Notes under the pieces: model-generated | What the model was told of the DNA's origin: nothing | Database searches by the model: none | What the model saw: the letters and a program-made list of their open reading frames with translations, nothing else | In this document: in pieces, positions 1 to 64,000 of the stretch | How positions within the stretch are numbered: the first letter of the stretch is position 1 | Layout: the number at the start of each line of letters is the position of its first letter | NCBI GenBank assembly: GCA_902517505.1 | Contig: CABYCL010000001.1 | Location: 1-64,000, forward strand | Source of the DNA: an uncultured SAR86 cluster bacterium | Lineage (GTDB): Bacteria > Pseudomonadota > Gammaproteobacteria > Magnimaribacterales > D2472 | Length of the DNA stretch: 64,000 bases | Direction: 5' to 3' | Made by a program: the position numbers and the translations under genes

Positions 1-1
1 T

Positions 2-361
2 AATAATAAGAGTAAAAAAGAAAAATCAAGGAAAAAAATCTTCTTTACTTTGGCACATTCAAACGAATCTTTTTTATTGTTCAAAAAAAATGAAAAAACT
101 TTTTGGGAAAGCCTTTGGGTTCCATATGACAATCAAGATCAGATAAAATCAAATTTTTTTAAAGAGCCATTAAAAAGTGAAACTAAAAATTTTAATCATG
201 CTTTATCTCATATGGATCTTGATATTACTATCGAAATCTTTGACTATAAAACACCATTTAAGATTAAAACAAATTTAGAGCATAGATGGGTAAATAAAAA
301 TCAAATTGATAAATTTGGTCTTCCAAAACCCATAAAGACTATAATAGAAAATTATGTCTAA
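2..361 (+). CDS. mutY: A/G-specific adenine glycosylase, C-terminal fragment (truncated by window edge)
   Basis: Frame stays open upstream of the listed TTG start to the window edge (NNKSKKEKSRKKIFFTLAHSNESFLLFKKNEKTFWESLWVPY); MutY C-terminal NUDIX-like domain; followed by yggX as in other gammaproteobacteria. Confidence 0.75.
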   Translation, partial: NNKSKKEKSRKKIFFTLAHSNESFLLFKKNEKTFWESLWVPYDNQDQIKSNFFKEPLKSETKNFNHALSHMDLDITIEIFDYKTPFKIKTNLEHRWVNKNQIDKFGLPKPIKTIIENYV

Positions 362-623
362 GAAGATACTTTGTAAAAAGCTTAATAAAGAACTTCCAGC
401 TTTATTGGTGCCACCAATGCCTGGACCAAAAGGCCAAGAAATTATGGAATCTATATCTGAAGAGGCATGGGAAATGTGGAAGTCACATCAGACAACTTTA
501 ATAAATGAAAAGCACTTGGATATGTCAAATCCAGAAAATCGAAAATGGCTCCAAGATCAAATGGACAAATTTTTTAATAATCAAGATTACGAAACAGCGT
601 CGGGATTTAAGGCTCTAGACTAA
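354..623 (+). CDS. yggX: Fe(2+)-trafficking protein YggX
   Basis: 89 aa, CKKLNKELPALLVPPMPGPKGQEI...AWEMWKSHQTTLINEKHLDMSNPENRKWLQDQM typical of the family; overlaps mutY end. Confidence 0.93.
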   Translation: MSKKILCKKLNKELPALLVPPMPGPKGQEIMESISEEAWEMWKSHQTTLINEKHLDMSNPENRKWLQDQMDKFFNNQDYETASGFKALD

Positions 624-731
624 AAATTTTTCAATCTTAAATAGTCGAAAAATCATGATATATTTTGATTTACAAAATAAAAGAAATGGCGTTTAATTTA
701 AGAAGTTTTATATTCTTAATAGGGGCAAAGT

Positions 732-3335
732 ATGGCTAATAATCCAAACTCTAAATTTCCAACTGAAGCTGAAATTGTCATTGTCGGTGTTGGTGGAATT
801 GTAGGCTCAATGCTTGCCTACTGGCTTGCAGAACTTGGTCAAAAAAATATTGTAGGGTTAGAAAAATCTACAATTATTCCTTCTGATATTGCCTCAACCG
901 CTCATGCATCTGATTTTGTATATAACACTACTCATGACAAATTAGGTTGCTGGACTACAGCATTCAGCAGAAAGTTTTATGAAGATAATGGATTTTTTTT
1001 AAAAAAAGGAGGTTTAGAAATCTGTCGTAAAGATGATGATGAACGTTGGGAAGAACTTAAAAGAAAAGTTGCATCAGGAAAAGCATTTGGTACAAACGTT
1101 AGATTGATATCAGCAGCTGAGGCAGTTGAAAAATTTCCCCTACTTGAGGAAGAATCTATGCGAGGTGCTATGTGGGACCCTGATGCAGGTCTTGTTGTTC
1201 CGCGATCACAAGAAGTTGTTAACTTTGCTGTAGAAAGTGCTAAAGAAAAAGGAGCGTTGAAAACTTTTACAAATACTCCAGCAAATGATTTTGAAATAGA
1301 AGACGGCAAAATTGTTGGTGTTAAAACTGACAAAGGAACGATTAAAACTAAGAAAGTTGTTATTTCTTCTGGAATTTGGGGACCTTTAATGGGTAAGAAG
1401 GCAGGTGTTGGTGTTCCTTTGATGCCAGTTGAACACCCACTATTATTTTTTGGACCATACGAAGAAATCCAAGATACTGAAGAAATGCTAGTCTACCCTC
1501 TTCTCAGAGATCAAGGTAACTCAGCCTATGTTAGAGATACAGGTAAGTTTCATGGTGGTATGCTCGAATGGGGATATTATGAAGATAAAAATCCTAGATT
1601 AGTTGATCCTGAAGACATAGGAAATCCTGATAAGACTATGTTGTCTGATTCTATGAGATATTTAGAGCTTGAAGAGATTGCTGAACCTCTTGAAAAAGCT
1701 TTTGAAACAACACCTATACTTAGTGAACTGGGTTGGGATGAAAAAAGTTCATTTAACGGACTTTTATCTGTAACAGCAGATGCTGGCTCTTTGATTGGTG
1801 AAAGTCCAGAGGTTAGAGGATTTTGGTTGTGTGAAGCTGTTTGGGTGAAAGATGGACCAGGCTGTGCCAGACTTTGCGCAGAAGCGATGGTCAATGGTAA
1901 AACTCAAGTGGATATGCATTCATTTGATATATCAAGATTCTATCCACATCAAAAAGAAAGGGATTATGTAAAGACAAGAGCTTTTGAAAATTCTCAAACT
2001 ATTTATACCCCTGCCGTTCATCCTAGAGAACCTTATATTACTCAAAGAGAAATGTTTGTTAGTCCATTTTATGAAAGAGAAAAGGAACTTGGCGGGCATT
2101 TTGAAAACGAAGTTGCTGGATGGGAAAGAGCCCTTGCTTATATTAGTAATAGAGAAAAACTTGATAACTATCTAAAAGAGGTGCCTTTAAGAGAAAATGA
2201 ATGGGATACTCGTCATATACCTTACGACGTTGCCAATGCTGAGCATCTTGCAATGAGTGATTCAGTTGGCATGATTAACTTATCTCATTTTCCTATCATG
2301 GACATTAAAGGTCCAGATGCCGAACGTATGTTGGAATACTTATCGGTTGCAAAAGTTGGCGGCAATACTCCAGAAGGAAAAGTTATTTACACAAACTTCT
2401 TAGATGAAGATGGTGGTGTTCATGCTGACCTAACTATTTCACGCTTAGGTTCTGATAGTTATAGAGTTGTAACTGGTGGTGCTGACGGTAATCGTGATTG
2501 GGTGACATTGCGAAACTATAGAGATGACAATGGCTTAAATGCTGATATAAATATTAGAACGCATGATATTGCGACTTTAGGTTTATGGGGGCCAAAAGCT
2601 GTAAATGCTCTAGGCAATTTTATAGATCCTGGTGAAGTTGATATTAGTAATTTTCCATTTGTGACTGCAAAAAACTTAACTCTGAATTTATCAGGCGGTA
2701 AGAAAGTTAATGTTTGGGCGGCTAGAATCTCATATGTTGGTGAAAGTGGATGGGAAATATACTTCGATAACAATAAAGAAGATGGTTTAGCCTTATACGA
2801 TTCGTTGCTTGAAGTTGGAGTAGTTCCAGTTGGCATTGAAACATATGCTAATAGTAGAAGGCTAGAAAAAAGTTTCAGACTTCAAGGCGCAGATCTTGAA
2901 ACAGAATATACTGCCATTGAAGCAGCTATTCAAAGACCTCTTGTAAAAGAAGCAGATTTCCATGGGAAAGCAGCTCATCTTTCTCAAAGAGATGAAGATC
3001 CGTGCGCAATTCTATGTACAATGACATTAGATGATCTAAATGTATCTGGAAAGACAAGATACCCTGTTGGCATTTCACCAATTATTGATCCTGTAACAGG
3101 TGAAGTACCAATAGATAGTAAAGGTAGAAGATCATACACAACGGGTATGTCTTATTGCCCATCTCTTAAGAAATTTGTAGTTATGGGCTATCTACCTAAA
3201 GACATTGCTGTTCAAGGAAAGTCACTTCTAATCGAATACTTTAATGAAGATGGTGATGGTTTGTATCCTATGACTGTTCAAATAGTTGGCAAAGGATCTC
3301 TTTATGATCCTACCAATGAAAGAGTTCGTGCTTAA
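732..3335 (+). CDS. FAD-dependent oxidoreductase fused to glycine cleavage T-protein/GcvT domain (dimethylglycine/sarcosine dehydrogenase family)
   Basis: 867 aa; N-terminal dinucleotide-binding motif IVIVGVGGIVG (DAO fold), C-terminal GcvT-like region (NLSHFPIMDIKGPDAERMLEYL...SYVGESGWEIYFD). Confidence 0.85.
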   Translation: MANNPNSKFPTEAEIVIVGVGGIVGSMLAYWLAELGQKNIVGLEKSTIIPSDIASTAHASDFVYNTTHDKLGCWTTAFSRKFYEDNGFFLKKGGLEICRKDDDERWEELKRKVASGKAFGTNVRLISAAEAVEKFPLLEEESMRGAMWDPDAGLVVPRSQEVVNFAVESAKEKGALKTFTNTPANDFEIEDGKIVGVKTDKGTIKTKKVVISSGIWGPLMGKKAGVGVPLMPVEHPLLFFGPYEEIQDTEEMLVYPLLRDQGNSAYVRDTGKFHGGMLEWGYYEDKNPRLVDPEDIGNPDKTMLSDSMRYLELEEIAEPLEKAFETTPILSELGWDEKSSFNGLLSVTADAGSLIGESPEVRGFWLCEAVWVKDGPGCARLCAEAMVNGKTQVDMHSFDISRFYPHQKERDYVKTRAFENSQTIYTPAVHPREPYITQREMFVSPFYEREKELGGHFENEVAGWERALAYISNREKLDNYLKEVPLRENEWDTRHIPYDVANAEHLAMSDSVGMINLSHFPIMDIKGPDAERMLEYLSVAKVGGNTPEGKVIYTNFLDEDGGVHADLTISRLGSDSYRVVTGGADGNRDWVTLRNYRDDNGLNADINIRTHDIATLGLWGPKAVNALGNFIDPGEVDISNFPFVTAKNLTLNLSGGKKVNVWAARISYVGESGWEIYFDNNKEDGLALYDSLLEVGVVPVGIETYANSRRLEKSFRLQGADLETEYTAIEAAIQRPLVKEADFHGKAAHLSQRDEDPCAILCTMTLDDLNVSGKTRYPVGISPIIDPVTGEVPIDSKGRRSYTTGMSYCPSLKKFVVMGYLPKDIAVQGKSLLIEYFNEDGDGLYPMTVQIVGKGSLYDPTNERVRA

Positions 3336-3393
3336 CTAATTAGACTTAATGACAACAGTTGTAAACTTGCCTATAATCCAAAGTTCAATTTAA

Positions 3394-3469
3394 GCCCAGA
3401 TAGCTCAGTTGGTAGAGCAAAGGACTGAAAATCCTTGTGTCGGTGGTTCGATCCCACCTCTGGGCACCA
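3394..3469 (+). tRNA. tRNA-Phe (anticodon GAA), CCA encoded
   Basis: Cloverleaf: GCCCAGA acceptor/TCTGGGC, D-arm GCTCAGTTGGTAGAGC, anticodon stem AAGGA/TCCTT with loop CTGAAAA, T-arm GGTGGTTCGATCCCACC, ACCA end. Confidence 0.97.
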
Positions 3470-3471
3470 TT
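3424..3471 (+). repeat. Left copy of 48-bp direct repeat (inside intact tRNA-Phe): putative att site
   Basis: ACTGAAAATCCTTGTGTCGGTGGTTCGATCCCACCTCTGGGCACCATT identical to 4565-4612. Confidence 0.95.
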
Positions 3472-3496
3472 CTTACAGGGTTTTTCAAGATTTAAG

Positions 3497-3567
3497 TTTT
3501 AACACACATTAACACACTGCTTTCTTTGAGATTTAGTGTGTTAGATTTAACACACTTTTTAACACAT
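3497..3567. repeat. Cluster of five TTAACACA-type repeats (four direct, one inverted)
   Basis: ttttaacacaca 3497-3508, attaacacact 3508-3518, tagtgtgtta 3534-3543 (inverted), tttaacacact 3546-3556, ttttaacacat 3557-3567. Confidence 0.85.
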
Positions 3568-3596
3568 CATAATTTTGGCATACTTATAAATCATAT

Positions 3597-4553
3597 ATGA
3601 AAATCCAATACATCCTATCATCAGTCCTTTTAGTTTTGCCTTTATACATAACGGGCAATGTTGAGCAAGACTATAAAAAAGATGCTCTTTGTGTCGAGGT
3701 ATTTACAGAAGGAATTGGTTGGACTCATACTTTTGGTGAAGGTAGATGCCCTGCTGGTTCAAATAAAGATGAGTATTCTCAAAAATTAAAAAAAATTGAT
3801 TCAATCGTAGAAGTTGGCAATAGTGCTCAACAAGCAGTTGTTGCTATAGGAGAAGTTCTTCGACAAAAAAGAATTATCGATAGTCTAAATAAAAATCAAA
3901 TTATAAATAAATTTAGATTTTCCACTATAAATGAAAACAATAAGAACAAAATGGGTGAAGATTTTTTTAAGTTGCTTACGAAAAGAAATACCAAACTATC
4001 AGTTGGTATTGGTGAAGTAATAGTTTTTATTACAGAAGGAAGTATCCAAGATTGTTACATACCAAAATTTGAAACAAACTATCCATACAAAAGTGGTAAA
4101 TGGTTTATTTTAAGCAATCAACCTGTATGTAATATACCTGGAGAAAATTTAAAATATTTTTATCCGTTTTATTCTAATGAAGAACAACCATCATATAACT
4201 CCATTCATCCAGTTACATTTGACTACAAAAAAAAGAAAGACCTGTACAAAATTTGTGTAAAGGTTTCACAAAAAATAGCATGTAAAGATAAGGCAAAATT
4301 AGATATAGATTTTGAAGATTCTCAAGGTTTTGTCTACAACATACAATCTCCAAAAAGAATGGTGATTGTCTCAAAAATTGAAAATGACTTAATTGAAGTT
4401 GTTGAATCCTATTATGATGAAGATTTAAAAGATTACATAGATGCTCCCAGAAAGATCAATATTAATGATGAGAAAATCTTTACATCTTTTGATCAAAAGA
4501 TTGAATTTATAGAAATACAAAATAATCAATTAATATACAAAATTATTGATTAG
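3597..4553 (+). CDS. Hypothetical exported protein, sole ORF of the putative element
   Basis: 318 aa with N-terminal signal-like segment MKIQYILSSVLLVLPLYITG; several Cys; no family recognised. Confidence 0.75.
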   Translation: MKIQYILSSVLLVLPLYITGNVEQDYKKDALCVEVFTEGIGWTHTFGEGRCPAGSNKDEYSQKLKKIDSIVEVGNSAQQAVVAIGEVLRQKRIIDSLNKNQIINKFRFSTINENNKNKMGEDFFKLLTKRNTKLSVGIGEVIVFITEGSIQDCYIPKFETNYPYKSGKWFILSNQPVCNIPGENLKYFYPFYSNEEQPSYNSIHPVTFDYKKKKDLYKICVKVSQKIACKDKAKLDIDFEDSQGFVYNIQSPKRMVIVSKIENDLIEVVESYYDEDLKDYIDAPRKININDEKIFTSFDQKIEFIEIQNNQLIYKIID

Positions 4554-4564
4554 TCGATAATGCC

Positions 4565-4612
4565 ACTGAAAATCCTTGTGTCGGTGGTTCGATCCCACCT
4601 CTGGGCACCATT
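4565..4612 (+). repeat. Right copy of 48-bp direct repeat (tRNA-Phe 3' fragment): putative att site
   Basis: Perfect copy of 3424-3471; preceding bases differ, so no 5' tRNA half is present. Confidence 0.95.
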
Positions 4613-4696
4613 AATAATCATTTAATCTAAAACTAATTATCAATAGAGTACTATAATCATTTATTAGATTTTTAAAATATTGTATATTAGATAATT

Positions 4697-5176
4697 ATGA
4701 AATTAATATACCTATTAAACTTTCTCATTTCAGCAAATATATATGCTGGTGTATTATTAAATGAAATATTAGTGGATGAATTTACTGATGAAGAATCTGT
4801 TGCATTAACCTTTACTGCAGATGAGGATTTTGAAGTTTTCCGAAAATGGGGTCAAATAGTTTGTAATGAAGGTTCTTTATTGCTGGGAATTGAAGATACA
4901 GATTCTTGGCATTTCGAAGATTACATTAAAGTGAAGTTTAGGTTTGATAAAAATCAGCCATTTGAATATCAATTAAATTTTGATACAGATTCCTCATTTG
5001 CTTATACATATTCTGAGGAAATAATATTCACAGTTCTTGATGAATTAAAAGGCTCTCGAAGCTTTTTAATCCAGTTAGAAGATGCTGATGTTCCAATGAG
5101 ATTTACTGATATTTATGATTCTGAAGGAAAAGTGAATAAATTTTTAGAAACTCTCCTTACAAAGTCTGATTGCTAA
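4697..5176 (+). CDS. Hypothetical exported protein
   Basis: 159 aa, signal-like MKLIYLLNFLISANIYA; no firm family assignment. Confidence 0.65.
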   Translation: MKLIYLLNFLISANIYAGVLLNEILVDEFTDEESVALTFTADEDFEVFRKWGQIVCNEGSLLLGIEDTDSWHFEDYIKVKFRFDKNQPFEYQLNFDTDSSFAYTYSEEIIFTVLDELKGSRSFLIQLEDADVPMRFTDIYDSEGKVNKFLETLLTKSDC

Positions 5177-5207
5177 GAAGCTACTTAAAAAAAGTTACAA
5201 TATATTC

Positions 5208-6185
5208 ATGATTTCAAATTTTCAAAAACCAATTGATTCTGGATTTCATGCTAAATCAAACTCAAACGATATAGTTCAAAACATTGATCTAGTTGGAAAA
5301 AAAGCAATTATAACTGGAGGTTATTCTGGAATTGGTTTGGAGACAACGAAAAGTTTGGTTGATGTAGGAGCTGAGGTTTTTATTCCAGCAAAAAGAACAG
5401 ATGAAGCATCTTCAAATCTTGAGGGAATTGTTCCAAAAGATCATATTATTAAAATGGATTTAAGTGATCTTAATTCAGTTAAGTCTTTTGCAGATTCTTT
5501 TAAAGAATCAAATAATAAACTTGATTTACTCATTAATAACGCAGGTATTATGGCTTGTCCTGAGACAAGAATTGGGAAAAACTGGGAGAGTCAATTTGCG
5601 GTAAATCATGTTGGTCATTTTTTATTAACTAAAGAATTAATGCATTTGATGTCGAATGTTGAGGGAGCAAGATTTATTAGCTTATCATCTTCTGCACACT
5701 CTCTAACGCCAATTCTTTGGGATGATATTCATTTTGAAAATAATGCTTATGATAAATGGATGGCGTATGGACAATCAAAAACAGCTTCTTCCCTTATTGC
5801 TATAGAATTTAACAATAGAATGAAAGATAAAGGAGTAAAAGGATTTTCAGTTCATCCCGGTGGGATTATGACACCTCTTCAACGTCATCTTGAAAATCAA
5901 GAAATGGTTGCATTGGGATGGTTAAAAGAGGATGGAAGTCCTTCAGATCTTGCAAAGAATTTTTTTAAAACTACAAGCCAAGGTGCTGCAACAACTCTAT
6001 GGTGTGCAACCAGTCCAAAATTAAATGATATTGGTGGAGTATTTTGTGAAGACTGTGATATAGCTAAAAGAAAGAATGATGTTGACGAATCTCTTCAAAG
6101 ATATTTTGGCGTAGCAGATTGGGCAGTTGACTCAGATGAGGCCTCAAAATTATGGGAAGTCACTGAAACAATGCTTTCATCGTGA
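5208..6185 (+). CDS. Short-chain dehydrogenase/reductase
   Basis: GGYSGIGLET cofactor motif, LLINNAGIM, YGQSKTAS catalytic YxxxK. Confidence 0.92.
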   Translation: MISNFQKPIDSGFHAKSNSNDIVQNIDLVGKKAIITGGYSGIGLETTKSLVDVGAEVFIPAKRTDEASSNLEGIVPKDHIIKMDLSDLNSVKSFADSFKESNNKLDLLINNAGIMACPETRIGKNWESQFAVNHVGHFLLTKELMHLMSNVEGARFISLSSSAHSLTPILWDDIHFENNAYDKWMAYGQSKTASSLIAIEFNNRMKDKGVKGFSVHPGGIMTPLQRHLENQEMVALGWLKEDGSPSDLAKNFFKTTSQGAATTLWCATSPKLNDIGGVFCEDCDIAKRKNDVDESLQRYFGVADWAVDSDEASKLWEVTETMLSS

Positions 6186-7144
6186 AAAATTTTTTTATTT
6201 TATATGAAAATATTGAGCCCTACTCCTCAGGTTATTTAGAAATAGATAAGCATAAAATTTATTACGAGGAATGCGGTAATCCAAATGGCAAACCAGCAGT
6301 ATTTCTTCATGGTGGTCCCGGTGGTGGTGGTAGTACTAGAGTAAGAGGCTTTTTCAATCCTGAGCTATATAGAATTATTATATTTGATCAACGTGGTTGT
6401 GGCAGAAGTAAGCCTCATGCATGTATAGAAAATAATACAACTTGGGATTTAGTAGATGATATTGAGAGGCTTAAAGAAAAACTAGGAATCAAAAAATGGC
6501 TTGTTTTTGGTGGATCTTGGGGAAGTACACTTTCACTGGCTTACGCTCAAACATATCCTAACTCGGTTTCAGAACTAGTTCTTAGGGGTATCTTTATGTT
6601 GAGAGATAAAGAACTAAAGTGGTTTTACCAAGATGGAGCTAGCAGAATATTTCCAGAAGCTTGGGAGGGATTTTTAAAACCTATTAAAGAAGAAGATAGA
6701 AATAATTTAATGGATGCATACTATAAAATTTTTACGGGAGATGATGATAAAAAGAAAATGGAAGCTGCAGTAGCTTGGTCTAAATGGGAAGGCTCTGTAA
6801 GTACACTAAGTCATAAGCCTGATATGGTTTCATCTTACTCTGAATCTAAATTTGCTCTAGCTTTTGCACTTATTGAAAATCATTACTTTGTTAATAAAGG
6901 TTTTCTTGATAATGAAGACCAGCTCATTTCATCATCTTCTATTGATAAAATTCGTCATATACCAGCTAAAATAATACAAGGTAGATATGATATTGTTTGC
7001 CCTATGGAAACTGCATGGGAATTATCAAAAAATTTGCCAGAAGCACAATTAATAATTGCGCCCTCTTCAGGACATAGTGCTTTTGAAAAAGAAATTACCC
7101 ATGAACTTATCAAGGCTACAGAGGAGTTTGCTAAAAATGAATAA
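6182..7144 (+). CDS. pip: Prolyl iminopeptidase (alpha/beta hydrolase)
   Basis: HGGPGGGGS, FDQRGCGRSKPHA, GGSWGSTLSLAYAQTYP motifs of S33 peptidases; GTG start. Confidence 0.9.
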   Translation: MKNFFILYENIEPYSSGYLEIDKHKIYYEECGNPNGKPAVFLHGGPGGGGSTRVRGFFNPELYRIIIFDQRGCGRSKPHACIENNTTWDLVDDIERLKEKLGIKKWLVFGGSWGSTLSLAYAQTYPNSVSELVLRGIFMLRDKELKWFYQDGASRIFPEAWEGFLKPIKEEDRNNLMDAYYKIFTGDDDKKKMEAAVAWSKWEGSVSTLSHKPDMVSSYSESKFALAFALIENHYFVNKGFLDNEDQLISSSSIDKIRHIPAKIIQGRYDIVCPMETAWELSKNLPEAQLIIAPSSGHSAFEKEITHELIKATEEFAKNE

Positions 7145-7634
7145 TATTAGTTTTATTGGCATGGCCGGATGTGGTAAATCAACACTAGGCAATGCTATTT
7201 CAAAAGAAATGAATTTAAGTTTTCAAGATACAGATCATCTCATTGAAGAAAAATTTAATATGTCACTAGAGGATATTAAAAACAAATTTGGATACGAATT
7301 TGTAAGGTCAGCTGAAGAAGAAGTAATTCTTAGCCTAAATGAATCAACTAAAATAATATCAACAGGTGGAAGTGCCATATATTCAGAAATTGCAATGAAT
7401 CATCTTAAGTCTTTTTCAAAAATAATTTATATTGATACTCCTCTTGAAACAATAATTGAAAGAATTGATGTTGGACAAGAAAGAGGTCTTGCTGTGCCTG
7501 ATGGTATATCAGTTTCAGATGTATACCTTGAAAGGAAGCCGCTTTATGAAAAATTCTTTCAATTCACATTAGACGGATCAAAATCAATTCAACAGCTTGT
7601 GATTGAAGTTGCAAAAATATATTTTGATAAGTAA
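7137..7634 (+). CDS. Shikimate kinase family protein
   Basis: ORF listed from 7056 but ATG at 7137 (MNNISFIGMAGCGKSTLGNAIS) fits; P-loop GMAGCGKST, DTDHLIEE, STGGSAIY. Confidence 0.82.
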   Translation: MNNISFIGMAGCGKSTLGNAISKEMNLSFQDTDHLIEEKFNMSLEDIKNKFGYEFVRSAEEEVILSLNESTKIISTGGSAIYSEIAMNHLKSFSKIIYIDTPLETIIERIDVGQERGLAVPDGISVSDVYLERKPLYEKFFQFTLDGSKSIQQLVIEVAKIYFDK

Positions 7635-7637
7635 AAG

Positions 7638-8291
7638 ATGTATTTATTAGCTGGATCAACTGGATTTTTAGGCAATGAGATTCTCAAAATCCTTGGCAAA
7701 AAAGATATATCTACTATTGCCCTTGCAAGAAGAACTATACCTAATTTGCCTCATAATGCTAAAGAGCTAATTATTGACTTTAATGATATAAGAAGTATCA
7801 ATCTTCCAAGCATAGATGATGTATATCTCTCACTTGGCTATCCTTTGTACTACCAAAATGTAATGGGTTTTATGAGTTCCGCTCTTAAAAAAAAATTTTT
7901 TGAAGTAGATTTTATATATCAGATGGAAATAGCAAAGAAAGCTAAAGAGATAGGTGCCAAAAGCATCTCACTTATTTCAGCAGTAGGCGCTGATTCAAAT
8001 TCTTGGAACTATTATCTAAAAACTAAAGGAATACTTGAAGAAGAAATAATTAATCTAGAATTTGATAGCACAAATATATTTCGGCCTGGGCATCTTATGG
8101 GAAACAAAAATAGGCTCGACATAGTTTTAGCTGATATGGTATCTATAACTATAGACCCTTTTTTGCATAGATCTTTTGAAAAATTTAGAAGTATTTCTGT
8201 AAAAAAACTTTCTAAATCAGTTGTAAATAAATCAATGGATTCCAAACCAGGAATACATACATATGAATACAAAGATTTTAAAAATTCCTAG
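7638..8291 (+). CDS. NAD(P)-binding Rossmann/NAD-dependent epimerase-like protein
   Basis: GSTGFLGNEILKIL motif; short atypical SDR size. Confidence 0.75.
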   Translation: MYLLAGSTGFLGNEILKILGKKDISTIALARRTIPNLPHNAKELIIDFNDIRSINLPSIDDVYLSLGYPLYYQNVMGFMSSALKKKFFEVDFIYQMEIAKKAKEIGAKSISLISAVGADSNSWNYYLKTKGILEEEIINLEFDSTNIFRPGHLMGNKNRLDIVLADMVSITIDPFLHRSFEKFRSISVKKLSKSVVNKSMDSKPGIHTYEYKDFKNS

Positions 8292-8550
8292 CTTCCTTTT
8301 TTTTAGCTTTTATTATTTTTTTTATTCCATTACCAGCATTAAGAAGCCAAAACGCATTTGCAAAAACAAAATAGTATAAGCCTAAATATAGTTGGACAAT
8401 TATTGCAAAAGAACTGCCGGCAATAACTGCAGACAGCCCAATCATTCTTTTTTTTGCTTTCTTTGAAACAACAAGAGGCGCGGCTATCAGAGTACCGAAA
8501 ATAACACTTAATAATTGAATTAAATCTAGCATACCCATACTAATAAACAC
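8278..8550 (-). CDS. Small membrane protein, hypothetical
   Basis: 90 aa, hydrophobic segments, lysine-rich C-terminus. Confidence 0.55.
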   Translation of the reverse strand: MFISMGMLDLIQLLSVIFGTLIAAPLVVSKKAKKRMIGLSAVIAGSSFAIIVQLYLGLYYFVFANAFWLLNAGNGIKKIIKAKKKEARNF

Positions 8551-8680
8551 TCAGAATATGCTCATTAGTATGAATATTGGCGCGTATTATGAATACTTAA
8601 AATTAAAAGTAAAGATATTTTTGGAACTTTTATAAAAAAAATGTAACCTAATATATATCAACAAATATAACGAGATAATT

Positions 8681-9049
8681 ATGAAAAATTTTACAATGAT
8701 ATTAAGTTTTTTTCTTTGCTTTACCCTTGTCGCAGACGATCATATAGACAAGAAAAAAACTATGAAGGATGAGTTCATGAACAATCCAAACTATCTTATG
8801 GATTTTAAAACATGCAAAGAAATTAAAGATGGAATCTTTGGAATGCTCTCTTTAGGCGACTCAGTTTGGAAAGAAATTGAACTGAATCCTGAGAATGAAG
8901 AAAAATGGCTTGAGGTTAGTGTTTTAGCAGATATGGCTGCAAACTATTCGACAGTTTATAACGTTTGGTGTAAAGATATGATAAATCATAGAATGAAAAT
9001 GAGAAGAATGTCTGAAAAAAAGAATGGTAAAACAAAAAAAGATAATTAA
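8681..9049 (+). CDS. Hypothetical exported protein
   Basis: 122 aa, signal-like MKNFTMILSFFLCFTLVA. Confidence 0.6.
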   Translation: MKNFTMILSFFLCFTLVADDHIDKKKTMKDEFMNNPNYLMDFKTCKEIKDGIFGMLSLGDSVWKEIELNPENEEKWLEVSVLADMAANYSTVYNVWCKDMINHRMKMRRMSEKKNGKTKKDN

Positions 9050-9270
9050 AATTTGCCTCTTTGGAACCTCATTCTAATTGCATAGACCCTTATTAAAGCC
9101 ACTACAGTAATAATAAGCTGAATGAAAACTGATATTTTAAGTGGGTCAGACCACTGCCAATTATTAATTGTTAACCATAAAAGATAAGTTTGTAATGGAA
9201 AGTTAATTACAGCCCCCATTAAAACCACAATTACTGCTTCTCTTAAAGCAACTTTTTCTGTTTTATTCAT
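9046..9270 (-). CDS. Small membrane protein, hypothetical
   Basis: 74 aa with two hydrophobic segments; ATG with upstream purine-rich stretch. Confidence 0.55.
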   Translation of the reverse strand: MNKTEKVALREAVIVVLMGAVINFPLQTYLLWLTINNWQWSDPLKISVFIQLIITVVALIRVYAIRMRFQRGKF

Positions 9271-9278
9271 ATTATTTC

Positions 9279-9605
9279 CTATTTAATTTTTACAGCAGTT
9301 CCATATGCCAAAATCTCTGCTGCTCCTTGAGCAACGGTTGAGGTTTGAAATCGAAATCCTAAGATTGCGTTTGCCCCTTTTGATTGAGCATCTTCTAGCA
9401 TCCTAACATATGCTTGATCTCTTGAAGTTTTTAAGAGCTTAGAATATCCAACCAATTCTCCACCTATAATATTTTTAAGAAAGGCAAACATATCGGATCC
9501 AACATTTCTTGACCTTACAGTACTGCCCTGCACAAGACCTATATGTTCTAGTATCTCAACATTTGCTATATCGTATGTCGTAACAACTTTAATATCTTCA
9601 TTCAT
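9279..9605 (-). CDS. YbjQ/UPF0145 (DUF74) family protein
   Basis: VQGSTVRSRNVG...AYVRMLEDAQSKGANAILGFRFQTS...AEILAYGTAVKI. Confidence 0.9.
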   Translation of the reverse strand: MNEDIKVVTTYDIANVEILEHIGLVQGSTVRSRNVGSDMFAFLKNIIGGELVGYSKLLKTSRDQAYVRMLEDAQSKGANAILGFRFQTSTVAQGAAEILAYGTAVKIK

Positions 9606-9641
9606 GACATTTTCCTAATAATGGTTTAAGTTATAAATATA

Positions 9642-9974
9642 ATGCAAGAATTAGTAGAAGCAAAGTTCTCAATTGGAAATATTGTAAAACACAAATTTCT
9701 AGATTTTCGCGGTGTTGTATTTGATTTAGATCCATCGTTTAACAATACCGAAGAATGGTATAACGCAATCCCAGAAGATTTTAGACCACGAAAGGATCAA
9801 CCTTTCTATCATGTCTTTGCTGAAAATAAAGAAATTTTTTATATAGCTTACGTTTCTGAACAAAATCTACTTGATGACTTGGAAGGTGGTCCAGCAAATC
9901 ATCCAGATATTAAAAAGATTTTTTCTCACTTTGATGGAAAGTGCTATATTCCCCATAATGTCGCAACAAATTAG
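9642..9974 (+). CDS. hspQ: Heat shock protein HspQ / YccV-like
   Basis: AKFSIGNIVKHKFLDFRGVVFDLDPSF...QPFYHVFAENKE...YVSEQNLL. Confidence 0.92.
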   Translation: MQELVEAKFSIGNIVKHKFLDFRGVVFDLDPSFNNTEEWYNAIPEDFRPRKDQPFYHVFAENKEIFYIAYVSEQNLLDDLEGGPANHPDIKKIFSHFDGKCYIPHNVATN

Positions 9975-11182
9975 ATTTCTATTCCAAAATGGGCCATCTC
10001 AACAGAAGTTGTAAATACATTCATAGCATCAGCTAACTCATCTTTTGTTACATATGTCGGAGCAATTCTAATAACGCTATCATTAGGATCATAATTTTTA
10101 GGAAATGTTGATCCAGCAGGTGTTATTAAAACCCCCATTTCTTTACACAACTCAACAACTTTTGTGGCTATAGGCTTTGAGGTTGAATAAGTAATAAAGT
10201 ATCCACCAGTAGGTCTTGAAAAAGTTCCACACTCCTCAGGTAATTTTTCTAAATATTCATATGCTAATTCAAATTTAGGTCTAATTAATTTAGCATGTTT
10301 TTGCATATGTGATTTAACTGTTGCGGCATCTTTAAAAAACTCTACATGTCTTTTTTGATTTAATTTATCAGGACATATAATCATTGTTGTTCTTACTTTT
10401 TTAATTAAATCCATTGAATGTCCTGATGTCGCCATAAATGAAATACTACCTCCACCAAATGTTACTTTTGAAAAAGAAGTTGTTACTACAGTTTGATCTT
10501 GCACATTAGACTCCTCAACAACTTGCCATAAGGGTTTTTGTTCAGGAGTAGGCAAAAAATCATGAATTAGATAGGCATGATCAAAAAGGAATAAGAATTT
10601 ATTAGAATAATTAGACCCTATTTCGAACATTCTTTGAAGATTGTCATCAGAATATATTTCTCCCGATGGATTAGAGTGTTTTGGAACACATAAAATTCCA
10701 ACAAAGTCTTCGTCATCTTTTAGGGCTTCTTCAAAGGCGAGTAAATCTATTCCATCTTCTTTAAGAGGAATTGGTACTGCTTCTATGCCAAAGTCATCAA
10801 GCATCATAAAATGCCTATCGAACCCAGGAACTGGACAAACAAATTTAGGATTTTTTATATCTTTCCAGGGTATTGGGTCTGCAAAAAGATAATTTGAAAG
10901 AACTGTTTGATAGGCAAGCAATAAACTGGACTGCTCTCCTGCTAAGATATTTTCAATAGGAGCATTAAGTAATTCGGACCCTAATCTTCTTGCCTCTATA
11001 ATTCCAAAAGGTTCTCCATAATTCCTTAAATCTATTCCATCTTCAGATGATATTGGTATTGAAAGATCTATTAAGTCATTTGATAGGTCTAATTGTTCTT
11101 TATCTGGTTTACCTCTTGTAATATCTATTGATAATTGCTTCTCTTTAAGAGAATCAAACCTTGCTATAATTTCTTGGTGCAT
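9971..11182 (-). CDS. Aspartate aminotransferase-like PLP enzyme (class I/II, MocR-type aminotransferase fold)
   Basis: DITRGKPDKEQLDLS, LRNYGEPFG, VPKHSNPSGEIYSDD, TTSFSKVTFGGG (PLP lysine). Confidence 0.88.
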   Translation of the reverse strand: MHQEIIARFDSLKEKQLSIDITRGKPDKEQLDLSNDLIDLSIPISSEDGIDLRNYGEPFGIIEARRLGSELLNAPIENILAGEQSSLLLAYQTVLSNYLFADPIPWKDIKNPKFVCPVPGFDRHFMMLDDFGIEAVPIPLKEDGIDLLAFEEALKDDEDFVGILCVPKHSNPSGEIYSDDNLQRMFEIGSNYSNKFLFLFDHAYLIHDFLPTPEQKPLWQVVEESNVQDQTVVTTSFSKVTFGGGSISFMATSGHSMDLIKKVRTTMIICPDKLNQKRHVEFFKDAATVKSHMQKHAKLIRPKFELAYEYLEKLPEECGTFSRPTGGYFITYSTSKPIATKVVELCKEMGVLITPAGSTFPKNYDPNDSVIRIAPTYVTKDELADAMNVFTTSVEMAHFGIEI

Positions 11183-11189
11183 AATATAA

Positions 11190-12098
11190 ATGTCATTTTA
11201 TACTAACATCATGATTAATTATCTAATATTTATATCTTTAATCCTTATTATTGGAATTCTAGTTTATATGTTATTTAGCATAAAAAATAAAGAAGCCACA
11301 GATCAAGGTGGAGCCCAAAACCTTCAAAATAAACTTAATGAGGTTTCTAATGATATTAATAAGATTGAGATTGATTTAGCCTCAGTAACTACTCCAATTA
11401 ATGAATTAAATAGGTTTCTTGGAGGAAATGTTACAACTGGAAGACTTGGAGAATGGAGCTTGGAGTCAATTGTTCAAGATATTATGCCAAATGAAAGTTA
11501 TGATTTTCAAGCACAAATTAATCCTGAATCATCTGATAGGGTTGATTGTTCAATTACTACTGCTGAAGGTTTTAGTGTGCCAATAGATTCAAAGTTCTAT
11601 GCGGGTCAATATCAGAGTTACCAATCTGCTGATAATGATTCTGATAGAAAAAAAGTATTAAGAGATTTGAGGACTGCTGTATTAAGAGATGCGGATGATA
11701 TTTCTAAAAAATATATCTATCAAAATATTACATCAAATTATGTAATTCTATACATAGCTTCTGAAAAACTTATTGACCTAGTAGATAAAATAGATAACTT
11801 AAGGCAAGAGTGTTTAACAGAAAAGAGAACTTTAATACTTGGTCCGAATACCCTTGCAGCTTTTTTAGATACTATAAGAGTTGGACATCATTACCTTAAA
11901 TTAAATGAGACAGCTGCAACAGTTGCAAAAGTTGTAAGAGAAATCCAGATAGAGTTTTCAAATTTTGATTCAAGTACAGATTCTGTTATTAAAAGACTCG
12001 ACGGAGCATTAAAGGATGTTCAAAAACTTCAAACTAGAGTTAATGTTCTTGGAAGTAAACTTGAGAAAGGTGCAGATAGTCTAGAAGAAGAAAAATAA
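11190..12098 (+). CDS. rmuC: DNA recombination protein RmuC
   Basis: LGEWSLESIVQDIMP, RVDCSI...VPIDSKFYAGQYQSY, TLILGPNTLAAFLDTIRVG; alternative ATG at 11211. Confidence 0.87.
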   Translation: MSFYTNIMINYLIFISLILIIGILVYMLFSIKNKEATDQGGAQNLQNKLNEVSNDINKIEIDLASVTTPINELNRFLGGNVTTGRLGEWSLESIVQDIMPNESYDFQAQINPESSDRVDCSITTAEGFSVPIDSKFYAGQYQSYQSADNDSDRKKVLRDLRTAVLRDADDISKKYIYQNITSNYVILYIASEKLIDLVDKIDNLRQECLTEKRTLILGPNTLAAFLDTIRVGHHYLKLNETAATVAKVVREIQIEFSNFDSSTDSVIKRLDGALKDVQKLQTRVNVLGSKLEKGADSLEEEK

Positions 12099-13651
12099 TG
12101 CAAAACTTAAAAATATGGAAATATCTTTCATTGCCCTGGTTAGTGTTTGCGATCACCTTCTTTGTGATTTTCTTTTTTTTAGCATTTTTTAATGAAGTTG
12201 ATATTAACTTTTTATCTAATGATTATTTGGCTAGCCTTTTTTTAAATACTATACTCATGTCATTTAGTTCGGCAATAATTTCTGCCCTTATTGCAGTTCC
12301 CTTAGCAATTTTAGTTACCTTCTATAAATTTCCTGGTAGTAATTTTTTTAGTTGGGCTCTTAGCCTTTCTATTGCATTTCCTGCATATGTATATGCTTTT
12401 ATTTTTGTAGGTATATTTGAATACTCCAGTCCTATTTCAGAATATCTAAGAATATATGGTATCTCTTTGCCCTCAATTAAAAATATATATGGTGCCTCCA
12501 TCATTATGTCTATGGCTCTATTCCCATATATATTTCTTATTACTAAAGCTCAACTTTCTTCAGTTGGAGTAAAGGTTTTTAAAGCAGCAAAGTCTTTAGG
12601 TGATAATGATCTAGACGCTATCAGGAAGATAATTCTTCCGTCATTGCGACCTGCAATTATAGGTGGTATGGCTCTTGTTATGTTTGAAACAATTGCAGAT
12701 TTTGGTGGCGTTTCAACTTTAAGAGTGAATACCTTTACTGTTGGAATATATGATGCATGGTTCGGTTATCAAAGTTACAATTCTGGCGCTCGATTGGCAG
12801 GTTATTTATTAATATTTGTGTTCATTATTATCTTAATTTCTAAATATTTTGGTGGAGATTATCGGCAAATAGCATCTAAAACGGCAGAGAAATATAACAA
12901 AATCGAGTTAAGTAAAATTAAACAGGCTATATTCTTATTAATTTGCTCATCCATATTTGCTCTTGTATTTTGTTTACCTCTTATACAACTAATAATCTGG
13001 CAAATATCTGATGCAAGCGTGAGTCTTTTAAATAATATTCATTTATTTGCTAATTCCCTAGTAATAGGCATATTGGCTGCAATTATTACAATATTCTTTG
13101 CTACTGCATTATCTTTAAGCTACAGATCATCAAAGAAATTGAGATTGTTTATTTCTATTTCAACTTCAGGCTATGCAATACCAGGTTCAGTAATAGCAGC
13201 AGGATTATTAATTGGTTTTGACGTAATTTTTAATAAATCAATTACTGTTTTTGGAATTTATGGTCTTATATTATGTCTTGCTTTAAGATTTATGACGCCG
13301 GCATTTAATTATATTTCATCATCTCTTGCTAATATTTCTAAGTCGTCTGAGAATGCATTGTCTTTGAAACCAACAAATTCTATAAAAGCATTTAATTTAT
13401 TTTATCTACCCCAAATTAAACCAGCATTGCTTCTGAGCGCTATGATTGTCTTTATTGAGTGCATAAAAGAACAGCCTGCAACATTGTTATTGCGTCCTGT
13501 TGGCTTTGATACGCTCTCAACGAAAATTTATAACTTCACAAGCGAAGGACAATGGGAAATGGCAGCAAGTCCAAGTTTATTGTTGGTGATGTTAAGTCTT
13601 ATCTTTGTGTATTTAATAAATAAGAATATAGACTTAAACAAAAATATATAA
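12098..13651 (+). CDS. ABC transporter permease, FbpB-like (iron(III)-type), two permease domains
   Basis: 517 aa polytopic protein, binding-protein-dependent permease EAA-like loops (AAKSLGDNDLDAIRKIILPSLRPAIIGG). Confidence 0.85.
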   Translation: MQNLKIWKYLSLPWLVFAITFFVIFFFLAFFNEVDINFLSNDYLASLFLNTILMSFSSAIISALIAVPLAILVTFYKFPGSNFFSWALSLSIAFPAYVYAFIFVGIFEYSSPISEYLRIYGISLPSIKNIYGASIIMSMALFPYIFLITKAQLSSVGVKVFKAAKSLGDNDLDAIRKIILPSLRPAIIGGMALVMFETIADFGGVSTLRVNTFTVGIYDAWFGYQSYNSGARLAGYLLIFVFIIILISKYFGGDYRQIASKTAEKYNKIELSKIKQAIFLLICSSIFALVFCLPLIQLIIWQISDASVSLLNNIHLFANSLVIGILAAIITIFFATALSLSYRSSKKLRLFISISTSGYAIPGSVIAAGLLIGFDVIFNKSITVFGIYGLILCLALRFMTPAFNYISSSLANISKSSENALSLKPTNSIKAFNLFYLPQIKPALLLSAMIVFIECIKEQPATLLLRPVGFDTLSTKIYNFTSEGQWEMAASPSLLLVMLSLIFVYLINKNIDLNKNI

Positions 13652-13655
13652 ATTT

Positions 13656-14138
13656 ATGAAGGATACAGGTTACAGATCAAATGTCGGGCTTATTGTTGCA
13701 AACAAAGAAGGCAAGTTACTATTATGCAAAAGAAGAGGTATGAACAGCTGGCAATTTCCTCAAGGAGGTATTGATTACACAGAAAACTCATTAAAAGCAG
13801 CTAAAAGAGAGCTCCATGAAGAAGTTGGAATAAAATCAAACTCAATAAAGTTAATTCAGTCTTTAGATGAGTGGTTGAAATATGACATTCCAAAAAAAAG
13901 TCGAAGAAGTAAACTTATTAACAATAATTTCAAAGGTCAAAAACAAAAGTGGTTTCTTTTTATACTAAAAGAGGATGTAAACATTACTTTTGATAATGAT
14001 CCAGACAATGAGTTTGATGATTTTAAATGGGTCTCTTACTGGTATCCTTTAAATGTGATTATTTCATTTAAAGAAAAGGTCTATAGAGAAGCATTAAATA
14101 AATTAAAATATTCTTTCTGTAGAGAATTTAATGTTTGA
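13656..14138 (+). CDS. rppH: RNA pyrophosphohydrolase (NUDIX)
   Basis: GYRSNVGLIVANKEGKLLLCKRRGMNSWQFPQGGID...AAKRELHEEVGI NUDIX box. Confidence 0.92.
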   Translation: MKDTGYRSNVGLIVANKEGKLLLCKRRGMNSWQFPQGGIDYTENSLKAAKRELHEEVGIKSNSIKLIQSLDEWLKYDIPKKSRRSKLINNNFKGQKQKWFLFILKEDVNITFDNDPDNEFDDFKWVSYWYPLNVIISFKEKVYREALNKLKYSFCREFNV

Positions 14139-14919
14139 TGAAATCTTAATCTTTGGAGCCCTCGGAATCCTTGCAGGTTTATTAGCAGGTATGTTTGGTA
14201 TTGGTGGTGGATTAATTATGGTACCGGTCCTTATTGGTACTTTTTTAAGTTTAGATTTTAATAATGAGATAATAGTCCAGCTTGCTATTGGAACATCAAT
14301 AGGATGTATTATTTTCACAAGCCTTTCTTCGGCTAATGCTCATAGAATTAAAGGGTCAGTTAACATAAATCATTTTAAACCTGTTGCAGCTGGAATAATT
14401 TTTGGGGCTTTTGCTGGAGCATTATTTGCTGTTCAAATTGATGGCCTAATACTTAAACTAACTATAGCTTCTTTCATATTGATTGTAGGCTTAGATATTT
14501 TATTAGATAAAAATATTATTCAGAAAATATTTCAATTCAAGCCAAAATCTATTTTTGTAGGATCTGGAATAGGTTTTTTGTCTTCTATTTTAGGTATAGG
14601 AGGTGGCACATTTTCTGTTCCCTATTTTAAGGGCTCTGGTTTGAGCCTTACCTCATCAATAGGCACTTCTGCTGCGTGTGGTGTACCTATAGCAATTTTT
14701 GGAACACTTGGTTATATTGTTGCAGGTCTGAATGTCGATCTGCTTCCTAATATGAGTCTTGGTTATATTTATATGCCTGCATTAATTGGAGTTTCAATTA
14801 CTAGTATATTTTCTGCTAAGTATGGAGCAGATCTTGCTCATTATTTATCAAAGGATACTCTAAGAAGGCTTATGGCATCTTGGTTCTTTATAATTTCAAT
14901 ATATATGTTCATAGTATGA
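14131..14919 (+). CDS. TauE/SafE family sulfite exporter/permease
   Basis: GILAGLLAGMFGIGGGLIMVPVL and second half GSGIGFLSSILGIGGGTFSVPYF. Confidence 0.92.
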   Translation: MFDEILIFGALGILAGLLAGMFGIGGGLIMVPVLIGTFLSLDFNNEIIVQLAIGTSIGCIIFTSLSSANAHRIKGSVNINHFKPVAAGIIFGAFAGALFAVQIDGLILKLTIASFILIVGLDILLDKNIIQKIFQFKPKSIFVGSGIGFLSSILGIGGGTFSVPYFKGSGLSLTSSIGTSAACGVPIAIFGTLGYIVAGLNVDLLPNMSLGYIYMPALIGVSITSIFSAKYGADLAHYLSKDTLRRLMASWFFIISIYMFIV

Positions 14920-15713
14920 TTATCGAATTATCAGATTTTTTTAATAATCCTAGTCTAATTGAATTAGGACCTCTAAAAATACAATACTATGCTGTCACGT
15001 GGTTACTGTCTGCATTACTTATATATATCTTCTTAAAAAAGAATAAAGTGATTCTAGAGGTTGGTCTGTCTAAAGATGAAGTAAATGATATGGTTTTTTT
15101 ATATGGGCTATTTTTTGGAGCAATGTGTGGAGGCCGAATTGGTTACATGCTCTTCTATGGAATAGATCAATTAATGAATGATCCTTTATCATTATTCTAT
15201 ATTTGGCAAGGTGGATTAAGCTTTCATGGAGGTCTTATAGGCGTGATTATTAGCTTAATTATTTTTTGTAGAAAAAAAGGGATTGAATTTTTAAGATTAA
15301 TGGATGGTGTTGCCCTGGCTATGCCTATAGGACTTGGACTAGTAAGAATTGGAAATTTTTTAAATGGGGAGTTATATGGCAAAGAAACTAATGGTGATTG
15401 GGGTTTTATATTTCCAACAGATCCATTTGGAGCCTTACGTCATCCTTCTCAAATCTATGAGAGTTTTGGTGAAGGGTTAGTTTTATTTTTGTTATTATTT
15501 TACATAAGTAAAAAAACTAATAATAAAGGTATAGTTTGTTCATCATTTCTTATTTTTTATGGGTCAATAAGATTTATAATTGAGTTCTTTAGGCAACCCG
15601 ATGCTCATCTAGGTTATATTGCTTTTGATTTTATTAGTATGGGTCAAGTGTTATGTATACCAATGATAATTATGGGATTTTTTATTTTGATGTATTCTAG
15701 GAAAAATATATGA
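14916..15713 (+). CDS. lgt: Prolipoprotein diacylglyceryl transferase
   Basis: Lgt signature ...FFGAMCGGRIGYMLFYG, RIGNFLNGELYGKETNGDWG; ATG at 14916 preferred over listed 14880 (4-bp ATGA overlap). Confidence 0.94.
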   Translation: MIIELSDFFNNPSLIELGPLKIQYYAVTWLLSALLIYIFLKKNKVILEVGLSKDEVNDMVFLYGLFFGAMCGGRIGYMLFYGIDQLMNDPLSLFYIWQGGLSFHGGLIGVIISLIIFCRKKGIEFLRLMDGVALAMPIGLGLVRIGNFLNGELYGKETNGDWGFIFPTDPFGALRHPSQIYESFGEGLVLFLLLFYISKKTNNKGIVCSSFLIFYGSIRFIIEFFRQPDAHLGYIAFDFISMGQVLCIPMIIMGFFILMYSRKNI

Positions 15714-16573
15714 AAGCATATTTAGATCTTCTTAAATATATCATCGATAATGGTGAAGAAAAAAACGATAGAACTAACACAGGAACAATATCATCTTTTG
15801 GACATCAACTTGAATTTGATTTAGAAGATGGATTTCCTGCTGTGACTACTAAATCATTAGCATGGAAAGGTGTTGTTTCTGAACTTCTATGGTTTCTTGA
15901 GGGTTCTGATGACGAAAGAAGATTGGCAGAAATAAGATTTAATAAAGATAGATCTGAGTTAACGGACTTGGAAAAATATTCAACAATTTGGACCGATAAT
16001 GCTGAAAATCAAGGAAAAGAATTAGGATATGAAAATTCCGATACAAAGAAACTTCTAGGTCCAGTATATGGTGTTCAGTGGAGAAATTGGAGTGGTATAG
16101 ATCAAATACGAGATTTATTAGAAGGCCTCAAAAATAATCCTGATGGGAGGAGACATATTCTTTCTGCATGGAATGTCGGCCAAATAGATAAAATGGCTCT
16201 ACCGCCATGCCATGTTATGTCTCAATTCTATGTGCATAGAGAAACAATAAGCTGTCATATGTATCAAAGAAGTGCTGATATGTTTCTAGGTGTCCCTTTT
16301 AATATTGCTAGTTATGCCTTGCTGCTATCAATCTTGGCAGAAATATTGAGTCTTAAACCAAAAAGATTTATTCATTCATTTGGAGATGCGCATATTTATA
16401 TAAACTCAATCGATCAAGTAAAGGAACAATTATCTAGGGATCCAAAACCACTTCCTAAACTTATTATTCCAAGTATTGATAATTTAGAAGATATTAACAA
16501 ACTTACTGTTAATGATTTTATTCTAGAAAATTATGATCCTCATCCCCCTATTAAAGCAAAAATGGCAATATAA
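15710..16573 (+). CDS. thyA: Thymidylate synthase
   Basis: NDRTNTGTISSFGHQL, LPPCHVMSQFYV, QRSADMFLGVPFNIASYALL. Confidence 0.97.
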   Translation: MKAYLDLLKYIIDNGEEKNDRTNTGTISSFGHQLEFDLEDGFPAVTTKSLAWKGVVSELLWFLEGSDDERRLAEIRFNKDRSELTDLEKYSTIWTDNAENQGKELGYENSDTKKLLGPVYGVQWRNWSGIDQIRDLLEGLKNNPDGRRHILSAWNVGQIDKMALPPCHVMSQFYVHRETISCHMYQRSADMFLGVPFNIASYALLLSILAEILSLKPKRFIHSFGDAHIYINSIDQVKEQLSRDPKPLPKLIIPSIDNLEDINKLTVNDFILENYDPHPPIKAKMAI

Positions 16574-17080
16574 ATGATTACGATTTCTCATGTTGTAGCT
16601 CTATCTAATAATAATGTTATTGGTGTAGATAATAATCTTCCTTGGAACTTGAAAACTGACCTTGCTCATTTTAAAGATTACACAACAAACAAAATTATTG
16701 TTATGGGGAGAAAGACATTTGAATCAATTGGTAGGCCACTTCCAAATAGAAAAAACCTTATTGTCTCAAATACATTAAATGAGATTAATGGTGCATATAT
16801 TTATAAAAGTACTGAGGAAGCAATAAAAAATGCAAAAGAGATGTGTATTAATAATGAAATATATAATGAAATTGTAATTATTGGTGGGGGCTATCTTTTT
16901 AGAGATACGCTTAAAATAACAAATAAATTAGTATTAAGTGAAGTTGACTGCGAAATAGATGGCGATGTGTTTTATCCAAAAATTCATTTAGAAGAGTGGA
17001 ATGAAGTAAGCTCAAAAAAATTTATTAAGGATTCAGATAATGATTTTAATTTCGTTGTTAAGGTTTATGAAAGACTCTAG
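16574..17080 (+). CDS. folA: Dihydrofolate reductase
   Basis: VIGVDNNLPWNLKTDLAHFKDYT, IVMGRKTFESIGRPLPNRKNLIVS. Confidence 0.97.
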   Translation: MITISHVVALSNNNVIGVDNNLPWNLKTDLAHFKDYTTNKIIVMGRKTFESIGRPLPNRKNLIVSNTLNEINGAYIYKSTEEAIKNAKEMCINNEIYNEIVIIGGGYLFRDTLKITNKLVLSEVDCEIDGDVFYPKIHLEEWNEVSSKKFIKDSDNDFNFVVKVYERL

Positions 17081-18516
17081 GATGAAGAAGAATTCATTTG
17101 AATGTAGTCTCTTCTTAAAGCAAGATTCTTAACTCTAATTTCTTCATTTTCAGTGTATTTAATCCAGTTATTTGCCTGAGTCTTTATCTTTTTCTTTTTA
17201 TCTCTTGCAGCTATTCTAAAATTCTTTTTAGCTTCATCAAATTCTTCAAGTTCAAAATGTGCTTGGCCTAGTGTTAAATAAACTTGAGAAAGATCTTTAA
17301 TTTTTCCTTTTTCTAAGCCTTTCTTAATTGCGCCTACAGCATCTTGTACTTTATCTTCTGACAAGTATAAGTTACCAAGTAGTACATAAGATTTGCCATC
17401 TTTTGACATCTTTGCAGCTCTCTCAAGTATTGGTATCGCCTTATCAATCTCCTGAGCCATTCTCCATGCATCTGCTAATGTTTTTAAATTTTTCTCCGTA
17501 TCTCTTACTACTGGGCCTGTTTTCTCAATTTTAGTTTCTTCTTTAGTTACCTCATCTACGACTGTTTCTACAGTTGTAACTATTTTTTGTTGTCCAGAAA
17601 CAAGAACTTCAGCCGCCCAATAAGGATTCTTATTTAATAAAAGAAGTTGGGCTAAAGCTAGATATTCTGACTCTTTATCTAAAAAGTCTTTCTGATAGGC
17701 TGCTTTTAAAGTAATCATGTAATCTCTTTCTCTGCCAAGCTGTCCGTATACTCCACCTAATTGAATAAAATATAATTTTTTTGGGTAAAGATTTACTAAA
17801 ATTTCGAATATATCGCGCTGTCTTAATAAAGATTCTTTTTCTCCAATTTCCTCTTTAAGCTCACTGATACAACCTGCTAAAAGTTGATACCAGCTTTCTC
17901 TTGGTTTATAACCCTCTTCTTCCGCTAAAGAAATTGCTGTTTCAAGAGAAGACATAGATTTTCTGAAATTGTTAATAGCAAAATATGCTTGGCCAAGAAG
18001 TGACCATGACTGAGCAGTCACTGTTTCAACTTCATCCATCCATTGAAGAATTAATTGAATACCCTTTTGATAATTTTCTTGAGCTAAATTTAATTGAGCT
18101 AAAGCAAGTATTGCTCCATTTCTAAGGCCAATTGTTACCTCTGGTTCATTCATTAGTTTTGTGTAAGCATCCATAGCTTGAGGATATTTCCCATCAGTCA
18201 TATATACATAAGCCCAAGCATTCCACATCACAGAACGATCATAACTTTTTAATTCATCTTTATTATTTCGAAGTTCTGTAAGAACGCTTAAAACAGTTTC
18301 CATATCTGGTTTGGGTTCACCAGCATCATCAACTTCTTCCAAAGCTTCATAAACTTTTGCCATCTTCTTAGCAGTAGATGTTTGAAGTGCTCTAGCTTTT
18401 TTATACTTGATAGGTTTTTTTGTATCAGATTGTGATTGTGCTTCAAGATTGATTGAGGAAAATGCAAACAATAATGCCAAAGTTGAAAATAAATATATTG
18501 TAAATTTTTTCTTCAT
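17077..18516 (-). CDS. Tetratricopeptide repeat protein of TonB2-type cluster
   Basis: Signal peptide, TPR-like repeats, position after tonB. Confidence 0.85.
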   Translation of the reverse strand: MKKKFTIYLFSTLALLFAFSSINLEAQSQSDTKKPIKYKKARALQTSTAKKMAKVYEALEEVDDAGEPKPDMETVLSVLTELRNNKDELKSYDRSVMWNAWAYVYMTDGKYPQAMDAYTKLMNEPEVTIGLRNGAILALAQLNLAQENYQKGIQLILQWMDEVETVTAQSWSLLGQAYFAINNFRKSMSSLETAISLAEEEGYKPRESWYQLLAGCISELKEEIGEKESLLRQRDIFEILVNLYPKKLYFIQLGGVYGQLGRERDYMITLKAAYQKDFLDKESEYLALAQLLLLNKNPYWAAEVLVSGQQKIVTTVETVVDEVTKEETKIEKTGPVVRDTEKNLKTLADAWRMAQEIDKAIPILERAAKMSKDGKSYVLLGNLYLSEDKVQDAVGAIKKGLEKGKIKDLSQVYLTLGQAHFELEEFDEAKKNFRIAARDKKKKIKTQANNWIKYTENEEIRVKNLALRRDYIQMNSSSS

Positions 18517-18526
18517 AACTTAAATT

Positions 18527-19228
18527 CTATTCTTCATCTAGTATATATGTAAACCTATGTAATACACCGCTAACTGGCACTGCTCTTCCATCAACAATTT
18601 TAGGTTTATATTTTAATTTTAGAGCGGCTCTTGCAGAAGCACTATTAAACATTGTGCAAGGTCTAAATTCTGTTGCAGGATCGCTAGGATTAGAATTTGA
18701 ACAATATCCTTCAAGGGCACTTGCATCTTCAACGCTTCCTGTTTCGGTTATTGTAAACTCAACTAATGCATAACCCATCGTACCTCTTTCTTGAGCTCTT
18801 CTTGGATAAATTGGAACAACTTTAAATAAAGGTATGTATTCACCATCTCTAAAAAATGATCCTCCAGCTTTAAAGTTTGCTTTAGGTTTTGCAACTGTTA
18901 CATCCATTCCAGTTAATGGTTGAAGATCAAGTTCTGGCTGAGCAATATCTTCTGGTTGCTCTTCCGGCTTGTCAGGTTTATCAACTTCAGTCATAAAAGT
19001 ATCGATTTGTCTTTCTGGCATCACTACGTCAGCAAGCTTTACAGATGTGTCTTCTTTTAAGCCGCTATCTCCTAAAGATATTAGGATCACCATTACAAAA
19101 AATAAAGCTAAAGTAATAGCTGAAGAAAAACCAATTCCTGCAGCATATTTATTCGCATTAAAAGCTTTAACATAAAGATCATGCATTGGTTTTGTAACAG
19201 TATTTATAGCTGCAAGAACTTGATTCAT
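18527..19228 (-). CDS. tonB: Energy transducer TonB
   Basis: N-terminal TM, Pro-rich linker, C-terminal PIYPRRAQERGTMGYALVEFTITETGSV...ALKLKYKP. Confidence 0.92.
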   Translation of the reverse strand: MNQVLAAINTVTKPMHDLYVKAFNANKYAAGIGFSSAITLALFFVMVILISLGDSGLKEDTSVKLADVVMPERQIDTFMTEVDKPDKPEEQPEDIAQPELDLQPLTGMDVTVAKPKANFKAGGSFFRDGEYIPLFKVVPIYPRRAQERGTMGYALVEFTITETGSVEDASALEGYCSNSNPSDPATEFRPCTMFNSASARAALKLKYKPKIVDGRAVPVSGVLHRFTYILDEE

Positions 19229-19231
19229 AAT

Positions 19232-19642
19232 TTATTTTGGTTCTGATGCAAGTGAAATAGCATTAACACCTGCTTCTCTCGCCCCATCCATGACTTTTAT
19301 TATGGTATCAGCTACAGCTTTTTCATCTGCTTGTATTACAACAGATCCTTTAGGATTATCTGCTAGCAACTTTACAACATTCGCTTTTACTTGCCTAACA
19401 TCAATTCTTCTTCCATCCATCCATACTTCGCCTGTAGGACCAACAGCAATCAAAATTGCTGCATTCTCTTGTGTTTCTGCTGTATCAGAGTCAGGTCTAT
19501 TTATCTCAAGACCAGGCTCTTTTATAAAGTTAGCAGTTACAATAAAAAAGATAAGCATGATGAAAACAACATCAAGCATTGGAGTTAAATTTATTTCACT
19601 TTCATCATCCTTTACAGCACTGCTTATTGCATTTCTTCTCAT
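19232..19642 (-). CDS. exbD: Biopolymer transporter ExbD
   Basis: ESEINLTPMLDVVFIMLIFFIVTANF...VVIQADEKA. Confidence 0.95.
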   Translation of the reverse strand: MRRNAISSAVKDDESEINLTPMLDVVFIMLIFFIVTANFIKEPGLEINRPDSDTAETQENAAILIAVGPTGEVWMDGRRIDVRQVKANVVKLLADNPKGSVVIQADEKAVADTIIKVMDGAREAGVNAISLASEPK

Positions 19643-19652
19643 TTACTTTCTC

Positions 19653-20183
19653 CTATAAATCTCTTTTTATTAATTCTCTTAAATCATTAGTATGTCTGTC
19701 AGATGCGCTAGTTAAATATATGGTCGCAAAAACACCTGAAAGAGCAACCACCATTCCTGCCATTGTTGGAAGAGTTGCTTTTGAAACTCCACCAGCCATA
19801 GATCTCGCATCCCCACCGCCGTTAAAAGCCATAACTTGGAAAACTTCTATCATCCCAGTTACTGTTCCTAATAGACCGAATAATGGAGCCAAAACTACAC
19901 AAGTTTGGATTATTGTTAAATTTCTATTAATCTCTACCCTCGCCTGAGAAAGCATCTTTTCACGAATCTGCAATGCATGCCATGATGTCTTATCATTTCT
20001 ATTATTCCATTTGCTTGCTAGGTCTTGGACATAAAACTCATGACCATGAGAAAAATACCAAATTCTTTCAAAAATCATTGCCCACATAAAGAAAACTAAG
20101 ATAGCAATTAACCATAGAACACTACCTCCTGCTTCCATAAAATCTCTTATGGAAGAAAAAGCTTCAGTGATAGCAAAAAACAT
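19653..20183 (-). CDS. exbB: MotA/TolQ/ExbB proton channel (ExbB2-like)
   Basis: VVLAPLFGLLGTVTGMIEVFQVMA...GGVSKATLPTMAGMVVAL. Confidence 0.93.
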   Translation of the reverse strand: MFFAITEAFSSIRDFMEAGGSVLWLIAILVFFMWAMIFERIWYFSHGHEFYVQDLASKWNNRNDKTSWHALQIREKMLSQARVEINRNLTIIQTCVVLAPLFGLLGTVTGMIEVFQVMAFNGGGDARSMAGGVSKATLPTMAGMVVALSGVFATIYLTSASDRHTNDLRELIKRDL

Positions 20184-20192
20184 AATTAGTTA

Positions 20193-21581
20193 TTAACTTC
20201 CTTCTGCTCTTTCAGCAAGTATGCCGGTGCTTTGCTCTTCAAGAACGCTAATGATTCCTTTAGCAGAAGATGCTGTAAAAGAATGTAAAAGCGTTGTTGG
20301 TATTGCAACTAATAGACCTAATACAGTTGTCACAAGTGCTTGTGAAATACCTCCAGCCATTAGTTTAGGGTCGCCTGTTCCATATAAAGTAATCATTTGG
20401 AAAGTAACGATCATACCTGTAACAGTACCAAGCAAACCAGCTAGAGGAGCAACAACAGATATTATTCTTACCGCTCCAATTCCTCTTTCAATAGATGGTC
20501 TTTCAGACATAATTGCTTCAGCAAGTTTTAACTCTAAGGTATCTATATCTTTCTTAAAGTTATCTTCACCAACTTTAAGAACTCTTCCAAGAGGATTTCT
20601 TACATCAAGAGTTTTTGATCCTGATTGTGCCCTGACAGCTTTACCAAGGACATATAAAGTCCATAACTTCCAGAAAGCTATACCAATACCAATTAAACCA
20701 ACAAATATGATTGCATACCCAACTTCTCTACCTTGTGCAGCTCTCTCAGCAAGAGATGGTGTTTGTATTAAGTTAGCTAATAAACTTCCGCCAGTAGGGC
20801 CTGTTGGATCAATTCCAAACCTTACTTGTTCGCCTACATCAGCATTTCCTACTTTTTTAGCAGTCTTTGTAAATCTTCCAGATGGTTGTCTTGGTAAGAA
20901 AGCATATTGGCCTGTTGCAGCAACATATTTTAAATACTTGCCATCACATACTGCATTGAATAAGCCAACTCTTGTAACATTACAAGATTCAGACTCGCCA
21001 TCTAAATTAGTTACATTAGTATCGAAAGATACAACCTGACCACTAGCAACCATTTCTCTTTGAAGTTCATACCATAGACCTTCAATTTCCCTAATAGTAG
21101 GTAGTTCAGTTGTTTCTGACATTTTTGATGTTAAATCATTTAAGAAATCTACCCTTTCTCCACCATACTGAGCGCTTGTAAGCGATCCAGAAAATTGAAC
21201 AGCTGCTTCTCCAGCAGAACTTTGAAGATGTCCAAATAACTCAACCAATGAGCCAAGCTCTTTTTGATAAGCCTCTTCTTTTACTCTGAGAATTTCTTCG
21301 TTCTTTTTGTACTCTGCCTCAAGTTGATCAGCAATTCTTTCTTGTCTAGCTAATTCTCTTTTTTCAGCAGCTAAAATTTCAGCTTGTTTATTTTTATTAG
21401 CCATAAACTTAGCTTCACGATCTGCATTTTCAGATTGTTCTTTAGTTTTACCTTCTTTAACTAGCATTAGAAGAGCTTCTACCGATGAAACTTCTGTTTC
21501 CTCACTTTCAGATTCTTGAGCTAATACAAAAGTATTAATCGTTAAGGATAATACAAATAATATTGATACATATTTCTTCAT
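20193..21581 (-). CDS. MotA/TolQ/ExbB protein with N-terminal coiled-coil periplasmic region (TtpC-like)
   Basis: 462 aa; coiled-coil N-terminus then VAPLAGLLGTVTGMIVTFQMIT...GGISQALVTTVLGLLVA. Confidence 0.9.
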   Translation of the reverse strand: MKKYVSILFVLSLTINTFVLAQESESEETEVSSVEALLMLVKEGKTKEQSENADREAKFMANKNKQAEILAAEKRELARQERIADQLEAEYKKNEEILRVKEEAYQKELGSLVELFGHLQSSAGEAAVQFSGSLTSAQYGGERVDFLNDLTSKMSETTELPTIREIEGLWYELQREMVASGQVVSFDTNVTNLDGESESCNVTRVGLFNAVCDGKYLKYVAATGQYAFLPRQPSGRFTKTAKKVGNADVGEQVRFGIDPTGPTGGSLLANLIQTPSLAERAAQGREVGYAIIFVGLIGIGIAFWKLWTLYVLGKAVRAQSGSKTLDVRNPLGRVLKVGEDNFKKDIDTLELKLAEAIMSERPSIERGIGAVRIISVVAPLAGLLGTVTGMIVTFQMITLYGTGDPKLMAGGISQALVTTVLGLLVAIPTTLLHSFTASSAKGIISVLEEQSTGILAERAEGS

Positions 21582-22348
21582 TATGCTTCTCCTTTAACTA
21601 CTGGCATTAGCATCATATCTGTTGGAGCTAATTTTTTAGCAATTCTTATAGCATCTCTTATTGGTTTTCTATAACTTCCTGATAATTCTTCCCAGTTACC
21701 TGTTTCGTTATCCCATCTTCCGCTAGTTCTTTCATCTATTGTTTGATAAAACATTCCGATTCTTCCAATCACAAGAATATTAACAACCGTTCCATCTGCT
21801 AACTTATCTTCATATGTATCAATTTTACGACCATATTCAGCTTCTATATTGTATGCTTCAAGCACTTGTCTGACTTGTTCTGATGCTGTTACTTTTGGCT
21901 TAGATAAAGAAGATCTAACCATATCAACTCTTGATCTTCTTTCTTCGCTTCTAAAGGGAGTGTCTAGTTTTATGAAAGTTTCTAAAGTATCAAGCATCTT
22001 TTGAGCTAAAGGTGGAATTTGTCTCTGCATGACAACCACTTGAACTAGCTGCTCATCAAGTTTATCCATTAAATCAAGCTGAGCTTGAATCTGAATTCTT
22101 TTTTGAGCGTTATATAATTTAAGTCCTTCGACTTGTTTAGAAACAACTTTGTATTCATTTACAATTTTGTCAGTTTGTCTTTCTGTCTGATCAATTTTAT
22201 CTTGCGAATTTGCAGAAAGAGTTTGGTTTTCTCTACCAACTTCTAAAATACTTTCCATATTTACTTCAACATTAACTTCATTAGCTGAAATTAATACACT
22301 AAAGCAAAAAAATATTGGTAAAGATGTATTCTTTATATAGTTAAACAT
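21581..22348 (-). CDS. DUF3450 family protein of TonB2-type cluster
   Basis: Signal peptide, coiled-coil, IGRIGMFYQT; first gene of the DUF3450-ttpC-exbB-exbD-tonB-TPR order. Confidence 0.88.
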   Translation of the reverse strand: MFNYIKNTSLPIFFCFSVLISANEVNVEVNMESILEVGRENQTLSANSQDKIDQTERQTDKIVNEYKVVSKQVEGLKLYNAQKRIQIQAQLDLMDKLDEQLVQVVVMQRQIPPLAQKMLDTLETFIKLDTPFRSEERRSRVDMVRSSLSKPKVTASEQVRQVLEAYNIEAEYGRKIDTYEDKLADGTVVNILVIGRIGMFYQTIDERTSGRWDNETGNWEELSGSYRKPIRDAIRIAKKLAPTDMMLMPVVKGEA

Positions 22349-22437
22349 TGTGTTACTCCCTAAGTCTGAACATGTTAACAGCCATAGACTAATAAATAAA
22401 TTAGTTTATCTTTATTTTGTTTAAACGATTATTCTAT

Positions 22438-22466
22438 CAAAAACTTCCTCAGAAGGAGTAGTTTTA
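22438..22466 (-). terminator. Possible hairpin terminator
   Basis: Minus strand AAAACT-act-CCTT-ct-GAGG-a-AGTTTTT, imperfect stem with short T run just after the DUF1295 gene. Confidence 0.3.
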
Positions 22467-22472
22467 TATAAT

Positions 22473-23336
22473 TTATAACTTTAGGAATAACATAGGCGTG
22501 TTTTTCTTATATGCCCTATATTCTTCTAAGTGACCCCATTTTTTATTACCCATATCATCAAGCATCCTAACTCCGCTAATGTAAACAAGCAGAACGTATG
22601 TAAACACAGGAGATATCATGGTTAAGTATTGTGTACCCGAAAGAGAAGAAAATGACATTATTGCTACTGCTGACCATAAAAGAATTTCACCAAAATAATT
22701 AGGATGTTGAGATTTTGACCATAAGCCTGTCGTGATAAATTTATCTTTGTTCTCTTCAATAGATCTAAATATTGTCTTCTGACGATCAGCTATTATCTCA
22801 ATTGAAAAGCCTATGATGAAAAGAGCAAAGCCAATATAAAATAAATTATTTGGTATTATTCCGTCTATGCTTGATATTCCAGTAATTGCACACATTGAAC
22901 ATATTGAAACCCACATACCCTGAAGCGTCCATGTCATGAAAAATTGAGACGCAGAAGTCTTTATTGTTCTAAACCTCTTGTCTTCGCCATCTTTGTGAAT
23001 TCGAGCAAATAAAAAAGATCCCAATCTTACAGCCCATAAAGATATAAGAACTGTTACTAGGAGGCTTTGGGTATTAAATTCATTTGTTTGACCTGAAGAA
23101 AAGTAAACAAACCAGATAACAGTTAAATAAGTTAAAGATCCTGTTAAATCATAAAATTTTTCAGTTTGAAATAAATAAGCTGGTATATAGGCAACCCATT
23201 GTATTAAAAAAGCTAAAATAATAGCATTTAAAACAATGTCGCTATTTGTAAGGTATGCAATCAGTACACATAAAGAAAAGGCTATCGTTGCAAATAAAAT
23301 ATTTAAAAAAGACTTCATATTTACTCCCATCCACAA
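22473..23336 (-). CDS. DUF1295 / steroid 5-alpha reductase-like membrane protein
   Basis: GLWSKSQHPNYFGEILLWSAVAIMS and DIIADRQK-like (IIADRQKTIFR); likely start at internal MKSFLN. Confidence 0.9.
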   Translation of the reverse strand: MWMGVNMKSFLNILFATIAFSLCVLIAYLTNSDIVLNAIILAFLIQWVAYIPAYLFQTEKFYDLTGSLTYLTVIWFVYFSSGQTNEFNTQSLLVTVLISLWAVRLGSFLFARIHKDGEDKRFRTIKTSASQFFMTWTLQGMWVSICSMCAITGISSIDGIIPNNLFYIGFALFIIGFSIEIIADRQKTIFRSIEENKDKFITTGLWSKSQHPNYFGEILLWSAVAIMSFSSLSGTQYLTMISPVFTYVLLVYISGVRMLDDMGNKKWGHLEEYRAYKKNTPMLFLKL

Positions 23337-25141
23337 ATTCTATTTTTATTTTGTTCATCAAGCCATTCTTTTAATGGCGCATAATAATTTAATATTGACT
23401 TACCGCTAAGTTGCCTTGAACCAGTTAAATTTTCAAAAGCTTCTTGCCATGGCAAGCTTTGGCCCATTGCCATTGTCGAAATAATTTTATCACCAGCTTG
23501 TTTATTTCCATAAATCGAACATTCATGCAGATATCCATCATAATTAATAAGATTGCAAAGTGATTCATGAAACTGATATTGCATAATACTAGCCAAATAA
23601 TATCTTGTGTAAGGAGTATTGCCTGGAATATGGTATTTTGCACCTGGATCAAAATAGTCCTCTGACCTCGGATAGCTAGTAGTTATTCCTTGATATTCTT
23701 CTCTTAAATTCCACCATGAAGAATTTAGATTTTTTTCATCAATTTTGCCATTAAATACTCCAGACCTCCATTTGTCTAACATTAAAGCCCATGGAACAAT
23801 CACAATTCCATCCAATGCTTGCTTCATTAATAAACCAATTGGGTCTTGTTTTGCTTTTTCAGCTTCGTCTTTTGAGATAAAACCAATGTCAACTAGGTAA
23901 TCAGGGGTTATAGATAGTGTAAGCAGGTCTCCAAATGCTTCATGGAAACCATCATTTGCCCCTGCTTGCAATACCGTTGGTATATGATTATAAGCTTGAT
24001 AATAAAAAATATGTCCAAGTTCATGATGAATTGTAATGAAGTCTTCTTCATTTTTTTCAATACACATTTTTATTCTTAAATCATTGTTTACAGGATCTAG
24101 ATTCCATGCTGATGCATGACAAACAACAGATCTATCCCTTGGCTTGATAAATAACGATCTCTCCCAAAAAGTTTCTGGAAGAGGTTTGAACCCCATAGAT
24201 ATGAAAAAATTTTCAGCATATTCAACCATCTCGATTTCATCGATAGATTTCTCATTTATTATTTTAGTGACATCAATATAGTTAGACTCTGTTTGCTCTT
24301 CATAAATTAAATCGTAAACATTTGACCATGATTGCCCCCACATATTGCCCAGCATATGAACTGGCAATGGACCTGACTTAGGAACAATTTCATCACCATA
24401 ATGTTCATTTAATTTCGCTCTAACATGACAATGCAGAGCATCATATAAAGGCTTAACTTCATCCCAAACTCTATCAGTATCATCTAAAAAATCTTCTGCG
24501 GGCATATCATATTTACTGAACCACAAGTCACTTAAACCTTCATATCCAAGGTCAATCGAACCTTGGTTACCAATTTCTACCATGCGCATATACATTGGCT
24601 TCATTGGTTTGCCGATCTCATGCCAGCCTTGCCATGCCCTTAATAATTCTGAAGGATTTCTAGAACTATCAATGATAGATTCGAACCCCTCTAAGTCATA
24701 ACAACTTCCATCTTCAAAACAATACTCTCCACTTCCATACATTGCCTCAAGGTTTGTAGTAATTTGAGAAAGTTCTGACGCTAATGCATTGTCTAAAGGT
24801 GGTGGCATTACAAAAGAGCTTTTAAGAATATCTAGCATCCTTCTGTTCTCTGGAGATGTTTTTATACCATCAAAACTAGCTGCCTGTCTGGATCTTTCTA
24901 AAGACTTTAATGTATATCTAGTTCCATAATCAGCAATGACCTTTTGTGAATCATAAGTTATAAAGTTTGAACTTATCCATGACGCAGAATATATAACTGG
25001 GCCATCTTTTTTATTTTCTTCTTCCACAGATGATAAAAAATCTTCAAGATCTTGGATTTCATTTGTTTGTTCGCTAGTAGGTGCGCAAGAAGTTACAATA
25101 ATGATTAATATTAAGCTTAAAAAATTTCTCATTTGAGGCAC
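23321..25141 (-). CDS. M2 family peptidyl-dipeptidase (angiotensin-converting enzyme-like) lipoprotein
   Basis: IHHELGHIFYYQ zinc motif, HEAFGDLLTLS, lipobox-like VTSCAP. Confidence 0.93.
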   Translation of the reverse strand: MPQMRNFLSLILIIIVTSCAPTSEQTNEIQDLEDFLSSVEEENKKDGPVIYSASWISSNFITYDSQKVIADYGTRYTLKSLERSRQAASFDGIKTSPENRRMLDILKSSFVMPPPLDNALASELSQITTNLEAMYGSGEYCFEDGSCYDLEGFESIIDSSRNPSELLRAWQGWHEIGKPMKPMYMRMVEIGNQGSIDLGYEGLSDLWFSKYDMPAEDFLDDTDRVWDEVKPLYDALHCHVRAKLNEHYGDEIVPKSGPLPVHMLGNMWGQSWSNVYDLIYEEQTESNYIDVTKIINEKSIDEIEMVEYAENFFISMGFKPLPETFWERSLFIKPRDRSVVCHASAWNLDPVNNDLRIKMCIEKNEEDFITIHHELGHIFYYQAYNHIPTVLQAGANDGFHEAFGDLLTLSITPDYLVDIGFISKDEAEKAKQDPIGLLMKQALDGIVIVPWALMLDKWRSGVFNGKIDEKNLNSSWWNLREEYQGITTSYPRSEDYFDPGAKYHIPGNTPYTRYYLASIMQYQFHESLCNLINYDGYLHECSIYGNKQAGDKIISTMAMGQSLPWQEAFENLTGSRQLSGKSILNYYAPLKEWLDEQNKNRICGWE

Positions 25142-25175
25142 CTCGCTATTAAAATAACATAAAAATAAAATTAAT

Positions 25176-25742
25176 ATGAAGATTTCTACAAACCAGTTTA
25201 AAAACGGAACAAAATTAATTATAGATAATGCCCCTTGCTCAATTATAGAACATGAGTTTCACAAGCCTGGCAAAGGGCAAGCAGTAATGAGGATAAAATA
25301 TAAAAATCTATTAACTGGCAATACAAATGATAAAACATTTAAATCAGGAGAAAGTGTTGAATCTGCTGATGTGAGTCACAATGAAATGGAGTTTTTATAC
25401 CAAGATAATGAATCTTGGCATTTTATGGATACTAATACATATGATCAAATTGAGGTAAGTTCATCAAAAATGGGGGGTGCTTCAAAATGGCTGGTTGGGC
25501 AAGAGGTATGTGAAGTAGTCTTATGGAATGGTGAACCTATTTTGGTAAATCCACCAACAATTGTAGAACTTAAAATTATTAAAGCTGAGCCAGGAGTAAA
25601 AGGAGATACTATTTCAGGAGCTACAAAGAATGCAACACTTGAAACAAATGTTGAAGTTCAGGTTCCATTATTTGTAAATGAAAATGAATCTATTAAGGTC
25701 GATACAAGAGATATGACTTATGTGGGGAGAGCAAAATCTTGA
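25176..25742 (+). CDS. efp: Elongation factor P
   Basis: EHEFHKPGKGQAVMRIKYKNL loop with modification-site lysine; DTRDMTYVGR-type C-terminus. Confidence 0.96.
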   Translation: MKISTNQFKNGTKLIIDNAPCSIIEHEFHKPGKGQAVMRIKYKNLLTGNTNDKTFKSGESVESADVSHNEMEFLYQDNESWHFMDTNTYDQIEVSSSKMGGASKWLVGQEVCEVVLWNGEPILVNPPTIVELKIIKAEPGVKGDTISGATKNATLETNVEVQVPLFVNENESIKVDTRDMTYVGRAKS

Positions 25743-27475
25743 TAGATATTATAAACAAAGAAATAGAAGAATTTTTATTATCGGTTAATAACGACAAGAA
25801 AAATATACAAACCATTCTTGAAAAGAGTACAACTTCTATAACAGATGATTTAAACAAGGGGCATTTAACTACAAATGTATGTATGGTTGCTGCAAGTACT
25901 CTTAAATATAAACCAAATGAATTGGCTAACAATTTAAAAGAAAAATTAATAAAGCTGAGGTTTTTTGAAGACGTTCAATCTGCAGGACCTGGTTTTATAA
26001 ATATCTTTCTTAAAAGAAATGACTTCGTATCAACCATAAATATTATCAATAAAATGAAGGACTCATTCGGCAAATCAAAAGTTGGAGATGGAAAAAAAGT
26101 TCAAATTGAATTTGTGTCTGCTAATCCAACTGGACCACTTCATGTTGGTCATGGAAGAGGTGCTGCTTTTGGAGATGCAATAGGCAGAATCCTTGAAGCA
26201 ACAGGATCATTGGTTGAAAAAGAATATTACATTAATGATGCAGGAAGGCAGATCGATATTCTTACTGCAAGCGTTTTATTGAGAATGATTAAGAAAGATA
26301 TAAATAATTATTTTCCACAAAATGCATATAAAGGGAAATATATTGAAGATATCGCCAATAAACTGAAAAAAGATATAAATTTAAATTGTGATTATGAATC
26401 ATTGACTAAGGATATGCCTAAAGATCCTGAAGAGGAAATTGATCAAATTATTGGAAATATAAAAGATCAGGATGAACCCTCATGGAATCAAGCGAAAGAA
26501 TTTTCATTGGCTGAAATGGTTAAATCTATTAAAAATGATCTTAAAACATTCAATGTTGATTTTGATCATTGGTTTAATGAATCATCATTAGGAGATGTTA
26601 GTGATTCCTCATCAGAAATATCAAATTCAATAAACAAATTAAAAAGCGACGGTAGTGCTTATGAAAAAGACGGTGCGATATGGCTTAATACAGATATAAG
26701 CGGTGACGACAAACATCGAGTTCTAATAAGAGAAGATGGAAGAGCAACTTATTTTGCATCAGATGTTGCTTATCATAAAAATAAAGTTGATAGAGGTTTT
26801 GATAAATTAATAAATATTTGGGGTGCAGATCATCATGGTTATATCAAAAGAATTGAGGCATCTATTGAAACATTAGGGTCAAGCAAAGAAAAACTTATTG
26901 TTAAACTTGTCCAATTTGCGAATCTTTTTAAGGAAGGCAAAAAGGTAAAGATGTCCACAAGATCAGGTGAATTTTTTACTCTAAAAGATCTGATTGATGA
27001 TATAGGTACTGATGCGGCAAGATTTTACTACTTATCAAAACAAGCAGACCAACATTTAGATTTTGATATAGATTTAGCAAAATCAGACAGTAAAGAGAAT
27101 ATTTTTTATTATATTCAATATGCTCATGCCAGAATTGTTTCTTTAGAAGAAAAGGCTTTAAAAAAGAATTCTAAAATAAAAACAAATATTAATAACATAG
27201 AAAATAATAGCTATAAAGAATGCGATAAGCTGATTCATGAAATATCAAAATATCCTGATGTTGTTAACAAGTCCGCAAATGCACTTCAACCTCATTTGGT
27301 AATCTACTATTTGAGAGACCTTGCTCAATTATTTCATAGCTATTACAACGACAATCATGTTCTTTCAGAAACTGACCAAAATATTGAATCAATTCTTGTA
27401 TGTTTATTGTCTGTGAAACAAGTCATTTCAAATGGTCTAGACCTTCTTGGAATATCTCCTATTGAAAAAATGTGA
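25739..27475 (+). CDS. argS: Arginyl-tRNA synthetase
   Basis: FVSANPTGPLHVGHGRGAAFGDAIGRI, YFASDVAYHKNK, KMSTRSGEFFTL; TTG start. Confidence 0.96.
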   Translation: MIDIINKEIEEFLLSVNNDKKNIQTILEKSTTSITDDLNKGHLTTNVCMVAASTLKYKPNELANNLKEKLIKLRFFEDVQSAGPGFINIFLKRNDFVSTINIINKMKDSFGKSKVGDGKKVQIEFVSANPTGPLHVGHGRGAAFGDAIGRILEATGSLVEKEYYINDAGRQIDILTASVLLRMIKKDINNYFPQNAYKGKYIEDIANKLKKDINLNCDYESLTKDMPKDPEEEIDQIIGNIKDQDEPSWNQAKEFSLAEMVKSIKNDLKTFNVDFDHWFNESSLGDVSDSSSEISNSINKLKSDGSAYEKDGAIWLNTDISGDDKHRVLIREDGRATYFASDVAYHKNKVDRGFDKLINIWGADHHGYIKRIEASIETLGSSKEKLIVKLVQFANLFKEGKKVKMSTRSGEFFTLKDLIDDIGTDAARFYYLSKQADQHLDFDIDLAKSDSKENIFYYIQYAHARIVSLEEKALKKNSKIKTNINNIENNSYKECDKLIHEISKYPDVVNKSANALQPHLVIYYLRDLAQLFHSYYNDNHVLSETDQNIESILVCLLSVKQVISNGLDLLGISPIEKM

Positions 27476-27478
27476 TTT

Positions 27479-28012
27479 ATGAAAGATTTTGCAAACATAA
27501 AACAGAAGAGAAGAAAACCAACAAAGAAAAAGACTGTTTTTAGTTCAAGAAAGTCCTCCACTAGAACTGTATCATCAAACACTTTAATGGTTTTACTTTT
27601 AATAAGTCTAGGCCTCGCTGCCACTTCTATTTTTTATTTTAAAACTGATGTTTCTTCAATCAAGTCAAGTAATGTAACAAATTCTGTCACCATTGATTTC
27701 CCAACTTCACTGATGGAAAACTCTGTTTTAATTGAATTTAATAAAGAAAATGTTTTGATGGAGTGTGAGTATTTTGTTCAAGTAGGTGCTTATGGAAATA
27801 AAAAATATGCAGTTGAGGCAGTAAATATATTAGATGGTAATATCAGTGACCTAACAATAAATGAAGTATACAGCACTAACCTTCCTGGCAAGCTTTTAAA
27901 TAGTGTAATATCAGGCCCATATCTAAATAGGTCGGCAGCAAATAACGCAAAAGAAAAAATTACTAAAAGTGGATTTGATCCGCGCCTAAGAACTTTATGC
28001 AAAGAGAATTAA
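27479..28012 (+). CDS. SPOR domain protein
   Basis: Single N-terminal TM and C-terminal ECEYFVQVGAYGNKKYAVEAVNIL...VISGPYLNRSAANNAKEKI. Confidence 0.85.
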   Translation: MKDFANIKQKRRKPTKKKTVFSSRKSSTRTVSSNTLMVLLLISLGLAATSIFYFKTDVSSIKSSNVTNSVTIDFPTSLMENSVLIEFNKENVLMECEYFVQVGAYGNKKYAVEAVNILDGNISDLTINEVYSTNLPGKLLNSVISGPYLNRSAANNAKEKITKSGFDPRLRTLCKEN

Positions 28013-28683
28013 TTGAAAAAATTAAGCAGATTAATGATGAAATATCTGAAGCATCATCCTTAATTAATAAATCAAGGAATGATATAACTTTAATTGCTGT
28101 TTCAAAGAAAAAGAGTCATGAATTAATAGAGATTGCTTTTCAAAATGGAGTTAATAATTTTGGAGAGAACTATGCTCAAGAGCTTGAAGAAAAATCATCT
28201 TTGATTAATTCAAGCGAAATCATTTGGCACTTCATTGGTCCAATTCAATCAAATAAAGTAAAAGTTATTGCCAGGTGTGCTGATTGGGTACATACCTTGG
28301 ATAGAAAAAAGGTAATTGTGAAATTAAACAACGAGTGCAAAAAGGAAAACAAAGTAATTAATGCATGTATTCAGGTAAATATTTCTAATGAAAAATCAAA
28401 AAGTGGCTGTAATCCAGAAGATCTATTAAATCTAGCAAAATTAATAGAATCTATGGAAAATATTAATTTAAAAGGCATAATGGCTCTCCCCAAACTAACA
28501 AATGATAAAAATGAACGGGATCGTATGATGCAATCAGTTAAAAAGCTAAGCATAGAACTTCAGTCAGTCTATTCTGGAGCAACACATGTATCATTAGGCA
28601 CTACTTCTGACTTTCATGATGCAATTATTAATGGAGCCAATATGGTAAGAATTGGTGAATCAATCTTTGGCAAAAGACTATGA
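27997..28683 (+). CDS. YggS family PLP homeostasis protein
   Basis: LIAVSKKKSHELIEIAFQNGVNNFGENYAQE, IWHFIGPIQSNK, MRIGESIFG-type C-terminus (MVRIGESIFGKR). Confidence 0.93.
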   Translation: MQRELIEKIKQINDEISEASSLINKSRNDITLIAVSKKKSHELIEIAFQNGVNNFGENYAQELEEKSSLINSSEIIWHFIGPIQSNKVKVIARCADWVHTLDRKKVIVKLNNECKKENKVINACIQVNISNEKSKSGCNPEDLLNLAKLIESMENINLKGIMALPKLTNDKNERDRMMQSVKKLSIELQSVYSGATHVSLGTTSDFHDAIINGANMVRIGESIFGKRL

Positions 28684-29471
28684 AGAATGTCGTTTTTTAT
28701 GGTGGTGGAAATATTTCTCAAGCGATTATAGAGGGTCTTTTAGGCTCAGGATTTAATAAAGAAAATATCTTTTATGTGGATAGGAACACAACGAACATTA
28801 AGAAGTTAAAAAAGTTAAAAATTCGAAGCTTTAAAAAAAATAATAATGCTAAAGTTGATTTATTTATTCTTGCTGTAAAGCCAAAAGATGCAATCGATGC
28901 CTATAAAGAAATCCTAGATAAATATAAAAACCCAAAGGTGATAAGTTTAGTAGCTGGAATAAGATCAAAGAAATATATTAATTTTAATAAAAAAATTCAG
29001 TTTCTTAGGGCAATGCCTAATACATCTTCAAAACATGGCCTTGGAATTACTGCTGTATTCAATTCAAGTTTTACAAAAAATAATCTTAAAAAAGTACTTA
29101 TTTTTTTGAATAAAGTAGGTATCGTCATAACAGTTGATAAAGAATCAAATATAGATACTTTTACAGGAATAATTGGCAGTGGTCCTGCCTACTTCTTTCA
29201 CCTTCTTAAATCATATGAAAGAAAACTTTTAACCATATCTAATGGTGATAAAAAAATGGTAAATGAAGTCATGTCTAATTTAATGAAAGGGGTTGGAATG
29301 TCTATTGAAAAGAATACCAATCTAGATAATTTAATTACAGCTGTTGCATCAAAAAAAGGAACAACTGAAGCGGGTTTAAAATACTTTAAATCAAATAAGC
29401 TAGGTAATATTTTTGAGAAAGGTCTAAATACTGCTATTAAAAGATCAAAGGAAATTTCAAATGAGTTCTAA
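28680..29471 (+). CDS. proC: Pyrroline-5-carboxylate reductase
   Basis: VFYGGGNISQAIIEGLLGSG, FLRAMPNTSSKHGLGITAVF, GSGPAYFF, KKGTTEAGL. Confidence 0.94.
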   Translation: MKNVVFYGGGNISQAIIEGLLGSGFNKENIFYVDRNTTNIKKLKKLKIRSFKKNNNAKVDLFILAVKPKDAIDAYKEILDKYKNPKVISLVAGIRSKKYINFNKKIQFLRAMPNTSSKHGLGITAVFNSSFTKNNLKKVLIFLNKVGIVITVDKESNIDTFTGIIGSGPAYFFHLLKSYERKLLTISNGDKKMVNEVMSNLMKGVGMSIEKNTNLDNLITAVASKKGTTEAGLKYFKSNKLGNIFEKGLNTAIKRSKEISNEF

Positions 29472-29985
29472 TATAGAGATACTAGGCTTAATATTCAATA
29501 TACTAAATTATGCATTTGTATTTTTGTTAATCTTTAACCTTCTAAAGGTTAATTACTTCAATCCAATAGTATCTACATTTGTTAAAGTATATAAACCAAT
29601 ATCAAAGGTTTTTGGAATTTTTCCAATACAAGCTATCAATATTCTTGTTATTGCCATCGTTCTAAAGCTTTTATCATTAATCATATACTTCGGGAGTCAG
29701 TATGAGACTTTAAATCTTTTTGGTGTTGCCATAATACAAACTTTGATGGTTACATTAAGAATTATTTTCTTTGCCGTTATTGGTGGTGTAATTTTAAGTT
29801 GGGTATCGCCTGAGAAATCTAACGCGTTTCTAGAGTTAGTAGAAGAAATTTCTCATAAATGTTTAGCGCCAATAAGAAAATATATACCCTCAGCTGGTGG
29901 ATTAGATTTTTCTCCTTTATTTGTTTTAATATTATTAAATCTACTTGAATCCTTCTTATCAGATATTCTTAAATCAATAGTATGA
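29461..29985 (+). CDS. YggT family membrane protein
   Basis: Two YGGT-like repeats; SWVSPEKSNAFLELVEEISHKCLAPIRKYIPSAGGLDFSPLFVLILL. Confidence 0.9.
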   Translation: MSSNIEILGLIFNILNYAFVFLLIFNLLKVNYFNPIVSTFVKVYKPISKVFGIFPIQAINILVIAIVLKLLSLIIYFGSQYETLNLFGVAIIQTLMVTLRIIFFAVIGGVILSWVSPEKSNAFLELVEEISHKCLAPIRKYIPSAGGLDFSPLFVLILLNLLESFLSDILKSIV

Positions 29986-31067
29986 AGATAAAAACTGAAC
30001 AAATACATTTTTCTGAAGGATTGTCTTTAGAATCTGGTGAAAAGTTAGATTCATTTGATTTAATAATTGAGTCCTATGGTGAACTTAATGAATCAAAATC
30101 AAATGCAATTCTCTTATGTCATGCGTTTTCAGGAAATCATCATGCAGCTGGAGAAGATGAAGAATTAGGTATTGGATGGTGGGATCAAATAGTTGGTCCA
30201 AATAAAGCAATAGATACAGAAAAATATTATGTGGTTTGCTGCAATAATTTAGGTGGATGTGCTGGTTCCTCTGGCCCCACAACAATAAACGCAGCAACAA
30301 ATAAAGTCTTTGGTAAAGATTTTCCTTTGGTTACTGTTGATGATTGGGTAAATTCTCAAAAAATGCTTATGGATAAATTAGATATACCTTACTGGCATTT
30401 AGTTGCTGGGGGCAGCTTGGGAGGAATGCAAGCCTTGCAATGGTCTATTGCTTATCCAGATAACATAAAAAAAGCTGGAATTTTTGCTGCAGCGGCAAAA
30501 TCTAGCACACAAAATATTGCTATGAATGAAGTTGCTCGAGAATCAATAAGGAAAGATAAAAATTTTCATAATGGAGATTATTATGATCATAATGTTACAC
30601 CAAAAAATGGGATAAAAACTGCTCGTATGCTTGGACATATAACTTATTTATCAGAAGAACTAATGGATTCAAGGTTTGGAAGAAAATTTCAAGATGAAGC
30701 TTCAAAAGTTGATCAGGATGTTGATTTTGAAGTTGAGAATTACTTGCAATATAAAGGCGAGAAATTTTCAGAATTTTTTGATGCCAATTCCTATATCCTT
30801 ATGACAAAAGCTATGGATGGATACGATGCTGGCAAAGATAGAAATTTAGAAGAAGCGATGGAAAATATAAAAGCTGAATTGCTAATAGTTGGATTTTATT
30901 CTGATTGGCTTTATCCAGCAGAAAGAGGCAAAGAAATACAAATTGCAGGCATGAATAATAATATCAAATCATCCTTTGTTGTCTTTGATGGCGAGCATGG
31001 TCATGATAGTTTCTTGTTTCACTCCACAGAATATTCAAATGTAATTAAAAAATTTATTGAATCATAA
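29982..31067 (+). CDS. metX: Homoserine O-acyltransferase MetX
   Basis: LICHAFSGNHHAAG-type (LLCHAFSGNHHAAG), CNNLGGCAGSSGP, AGGSLGGMQALQW, DGEHGHDSFL. Confidence 0.95.
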   Translation: MKIKTEQIHFSEGLSLESGEKLDSFDLIIESYGELNESKSNAILLCHAFSGNHHAAGEDEELGIGWWDQIVGPNKAIDTEKYYVVCCNNLGGCAGSSGPTTINAATNKVFGKDFPLVTVDDWVNSQKMLMDKLDIPYWHLVAGGSLGGMQALQWSIAYPDNIKKAGIFAAAAKSSTQNIAMNEVARESIRKDKNFHNGDYYDHNVTPKNGIKTARMLGHITYLSEELMDSRFGRKFQDEASKVDQDVDFEVENYLQYKGEKFSEFFDANSYILMTKAMDGYDAGKDRNLEEAMENIKAELLIVGFYSDWLYPAERGKEIQIAGMNNNIKSSFVVFDGEHGHDSFLFHSTEYSNVIKKFIES

Positions 31068-31657
31068 TGGCTACAAAACTTTCAAAAATTATTAATCATT
31101 GGGTACCTGAAAATAGCAAAGTTATTGACTTTGGTTGTGGGGATGGCTCTTTGCTAAAAGAATTAATCGAGACCAAAAATATTCTTGGGTATGGTATAGA
31201 AATAAATAATCTAAAGATCGAAAAATGCATTGAAAAAGGTGTGCCTGTTATAAAACAAGATATCGATGAAGGCATGAATGAATTTAAATCTTCAAATTTT
31301 GATTTATCTATTATGGCAAGGTCAATTCAATGTCTGAAAAATCCAAACTTAGCATTAAACAGAATGCTTGAACTTTCAAGAAGATGCGTTGTAACTCTTC
31401 CCAATCTTGGTTATTGGAGATGCAGAATTAATCTTGCATCTGGAAAGATGCCTGTAACGCCTGAACTTCCATCAAGTTGGTATGAAACAGAGAATATTCA
31501 TCTATGTACGATCAAAGATTTTGAAGATCTTTGTAAAAAAGAAAATATCGAAATTAAAGATAAAGTCTTCTTAAACAAAGATGGTAGTCGTGGAGGGCTT
31601 GCTTCAATTAAACCAAATTTATTGGCGGTTGAAGGAGTATATTTGCTTGAAAAGTAA
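31067..31657 (+). CDS. metW: Methionine biosynthesis protein MetW
   Basis: VIDFGCGDGSLLKEL, ARSIQCLKNPNLALNRML, VTLPNLGYWRCR; adjacent to metX. Confidence 0.94.
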   Translation: MATKLSKIINHWVPENSKVIDFGCGDGSLLKELIETKNILGYGIEINNLKIEKCIEKGVPVIKQDIDEGMNEFKSSNFDLSIMARSIQCLKNPNLALNRMLELSRRCVVTLPNLGYWRCRINLASGKMPVTPELPSSWYETENIHLCTIKDFEDLCKKENIEIKDKVFLNKDGSRGGLASIKPNLLAVEGVYLLEK

Positions 31658-32246
31658 TGATGAAATTCTTATTGCTACATCTAATAAGGGTAAAGTAAAA
31701 GAGTTTAAGAAATTATTTCAAAATCATAATATATTTTCATTAACTGATCTAAATATCACTGACGCTATAGAGGATGGCAGTTCTTTTCTTGAGAATGCGC
31801 TCATAAAAGCTAAGCATGGTGCTAAAGAATCAAAAAAATATTCCATAGCAGATGATTCTGGACTTGTTGTTCCTGGTCTTGATTTTGAACCTGGTATCTT
31901 TTCAGCAAGATATGCCGGTGAGAATGCGACTGATAAAGAAAATAGAGATAAAGTAATAAAGAAACTAAATGAAAAAAATGTAAAAAACCTTGATGCTTAC
32001 TATATTTGTGTTCTAGTTGGAGTGAGAGATGAGAATGATTCTATTCCCATAATCGCTCAAGGTAAAATTCATGGGAAAATTTCTGTGGAAAGCTCGGGCG
32101 AAGGTGGGTTTGGATATGACAAGATCTTTTATCCGAACGATTATTCATGTTCTATGGCATCAATAGAACAAGATGTAAAAAATAAAATAAGCCATAGAGC
32201 CATTGCTACTTCAAAGTTTATAGAGATATTTAATAATCAACTATGA
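31647..32246 (+). CDS. rdgB: Non-canonical purine NTP pyrophosphatase (RdgB/HAM1)
   Basis: EILIATSNKGKVKEFKKLF, IADDSGLVVPGLDFEPGIFSARYAGENATD, GGFGYDKIFYP; TTG at 31647 more plausible than listed 31581 start. Confidence 0.93.
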   Translation: MKSNDEILIATSNKGKVKEFKKLFQNHNIFSLTDLNITDAIEDGSSFLENALIKAKHGAKESKKYSIADDSGLVVPGLDFEPGIFSARYAGENATDKENRDKVIKKLNEKNVKNLDAYYICVLVGVRDENDSIPIIAQGKIHGKISVESSGEGGFGYDKIFYPNDYSCSMASIEQDVKNKISHRAIATSKFIEIFNNQL

Positions 32247-32888
32247 AGATCTCTCATAGTTAAATTTAAAAACTCTTCTTCCTTCAAACTCCCCTCTTTG
32301 TTCAAATTTTGTAAGGTTATTCTTTTCTAAATATATTTTTTCAGACTTGATAAATAAGCCCTCTGATTCTAATAAATTCTTAATACTTTCAGCATAATTT
32401 TCCCAATCGGTTGAAATGTATAAATTTCCACTCTCTTTAATGAAGCCATGAATCATATTTAAAAAATCTTTATTAATTAGTCTTCTTTTGTGATGTCTGT
32501 CTTTTGGCCAAGGATCTGGACAAATAATCTTTACTGAATCAAATGTCTTTGTAGGATCTGCATCAAGAAGCAATCGAATATCATCTGAAAATATTCTTAT
32601 ATTTTTTATATCATTTTCCTTAATCTTTGAAACAAGCATTCCTATGCCTGACTTATAAACCTCAGAACCTATAAATAAAATTTCAGGATTTTTTATGGCT
32701 TGTTGAACCAAGTGTCCAGCGTTTCCAAATCCTATTTCTAAGCAACATTCATTGAAATTTTTTAACTCGTATTGGACTTCATTGATTGTGTGTACTGAAA
32801 AGTCAGGTAAGTATTTTAAGCTTTGTTCTTGTTTCTTAGTGATTCTGCCTCTTCTTTTTACAAAAGATGGAAGAAATTTTAACCGCAT
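32241..32888 (-). CDS. trmB: tRNA (guanine-N7-)-methyltransferase
   Basis: LEIGFGNAGHLVQQA, ICPDPWPKDRHHKRRLI, YISTDWENYAE, FEQRGEFEGRRVF. Confidence 0.95.
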   Translation of the reverse strand: MRLKFLPSFVKRRGRITKKQEQSLKYLPDFSVHTINEVQYELKNFNECCLEIGFGNAGHLVQQAIKNPEILFIGSEVYKSGIGMLVSKIKENDIKNIRIFSDDIRLLLDADPTKTFDSVKIICPDPWPKDRHHKRRLINKDFLNMIHGFIKESGNLYISTDWENYAESIKNLLESEGLFIKSEKIYLEKNNLTKFEQRGEFEGRRVFKFNYERSS

Positions 32889-32903
32889 TTTTTAACGATA
32901 GAT

Positions 32904-33764
32904 TTATGCAAAATCTACCATTAATGATTTTAATTTTTTAAGAGCACTATTTTCTATTTGTCTTATTCTCTCAGCAGAAACTTCATATTCGTCTGCTAGA
33001 TCGTGAAGCGTTGCTTTCTTATCAGATAAATATCTTCTTTGCAGGATGTCTTTGCTTCTGTCATCAAGCATTTTTAATGCAGCAATAAGCTCCTGTTTAT
33101 TTACTTGATCAGCTTGTTCGGAAGCAACAATAACTTCTGGGTCATATCTTTTATCTTCCAAGTACTGAGCTGGTGCCATAATTTCATCATCATCTCCAGT
33201 TGAAGTTGGAGCATCAAAAGAAGAATCATTTGAAGACAGTCTGTTCTCCATATGAAGAACATCTTTAACTTCTACATTTAAATCTTTTGCAATTTTTTCA
33301 GCTTCTTCCTTTGTAAGCCAATCTAAAGATTTCTTTTTACTTCTCAAATTAAAAAAGAGTTTTCTTTGAGCTTTAGTGGTCGCTATCTTTACTTGTCTCC
33401 AATTTCTAAGAATATATTCATGAATCTCTGCTTTAATCCAATGAACAGCAAATGAAACTAATTTTACGCCTCTATGAGGATCATATTTGTCTACAGCTTT
33501 CATGAGCCCAACATTTCCCTCTTGAACAATATCGCCTAGTGGTAATCCATAGCCTTGATAAGATCTTGCAATATGAACAACAAATCTCAGATGATGAATA
33601 ACTAATTGTCTTGCAGCATCAAGGTCATCTTCTTCATAAAGCTTTAATGCAAGCTCTTGCTCCTCTTCTTTTGTAAGAATAGGTATTGAATGAACAGATG
33701 AAAGATACGATTCTATATCCTTACCTGGACTATTAAGTTGTGAAGGTTGTAACTGTGTGCCCAT
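32904..33764 (-). CDS. rpoH: RNA polymerase sigma-32 factor
   Basis: LRFVVHIARSYQGYGLPLGDIVQEGNVGLMKAVDKYDPHRGVKLVSFAVHWIKAEIHEYILRNWRQVKIATTKAQRKLFFNLR. Confidence 0.97.
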   Translation of the reverse strand: MGTQLQPSQLNSPGKDIESYLSSVHSIPILTKEEEQELALKLYEEDDLDAARQLVIHHLRFVVHIARSYQGYGLPLGDIVQEGNVGLMKAVDKYDPHRGVKLVSFAVHWIKAEIHEYILRNWRQVKIATTKAQRKLFFNLRSKKKSLDWLTKEEAEKIAKDLNVEVKDVLHMENRLSSNDSSFDAPTSTGDDDEIMAPAQYLEDKRYDPEVIVASEQADQVNKQELIAALKMLDDRSKDILQRRYLSDKKATLHDLADEYEVSAERIRQIENSALKKLKSLMVDFA

Positions 33765-33818
33765 AATATAAAATTTAATTATAATACATTATATCAATTT
33801 ATTATGATTAATTAGAAA

Positions 33819-34631
33819 TTATACCAATTTTTTAAAAAAATCTCCTAAAAGTGGTAAAAAATCATCTTTTATTGAATTATTTCTAAATGCAATGAAGTAT
33901 GGATTAAGTATGGATGTCTGTTTTGCATAATCTAATTCACTGTAATCCTCAATCTTAATAACACTTCCGCCATAACTTGATAGAACTGCTTGTGCTGCTG
34001 CTATATCCCATTCAGAAGTTGGGCCAAATCTTGGATAAATATCAGCCTCATTATCAGCCAGACTACATAATTTCAATGAACTACCCTTTTCAATAATCTC
34101 ATAGTCAATATTATTACCACTTAGATATTCAAGAAACGCTTTATCATTATCACTTTTATGACTTTTGCTCGTAACTATTCTGGGTTTTTCAACAGATTTA
34201 GAATCATATTCATTATTATCAAAAATAGAGCCATGCCAAATTTTTCCAGTCACTGGTTCACCGACAATTCCAAATACCGCTTTCTTGTCGTTAATCAATG
34301 CGATATTCACTGTAAATTCATCTGTTTTATTTATAAATTCTTTTGTTCCATCTAAAGGATCAATTAGCCAGTATGTTTCGTCTAAACTTTTTATTTGATC
34401 TTCATTGAAGGTTTCCTCTGAGATAATTGAAATATCATTTGATATTTTTTTTAATGAGTCCAAAATTATTTCATTAGATTTTTTATCCGCTTTTGTTAAG
34501 GGTGAACCATCTGATTTTTCTTCTTGACCAAAGCTATCAGAATTATAAATCTGCATAATTTCGTTTGAAGCAGAATTGATACATTCTTCTAGAGTGTCTA
34601 AATGATTATCAAAAAAAGTTTTATTTATCAT
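33819..34631 (-). CDS. cysQ: 3'(2'),5'-bisphosphate nucleotidase CysQ
   Basis: SDGSPLTKADKKSNEI, YWLIDPLDGTKEFI, SEWDIAAAQAVL; start at internal MINKTFF avoids overlap with upstream gene. Confidence 0.92.
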   Translation of the reverse strand: MINKTFFDNHLDTLEECINSASNEIMQIYNSDSFGQEEKSDGSPLTKADKKSNEIILDSLKKISNDISIISEETFNEDQIKSLDETYWLIDPLDGTKEFINKTDEFTVNIALINDKKAVFGIVGEPVTGKIWHGSIFDNNEYDSKSVEKPRIVTSKSHKSDNDKAFLEYLSGNNIDYEIIEKGSSLKLCSLADNEADIYPRFGPTSEWDIAAAQAVLSSYGGSVIKIEDYSELDYAKQTSILNPYFIAFRNNSIKDDFLPLLGDFFKKLV

Positions 34632-34635
34632 TTTT

Positions 34636-35763
34636 TCAAATATCACAAGTTTGGTTCTCAAGATTTATATAATCGATTGCTTCTAGCATTTTATAATGAA
34701 TATCTGTGTTATCCATCAGCCCTTGAAATAATTCTGCTCCGGGCCCATAGGCTTGCACTCCTACAGGAATAGAAGTATGTCTACCTGTGCCCCATTGAAT
34801 AATAACTTTATCACCGTCTTGCTTAAGAATTTGCAAGCCTCCAGTTTCGTGATCTGATGTTACTATCAATAATGTATTGCTATTTTTATTTACAAATTTA
34901 ATCAAATCTTTAATTGTTAAATCAAAATCTCTAAACTCTTCTACCATTTTATTTGCGTCATTATCGTGTCCAGCCCAATCTATTTGACTTCCCTCAGTCA
35001 TCAAAAAAAAGCCATTACACTGGTTGTTCAAATGCTGTAATGCAAAGCTTGTCATTTGTCTCTGAGTTGGTTTTTGATTTGATCGTTCAATACCATCATC
35101 ATCAAAAAGGCCAATAAGCTTTTTAGAATAATCAAAATTTAATTGCAAAGATTCTTTTGCTGTTAGCAAATGATGAGTATCATTAATTTTATTCAAATCA
35201 AATAATTCTTTACCTCCTCCCAGCGCAATATCGATTGGAGAATTAATAAGTTGATTGGCAATATTCTTATATTCATACCTGCTGTCAGTATGAGCATATA
35301 AAGCTGCCGGCGTTGCATGAGTTACTGAAGATGTGGCAACTATGCCTGAGGCATAACCCTTTTTATGAAGCATTTCTACAATGGTCTCTAATACTTCCTT
35401 ATCTGGATCTAATGACAAATATCTATTTTTTGTTTTATGTCCGGTTGACCAACTTGTTGCTGCAGCAGCTGAGTCTGTATATGCATTATTATGAGAATGG
35501 GTTAAAGAGGTGCCATGATATGGCATTTGATCAATGAAAAGTCTATGGTCTAAGCCACCAATAGCAATTCTAGATAAAGTTATTTGATTAGGTCCAACTC
35601 CATCTCCAATAGCAAGAATTATATTTTTAGCTTTTAAATTATCAGAAAAATTCTTTATTTCAATAACTTCTGTTTCTTTTTTGCCAATTGAAATCGATTC
35701 AGTCTTCTTAGATGTATCACATGATGAGATTACTAAGATTACTATAAGAAAAATATATTTCAT
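34636..35763 (-). CDS. Alkaline phosphatase (PhoA family), lipoprotein-like
   Basis: IILAIGDGVGPNQITLSRI, AYTDSAAAATSWSTGHKTKN active-site Ser, VTSDHETGG, lipobox-like VISSCD. Confidence 0.9.
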   Translation of the reverse strand: MKYIFLIVILVISSCDTSKKTESISIGKKETEVIEIKNFSDNLKAKNIILAIGDGVGPNQITLSRIAIGGLDHRLFIDQMPYHGTSLTHSHNNAYTDSAAAATSWSTGHKTKNRYLSLDPDKEVLETIVEMLHKKGYASGIVATSSVTHATPAALYAHTDSRYEYKNIANQLINSPIDIALGGGKELFDLNKINDTHHLLTAKESLQLNFDYSKKLIGLFDDDGIERSNQKPTQRQMTSFALQHLNNQCNGFFLMTEGSQIDWAGHDNDANKMVEEFRDFDLTIKDLIKFVNKNSNTLLIVTSDHETGGLQILKQDGDKVIIQWGTGRHTSIPVGVQAYGPGAELFQGLMDNTDIHYKMLEAIDYINLENQTCDI

Positions 35764-35769
35764 TAAATT

Positions 35770-36606
35770 TTAATCGAGTGCTTTTAATCTTTGATTTACT
35801 CTATCGCTCTGCTCAGGAAAACAACTCCAGCAATGCTCATATAAAGCTTCTTCCCACTCACCATACATAGGATTAATTAGCATATACCATTTTTCTCCCC
35901 ACATGCTTGCATATATATCTATGAGTGCCTTTCTACTATCTATACTTGTTGCAGTCTCCTCCATAGGTATAAAGTCATCTAGTTGGTCTCCAAAAATTTG
36001 AATAACTCGAAAATCTTTCTTTATTAAATCTCTGCGACTTGTTTTATCAGAAGCCCAACCTTTTTCATTCTTCATAAGCAGTACATCTCTATCATTATCT
36101 AAAGGTAGTCCTAAAGCTTTAATATTATTCCTAGTATATTCTTCTAAATCATGAGTTCTGTTTGTAACATAGAAAATTTTGACGCCTTTAGAATCTGCAT
36201 AACTAAGATATTCTTTTACGCCAGGAAGTGCGCCTGCAGATTCTTCATAAACCCATTCTTTCCAACCAACTGGATAATTTGTTCCATTTTTAATACTTCT
36301 TACTTGGTGCTCTGAATTATCAAGAACAGTTTCATCAATATCTAAAATGACTGCAGGTGGTAAACTTTGATAACCATTCTTTTGATTTAATAGAGCAGTC
36401 CAAGATTTGTCTGCTAATGCCTTATCAATATTCCTTTGAGCAGATGCATAGGCTTGAAAAGTATTCGCCTTGTATTCAGCAGATGTTCTTTTAAATAAGA
36501 CTGCAAGAAGTGATTGTTTTTGATAAGAGTTATCAATTTCACTTGCAAAAGGTGCATGATTGAAAAAAATTATGCAGTATAAAAAAATGTGTCTTAGTGA
36601 TTTCAT
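35770..36606 (-). CDS. HAD-superfamily acid phosphatase (class B/C; lipoprotein e(P4)-like 5'-nucleotidase)
   Basis: VILDIDETVLDNSEHQ, FYVTNRTHDLEEYTRNNIKALG, IQIFGDQLDDF. Confidence 0.9.
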   Translation of the reverse strand: MKSLRHIFLYCIIFFNHAPFASEIDNSYQKQSLLAVLFKRTSAEYKANTFQAYASAQRNIDKALADKSWTALLNQKNGYQSLPPAVILDIDETVLDNSEHQVRSIKNGTNYPVGWKEWVYEESAGALPGVKEYLSYADSKGVKIFYVTNRTHDLEEYTRNNIKALGLPLDNDRDVLLMKNEKGWASDKTSRRDLIKKDFRVIQIFGDQLDDFIPMEETATSIDSRKALIDIYASMWGEKWYMLINPMYGEWEEALYEHCWSCFPEQSDRVNQRLKALD

Positions 36607-36657
36607 GGTTCAAGAGCATTATAATGCTTAATTAAATTAAGTTACAAAAGCATATTT

Positions 36658-36816
36658 ATGGATAACAAAATTATAGAGAATTTAGAAAAATTAAAAAAAA
36701 TGTTGGTTCTTCTGAGTGAAGATAGAAAAGTAGTATTATCTCACCATAAAACGTTTGAACATGTTGAAAAAATGAGATCAATCGTCAATGAATCAATAGA
36801 TATAGCGAGGGAATAA
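36658..36816 (+). CDS. 52-aa small protein, hypothetical (not in supplied ORF list)
   Basis: Read directly: MDNKIIENLEKLKKMLVLLSEDRKVVLSHHKTFEHVEKMRSIVNESIDIARE*, stop overlaps ATG of the next gene (taATG). Confidence 0.55.
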   Translation: MDNKIIENLEKLKKMLVLLSEDRKVVLSHHKTFEHVEKMRSIVNESIDIARE

Positions 36817-37682
36817 TGGCTGACAAAAAATATAAATGTTTTGATATAAGTGTTTCAGATCATGTAGCAAATTTAGTTTTATCTCGACCAGATGAATTAA
36901 ATACAATGTCTAGAGACTTTTGGGTTGAGCTCGGAGATGTTTGTGAAGAAATAAATAGAAATTCAGAGATTAGAGTAGTTGTTATGTCTTCAACTGGTAA
37001 ACATTTTTGTGCAGGAATGGATTTAAGCGCTTTCTCTAATGGTGTAGATAATATCCCAGATGATAAAAAGCCAGATAATTCAAGAATTGGTGAGGCTGTT
37101 TATAGAGTGGCAAAAGAACTTCAGGGATATATAAGTTCTTTAGAAAAAATTAGAGTGCCTGTCATTGCGGCAATTCAAGGTGGATGCGTTGGTGGAGCTG
37201 TGGATTTAGTTACTGCATGCGATATTAGAATGGCCTCTAATGATGCATTTTTCTGTATTCAAGAAATAAATATTGGTATGGCAGCTGATGTGGGAACTCT
37301 TCAAAGACTACCTAAACTTATTCCAGATTCTAAAATGCGTGAGATGGCATATACAGGCAGAAGGATGTATGCAGAAGAAGCTAAGGATGCTGGTTTAGTA
37401 AGTGATGTCTTTGAATCACAAGAAAAACTTCTTGAGGGAGCAAATAAAATAGCAAATGAAATTGCTTCAAAGTCTCCAGTTGCAATATATGGACTCAAAG
37501 CAGTTATGAACTATTCAAGAGATCATAATGTAAATGATAGTTTGGAATATAACGCATTGTGGAGTGGAGCGATGCTAAGTCAAAAAGATATGACTGAAGC
37601 CATGACAGCTAATATGGAAAAAAGAGAAGCATCATTTGATAAATTAGTTGATGTAAAGAAATTTAACGAATCAGATTCTTAG
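36816..37682 (+). CDS. Enoyl-CoA hydratase/isomerase (crotonase) family
   Basis: VVMSSTGKHFCAGMDLSAF, AAIQGGCVGGAVDLVTACDIRMAS. Confidence 0.92.
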   Translation: MADKKYKCFDISVSDHVANLVLSRPDELNTMSRDFWVELGDVCEEINRNSEIRVVVMSSTGKHFCAGMDLSAFSNGVDNIPDDKKPDNSRIGEAVYRVAKELQGYISSLEKIRVPVIAAIQGGCVGGAVDLVTACDIRMASNDAFFCIQEINIGMAADVGTLQRLPKLIPDSKMREMAYTGRRMYAEEAKDAGLVSDVFESQEKLLEGANKIANEIASKSPVAIYGLKAVMNYSRDHNVNDSLEYNALWSGAMLSQKDMTEAMTANMEKREASFDKLVDVKKFNESDS

Positions 37683-38449
37683 GGTTTTCTTAAGAAGACA
37701 GGCACGGTCGCTGTGGATTCAGCTTTAGAATATTTATAACCGTCTAAATTAAAACTAGATAGTGCTTCAAAATCAGTTACTTTGTTTTGAATAATCCATC
37801 TTGCCATTAAACCTCTTGCTTTTTTTGCATAGAAGCTAATGATTTTATATTTACCATTCTTATAATCTTTGAATGTTGGAGTAACTATATTTACTTCTTC
37901 AGGTAATTTTCCTAAAACTGTAAAGTATTCTTTAGAAGCTAAATTAATTAAAAGATCAGACTTTTGATTTGTTAATTCCTCTAATACATTTTTTTGTACT
38001 TTATTACCCCAAAATTCATACAGATTCTTTCCTTGTGAAGTTTCTAACTTAGTTCCCATTTCTAATCTATATGGCTTCATTACATCTAATGGTCTTAAAA
38101 TTCCGTATAACCCAGATAAGATTCTTATATGTTTTTGAGCAAACTTCATTTCAGATTTACTTAAATCTTCTGCTTGAAGTCCTTGATAAACGTCACCTTT
38201 AAAAACTAACATTGATGGCTTTGAATCAGCAGAAACTTTTTTAGATGGTGACCATGATTGATATCTATCATAGTTAAGGGTTGCAAGTTTATCACTAAGC
38301 CCCATAAGTGATGCAATATCCTTGGGTTCTTTCTCTTTTAATTCACCAATTAGTTTTGATGACTGATTTAAAAATGCAGGCACAGAATATTCATTTGATG
38401 CATCAAATTCGTAATCAAGTGTTTTTGCTGGAGAAAGTACTATAATCAT
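37679..38449 (-). CDS. yaaA: Peroxide stress protein YaaA (UPF0246/DUF328)
   Basis: MIIVLSPAKTLD, FKGDVYQGLQAEDLS, GILRPLDVMKPYRLEMGTKL. Confidence 0.95.
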   Translation of the reverse strand: MIIVLSPAKTLDYEFDASNEYSVPAFLNQSSKLIGELKEKEPKDIASLMGLSDKLATLNYDRYQSWSPSKKVSADSKPSMLVFKGDVYQGLQAEDLSKSEMKFAQKHIRILSGLYGILRPLDVMKPYRLEMGTKLETSQGKNLYEFWGNKVQKNVLEELTNQKSDLLINLASKEYFTVLGKLPEEVNIVTPTFKDYKNGKYKIISFYAKKARGLMARWIIQNKVTDFEALSSFNLDGYKYSKAESTATVPVFLRKP

Positions 38450-38958
38450 TGCTGTATTCTAACGAATATCATGAGGCTTATTCAATAATGTATATAGAAA
38501 AAATGATAAATTCTTTTGGAAAATTCATATCATTGATGATTCCTATCATGACAATATTAATGATAGTGATAATAGTGGCTAGATATTTCTTTGGTATTGG
38601 TTTAACTGGCCTCCAAGAGTTGGTGCTTTATATGCATGCTTTAATTTTTCTTGGTTGTGCCGGTTACGTTCATTACAGGGATGAGCACGTTAGGGTAGAT
38701 ATTTTTTATAGAGAATCCTCAGATTTATATAAAAGAAATATTAATTATTTCTTAAGTCTAGTTTTTCTAATTCCAGTTTGTTTTGTTATCGGTTACTACT
38801 CGATAGAATTAATTGAGATGTCTTGGAAGATAAAAGAGGTTTCAACAGAGGCAGGTGGTTTAAATTATGTGTACCTTCAAAAAACACTAATTATTCTTTT
38901 TCCAATGACCCTACTTTTGACTTATTTGTATCAACTAATGGGTGGCAAATGGAAATAA
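38449..38958 (+). CDS. TRAP transporter small permease (DctQ-like)
   Basis: RYFFGIGLTGLQELVLYMHALIFLGCAGYVHYRDEHVRVDIFY; start may be internal (MYIEKM). Confidence 0.9.
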   Translation: MLYSNEYHEAYSIMYIEKMINSFGKFISLMIPIMTILMIVIIVARYFFGIGLTGLQELVLYMHALIFLGCAGYVHYRDEHVRVDIFYRESSDLYKRNINYFLSLVFLIPVCFVIGYYSIELIEMSWKIKEVSTEAGGLNYVYLQKTLIILFPMTLLLTYLYQLMGGKWK

Positions 38959-40286
38959 TACCTCTTCTGCTTATTATATTAATCTGTACAGCATTGTTAG
39001 TAGGATATCCTGTAGCTTTTACTCTGGCCGGAGTATCAATTTTATTTGCATTAATTTGTGTTCCTTTTGGAATATTTGATCCTACTATTTTTAAAAGCAT
39101 CCCTATTAGAATCTTTGGAATTATGAATAATGTGACACTTCTAGCAGTCCCATTATTTATTTTTATGGGAACTATTCTTGAAAGATCTGGAATTGCAGCA
39201 AAGATGCTTGAAAATATGGCAGCAGCCTTCAGAAATACTAAAGGCGGTCTTTCAATATCAATTATTATAGTTGGAGCCCTGCTTGCAGCAAGCACCGGAA
39301 TTGTTGGAGCAACAGTTGTAACAATGGGTCTAATGTCTTTGCCAATTTTAATTAATCAAGGATATGAAAAAAGCTTTTCTACTGGATTGGTGGCTTCGAC
39401 AGGAACCTTAGGGCAAATTATACCTCCATCGATTGCTCTGGTTTTGCTTGGAGATGTTATGTCCAATGCTTATCAAAGAGCTCAAAATGATATGGGTATA
39501 TTTTCACAACAAACTGTAACTGTAGGAGATCTTTTTATTGGTGCTATTGTTCCTGGAATAATGATATGCATTGGATATCTTATATATACAATTTATAAAA
39601 ATAATAACAATAAAAACATAAAGGCTAATTCAAATGGATTATCTATTGAGAAGATTGAATTATTTAAAACTCTTGTTCTTCCAATAATTTTAATTTTTCT
39701 CGTACTTGGATCAATATTTGCAGGTATTGCAACACCAACAGAGGCAGCAGCTATTGGAGCTTTTGGTGCCTTAGTAATTGCATTAATAAATAGAAAAATA
39801 AATTTCAATTTTTTAAAGGAAACTTCAGAAAAAACTGCTGTTGTATCAACTATGATTTTTACTATTCTTATAGGAGCTTCAATTTTTTCGTTAATCTTTA
39901 GAGGAGTCGGTGGGGATGAGTTAATAAATCTTATTTTTAACTCGCTTCCTGGTGGTTCATATACTGCCCTTATCTTTGTCTTGCTAGTAATATTTTTTTT
40001 AGGGTTCATCTTAGACTTTATAGAGATTTGTTATGTAATAGTTCCTTTAATTGCACCGCCTCTTTTGATGATGGGCTTTGATCCAGTTTGGTTGGCTATA
40101 CTTTTTGCTATTAACTTACAAACCTCATTTTTAACACCGCCATTTGGGTTCTCATTGTTTTATTTGAGAGGAGTTGCAGATGAAAGTATTCAAACTTCAG
40201 AAATCTATAGTGGCGTAATACCTTTTATCATAATTCAGCTATTAATACTTTTAATAGTAATAATTTTTCCTATTTTAGTTTTATAA
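38949..40286 (+). CDS. TRAP transporter large permease (DctM-like)
   Basis: MEIIPLLLIILICTALLVGYPVAFTLAGVS; PLFIFMGTILERSGIA; ASTGTLGQIIPPSIALVLLGD; ATG at 38949 preferred. Confidence 0.92.
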   Translation: MEIIPLLLIILICTALLVGYPVAFTLAGVSILFALICVPFGIFDPTIFKSIPIRIFGIMNNVTLLAVPLFIFMGTILERSGIAAKMLENMAAAFRNTKGGLSISIIIVGALLAASTGIVGATVVTMGLMSLPILINQGYEKSFSTGLVASTGTLGQIIPPSIALVLLGDVMSNAYQRAQNDMGIFSQQTVTVGDLFIGAIVPGIMICIGYLIYTIYKNNNNKNIKANSNGLSIEKIELFKTLVLPIILIFLVLGSIFAGIATPTEAAAIGAFGALVIALINRKINFNFLKETSEKTAVVSTMIFTILIGASIFSLIFRGVGGDELINLIFNSLPGGSYTALIFVLLVIFFLGFILDFIEICYVIVPLIAPPLLMMGFDPVWLAILFAINLQTSFLTPPFGFSLFYLRGVADESIQTSEIYSGVIPFIIIQLLILLIVIIFPILVL

Positions 40287-40366
40287 ATTTAAGCAATTTT
40301 CCAAAATTCTAGCGTGGTTTTATTAATATTGCTTTCCAAACATAGTTCCACCTCAGATTGATAGAA

Positions 40367-41332
40367 TTATCCTAAACCAGCATTATTTTTTTCAAGTGCC
40401 CTCTCAGCTCTGTAGCTAGAACGAACCATGGGACCTGAAACAACTTCAAGAAATCCTTTTTGTAATCCAATCTTTCTGTATTTCTCAAATTCCTCCGGAG
40501 TTACCCATCTTTCTATTGGATGGTGATTCCTTGTTGGTCTTAAATATTGCCCAATAGTTAATATATCGACCTTGTTTTCTATAAGATCATCCATTGTCTG
40601 TTCTATTTCATCATCTGTCTCACCAAGACCAAGAATAATACTTGTTTTGGTAAGTACTGATGGATTAATGCGTTTTGATTCTGAAAGAACATCTAGTGTT
40701 TGTTGATAACCTGCTCTGATATCTCTAACTTGGTGCGTAAGTCTCTTAACTGTTTCAATATTTTGGGCAAAAACTTCTAGTCCACAATTTACTAAAGTAT
40801 CGATAGATGAAGATAAACCTTTAAAATCTGGAGTTAAGGCTTCTACTGCAGTATTTGGATTTAATTCTTTAATTAATTTTACAGTATCAGCAAAATGTTG
40901 AGCTCCACCATCAGGAAGATCATCTCTATTAACAGAAGTAAGCACAACATATTTTAATTTCATTATCTGAACTGCTTTTGCAGTATTCATTGGTTCATCT
41001 TTATCTAACCATCCATTTGGGTTGCCAGTATCAACAGAACAAAACTTACACGCTCTTGTACAAACAGATCCCATCAACATAAAAGTCGCTGTTCCTGCAG
41101 ACCAACATTCACTTATATTTGGGCAATGTGCCTCCTCGCAAACTGTATAAAGCTGCTTGGTTTGAACCTGTTCTTTTACTTTATGAAAGTTTGGATTAAA
41201 TTCAGCTTTTACTTTGAGCCAGCTAGGTTTCTTAGGTGTTGGAATATCAGCATACTTGTTAAATTTTTGACCGTTTTTGATAGCCTTGATGCCATCTCTA
41301 TTGGTTATCTTTGTTGTAGTAATTATTTCCAT
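40367..41332 (-). CDS. lipA: Lipoyl synthase
   Basis: [41 protein letters not shown] radical SAM cysteines. Confidence 0.97.
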
Positions 41333-41334
41333 TA

Positions 41335-41937
41335 TTAAAAAATATTTCTTAGTAAATCTATTACTAATTTCTCTAATTGTAATTTAGATATATCTTTATT
41401 TAAATCTTTTATCTGTGTGACCTCAAGTCCTTCATAGCCACATGGATTTATTTGTTTGAATGGTGATAAGTCCATATCAAAATTTATACTAATGCCATGG
41501 TAGGTTTTTCCTTTTGAAATTCTTAAACCAATAGAGGCAATTTTCTTTTTATCTACATACACTCCTGGCGCACCCTCAACAAAATTACAATTAATTGAAA
41601 CTTGTTTAAGCAAATCTTTTACAAAATTTTGAATGGTTAAAACCAATTTCTTTGGGCTAAAGTCTAATTTTTTTATATCAAGTAAGAAATATATAACTAG
41701 TTGACCAGGCCCATGATAGGTTACCTCTCCTCCTCTATCTGATTGAACAACTGGAATCTCTTTTGCATTTAAGATGTGACTTCTGTCTGCTGCTGTTCCT
41801 AGGGTGAATATAGGCGGGTGTTCAAGCAACCAAATTTCATTAGTGAAATTCTCACTTTGTATATGAGATTTCATTAAATCTAATGTTTCATGGTAATTAA
41901 CAACACCAAAAGATTTGAAAGTTAAGTCTTCAAGCAC
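41335..41937 (-). CDS. lipB: Octanoyltransferase LipB
   Basis: [58 protein letters not shown]. Confidence 0.96.
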
Positions 41938-43022
41938 TATTTGTTTCTTGATTCAATGAATGCATCTTCAGAGATTTGATGATAGGCGGATACATTATTC
42001 TTAAATTTTAGATATGAATCATATACCTTCTCAATAGATTCATCTTCTTTAGCTAAATCATCGAGAATCTTATTAGAAATCTTTCTAAATTCTTCTATTA
42101 CATCATCTGGCAATCTTCTTAGTTCTACACCATGCACTTCTACTAACTCAGTTAATGCTTGATTGTTTTTTGCTAAGTATTCATCAAGCATATCTTGATT
42201 GACTGCTTTGGAAGCAGTTTCAATAATAACTTGAAGGTGTTTTGGTAAAGAATTCCAAGCATCCATATTAATCAATAGTTCTAACATTGGGCCAGGCTCA
42301 TGCCATCCTGGATAATAATAATATTTTGCAGCTTGATGAAAGCCAAAGGTAAGGTCATTATAAGGCCCAACCCACTCCGTTGCGTCAATAACACCTGTTT
42401 GAAGTGCTGTGAAAAGTTCTCCACCAGGAAGTGTAACCGGAATGCCTCCAGCTTCTTTTAGAACCTCTCCGCCTATTCCAGGTATTCTCATTTTGAGTCC
42501 TTTTATGTCTTCGAGAGAATTAATTTCTTTATTAAACCAACCAAACATTTGGGTCCCTGTATTTCCTGCAGGAATTGGATAAATATTAAAGGGAGCATAT
42601 ATTTCTCTCCATAATTCTAGGCCTCCACCCCTATTGACCCATGCATTAATTTCATCAGCTGTTAACCCAAATGGAACACTAGTAAAAAATTGAGCTGCGG
42701 GAACTTTGCCCTTCCAAAAATATCCTCCACTGTGTCCCATCTGATGAGATCCGCTAGATACAGCATCAAATACACCAAATGCGGGAACTTGCTCTTCTGC
42801 ACCATAAACAGTGATCTTCATTTGTCCATCACTCATCTCTTCAACTAAATCTGCAATTCTTTCAGGAGCCATTCCTAGACCAGGATAGTTTTTAGGCCAA
42901 GATGTAACTAAGCGCCAATTGAATGTTTCTTCTATATCAGTTGATGTCTCTATTGTGCTGTCCATATCATTTGAACAACCAGCTATTAAAATTATTAGAG
43001 GCAATAAAATAAATTTCTTCAT
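41937..43022 (-). CDS. TRAP transporter substrate-binding lipoprotein (DctP family, TakP-like)
   Basis: MKKFILLPLIILIAGCSND lipobox; WRLVTSWPKNYPGLGMAPERIADLVEEMSDGQMKITVY; GLKMRIPGIGGEVL; start at internal ATG. Confidence 0.9.
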   Translation of the reverse strand: MKKFILLPLIILIAGCSNDMDSTIETSTDIEETFNWRLVTSWPKNYPGLGMAPERIADLVEEMSDGQMKITVYGAEEQVPAFGVFDAVSSGSHQMGHSGGYFWKGKVPAAQFFTSVPFGLTADEINAWVNRGGGLELWREIYAPFNIYPIPAGNTGTQMFGWFNKEINSLEDIKGLKMRIPGIGGEVLKEAGGIPVTLPGGELFTALQTGVIDATEWVGPYNDLTFGFHQAAKYYYYPGWHEPGPMLELLINMDAWNSLPKHLQVIIETASKAVNQDMLDEYLAKNNQALTELVEVHGVELRRLPDDVIEEFRKISNKILDDLAKEDESIEKVYDSYLKFKNNVSAYHQISEDAFIESRNK

Positions 43023-45196
43023 TATAATTTTTCCAGATTTGCGTATGCCATCACCAACCATTTTGTTCCTGAATTATCAAAGTTTACTTGAACCCTTGCA
43101 GACTCCCCTGAACCTTCATAATTTAAAACAATGCCTTCTCCAAATTTTTTATGCTGGACTTTTTGGCCAAGTGCTATTCCAATCTCCTCCTCAAATTCGA
43201 TTTTTGTATCTCTAAAGTCCTTTCTATTATAAGGAATATTGGTTTGTGCTCTAGGTCTTATTTCATTTATAAGGTCTTTAGGTATTTCCCTTAAAAATCT
43301 TGAGGGCGGGTTAAAAGTGTCTGTCCCATGGAGTCTTCTTGATTCTGCATGAGTTATGTATAGCTTTTCCATAGCTCTTGTTACTGCAACATAACAAAGC
43401 CTTCTTTCTTCTTCTAATTGTGAAGCGCTCTCCATTGATCTCCCATGAGGAAATAAGCTTTCTTCAAGACCTGTGATAAGAACCAATTTAAATTCTAATC
43501 CCTTAGCTGAATGCATTGTCATTAGCTGTGCTGCATCATCATGCTCTGAGGCCTGCCTATCTCCTGAGTCTAAGGAAATAATATCTAAGTAATTTTCAGC
43601 TATCTCAAAATTAGTTTTATCTTCTTTAATACTTTGTTCAAAGTTCTTAGTTGCGGTTATTAACTCTTCTAAGTTTTCTGTTCTAGTCTTACCCTTTTCA
43701 CCTGGTTCTTTAGCATGATATGCATATAACCCTGATTCCTTAATAATTAATTCCATTAGTTCTGATAAAAGATTTTCTTCAATAAATGATTTGCATCCGG
43801 CAATAAATTCTAAATAGTCTCTTAGCCCAGCACCACCTCTTCCGGATATTGATCCCTCGTCTATTAATTTTGCTGATGCTTTAATATACGAAATATTATA
43901 TTGCTTGGCTGTATATCTTATTTTTGCAAGGGTTTTTTCTCCTGCTCCTCTGGTAGGATTAGAGATTGACCTTTCAAAAGATGGATTATCATTATTATTA
44001 AAAATAACTCTCAAATAAGCTATAGCATTCTTAATTTCCAATCTTTCATAAAAGCGAAGGCCTCCATATATTCTATAAGGGATACTAACCCTCAATAATG
44101 CCTCTTCTATTGCTCTTGATTGTGCATTTGATCTGTAAAGAACTGCTGTTTCTTGGTATGCACCTCCGCCATTCATCCATTCATTTAGAACATCAGCAAC
44201 AAATCTAGCTTCATCTTGTTCGTTATATGCCTGGTATAAAACTATCTGCTCACCTTCTTTCTTTTCTGTCCAAAGATTTTTACCAAGCCTATCTTTGTTA
44301 TTGTCTATGAGAGCATTTGCAGCATTAAGGATAATATCTGTTGATCTGTAGTTTTGTTCCAGCCTTACTACTTCTGTAGCCTTAAAGTCTTCAGTAAATG
44401 AATTAACATGCTCAACTTTTGCTCCTCTCCATCCATATATTGACTGATCATCATCTCCAACCGCAGTAATGTTAGTTTTATCAGAGGTTATTTCTTGAAG
44501 CCATTTATACTGAATAGTATTTGTATCTTGAAACTCGTCTATTAATATAGATTGAAACCTCGTTTGGAAAAAAGTTTTTACAGAAGGTGAAGTTTTAATT
44601 GTTTCATAAGATTTTAGAAGAAGTTCTCCAAAATCTACTAAGTGATCTCTTTGGCATACCTCCTGATACTCTTTATATATTTTGCTAACCGTTTCAGTAT
44701 AAAAATCGCCTTTATCATCAATATCTTTAAATCTTAAGCCATCATCTTTCCATGTATTTATTTGCCATTGTGTTTGTCTGGATGGCCATGTTGATTCATC
44801 TAAATTCAACTCTTTGGAAATCCTTTTGATTATTCTTAGTTGGTCATCCGAGTCTATGATGGTGAATCCACTAGATAAACCAGCCTCTTTATAAAATCTT
44901 TTTAGCAATTTATGAGACAGTCCATGAAAAGTTCCAACCCATGAATCCAAAATAGGAGCTTTTAATAAAGATTCAATTCTAGAACGCATTTCGTTTGCAG
45001 CCTTATTAGTAAAAGTTACAGCCATAACTGAGGATGGGCTTCTTCCAAGAGCTTCCACTTCCCAAGCAATTTTATGAACTAGAACTCTTGTTTTTCCAGA
45101 ACCTGCTCCAGCTAAAACTAGAAGATGCTGCTTTTCAGAAGTAACAGCCTTTCTTTGTTCTTCGTTTAAATTATCTAAAATATGAGATACATCCAT
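43022..45196 (-). CDS. uvrD: DNA helicase II UvrD/Rep family
   Basis: LVLAGAGSGKTRVLVHKIAW, VGDDDQSIYGWRGA, LMTMHSAKGLEFKLVLITGLEE. Confidence 0.95.
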   Translation of the reverse strand: MDVSHILDNLNEEQRKAVTSEKQHLLVLAGAGSGKTRVLVHKIAWEVEALGRSPSSVMAVTFTNKAANEMRSRIESLLKAPILDSWVGTFHGLSHKLLKRFYKEAGLSSGFTIIDSDDQLRIIKRISKELNLDESTWPSRQTQWQINTWKDDGLRFKDIDDKGDFYTETVSKIYKEYQEVCQRDHLVDFGELLLKSYETIKTSPSVKTFFQTRFQSILIDEFQDTNTIQYKWLQEITSDKTNITAVGDDDQSIYGWRGAKVEHVNSFTEDFKATEVVRLEQNYRSTDIILNAANALIDNNKDRLGKNLWTEKKEGEQIVLYQAYNEQDEARFVADVLNEWMNGGGAYQETAVLYRSNAQSRAIEEALLRVSIPYRIYGGLRFYERLEIKNAIAYLRVIFNNNDNPSFERSISNPTRGAGEKTLAKIRYTAKQYNISYIKASAKLIDEGSISGRGGAGLRDYLEFIAGCKSFIEENLLSELMELIIKESGLYAYHAKEPGEKGKTRTENLEELITATKNFEQSIKEDKTNFEIAENYLDIISLDSGDRQASEHDDAAQLMTMHSAKGLEFKLVLITGLEESLFPHGRSMESASQLEEERRLCYVAVTRAMEKLYITHAESRRLHGTDTFNPPSRFLREIPKDLINEIRPRAQTNIPYNRKDFRDTKIEFEEEIGIALGQKVQHKKFGEGIVLNYEGSGESARVQVNFDNSGTKWLVMAYANLEKL

Positions 45197-45238
45197 TTAG
45201 GGATTCATTTTTTTGTTTAAGTTAGATATTCTAACCTT

Positions 45239-46084
45239 ATGTCGACAAAATTATTGAGACAAATTAAAAATTCACTTCCTGATTTAAGAAAATCTGAAAA
45301 AACTGTTGGGGAGTTCATCTTAAAAGATCCAAAGTCAGTTATTACAATGAAAACTGCTGAAGCATCTGAGGCTATGGGTATAAGTGAACCGACTTTGATA
45401 AGATTTTGTAAAGCAATTGGATTTTCAGGCTTTCAGGAACTAAAAATAAATCTTTCTCAACAGCTCGCTGCTGACGATTATTTCGTTATGTATGAAATAA
45501 ATGAAGATGACTCAATTCACGAACTTTGTGAAAAAGTCTTTGATACAACTATTAGTGAAATTTTGAATGTTCGTTCTCAAATTGATCAAGCAGTCCTTGA
45601 AAATGCAATTGAATTATTGGTTAATGCAGAAAGAGTAGAATTTTATGCGTTTGGAGGTTCTGCTCCCGTTGCAATGGATGGGCAACACAAATTTTTTAGA
45701 CTTAAAATTCCTTCATCTTATATATCTGATCCACATCTTCAATTTATGTCAGCTAACTCACTAGAGAAAAATGATGTAGTTGTTGCTATTTCACAGTCGG
45801 GAACTACTTCTGCATTAATAGATAGTGTAAAAATTGTTCGTAAAAATGGAGTTAAAGTTATTGGAATAATGCCAGGAGATACGCCGCTAGCAAATATCTG
45901 TGATTTTCCATTAACAATTAACGTAGGGATAAATAACAGAATATCTAAGCCTTTAACTTCAAGAATTGCCTATACAGCAATCATTGATGTCCTAACAATG
46001 GGAGTTGCTCAGTTAAAACCAGAAGCACAAGATCATCTATACAATATCGCTGATAGTCAGAGATCGTTAAAAGTGGACAATTAA
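45239..46084 (+). CDS. RpiR/HexR family transcriptional regulator (HTH + SIS domain)
   Basis: N-terminal HTH (AMGISEPTLIRFCKAIGFSGFQELKINL), SIS domain (VVAISQSGTTSALIDSVKIVRKNGVKVIGI). Confidence 0.92.
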   Translation: MSTKLLRQIKNSLPDLRKSEKTVGEFILKDPKSVITMKTAEASEAMGISEPTLIRFCKAIGFSGFQELKINLSQQLAADDYFVMYEINEDDSIHELCEKVFDTTISEILNVRSQIDQAVLENAIELLVNAERVEFYAFGGSAPVAMDGQHKFFRLKIPSSYISDPHLQFMSANSLEKNDVVVAISQSGTTSALIDSVKIVRKNGVKVIGIMPGDTPLANICDFPLTINVGINNRISKPLTSRIAYTAIIDVLTMGVAQLKPEAQDHLYNIADSQRSLKVDN

Positions 46085-46129
46085 AGGCGCTATGAATGAT
46101 AAAATTTAAATATTAATTCCGGAGAAAAA

Positions 46130-46546
46130 ATGAGTGAAGAAATCAAGAAATTTTTTACAACCTATACCGACTTTGTAACTAAAGTAACTAGTGATCCAAG
46201 TATTAATTTAGAGGACCTTAAAAAAAGTTTTGAAGAAATTGAAAAAAATTCAGATATAAAAACACCTCGGCTTCTTACTGCGGCACTGGGTCTTGGAAGT
46301 GAAACTGGTGAATTTGTAGAAATCGTAAAAAAAATGTTTTTACAAGGAAAGCCTCCCTCAGAAGACAATATATTTCATATGAAAAGAGAACTTGGAGATA
46401 TCATGTGGTACTGGGTTACAGCATGTGCTGCTCTAAACCTAGATCCATATGAAGTAATAAGTGAGAATCAAGAAAAGCTAGCTGCTAGGTATGGAGAAAA
46501 ATTTGAAGTTGGAAGAAGTGAGGTTAGAAAAGAAGGAGATTTATAA
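46130..46546 (+). CDS. MazG-like nucleotide pyrophosphohydrolase
   Basis: ALGLGSETGEFVEIVKKMF...MKRELGDIMWYWVTACAAL EExxE-like helices. Confidence 0.8.
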   Translation: MSEEIKKFFTTYTDFVTKVTSDPSINLEDLKKSFEEIEKNSDIKTPRLLTAALGLGSETGEFVEIVKKMFLQGKPPSEDNIFHMKRELGDIMWYWVTACAALNLDPYEVISENQEKLAARYGEKFEVGRSEVRKEGDL

Positions 46547-46556
46547 TTAAATAAAT

Positions 46557-46919
46557 ATGTTAATCCTGCTATCAACTTTATATTTCATTTATGGTTTTAT
46601 TCTTTTTTATACTTACCTAAAAGGATACAGCCTATTAAGGTATCTTCTAAAGAGAAAAAATATCAATGTGCAATTGTCGATAGAACTTATCTTTATTATT
46701 CTTTGTTCGTTAATTGTTTTTACATCTCAACCACTAAACTGGGCAGTTACTGTAATAATGATAATTCATATTTTTGGCGTTATTTGGATTATTACAAACC
46801 CAGACAATTACTATGCTATGGCTGAAGATTCTTCCATCGATATAGACTCAATGGAAGTAGCTACGTCAATGATTGTCATTGGGATGGGAGTTTTCGTTTA
46901 TTTCTCAAGAATAATTTAA
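46557..46919 (+). CDS. Small membrane protein, hypothetical
   Basis: 120 aa, four predicted hydrophobic segments. Confidence 0.6.
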   Translation: MLILLSTLYFIYGFILFYTYLKGYSLLRYLLKRKNINVQLSIELIFIILCSLIVFTSQPLNWAVTVIMIIHIFGVIWIITNPDNYYAMAEDSSIDIDSMEVATSMIVIGMGVFVYFSRII

Positions 46920-47788
46920 ATAATTTCTTTTAATCTCTTATATAGGCTTGATGTATCCCACCTTCCCCCTCCAGCTTCTTGAATATCTTTGTAGTATTCG
47001 TTAACAATTTTTGTTACATCTAAGTTAATGTTTGAGCCTTTGGCTTTATTAATAACTATATCTAAGTCTTTTCTCATTAAATCAACTGCAAAACCATGAT
47101 TAAATTCATCGTTTATCATTGTTTCCCACCTGTTTTCCATCTGCCATGATTGGGCAGCACCCTTAGAAATGACTTCAATAACTTCATCCGTTTTTAATCC
47201 AACTTTATCTGAAAAATTCATTGCCTCAGCAAGGCCTTGTAATAAGCCTGCTATACATATTTGATTAACCATTTTAGTTAACTGTCCTGCCCCACTTGAG
47301 CCCATTAATTTTATAAACTTTGAATAGAGCTTAATAATATCTTTTATTTCTTTAAATGCTTTTTCATTACCTCCTGCCATAATTGAGAGCTGTCCTGATT
47401 TTGCACCAGCCTCTCCACCTGATATAGGAGCGTCTATAAAATCTACTTCTTTTACATTTAGTAATTTATTTAATTCTAATGGAAGCTCTGAAGAGGTTGT
47501 TGTATGGTCAATTACTATCATTCCAGGATTTATATGTTCAAGAATTCCATCTTTCCCACAAATAATATTTCTGACATCATTATCCTTTCCTACACAGAGA
47601 ATTAAAACATCAGACCTATAAGTAATGTCTTTAAGTGAACTGCTTATATTGCCTTTATATTTCTTTACCCAGTCTTCAGACTTTTCAATTGAGCGATTAA
47701 ATACTGAAACTTGATATTTCTTTGACAGATGTCCGGCCATAGGAAATCCCATTACGCCTAATCCAATAAAGCCAATGGCTTTGTTCAT
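46916..47788 (-). CDS. NAD(P)-dependent beta-hydroxyacid dehydrogenase (3-hydroxyisobutyrate dehydrogenase-like)
   Basis: IGFIGLGVMGFPMAGHLSK, DAPISGGEAGAKSGQLSIMAGG, GSSGAGQLTKMVNQI. Confidence 0.93.
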   Translation of the reverse strand: MNKAIGFIGLGVMGFPMAGHLSKKYQVSVFNRSIEKSEDWVKKYKGNISSSLKDITYRSDVLILCVGKDNDVRNIICGKDGILEHINPGMIVIDHTTTSSELPLELNKLLNVKEVDFIDAPISGGEAGAKSGQLSIMAGGNEKAFKEIKDIIKLYSKFIKLMGSSGAGQLTKMVNQICIAGLLQGLAEAMNFSDKVGLKTDEVIEVISKGAAQSWQMENRWETMINDEFNHGFAVDLMRKDLDIVINKAKGSNINLDVTKIVNEYYKDIQEAGGGRWDTSSLYKRLKEII

Positions 47789-47952
47789 ACGATAAAATCT
47801 TCTCTATCTTTCTTAGCTGTTCTTTTGACACCGTCTTTTGTTTGATACTCAGATGTAATTCCTTTTGTGCCTTCAACATTTTTTAACAACAACATATATA
47901 TTGCAGACATTACAATCCACATTATTGGAACTAATATTATGATCTCAAACAT
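47785..47952 (-). CDS. 55-aa small membrane-anchored protein, hypothetical (not in supplied ORF list)
   Basis: Read directly on minus strand: MFEIIILVPIMWIVMSAIYMLLLKNVEGTKGITSEYQTKDGVKRTAKKDREDFIV*; 4-bp ATGA overlap with next gene. Confidence 0.6.
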   Translation of the reverse strand: MFEIIILVPIMWIVMSAIYMLLLKNVEGTKGITSEYQTKDGVKRTAKKDREDFIV

Positions 47953-47963
47953 TTTTGTTAAGT

Positions 47964-48938
47964 TTAATTATCAATTTTAGTTTTAAATTCGCTATAAGCT
48001 TCTTCGTATTCGGATTTAATTCTTCCGACAAGATCGGCTACTGAAGGAGAATCTTTTATTCCACCTATGCCCTGACCAGATCCCCATATATCTTTCCATG
48101 CTTTTGAGTCTGTATTACCGCCTGAGCCAAAATTCATTGAAGATTTGTCAGCATCTGGAAGATCGTCTGGGTCTAAACCAGCATTTTTTATGGAGGGTTT
48201 TAGATAGTTTCCTAAAACACCAGTAAACAATGAAGAATATACAATATCTTGAGCAGCACTTTCCTCTAACATTTTCTTATATTCAGGTTCAGCATTTGCT
48301 TCTTCAGTAGCAATAAATCTTGTTCCTAAATATGCAAAGTCAGCTCCTAATGCGATTGCAGATGCAACAGAGTGCCCATCACCAATTGATCCTGAAAGTA
48401 TTACGGTTCCATCAAACCATTGTTTTACTTCTCTTACTAATGCAAATGGTGACAAAGTTCCAGCATGTCCGCCAGCACCTGCACAAACCAATATTAGACC
48501 ATCAACACCCTGCTCAGCTGCTTTTTGAGCGTGTCTTACACTAATAACATCGTGAAAAACTAATCCTCCATAACTATGAGCGGCTTCAACAACTTCAGAA
48601 GGCGGTCTTAATGAAGTAATAATTATTGGGACTTCATGCTTTACGCAGATTTCCATATCTTGCATTAATCTATCGTTTGAACCATGGCAGATTTGATTTA
48701 CTGCAAATGGAGCCACCTTAGCTTCAGGATTTTGTTCTTGGAATTCTGCTAACTCTGTCTTAATTCTTATAATCCATTCCTCTAAGACATGTTGTGGTCT
48801 AGCATTTAAAGCTGGGAAAGAGCCTATAATTCCTGCCTTACACTGAGCAATTACAAGATCTGGCCCCGAAACCAGGAAAAGAGGTGCGCCAATTACGGGC
48901 ATAGAAATGTTATCTTTAATATGTTTTGGTATTGCCAA
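47964..48938 (-). CDS. Nitronate monooxygenase family protein
   Basis: MPVIGAPLFLVSGPDLVIAQCKAGIIGSFPALNAR, ICAGAGGHAGTLSPFALV-like (LVCAGAGGHAGTLSPFALV), GADFAYLGTRFIATEEA. Confidence 0.92.
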   Translation of the reverse strand: MAIPKHIKDNISMPVIGAPLFLVSGPDLVIAQCKAGIIGSFPALNARPQHVLEEWIIRIKTELAEFQEQNPEAKVAPFAVNQICHGSNDRLMQDMEICVKHEVPIIITSLRPPSEVVEAAHSYGGLVFHDVISVRHAQKAAEQGVDGLILVCAGAGGHAGTLSPFALVREVKQWFDGTVILSGSIGDGHSVASAIALGADFAYLGTRFIATEEANAEPEYKKMLEESAAQDIVYSSLFTGVLGNYLKPSIKNAGLDPDDLPDADKSSMNFGSGGNTDSKAWKDIWGSGQGIGGIKDSPSVADLVGRIKSEYEEAYSEFKTKIDN

Positions 48939-48966
48939 TTTTATAACTCCTTTTAATTTTTATTAC

Positions 48967-50283
48967 TTATTTAAATTTGTCTGGATAATCATCAACCAGA
49001 TGAACAAAAGCCCTCAAACCTTCGTCTAATGCAGAGTCATCAACATAAAAATATGGCGAATGATTTCCAGCAACATCTGTTCTTTCACCAAAATTGGTTG
49101 AATCAAGCCCTACGCCTGGCTTATTTACGCCCAGCCAAAAATAAAACCCTGGAATTTCTTTTGAAAAATATGAAAAGTCTTCAGCTCCAGTGACTGGGAT
49201 ATTAGATTCAACAAACCTTCCAGGAGATGCTTTCATTAGAGATTCTTTCATTGCTTCAACTAGTTTTGGATCATTATATGTTTCAGGATAGAAACCTCCA
49301 ACGTCAAACTCAACACTTATCTTAGTTCCTGTTCCTAATGCAACTCCTTTTGCAACTTGCTCAATTTCAGAATAAATTTCTTTTCTTAATTCTGGATCAA
49401 ATGTTCTTATAGTCCCCATAATTTCAGCATCTTCCGGGATGATATTATTTCTTGTACCTGCTTTAACCATCCCAACTGAAATAACAGCAGGATTATTTAT
49501 TATATTTATTCGTCTGCTTACAATTGTATTTAAAGATTGGATTAGTTCTGCTGTTGCCATAACTGGGTCTATCCCAGCCCATGGTGTTGAACCGTGAGTT
49601 TGCGTTCCTTTAATCTTGATTCTATATGCCGAGGCTGCAGCAAGTGCAGGTCCAGACTTGACTACCAAAACCCCATTTGGAATATTTGTCACATGCAAAC
49701 CAAAAATAACTTCAGGTTGATATCGATCAAAAATTCCCTCTTCTAGCATCATTATAGCTCCGCCACCCTCATCCTCAGGCGGACCTTCTTCGGCTGGTTG
49801 AAAGATAAACATAACTTTACCTTTAAGCTGTGATTTATTTTTAGCTAAATACTCAGCAACTCCCATTAATATGGCCACATGCGCATCATGCCCACACGCA
49901 TGCATTACCCCAACATCATTGCCGAGATATGTTGTTCTAACTTTTGAAGCAAATGGAAGTCCTGTCTTTTCTTCAACTGGAAGCGCATCCATATCTGCTC
50001 TTAAAGCAATGGTTGGTCCGGGCAAATCACCTTCAAGCATTCCCACCAAACCTGTATAAGCAATTTTTGTTTCAACTTGCATCCCAAGTGATCTGAGATG
50101 TTCTTCAATTTTCTTTGAGGTTCTAAATTCTCTATTTCCTAACTCAGGATGTTCGTGAATATCGTGTCTCCACTCAATTACTTTCTCCATTAAAGAATCT
50201 AAATTATTGTTAAGATTTGAAGTTAAGTCAGCTTTAAGGTTAACTGATGAAAGTAAAAAAACATAAAATAATATTCTTTTCAT
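48967..50283 (-). CDS. M20-family amidohydrolase (hippurate hydrolase-like), exported
   Basis: RHDIHEHPELGNREFRTS, ALRADMDALPVEEKTGLPFAS, MHACGHDAHVAILMGVAEYL, FIFQPAEEG. Confidence 0.94.
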   Translation of the reverse strand: MKRILFYVFLLSSVNLKADLTSNLNNNLDSLMEKVIEWRHDIHEHPELGNREFRTSKKIEEHLRSLGMQVETKIAYTGLVGMLEGDLPGPTIALRADMDALPVEEKTGLPFASKVRTTYLGNDVGVMHACGHDAHVAILMGVAEYLAKNKSQLKGKVMFIFQPAEEGPPEDEGGGAIMMLEEGIFDRYQPEVIFGLHVTNIPNGVLVVKSGPALAAASAYRIKIKGTQTHGSTPWAGIDPVMATAELIQSLNTIVSRRINIINNPAVISVGMVKAGTRNNIIPEDAEIMGTIRTFDPELRKEIYSEIEQVAKGVALGTGTKISVEFDVGGFYPETYNDPKLVEAMKESLMKASPGRFVESNIPVTGAEDFSYFSKEIPGFYFWLGVNKPGVGLDSTNFGERTDVAGNHSPYFYVDDSALDEGLRAFVHLVDDYPDKFK

Positions 50284-50332
50284 ATTGAGATTATAAATAT
50301 AAATCTATTTTTATAAAGGGTAGTTTGTATTG

Positions 50333-51202
50333 TTATGAATTACCCATAGCATCTAATATTTCAAGAAGTAGATTAATGATATCTAGGTATAAAATAAAAG
50401 CCATTTCAACCGCTGTGTTCCAATCATTTATTGCATAAAAGTCTGCCTGTATTTTTATGTAGTTAAAATCGTATATTAAAAATAAAGAAAATAGTATTGA
50501 GCCAAAAATTGCAACTATTCTGGTTGTATTTCTACTGAATTCCATAAAAAACCTTACAAAGTTAAATATTAATAATCCAAACAGCGAAAACATAAGCATT
50601 GCTCCAAAGAGCGGATCTTCAGAGAAAGAGTAAAAGTCACTGTATCCAATAAATCCTGTCAAAATAGTTACTACCAAGACAATTTTTAGAGCAGTAAATC
50701 CATCATTTTCGTCCATTTCAAGCATTATTAGTCCAAGAAGAGGACCAAATAAAATGCTTGTTGCAGAAAATATACTTAAAAGAATCCATGTATTAATACC
50801 GCTATTAAGAGTGACAAATGCCGCTGTAAGAAATAAAGTGATACACCATGTTATGAATAATGCAAAAATCCTACCATCTTCTTCTGGTGAGTGCCTATAT
50901 CCATCCTTCATGAATGCTATTACTTCGTCTTGATCTTTTGCAGCTACAAATTCTGTCGTATCTTTATCTATAACCTTTGCCATCTTCTTGGGAAAAGTGT
51001 CTTTTTGTTTTAGATATGGAATTAAATCTAATTTTCTTTTCATATTTACAGAGCCTTTAAAAGACAGTCCCATAAACGTTGAATTTTTTTCATATGCCTC
51101 TCTAGCCATTCTCAAAGAAAAAAAGCATCCAGCTAGCACAATAGCCAATTGTGATGAGAGAACTATGATGGTTTTAAACAATAAAGACGTTTCAATAAAC
51201 AT
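50333..51202 (-). CDS. Bax inhibitor-1 (TMBIM)-like membrane protein with extended N-terminal region
   Basis: Polytopic; C-terminus AFILYLDIINLLLEILDAMG matches BI-1 family signature. Confidence 0.72.
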   Translation of the reverse strand: MFIETSLLFKTIIVLSSQLAIVLAGCFFSLRMAREAYEKNSTFMGLSFKGSVNMKRKLDLIPYLKQKDTFPKKMAKVIDKDTTEFVAAKDQDEVIAFMKDGYRHSPEEDGRIFALFITWCITLFLTAAFVTLNSGINTWILLSIFSATSILFGPLLGLIMLEMDENDGFTALKIVLVVTILTGFIGYSDFYSFSEDPLFGAMLMFSLFGLLIFNFVRFFMEFSRNTTRIVAIFGSILFSLFLIYDFNYIKIQADFYAINDWNTAVEMAFILYLDIINLLLEILDAMGNS

Positions 51203-51254
51203 TGAATTAACCTTAGCATAGTGATTTAAATTATGTTCATTTTTTACATATAGA

Positions 51255-51767
51255 TTATGAATAATCTTTCATAAAATATGCAACCGAATGGTCAGCAAAT
51301 GAATGTTCACCAACTTTATAAAACCCAAAATTCTCATGAAAATAGATTGAAGCTTGATTTAAAGGAACAGTATTCACTTCACAGCATAAAGGAATTTTCT
51401 TATCTTCAGCTATAACACTTATTAGACTATATAAGTTTCTTCCAATTCCTTTTCTTCTAAACTCTTCTTTTACTGCAATTCGATCTATGTATAAAAATTT
51501 AGATTGATTTTTAGAAAAAAAATTATAATTTTTTGAGTTATATTCTGACCCCTCTCTAAAGCAAATCATAAATCCAATAATATTGCCGTCACAAGAAATA
51601 TAAAAATTATTTGAGCTGAGTTTAATTAATTGCTTAAGGTACTCAACAGAAGAAAGGCTTCCAACCTCAGGAGTATGTTCTTGATTAAACTTATATATTT
51701 CATTAAAAAAACTATTGGGTATTTGGGATGGAAACTCTGAAACCTTAAATTTAGAATTTAAGCTCAT
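51255..51767 (-). CDS. GNAT family N-acetyltransferase
   Basis: LYIDRIAVKEEFRRKGIGRNLYSLI; NQASIYFHENFGFYKVGEH. Confidence 0.9.
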   Translation of the reverse strand: MSLNSKFKVSEFPSQIPNSFFNEIYKFNQEHTPEVGSLSSVEYLKQLIKLSSNNFYISCDGNIIGFMICFREGSEYNSKNYNFFSKNQSKFLYIDRIAVKEEFRRKGIGRNLYSLISVIAEDKKIPLCCEVNTVPLNQASIYFHENFGFYKVGEHSFADHSVAYFMKDYS

Positions 51768-51779
51768 CTATTTCTGTTT

Positions 51780-52472
51780 CTATGAATTGGAATGCAAATC
51801 AACTATGGCTTGATTAATCTTCTTTAGAGGTTCGGCAATAAATAATTCTTTTGTCATAGTATAACTAGGGTGTCCCATTGTGGCCAAGTCTTTGGCTTTT
51901 TCATTTACAGTTTTTGCTAGGTCATCAGGTGAAACAATTTCATCAAGAAGCCCGGCCTCTAAGGCTTTATCAATACTATACATTTCAGCACCAAGAATAG
52001 CTCTATACTTATGAGATTGGGCCACTCTAAATTTAATCAATTCTAATATAGGATCTGGAATTACCATATTGGTTCTCATCTCATTGGCTCCAATCATAAA
52101 ATCACCCTTAACGCCTACCCTATAATCACAACAGCACAATAAAAAAGTTCCCAAAGCAATTCCATGTCCTGAGCACGCAGCAATTACAGGCCTTGGAAAT
52201 GAAAAAATTCTTGCTAGCAATTTAAAAGCAGCCGTGGACATTTCTATGATTTTATCTGCATCACCGCTTTGAATAGTTTTTAAGTCCAATCCAGCTGAAA
52301 ACATTCCTTCTTTGCCAGTAATTATTAAGCAGCCTTCCTCTGTCGCCACTTCATCTAAGCATTGATTAATATCTTGCGACATCTTTGAAGAAAAAACGTT
52401 TGCTTTTCCGTCATCAAGTGTAATTGTTGATATATTTCCGTCTTTATTAAGGGTTGCTAATTTTTCTGCCAT
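51780..52472 (-). CDS. Crotonase/enoyl-CoA hydratase family protein
   Basis: LIITGKEGMFSAGLDLKTIQ, AACSGHGIALGTFLLCCCDYRVG. Confidence 0.9.
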   Translation of the reverse strand: MAEKLATLNKDGNISTITLDDGKANVFSSKMSQDINQCLDEVATEEGCLIITGKEGMFSAGLDLKTIQSGDADKIIEMSTAAFKLLARIFSFPRPVIAACSGHGIALGTFLLCCCDYRVGVKGDFMIGANEMRTNMVIPDPILELIKFRVAQSHKYRAILGAEMYSIDKALEAGLLDEIVSPDDLAKTVNEKAKDLATMGHPSYTMTKELFIAEPLKKINQAIVDLHSNS

Positions 52473-52504
52473 AATATATTAATAATTTAAAAAGAAATTC
52501 TAAC

Positions 52505-54331
52505 ATGATTAAAAAAATTCTTAAGCACACTCAAAGATTAGTATTAATTGCTTTAGGCATAGCATCTTTATATTTAATAAATTTATTTTTTATGAAGCCT
52601 TTCTCAATTGATCATTATTTAGGCAAAGAGCTGGTATTCGATTTAACCGGGTCTCCAGAAGAGCTTACATATTTTGGGGTTTTAGACAGCTTTAATTGGT
52701 TAACTAGGCACAATTCTAAGTTGTCCATTCCACAAGATGATGATATTGAGAATGAGATTAAACATATAGAAAAAGTTATCAAAACTCTATATAAATTCGA
52801 TGATTCAAGACTATCAGATATACAAAAAAATACTAAAAAAATAGCAATATTTGATTATGAAAACCAATTAAAGGAACTCCAATATTTCCCTTATTTGGAT
52901 TATCCCCTGAATCAAATTGGTGGCATTCATCTAAATTTGATTGAATTTATGAATAGCGTTCATCCAATAAGATCAAAGTCTGAAGCTAATGACTTTATAA
53001 AACGAACAGATTTAGTAAAAGAGGTTTATCAAGGAACCTTAAATCATTTAGAAGATCAAGCTGAAAATGGAATCTACCCACCAGAATTTGTTTATGGTCA
53101 CGTAATAAGTCAACTGGATGAATTTATAAACGTTTCAATTAGTGAGCATCCTTTATACAAACAATTTATGTTAAAAATTGAGGAATTAAACTTAAGCAAT
53201 GATGAGTTTGATTATCTAGAAGCAGAAATAAAAAGATCAATAAATGATAGTGTCACTCCAGGATTTAAGCTTCTTAGAAATTTTATGGCAAGCACTCAAA
53301 AAAATGCTAATAAGAATCATGGGATATGGTCTCAACCAGGTGGAGAAGAATACTATAAATTAAAAATTAGAACCTTTACTACTTCAGATTACTCACCAGA
53401 AGAAATACATCAAATGGGTTTAAATGAAGTAGAAAGAATTTCTTCAAGAATGAGAGAGATTCTTACTTCACTTGGTTATGACGAAAATAAAAGTGTTGGT
53501 GAATTAATGAATGAATTAAATGAGAATTCAGATTTTCTTTATGCAGATACTCCAAATAGAAAAGAAATTGTGGTTAATGATTATATGGAGATGGTTAATG
53601 AAGCTATAAGAGTTATGGCTAACTATTTTCATACGATGCCAAAATCTGAAGTCATAGTTAAGGCTGTACCAGAATATTCGGAACAAAATGCAGCTGGAGG
53701 ATATTATCAATCTCCTGCTCTTGATGGAAGTAGGCCTGGAGTATTTTATGCAAATTTATATGATATAAAACAAACTCCAACTTATAGCATGAGAACATTG
53801 GCATATCATGAGGCTACACCAGGCCATCATCATCAAATAGCTCATTCATTAGAAAACGAAGAATTAACCTTATACAGAAGATTTGGTTATTTCACATCGG
53901 CCTTTGCAGAAGGATGGGCCTTATATTCTGAAATACTTGCTCTCGAAGTTGGCTTAGCAGAAAATCCATATGATGAGCTTGGAATTTTACAGAGCGAATT
54001 ATTTCGTGCTAACAGATTGGTTGTTGACACGGGTATGCACTATAAAAGATGGACTAGAGAAGAAGCAATGGACTATATGAAGTCTGTTACTGGCATGTCT
54101 GATACTGAAGTAAGGGTTGAAATTGAAAGATATATTGTTTGGCCTGGACAAGCTCTTAGTTACAAGGTTGGAATGATAAAAATTCTTGCGCTTAGAGAAA
54201 GAGCAATGAAGGAACTAGGGGATAAATTTAATATTAAAGACTTCCATTCTGCAGTATTAGATCATGGAAATCCTCCTCTATTTATCGTTGAAGAAATGGT
54301 AGATAAAATGATAAAGGAAAATCTTAATTAA
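52505..54331 (+). CDS. DUF885 family protein (putative metallopeptidase-like)
   Basis: AYHEATPGHHHQIAHSLE, FAEGWALYSEILALEVG, YIVWPGQALSYKVGMIKI. Confidence 0.92.
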   Translation: MIKKILKHTQRLVLIALGIASLYLINLFFMKPFSIDHYLGKELVFDLTGSPEELTYFGVLDSFNWLTRHNSKLSIPQDDDIENEIKHIEKVIKTLYKFDDSRLSDIQKNTKKIAIFDYENQLKELQYFPYLDYPLNQIGGIHLNLIEFMNSVHPIRSKSEANDFIKRTDLVKEVYQGTLNHLEDQAENGIYPPEFVYGHVISQLDEFINVSISEHPLYKQFMLKIEELNLSNDEFDYLEAEIKRSINDSVTPGFKLLRNFMASTQKNANKNHGIWSQPGGEEYYKLKIRTFTTSDYSPEEIHQMGLNEVERISSRMREILTSLGYDENKSVGELMNELNENSDFLYADTPNRKEIVVNDYMEMVNEAIRVMANYFHTMPKSEVIVKAVPEYSEQNAAGGYYQSPALDGSRPGVFYANLYDIKQTPTYSMRTLAYHEATPGHHHQIAHSLENEELTLYRRFGYFTSAFAEGWALYSEILALEVGLAENPYDELGILQSELFRANRLVVDTGMHYKRWTREEAMDYMKSVTGMSDTEVRVEIERYIVWPGQALSYKVGMIKILALRERAMKELGDKFNIKDFHSAVLDHGNPPLFIVEEMVDKMIKENLN

Positions 54332-54930
54332 TATTTATCAGGGTGTTTGGGAGTGAAAACACTATAGTAATCTTTTAGATACCTAATATCTTTCTCGTTA
54401 TTGCCTGAAGGAGCAAAAGCCTTACCAAGGAGTATCTCTTTTTTAGCAAAATCTAAAGAAGCTAGAATAATTTTAGAATTTAATTCTTTCGAAATTCGTA
54501 AAAACCCTGTCTTCCATTCTTTAACCTTTGATCTAGTTCCTTCTGGTGACATCGCAATTAGGGATCCATCGATTTCTTTTATCTGATTTATAGCATCTTG
54601 AATAATGCCTCCTGGCTTTGATCTATCAACAGGAATGCCTCCCATGTAACGCAGAAAAGCACCTAGGCCATATTTAAAAACGGTGTGTTTTCCAATGAAA
54701 GTAATCTTTGCATCTAATCCAGCTACAGTAGCAACTCCAAGAATTCCATCCCAATTAGAAGTATGTGGTGCGACAATAACAACAAGTTTTTGTCCACTTA
54801 ATTCCTCAGATATTTTCCCACACACTTTCCAGCCAAAAAATGAAAGCACAGTCCTACCAAGCCATTGAAGAGCTTTTGGTCTATGTGCTCGAAAACTTAG
54901 AGGAATCTGTTTGTTTGATACGCTCTTCAT
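54328..54930 (-). CDS. Lysophospholipid acyltransferase (PlsC-like)
   Basis: VVIVAPHTSNWDGILGVATV, GGIPVDRSKPGG, AMSPEGTRSK. Confidence 0.88.
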   Translation of the reverse strand: MKSVSNKQIPLSFRAHRPKALQWLGRTVLSFFGWKVCGKISEELSGQKLVVIVAPHTSNWDGILGVATVAGLDAKITFIGKHTVFKYGLGAFLRYMGGIPVDRSKPGGIIQDAINQIKEIDGSLIAMSPEGTRSKVKEWKTGFLRISKELNSKIILASLDFAKKEILLGKAFAPSGNNEKDIRYLKDYYSVFTPKHPDKY

Positions 54931-54932
54931 GA

Positions 54933-55628
54933 CTACAAATTATTTTTACTCAACTTATCCTTTATAAAGTAAGGCAAATATATTGAATAACAGACTATGA
55001 CTGCAAGTATGTATATGTCTATCATATGGAAAGGTGCCTCTCTCATAAACCCTGTAACATTAAGTCCAGGTGGTTTTTCAATCACATACCAGTAGTTTGC
55101 TGGAGCGCCAAGCAAATAATTTACTGGATACATTAAAAATAATAATATTGATAAAACAAATAATACTCTATGAACATCCTTTAATTCAGGTCTTAGATTA
55201 TCAATAATCATCGCATAAGTAACACCAAGCAATATCATCGAATGCCCAATCATATGTCGAACATAATCAATATGTGGAAAATTATATAGGACATCTGGAG
55301 TTAATATCGCCATTCCTGCTCCTGAAATACCAGCAAAAAAGGCAAACAAAAAGAATTCTCTCCTTTGAGTTAATAGGTAAATAATAATTGAGGCAGAAGA
55401 GAAATCACAAAGATGCAATGGCAAACCTAATTTCCACTCTTGCATATAGCCCTCTCTATATAAATCCATTCCCTGATTAACTAATATGAGAGATATAATT
55501 ATAAATATAAGAATCTTTTTTGAAGAGCTTGTTTTGTCAACAAAGACCCTTGGTAAATAAATTATGATCGCAATACACAATATTGCAAAAAATATATGGG
55601 ATGGACTTAAGATATTAAAATCAGTCAT
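54933..55628 (-). CDS. YwaF/TIGR02206-like membrane protein
   Basis: GLPLHLCDFSSASIIIYLLT, RHMIGHSMILLGVTYAMI, NYWYVIEKPPG. Confidence 0.8.
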   Translation of the reverse strand: MTDFNILSPSHIFFAILCIAIIIYLPRVFVDKTSSSKKILIFIIISLILVNQGMDLYREGYMQEWKLGLPLHLCDFSSASIIIYLLTQRREFFLFAFFAGISGAGMAILTPDVLYNFPHIDYVRHMIGHSMILLGVTYAMIIDNLRPELKDVHRVLFVLSILLFLMYPVNYLLGAPANYWYVIEKPPGLNVTGFMREAPFHMIDIYILAVIVCYSIYLPYFIKDKLSKNNL

Positions 55629-55638
55629 TTTTTACAAT

Positions 55639-56649
55639 CTATGAATAAACTTTTCCAAAGTCATTATCAAGAAAATTATCCCAAGATAAAGATTCTTGCT
55701 TTGTAAAACCTTTGCTATGTATTTTTCCATCTAAGTACATTTTTAAAACACTGCAAACACCAGATGCCGTGGTTATTTGTATAGCACTAAATTTTTCATC
55801 TCCATAGATTTTTCTTAAATATGTTTTCTCTTGAAGAACTCCATCAATAAATCCAATAACTTTTACAAAAAATATTATTACGTCATTCTTTGTCCTTGGA
55901 ACTTCTTTATCAAATAATTTTTCAAGGACATCTTTATTCTTTTTAAGGTGTAAATCATTAAATAAAAACTTCATGTGATTTAAATGCCCTGGGTATCTTA
56001 TAGTCTTGTAAGAAAGATTCTGAACCTCATTTTCATAAGTCTCACACATTGTTGCGCATCCTCCACTGGTATTAAAAGCTTCAAAGCTTTCTCCTTCGAT
56101 AACGATTTTCTCCGCTCCTTCTAATGGCATTAATTTAATAGACTTTCCTTCATAAATTGCATCTGCCTCATTACAATATTCATTTATTAAACCATTTGTT
56201 GACCAACTTAAATAATAACTCATCTCATTTGTTGTGAATCTTGGTAATGCCCCAACTCTCATTAATACCTCATTTACACTATCAAATTGTTCCATCATGC
56301 CTGCTGCACAAATATTGATAGCACCTGGTGCAAGTCCACATTGTGGCATTAAAATATTTTCTGACTTGAGCGACCTTATGAACTCAGTTGTTTCAACATC
56401 TTCTGTTAAATCAAAATATCCTATGCCCTCTTCGGCGGACACGCTAGCAATGTTTTTATTTACCGCGAATGGGCCAGCTGATATTACTGCATCAGCCCCT
56501 TTAAGAAAATCATTAACTTGAGAAATGTCATTTGCATCAAATCCGTCCTCTATATCACCTTGTCTAATATCATAATCATCTTTTAAAAGTTGTTTTAAAG
56601 CCCAGCCAATATTCCCGCTTCCAACGATTGCTATCTTAGCTTTCATCAA
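55639..56649 (-). CDS. Saccharopine dehydrogenase-fold oxidoreductase, lysine 6-dehydrogenase-like
   Basis: IAIVGSGNIGWALKQLL, MPQCGLAPGAINICAAGM, YLSWSTNGLINEYCNEADAIYEGK, YKTIRYPGHL. Confidence 0.82.
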   Translation of the reverse strand: MMKAKIAIVGSGNIGWALKQLLKDDYDIRQGDIEDGFDANDISQVNDFLKGADAVISAGPFAVNKNIASVSAEEGIGYFDLTEDVETTEFIRSLKSENILMPQCGLAPGAINICAAGMMEQFDSVNEVLMRVGALPRFTTNEMSYYLSWSTNGLINEYCNEADAIYEGKSIKLMPLEGAEKIVIEGESFEAFNTSGGCATMCETYENEVQNLSYKTIRYPGHLNHMKFLFNDLHLKKNKDVLEKLFDKEVPRTKNDVIIFFVKVIGFIDGVLQEKTYLRKIYGDEKFSAIQITTASGVCSVLKMYLDGKIHSKGFTKQESLSWDNFLDNDFGKVYS

Positions 56650-58009
56650 ATTCTACTCCTTGTGCCAGAGGCAGCTCTTCACCATAGTTAACTGTCGCTG
56701 TTACTCTTCTCATATAATTCTTCCAAGCATCTGAACCAGATTCTCTTCCGCCACCAGTATCCTTCTCTCCTCCAAAAGCACCACCAATTTCAGCCCCACT
56801 TGTACCAATATTTACATTTGCAATGCCGCAATCACTTCCAGACTCACTTAAGAATAATTCAGATTCTCTAATATCATTTGTAAATATAGAACTGCTTAAT
56901 CCCTGTTTCACATTATTTTGCATATGAATGGCATCTTTTATATCTTCGTAACTCTTTACATATAAAATTGGTGCAAAAGTTTCAGAAAGCATTTCTTCTT
57001 CTATTTCTTTAACTAATACCAGTGCAGGTTTAACATAGTATTCATTTGGATCTTCAATTTCTATTCTATCGCCACCAATAACTGATACATTTTTATTTTT
57101 TAATGAATTGAGAGTTTTTTGCATTGTTTTAAAGCTATCTTCTGAAATTAGGGGTCCTATCTGAGAAGAATCTTTTGAAGGACAACCTATATTTAATTCA
57201 TCAAAACATTGCTTAAGTCTACTAACACAATCATCATAAATATCTTTATGAACAAATAGCCTTCTTAATGATGTACACCTTTGGCCTGTTGTTCCACATG
57301 CAGAAAATGCAATTCCTTTAATCGTTAAATCAAGATCTGCGGAAGGGCATACAATAGCAGCATTATTACCGCCCAACTCTAGCAAAAGTTTGCCAAGTCT
57401 TGCTGAAACAATCGGAGCTAACTCCTTTCCCATTTGTGTGCTTCCAGTAGCAGAAATTAAGTTAATTCTTGCATCCTTGCATATAGAAACTGCTTCTTCA
57501 TTTCCTCCCTCTAATATCTGAATTAAATCAGAAAATTCTCCACTCACTTTATCCCATGCTTCTTTAATGCCTTTTGCGCATTCATTTGAATGAGGGCTTG
57601 GTTTCCATATAATACTATTTCCACATACTGCAGCTAAGCAAAAATTCCAAGCAAATACTGCCATTGGGAAATTAAAAGCAGTAATACATCCAACCACACC
57701 CAAAGGATGCCATAGTTCCTGTAATCTATGATTTGGTCTTTCACTTGGCATTGTCAAACCATATAGCTGTCTGCTTAGGCCAACTGCAAAATCACACATA
57801 TCAATAGCTTCTTGCACTTCACCAAGTGATTCTGTTTTTATTTTCCTAGCTTCTTTGGTGATAGTTTCTGCTAATTCTTTTTTCTTTTGTCTTAGTTCTT
57901 CTCCAAATAACCTAATATATTCACCTCTTTGAGGGGCTGGAACTTGTTTCCATTTATTTGAAATATCTTGTGAATCTTTGATTATCTCATCGAAGTTTTT
58001 CTTGGTCAT
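56636..58009 (-). CDS. Aldehyde dehydrogenase, ALDH7 (alpha-aminoadipic semialdehyde dehydrogenase-like)
   Basis: DFAVGLSRQLYGLTMPSERPNHRLQELWHPLGVVGCITAFNFPMAVFAWN; LLELGGNNAAIVCPSADLDL; SGAEIGGAFGGEKDTGGGRESGSDAWKNYMRR. Confidence 0.92.
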   Translation of the reverse strand: MTKKNFDEIIKDSQDISNKWKQVPAPQRGEYIRLFGEELRQKKKELAETITKEARKIKTESLGEVQEAIDMCDFAVGLSRQLYGLTMPSERPNHRLQELWHPLGVVGCITAFNFPMAVFAWNFCLAAVCGNSIIWKPSPHSNECAKGIKEAWDKVSGEFSDLIQILEGGNEEAVSICKDARINLISATGSTQMGKELAPIVSARLGKLLLELGGNNAAIVCPSADLDLTIKGIAFSACGTTGQRCTSLRRLFVHKDIYDDCVSRLKQCFDELNIGCPSKDSSQIGPLISEDSFKTMQKTLNSLKNKNVSVIGGDRIEIEDPNEYYVKPALVLVKEIEEEMLSETFAPILYVKSYEDIKDAIHMQNNVKQGLSSSIFTNDIRESELFLSESGSDCGIANVNIGTSGAEIGGAFGGEKDTGGGRESGSDAWKNYMRRVTATVNYGEELPLAQGVEFDES

Positions 58010-58065
58010 CGAAATTCATGGCAATTTTGATTTGCTTCCCCCCAGTAAAATATATTTTACTATAG

Positions 58066-58848
58066 TTAAGCTTTTAGGTATTCCAATAAAGTATTTATTT
58101 TGTCTGTGCCGCCAAAATATATTGCCTCATCTTCATCAAATGATTTTATGCTTCTTATCAATCCTTTTTGAATTTCTGGATAGTTAAAAATTTTATTTAA
58201 AGGCTCGAATAAGACGTTTATTGTAAAAAGAGAGTAATCTTCATGGAATCTGCATAAAGTTTCCTTTTCTGATCTTATAAACCAGGTTGAAGGATCTGAC
58301 ATTAAAAGCTTTTCTTCTTCTAAATGAAATCTTTTTGTATCGCCATGAATTAACCAGTTCTGTCTTGCAAAAGGTTTCATTAAGGGTGATTGTCTTATAA
58401 AAGTCGAAATCCTATCCCCTATTTTTTCTTCAAGAGTTGTAACTGGATCGTGGATTTCTTTTAAAGGCTTTCCAATCTTTGTTCTTACATCCCAGTAACT
58501 AGGCGAACAAATGCTTGCTGCTAAAAGCCTTTGTTCTCCATGTGATTCTATTAAACATAAGTCATCCTGAATATTTAGGCTCATTTCTGCAATTAAATCT
58601 GGATAATTTGTACCTTGTATCTCAAAGATCTTTGCTAAGCATTTTTGAGCCTCAGTTGAATCTGTTGTTGCAGCAACAACCTGATTATATTTTGATTTAA
58701 ATAAGCCTAGTTTATGTTTTAATAAATCCTTACCTATAGCTCTATCGAGCCATTTATCTATTTCAATAGGTTTTAGTCCTAGTCGATATTTTCTATCACC
58801 ATTACCCCATGGTGGATTTTGCCAAAAGTAATTATTTATAGCTCCCAT
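58066..58848 (-). CDS. DUF3445 / heme-dependent oxidative N-demethylase alpha-subunit-like protein
   Basis: NPPWGNGDRKYRLGLKPIEIDKWL, SPSYWDVRTKIGKPLKEIHDPV, RQNWLIHGDTKRFH, WFIRSEKETLCRF. Confidence 0.8.
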   Translation of the reverse strand: MGAINNYFWQNPPWGNGDRKYRLGLKPIEIDKWLDRAIGKDLLKHKLGLFKSKYNQVVAATTDSTEAQKCLAKIFEIQGTNYPDLIAEMSLNIQDDLCLIESHGEQRLLAASICSPSYWDVRTKIGKPLKEIHDPVTTLEEKIGDRISTFIRQSPLMKPFARQNWLIHGDTKRFHLEEEKLLMSDPSTWFIRSEKETLCRFHEDYSLFTINVLFEPLNKIFNYPEIQKGLIRSIKSFDEDEAIYFGGTDKINTLLEYLKA

Positions 58849-58878
58849 TCAAGTATGAACAATTTGTATTTAAAAGAA

Positions 58879-59184
58879 TTAAAATATCTTATGCTTGCCT
58901 TGGAGAATCTCTAAGTACATTTTGTAATCACCTATAAAACTATAAAAAGGATATGTAAATGTAGCAGGTTTATTCTTCTCAATAAAAAAATGTCCTATCC
59001 AGGCAAATCCATATCCAGATAAAAGAGCATAAAGAATAAATAAAATATTAAATGATAAGAAAAACTTAATTAAGAAAAATATGCTTATGCTGGTACCAAT
59101 AAAATGCGTAAGCTTAGTATATTTATTGTCATGCTCTGATATGTAGTAAGGATAAAACTCATTAAAACTATTATATTTTTTCAT
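58879..59184 (-). CDS. DUF962 / Mpo1-like membrane protein
   Basis: FYPYYISEHDNKYTKLTHFIGTSI, WIGHFFIEKNKPATFTYPFYSFIGDYKMY. Confidence 0.88.
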   Translation of the reverse strand: MKKYNSFNEFYPYYISEHDNKYTKLTHFIGTSISIFFLIKFFLSFNILFILYALLSGYGFAWIGHFFIEKNKPATFTYPFYSFIGDYKMYLEILQGKHKIF

Positions 59185-59186
59185 CT

Positions 59187-59798
59187 TTACTTTGGCGCCG
59201 ACTCAGGTTGGTAATCGTAGTAACCTTCAAGTGGAATCATTAAATGTACGAAAGGAGTTCCTTTCATCATTACGTAAGGAGCTCCAGTTGTAAAATCTGT
59301 CGATACTCCTTCAAGTGATGCAGGATCTTTTGGCATTAACATTAAATGAGAGCCTGAATATATCCAATCTTCTGGATCAGTGTTTTCTTTATCGCCTTCA
59401 GAATAAGGTCTGAAGTTATCAACGCCTGTATCACCGTGGATCATCCAAATCCATCCATCGTTTGGTATTTCTGGCTTTGATTGACTGATATATGCATCTG
59501 CCCAAGCAACTGCATTTGCATCTGCACATGCTGGAGCTGCCTCATTTGCAGTTTTAAATCCCATTTTGGGCATTGCTATAAATGGAAGACAGGTCCATCC
59601 GTTTGTACCCTCTCTTAGAATATCTCCGCTAGCACTTACAACAGTTGCAAAGTCCCCAATAAAATCAGGTGCAGAAGAAGTATATGTTTCTATCTCCCAT
59701 TCAGCAGAGTTACCGTGCATCTTTCCACCCTCATGATGACCAGCAGAAATATTAATTACAAATAAAAAAGCTATAAAGCCTAATAGTTTAGAATTCAT
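59187..59798 (-). CDS. Hypothetical exported protein
   Basis: 203 aa, signal-like N-terminus; Trp-rich conserved-looking blocks (LREGTNGWTCLPF, GWIWMIHGDTGVDN, GSHLMLMPKDPASLEG, FVHLMIPLEGYYDYQ). Confidence 0.7.
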   Translation of the reverse strand: MNSKLLGFIAFLFVINISAGHHEGGKMHGNSAEWEIETYTSSAPDFIGDFATVVSASGDILREGTNGWTCLPFIAMPKMGFKTANEAAPACADANAVAWADAYISQSKPEIPNDGWIWMIHGDTGVDNFRPYSEGDKENTDPEDWIYSGSHLMLMPKDPASLEGVSTDFTTGAPYVMMKGTPFVHLMIPLEGYYDYQPESAPK

Positions 59799-59861
59799 TT
59801 TTTTTTCCTCTAAAAATCGTTTAACTAATTCTAAAAAAGAATTTGAATGAATACAAATATA

Positions 59862-61094
59862 TTAATTAAATGTATTTTGAATATGTTTAGTAATACTCCT
59901 AAACATTGCTATATGAGCAGCTTTTGAATATTCTTTTTCAGACCTAAATCTATGGTTAGAAGATGTTTTTGCAATTACAACATTTGATACTGGATCAACA
60001 TAAATAAACTGATTAAATATTCCGTGAGCTGTGTAGTCAGTTAGTGGATCTCCTGGAATCCACCACTGATAGCCATACCCCCATTCACTTGAAGAGAGAT
60101 CTCCAGCATTTGGCATCAAATGAGGTGCATCTGGTGTATGAGATTTAAGAACCCATGATTTAGGAACAATTTGTTCGCCATCCCAGCTGCCTTCATTTAA
60201 ATATAATTGTCCGAATTTAGAAAAGTCCCTTAATGTAGCGTTTAGGCCTCCAAGTGCCATATCTGTACCAGTTTTATCAGCTATATAATAAGCATCACTT
60301 TCTGTTCCGATCTTGCTCCAAATTCTTTTATATAAATATTCTCTTAAGGGCATATCGGTAACTGATTCAAGAATCATTCCCAATACTTGAGTATCAAGAC
60401 TTACATAATGATTATAGGTTCCTTGTTTTTTTCCATTTTTAAGGGTTTTTGCAAAATCTCTAAATGAGGATCCTTTTGCTGTAGCTCTAGCAAATCTATT
60501 TATATCTGAATTTGGATCTGCATAATCCTCATTGAATTCTATACCAGATGACATTTGAAGAAGATTTTTAATCTTAACATCCTCATATCCAGTTCCTTCA
60601 AAGTCATCCAGATATATAGAGACACTATCATCAATGCTTTTTATTAATCCTTCCTCGATAGCTATTCCAAATAGTGCTGACAAATATGATTTTGAAACAG
60701 AAAAAGCAATGTGTTTGCTATCTTTTGTATTGCCGTTCCAATATTTCTCGAATAACATTTTTCCATCATGCAAAATTATGAGCCCATCAGTATGAAAATG
60801 GTCAAGTCCCTCTATCAAATTTAATTGTTCTCCTTCAAACTCATAAGAATTTGGTAATTCAAAATCTTCTTTTTCAAATACAAAAGTTTTTTCAGATGCT
60901 GATATTGGATTAGAGGTGTCAAAAACTTTATTAATACTTATAAAATTTTTTGCAATTGATTTTTCGTTATATAGAGTTGCTAGCTTATAAAGTTTATAAA
61001 TATTAGGACTATACATAACAATTGCCAAAACAAGTATTGCTAAAATAACAATTAAAAATTTACTCATTAAAAATGTTTCCCCCACTAAATCCAT
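59862..61094 (-). CDS. Serine hydrolase, beta-lactamase/class C penicillin-binding-like
   Basis: FSVSKSYLSALFGIAIEEG (SxxK), YNHYVSLDTQVLG (YxN-like), ends with HGIFNQFIYVDP; true start probably MSKFLIV. Confidence 0.9.
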   Translation of the reverse strand: MDLVGETFLMSKFLIVILAILVLAIVMYSPNIYKLYKLATLYNEKSIAKNFISINKVFDTSNPISASEKTFVFEKEDFELPNSYEFEGEQLNLIEGLDHFHTDGLIILHDGKMLFEKYWNGNTKDSKHIAFSVSKSYLSALFGIAIEEGLIKSIDDSVSIYLDDFEGTGYEDVKIKNLLQMSSGIEFNEDYADPNSDINRFARATAKGSSFRDFAKTLKNGKKQGTYNHYVSLDTQVLGMILESVTDMPLREYLYKRIWSKIGTESDAYYIADKTGTDMALGGLNATLRDFSKFGQLYLNEGSWDGEQIVPKSWVLKSHTPDAPHLMPNAGDLSSSEWGYGYQWWIPGDPLTDYTAHGIFNQFIYVDPVSNVVIAKTSSNHRFRSEKEYSKAAHIAMFRSITKHIQNTFN

Positions 61095-61444
61095 TGATCA
61101 TTTGGCGCTGTTAATTCATCAACTTTATCGCCAGTATTTAGAACCCCCCTAGGCTCAACCAACATTATACTTGCTTCTTCTTCAGAATATGGTCTATGCC
61201 TTACTCCTTTAGGAACTACTATCATTTCACCTTCATTTAACTCGATTAATTCGGTTTCAAATTCAATAAACATCTTGCCCTTTATTACAATAAATACTTC
61301 ATCTGTATCATTGTGCTGATGCCATATAAAATCATTTTGAATCTTTACAAGTTTAAATTGATAGTCATTTAGCTCTGCAATAACTTTTGGGGACCATTGA
61401 TCTGAAAATTTTTTAAATTTATTTTTGAAATTAATTTTTTTCAT
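61085..61444 (-). CDS. Cupin domain protein
   Basis: IWHQHNDTDEVFIVIKGKMFIEFETELIELNEGEMIVVPKGVRHRP. Confidence 0.92.
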   Translation of the reverse strand: MKKINFKNKFKKFSDQWSPKVIAELNDYQFKLVKIQNDFIWHQHNDTDEVFIVIKGKMFIEFETELIELNEGEMIVVPKGVRHRPYSEEEASIMLVEPRGVLNTGDKVDELTAPNDQWI

Positions 61445-61940
61445 ATAGTTGAATTACCTCCTCAAGTTCAGCTGACTTTGTGCCATCATCATTAAAGCTG
61501 ACCATTAGAGGCTTCCATTCTTCATGACCGCAAAGTCTCATCAAACACCCTTCTACCTTTAAGTTTCCATTTTCTAACAGATATAAACTAGATTTAAAAG
61601 ATCTTCCTCGACCTGGATCATATATTTTTCCACCAGATAATTCTTTTGCTCCACTGGTATAGGAAAAATTATCTATCAAATTAATTCCTATTAAACTTCT
61701 TTCTCTCATTGATTTATCTTTATTATTTTTATCAAGGATTGATTCTGGATCTATTCCGTTTTCAACAAATATATGTTCGATTACCGCGCATAATGACTTT
61801 TCACATTCCTTAACATGAACTATGGATTGAGAGGTTAGCCAATATCCAGTCATTGGAAAGTCTTTATTGCTAGCGTTAATAGAGACACATAAACCAGCAA
61901 CTGCTAATAAGTAAAATATCTTGATAGTGGTCTTATTCAT
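61431..61940 (-). CDS. DUF2147-like exported protein
   Basis: Signal peptide; GYWLTSQSIVHVKECEKSLCAVI...GGKIYDPGRGRSFKSSLYLLENGNLKVEGCLM. Confidence 0.78.
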   Translation of the reverse strand: MNKTTIKIFYLLAVAGLCVSINASNKDFPMTGYWLTSQSIVHVKECEKSLCAVIEHIFVENGIDPESILDKNNKDKSMRERSLIGINLIDNFSYTSGAKELSGGKIYDPGRGRSFKSSLYLLENGNLKVEGCLMRLCGHEEWKPLMVSFNDDGTKSAELEEVIQLYEKN

Positions 61941-62490
61941 TTTTTATATTATTAAATATATTAACGATTTTACTCTCTAGTTTATTTTTTGATAAACATA
62001 TTCTATAAGGATTGTCGTCATATACTGGGTTTCCAACAAGCAATTCTTTAGGGCTATTTGTTCTAAATCTCCAACGTGTACCTGTTTCCTTTGATGTAAA
62101 GATGTATTCAATGGGCTTGTTTGTAATTAAATAATTACCTTCATTAAATATATTTTCAAACTGGATGGTTATATCTAATTTAGACCCAAATATTCTATCA
62201 ATGTATTCAACATAGACCTCATTGTTCATATAGCCGCAATCTATAAGACTTGAGATAGTCTTATCTTCAAGGTTAATAACTATTTCTTTATTTAGATCAA
62301 CTTCAATATTTAAAATGTTTGAAAGTTTTTTTATGATCCTGTCTAGCTCTTGCTTTGAAAAACTATTGGAATTAAATTGATTGTTAAAATCCGCAGGAAC
62401 GTTAGGTCCTTTATAAATATTGTTTGATTCTTGAACTTCACATGAAGAAATTATGAAAATAATTGCTACTATTGCAAATATCTTGGGCAT
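61933..62490 (-). CDS. Hypothetical lipoprotein
   Basis: MPKIFAIVAIIFIISSCEV lipobox; no family recognised. Confidence 0.65.
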   Translation of the reverse strand: MPKIFAIVAIIFIISSCEVQESNNIYKGPNVPADFNNQFNSNSFSKQELDRIIKKLSNILNIEVDLNKEIVINLEDKTISSLIDCGYMNNEVYVEYIDRIFGSKLDITIQFENIFNEGNYLITNKPIEYIFTSKETGTRWRFRTNSPKELLVGNPVYDDNPYRICLSKNKLESKIVNIFNNIKNE

Positions 62491-62503
62491 GAACGGATTT
62501 ATA

Positions 62504-63541
62504 TTAGTCTTCCATTAAAAGAATCCAATCTCTTACCATTTCAACTGCTTCTGTATGAGTAAGAGCTCGTCCGGATTCTGGCATCATCACACCAGGATCC
62601 ATTGAAATCATGCGATGCAATAAAATCGATTCTTCTGGTTCTCCAGGAACAATAGAATATTTTAAGCCTCCACTTCCTCTTCCGGTTGCAACCGGTTTTT
62701 TAAATACTCCTAAATTTATGTTTCTCGTTTCATTCAAATGAAGATATAGTCCTGTCGAATTTGCATTGCCGGTCGGGGAGTGACAGTGTCCACAGTTTAT
62801 ATCTAGGTATGATCTTACTCTGTCATTAATATCTTTACTTTCATCTGTCCAATCTACTGGTGAAACTAGGTCTAACGGATATTCATCAATAATTTGTCTG
62901 TTCATCCAATATGTAAGTTGATTAAAGGTGTCTTCTTTGAAAGCAAAGTCTTTGTTTATATTTCTTGCTTTTGGTCCTATGGGGCTAATTTTATCGTCTG
63001 CATCATGGCATTCCTTACATTGATTGACATTAGGTACTCTATATCTAACATCTCTTTCTTCACCCATAAAGTCCGTCCAGGAAACGTTAATAGTTTTTCC
63101 AGCAATTTTTTTAAATGCCTCATTCTGTTCTTTGTTCCATGCATAAGAAACCGCTTCCCACCCTTGATCCTTTTTTAAGAGAAGTCTTGTTTCTAAAAGA
63201 TTTTTTCCTAACTCTGGATTTCTTTCATCAATTGGATAGTAAAAAGTTTTTATTAAAGCAGAGCCTGTTGGAAAATTAAAAACCCAGTCTTCTTGATACT
63301 TTGCTTTTTTTTCATTTGGAACATATACCCATCTTTGTTTATACGAATAATCTGAGAATAAAGTGGAAATTAATTCATAAGGTATAACTTTGTCGTGAGG
63401 GACTTGTGCAGAGGCATCCTTAAAAAATCTAAAATCTGAAAGCTTATCTGGAAATTCTTGAGATAAAATTAATTCTTCATCTACACTATAAATATAAGTG
63501 CATATGAAAAGCACAAAAAAGTGTTTAAGTATTTTTTTCAT
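62504..63541 (-). CDS. SO2930/HNE_0200-type diheme c-type cytochrome-like protein (TIGR03806-like)
   Basis: Two CxxCH motifs: CKECH and CGHCH; DFRFFKDASAQVPHDKVIPYELISTLFSDYSYKQRWVYVP; VPGEPEESILLHRM. Confidence 0.85.
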   Translation of the reverse strand: MKKILKHFFVLFICTYIYSVDEELILSQEFPDKLSDFRFFKDASAQVPHDKVIPYELISTLFSDYSYKQRWVYVPNEKKAKYQEDWVFNFPTGSALIKTFYYPIDERNPELGKNLLETRLLLKKDQGWEAVSYAWNKEQNEAFKKIAGKTINVSWTDFMGEERDVRYRVPNVNQCKECHDADDKISPIGPKARNINKDFAFKEDTFNQLTYWMNRQIIDEYPLDLVSPVDWTDESKDINDRVRSYLDINCGHCHSPTGNANSTGLYLHLNETRNINLGVFKKPVATGRGSGGLKYSIVPGEPEESILLHRMISMDPGVMMPESGRALTHTEAVEMVRDWILLMED

Positions 63542-63543
63542 TA

Positions 63544-63999
63544 CTACTTAATGCCATCAATAGTTATTGACTCTAGAGGATTGATAATGCCTTGAAAATC
63601 TTCTTTTTCTATCTTAATTGGATTAGAAAATCCAAGCATATACTTAATAGGGCTAATTGTAAGAAAGTTTACTTGGCTATCTTCTGAAATAATTAACTTT
63701 TCGTTATCTGGTTGGCCAAATAACATTTGAGATAACGGAACAACCCCATCCCAAAATATATCAGGCATTTTTCCGCTGCTTATTTCAAAAAGAGCTTTGG
63801 CCAACTCTCCAGTTTCAATGTCTGGATCAAAACCACTTGGGCCATAAGTATTATTATGAACCTGAATTCTTTTTGGATGTGGGTAGTAGTTAGGATCATC
63901 AGTTTCGTCTGAGTAAGAAACTATTGAAAGATTTACAGTTCCATTGCCACTCATTAAGTTATTGAAAACTTCTACATCTGAGTTGGCCATAATAATAAT
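63544..63999 (-). CDS. Parallel beta-helix repeat protein, C-terminal part (truncated by window edge)
   Basis: Frame open to window end upstream of the internal Met (III-MANSDVEVFNNLMSGNGTVNLSIVSY); pairs with adjacent SO2930-like gene. Confidence 0.7.
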   Translation of the reverse strand: MIIMANSDVEVFNNLMSGNGTVNLSIVSYSDETDDPNYYPHPKRIQVHNNTYGPSGFDPDIETGELAKALFEISSGKMPDIFWDGVVPLSQMLFGQPDNEKLIISEDSQVNFLTISPIKYMLGFSNPIKIEKEDFQGIINPLESITIDGIK

Positions 64000-64000
64000 G

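Follow-up and report, generated by a model that had tools for sequence, protein, structure and literature searches.

Five copies of a short motif lie directly inside the left end of a 1,141-bp (1.1-kb) element at tRNA-Phe in a SAR86 bacterium, and comparison with relatives indicates that they are probably the arm-type (P') sites of a tyrosine integrase, carried by a single-gene cassette that has no integrase of its own and would be mobilised in trans. The DNA analysed (the window) is a stretch of 64,000 nt from a genome of 1.06 Mb in 28 contigs (83% complete; G000 among the genomes compared). As the motif recurs with the same spacing at the ends of tRNA-bounded elements, one of which carries an integrase, the copies are most likely docking sites for a recombination enzyme. 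Protein binding, mobilisation in trans and present-day activity are each what we infer here.

A single-gene insertion at tRNA-Phe

Two exact 48-bp cores, 1141 bp apart, bound the element, the left core being part of the tRNA-Phe gene itself. A repeat that runs from the anticodon arm to the gene end is found with many tRNA-targeting tyrosine integrases. The features of the locus are as follows.

3394..3469, + strand: intact tRNA-Phe (GAA), the integration target (ARAGORN)
3424..3471, + strand: left core, spanning the tRNA 3' part from position 31 of the tRNA, in the anticodon arm, to slightly beyond CCA (exact 48-bp repeat)
3470..3498, + strand: conserved left-end scaffold TTCTTACAGGGTTTTTCAAGATTTAAGTT (alignment, pattern search)
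3499..3506, + strand: arm-type motif copy 1, TTAACACA (pattern scan)
3509..3516, + strand: arm-type motif copy 2, TTAACACA, 10 bp after copy 1 (pattern scan)
3535..3560, + strand: 9-bp hairpin, AGTGTGTTA-GATT-TAACACACT, then a T run (RNA fold, -10 kcal/mol, z -4.6)
3537..3544, - strand: inverted motif copy TGTGTTAG, 7/8 matching (sequence)
3547..3554, + strand: arm-type motif copy 4, TTAACACA (pattern scan)
3559..3566, + strand: arm-type motif copy 5, TTAACACA, 12 bp after copy 4 (pattern scan)
3576..3584, + strand: putative extended -10-like sequence TGGCATACT, just upstream of the cargo start (alignment)
3597..4553, + strand: cargo ORF, 318 aa, with a signal-peptide-like N-terminus (ORF translation)
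4565..4612, + strand: right core, a direct repeat of the tRNA 3' part (exact 48-bp repeat)
4697..5176, + strand: chromosomal ORF; in G003, the relative with an empty site, it comes immediately after tRNA-Phe (432 nt aligned, 82% identity)

The window matches G003 at 96.5% up to the tRNA end, and the chromosomal ORF found after the second tRNA fragment in the window directly follows the tRNA in that genome. Judged by this alignment, G003 is a syntenic empty site and the window element is an insertion. Its cargo ORF, whose stop codon lies 11 nt before the right core, had no match in Pfam and PHROG searches and no clear relative in the 202 other genomes of the order. A single candidate relative in G117 (E=4e-4) was set aside, as it adjoins guaA without a visible tRNA junction. 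The G117 island after guaA (L182) has repeats GAGTAGGGCAGA...TTTATCTATAAGGTAAACTAAA and ACAAACTAACAACAA around small ORFs, one of them this weak relative, and is possibly another type of cassette.

The motif cluster and its occurrence in relatives

The earlier note had described four direct copies and one inverted copy, the first two 10 bp apart, and both the sequence and the pattern scan confirm this arrangement. The cluster begins 29 nt past the tRNA-Phe end, and all copies fall within the first 97 nt of the element, giving several phased copies of one short motif near a core. No copies lie beside the right core of the window cassette. On either strand of the 64-kb window, exact TTAACACA occurs only at these four sites, all within 3499-3566. 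A total of four is ordinary (3.1 expected); the clustering is the unusual part, with a probability of ~5e-9 that four randomly placed copies would all fall within 68 bp.

We searched 203 genomes of the order (the SAR86 cluster) for the motif pair, defined as two TTAACACA copies at most 6 nt apart. There were nine matches in 7 of the 203 genomes, all at a tRNA-fragment boundary or next to the right core of one integrase-bearing element, in G043. The pair stands directly after tRNA-Phe in G000, G009, G124 and G128, and directly after tRNA-Ile in G102 and G156; the G043 pair adjoins the right core of an element at tRNA-Phe. The earlier note had raised the prospect that the cluster also occurs at empty tRNA-Phe loci or is widespread at unrelated positions. 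None of the fetched tRNA-Phe loci of relatives that lack a second fragment carries the pair, and the 203 genomes hold no paired motif at unrelated positions: the motif recurs at tRNA-Phe, at tRNA-Ile and, weakly, at tRNA-Met junctions. In a genome contig database an exact 19-mer gave three SAR86 matches, each directly after tRNA-Phe or tRNA-Ile; its matches in four unrelated genomes were put down to chance or low complexity.

A sequence model of the left end added G194 and G077 (tRNA-Phe), G159 (tRNA-Ile) and G134 (tRNA-Met, E=2e-4), the last being a weaker case in which the repeat of the element is the 5' half of tRNA-Met. The model gave no further confident matches, and the confident ones were all at tRNA junctions; those with E>0.003 looked like chance. 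Scaffold-pattern matches in G102:C120, G104, G001:C3, G178 and G054 were likewise rejected, lying inside coding sequence and distant from tRNAs. Searches of viral contigs with the 19-mer and with a pair-plus-inverted pattern returned unrelated matches only, phage records matched neither the left end nor the cargo, and plasmid records gave only short partial matches at the tRNA 3' core.

Several odd elements were seen alongside. G134 (L177, ~10165-10241 and downstream) has TTAACACA-like copies beside a complete tRNA-Met, with the 5' tRNA half as repeat. Two more have little or no cargo: in G194 (L175, L178, minus strand) a degenerate second core stands 150 bp beyond the first, and G189 (L204) has two left ends of the same type in tandem, 266 bp apart.

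Conserved left ends and exchanged cargo

Measured from the tRNA start, the five copies stand at 105+, 115+, 143-, 153+ and 165+ in G000, G009, G124 and G128 alike; copy 1 of G128, at the shared offset, has one mismatch. The cargo proteins of these four elements show no mutual similarity, and those searched against Pfam gave no family above the cut-off. In all four, the ORF begins at a distance of 121-127 nt from the core and ends 6-11 nt ahead of the following one. Altogether five cassettes share one architecture, in which an unrelated cargo ORF ends 2-11 nt before the core; for G156 no right core was located. Between G000 and G128, which belong to different genera, the left ends are 97% identical over 98 nt, as against 68% for a chromosomal gene, a contrast that fits either transfer of the module or very strong constraint on its sequence. 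Scaffolds resembling TTCTTACAGGGTTTTTCAAGATTTAAGTT precede other motif families in G004, G047, G117 and G189.

A two-ended layout in larger elements

In 11 of 21 elements at tRNA-Phe or tRNA-Ile, two motif copies stand in tandem with a 12-bp offset, the first of them beginning ~70 nt ahead of the right core. Ten of these right pairs are exact 8-mers and that of G024 has one mismatch, while an exact right-type pair at that position occurred in 0 of 2000 background windows. The motif varies by element (TATGAACAG, GTGAACAG, TTTGAACAG, TGTCCCCA, GTGCACAC or TTAACACA). In elements that have a left cluster too, its motif is identical or similar to the right one and mostly forms a pair spaced by 10-11 bp, with an inverted copy. 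The observed pairing of left and right motifs was reached by 2 of 5040 permutations, a test weakened by the possible relation by descent of G016 and G046. The element in G117, found by its left end alone, agrees out of sample, with copies at 29+, 39+ and 56- on the left, at -70/-58 on the right, and TATGAACAC as its motif. Fixed positions, combined with a sequence that changes in concert within each element, are what would be expected of sites read by one cognate DNA-binding protein.

The motif lies on both sides of the core in G043, G001, G004, G016, G046, G040, G102 and G117. In the single-gene cassettes, by comparison, the 12-bp pair (copies 4 and 5 in the window, spaced just as the right-arm pair is in larger elements) sits at the left, and there are no copies at the right. 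As the window cassette does not have sites on both sides of the core, we say that its cluster works like arm sites and call the cassette a variant.

The larger elements of G001, G004, G016, G040, G046 and G117 have methyltransferase or restriction-like genes, and none shows an obvious integrase. The tRNA-Phe gene of SAR86 relatives is a hotspot for such gene sets in two-armed elements (L036, L041, L064, L068, L072 and L203), where no integrase is obvious either. The first tRNA-Phe element of G012 (L052) has a normal right arm pair and a chromosome-like left end; with its SDR gene duplicated, it is a mosaic of element and flank.

An integrase with a matching motif

Each end of the G043 element at tRNA-Phe bears the TTAACACA motif, and the element includes a phage-type integrase gene, which adjoins attL. 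The element shares motif and core with the window element, not cargo. The integrase ORF (382 aa) matches PHROG_1 at E=1.8e-22 and, weakly, Pfam core-binding (SAM-like) domains; it has no PF00589 match, and LRP, LRHT and a late Tyr segment can be read from the sequence in the expected order. On these sequence features it is a phage-type tyrosine integrase. Sequence searches returned no relative in the PDB or among viral contigs. G043 belongs to another family of the order, and its integrase is the sole one of its kind in the 203 genomes, so that the pairing of this motif and core with a cognate integrase is seen in one example. A shared motif beside a tRNA-Phe integrase was what the earlier note had named as support, and the two ends of the G043 element provide it.

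The host genome, at 83% completeness, yielded no helper gene; the two PF00589 genes it contains, and no others, are most likely XerC and XerD. With only Xer-like recombinases present, a helper would have to be supplied from outside or be encoded in the missing 17%. The analysis turned up no ICE or IME relative.

A sequence like the N-terminus of the G043 integrase was also seen in an unrelated setting. In genus g6 of family f4 of the order, the gene for a Rieske iron-sulfur protein, next to cytochrome b, encodes an N-terminal extension with 30-42% identity to the first 60-90 aa of the integrase (E down to 2e-12; L122-L134, e.g. L123:1009-1806(-), L130:1474-2295(+) and L133). The similarity makes it possible that an integrase DNA-binding domain was captured by a respiratory protein.

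Proposed mechanism and alternative explanations

On the preferred reading the element is a single-gene cassette made up of a core, ~125 nt that serve recombination and promoter function, a lone ORF, and a second core 11 nt past the stop codon. A related element that bears an integrase, as the one in G043 does together with the motif at its two ends, would act as helper. The N-terminal domain of its integrase would bind the arm sites, perhaps sharing them with its excisionase, and draw attL to the core, which lies in the anticodon/T arm; the integrase would then excise or insert in trans a cassette that encodes no recombinase. The circular junction of the excised cassette would read cargo 3' end, core, TTCTTACAGGG. 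The earlier note had likened the cluster beside the att core to arm-type or excisionase sites, and at the level of sequence both the G043 element and the recurrence at tRNA junctions alone support that likeness; as to integrase or excisionase binding, the evidence fits either and the two cannot be separated by it.

It is rather unlikely that the sites bind a helper-encoded excisionase (RDF) or regulator and not the integrase itself. Directionality factors bind inside att sites and near promoters (PMC11963761), and the cluster does adjoin the putative cargo promoter; the presence of the motif at both ends of larger elements, the fixed phasing, the inverted copies and the variation from element to element are nevertheless as for integrase arm sites, and no RDF gene was identified.

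Because the single-gene cassettes have no right-end motif, unlike known two-armed attP sites, they could be immobile: dead deletion relics of larger two-armed elements in which the cluster has been passively retained from what was once an attL arm. G194 and G107 resemble such cargo-less or fused remnants. Against this origin, which we also consider improbable, stand the five cassettes of one architecture with unrelated cargo and the near-identical left ends in different genera, since independent decay is unlikely to have reached one design repeatedly.

The suggestion that the cluster is mainly a transcription signal, combining a terminator of tRNA-Phe read-through with operator or -35 elements that are repeated in the promoter of the cargo, is weaker still and in our view very unlikely. 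It draws on the hairpin at 3535-3556 formed by copies 3 and 4, whose core is kept in alignments with G009, G124 and G128, and on the -10-like sequence downstream of it, to which similar boxes occur in most aligned elements. A terminator scan of the window did not flag the hairpin, and the direct pair at 10 bp lies upstream of it and is left unexplained. So are the motif at both ends of the G043 element, the right pairs 70 bp before the core, the agreement of the motifs at two ends and the change common to all copies within an element; moreover, the pair is absent at tRNA-Phe loci without elements. Of the earlier concern that the cluster might merely be a terminator or promoter, one part stands, in that the hairpin could also terminate transcription, while a pure terminator leaves much unexplained. 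From its predicted fold, the hairpin may serve as an additional terminator that halts tRNA read-through, and the left module may combine recombination signals with expression signals whose promoter and terminator function we infer.

The idea that the repeat arose by chance or that the tRNA end was simply duplicated, for which only the short AT-rich motif and its expected window count speak, is refuted by the tight clustering and by recurrence in other genomes only at tRNA boundaries.

Beyond the preferred reading of the copies as arm sites of an integrase acting in trans, we put forward tentatively, as a possibility and not as the expected outcome, that SAR86 has a pool of single-gene mobile cassettes of fixed plan, moved in trans by a mostly absent helper integrase, as a tRNA-based counterpart of integron cassettes. 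The plan would comprise a tRNA core, a one-sided module of arm sites and promoter, and an ORF 2-11 nt from the second core.

Comparison with known systems

Integrase-less genes flanked by tRNA repeats are already known in streamlined aquatic bacteria, where their movement is mostly obscure. Here the recombination sites are directly readable, with fixed positions, a sequence particular to each element and one integrase with a matching motif, and the question of which integrase moves which cassette thereby becomes a testable matching problem. The cassettes also suggest that an element can shed all but one gene and a 125-nt module. In the literature searched, outside subscription journals, we found no description of arm clusters of this kind in SAR86.

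In how it works, the cluster compares with the arm region of a tyrosine-integrase attP. The P and P' arms of phage lambda are such an attP with arm-type sites. In ICEMlSym(R7A), IntS uses five P sites in a 283-bp attP, all needed for efficient integration (PMC11963761). The window likewise has five copies of one motif beside the core, direct and inverted and specific to the element, with an integrase by attL in G043; it differs in having all copies on one side of the core and no integrase gene in the cassette.

An integron cassette consists of one ORF followed by an attC site that IntI recognises. The window element shares with such cassettes one ORF per unit, a stop codon tight against the recombination site and interchangeable cargo, whereas its core is a tRNA 3' part, its ORF is preceded by the site module and putative promoter, and there is no integron integrase. 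We rejected this assignment: only 11 nt separate stop codon and core, with no attC, and both host PF00589 genes are Xer-like.

Tycheposons, as summarised in PMC10872708, are 4-200 kb in size with a tyrosine recombinase; on that summary they too are tRNA-bounded cargo carriers of streamlined marine bacteria, and the window element, at 1,141 bp and without a recombinase, departs from them on both counts.

As an element, it comes nearest to CIMEs, the ssrA islands of Dehalococcoides and additive tRNA-repeat islands. CIMEs (cis-mobilizable elements; PMC5704250) and ssrA islands without an integration module (PMC3146451) lack integration and transfer genes and keep att sites, just as the window element has a single ORF, no recombinase or transfer genes, and exact 48-bp core repeats at both ends. 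Units accreted in tandem at a single RNA gene are a further likeness (G004, G012, G077, G102, G189; PMC5704250, PMC3146451). Unlike them, the window element is not evidently a decayed ICE or IME; it is ~1 kb long with one gene and combines a standard left module with exchanged cargo and one-sided arm sites. The additive flexible genomic islands of Methylophilaceae, which range from 330 bp to 42 kb and have tRNA 3' end repeats, are described in the available text of PMC10872708 without arm-site clusters or integrase partners; as in the window, where variable genes lie between tRNA 3' repeats at a fixed locus, they occur in streamlined aquatic bacteria and hold variable, mostly unknown cargo between such repeats.
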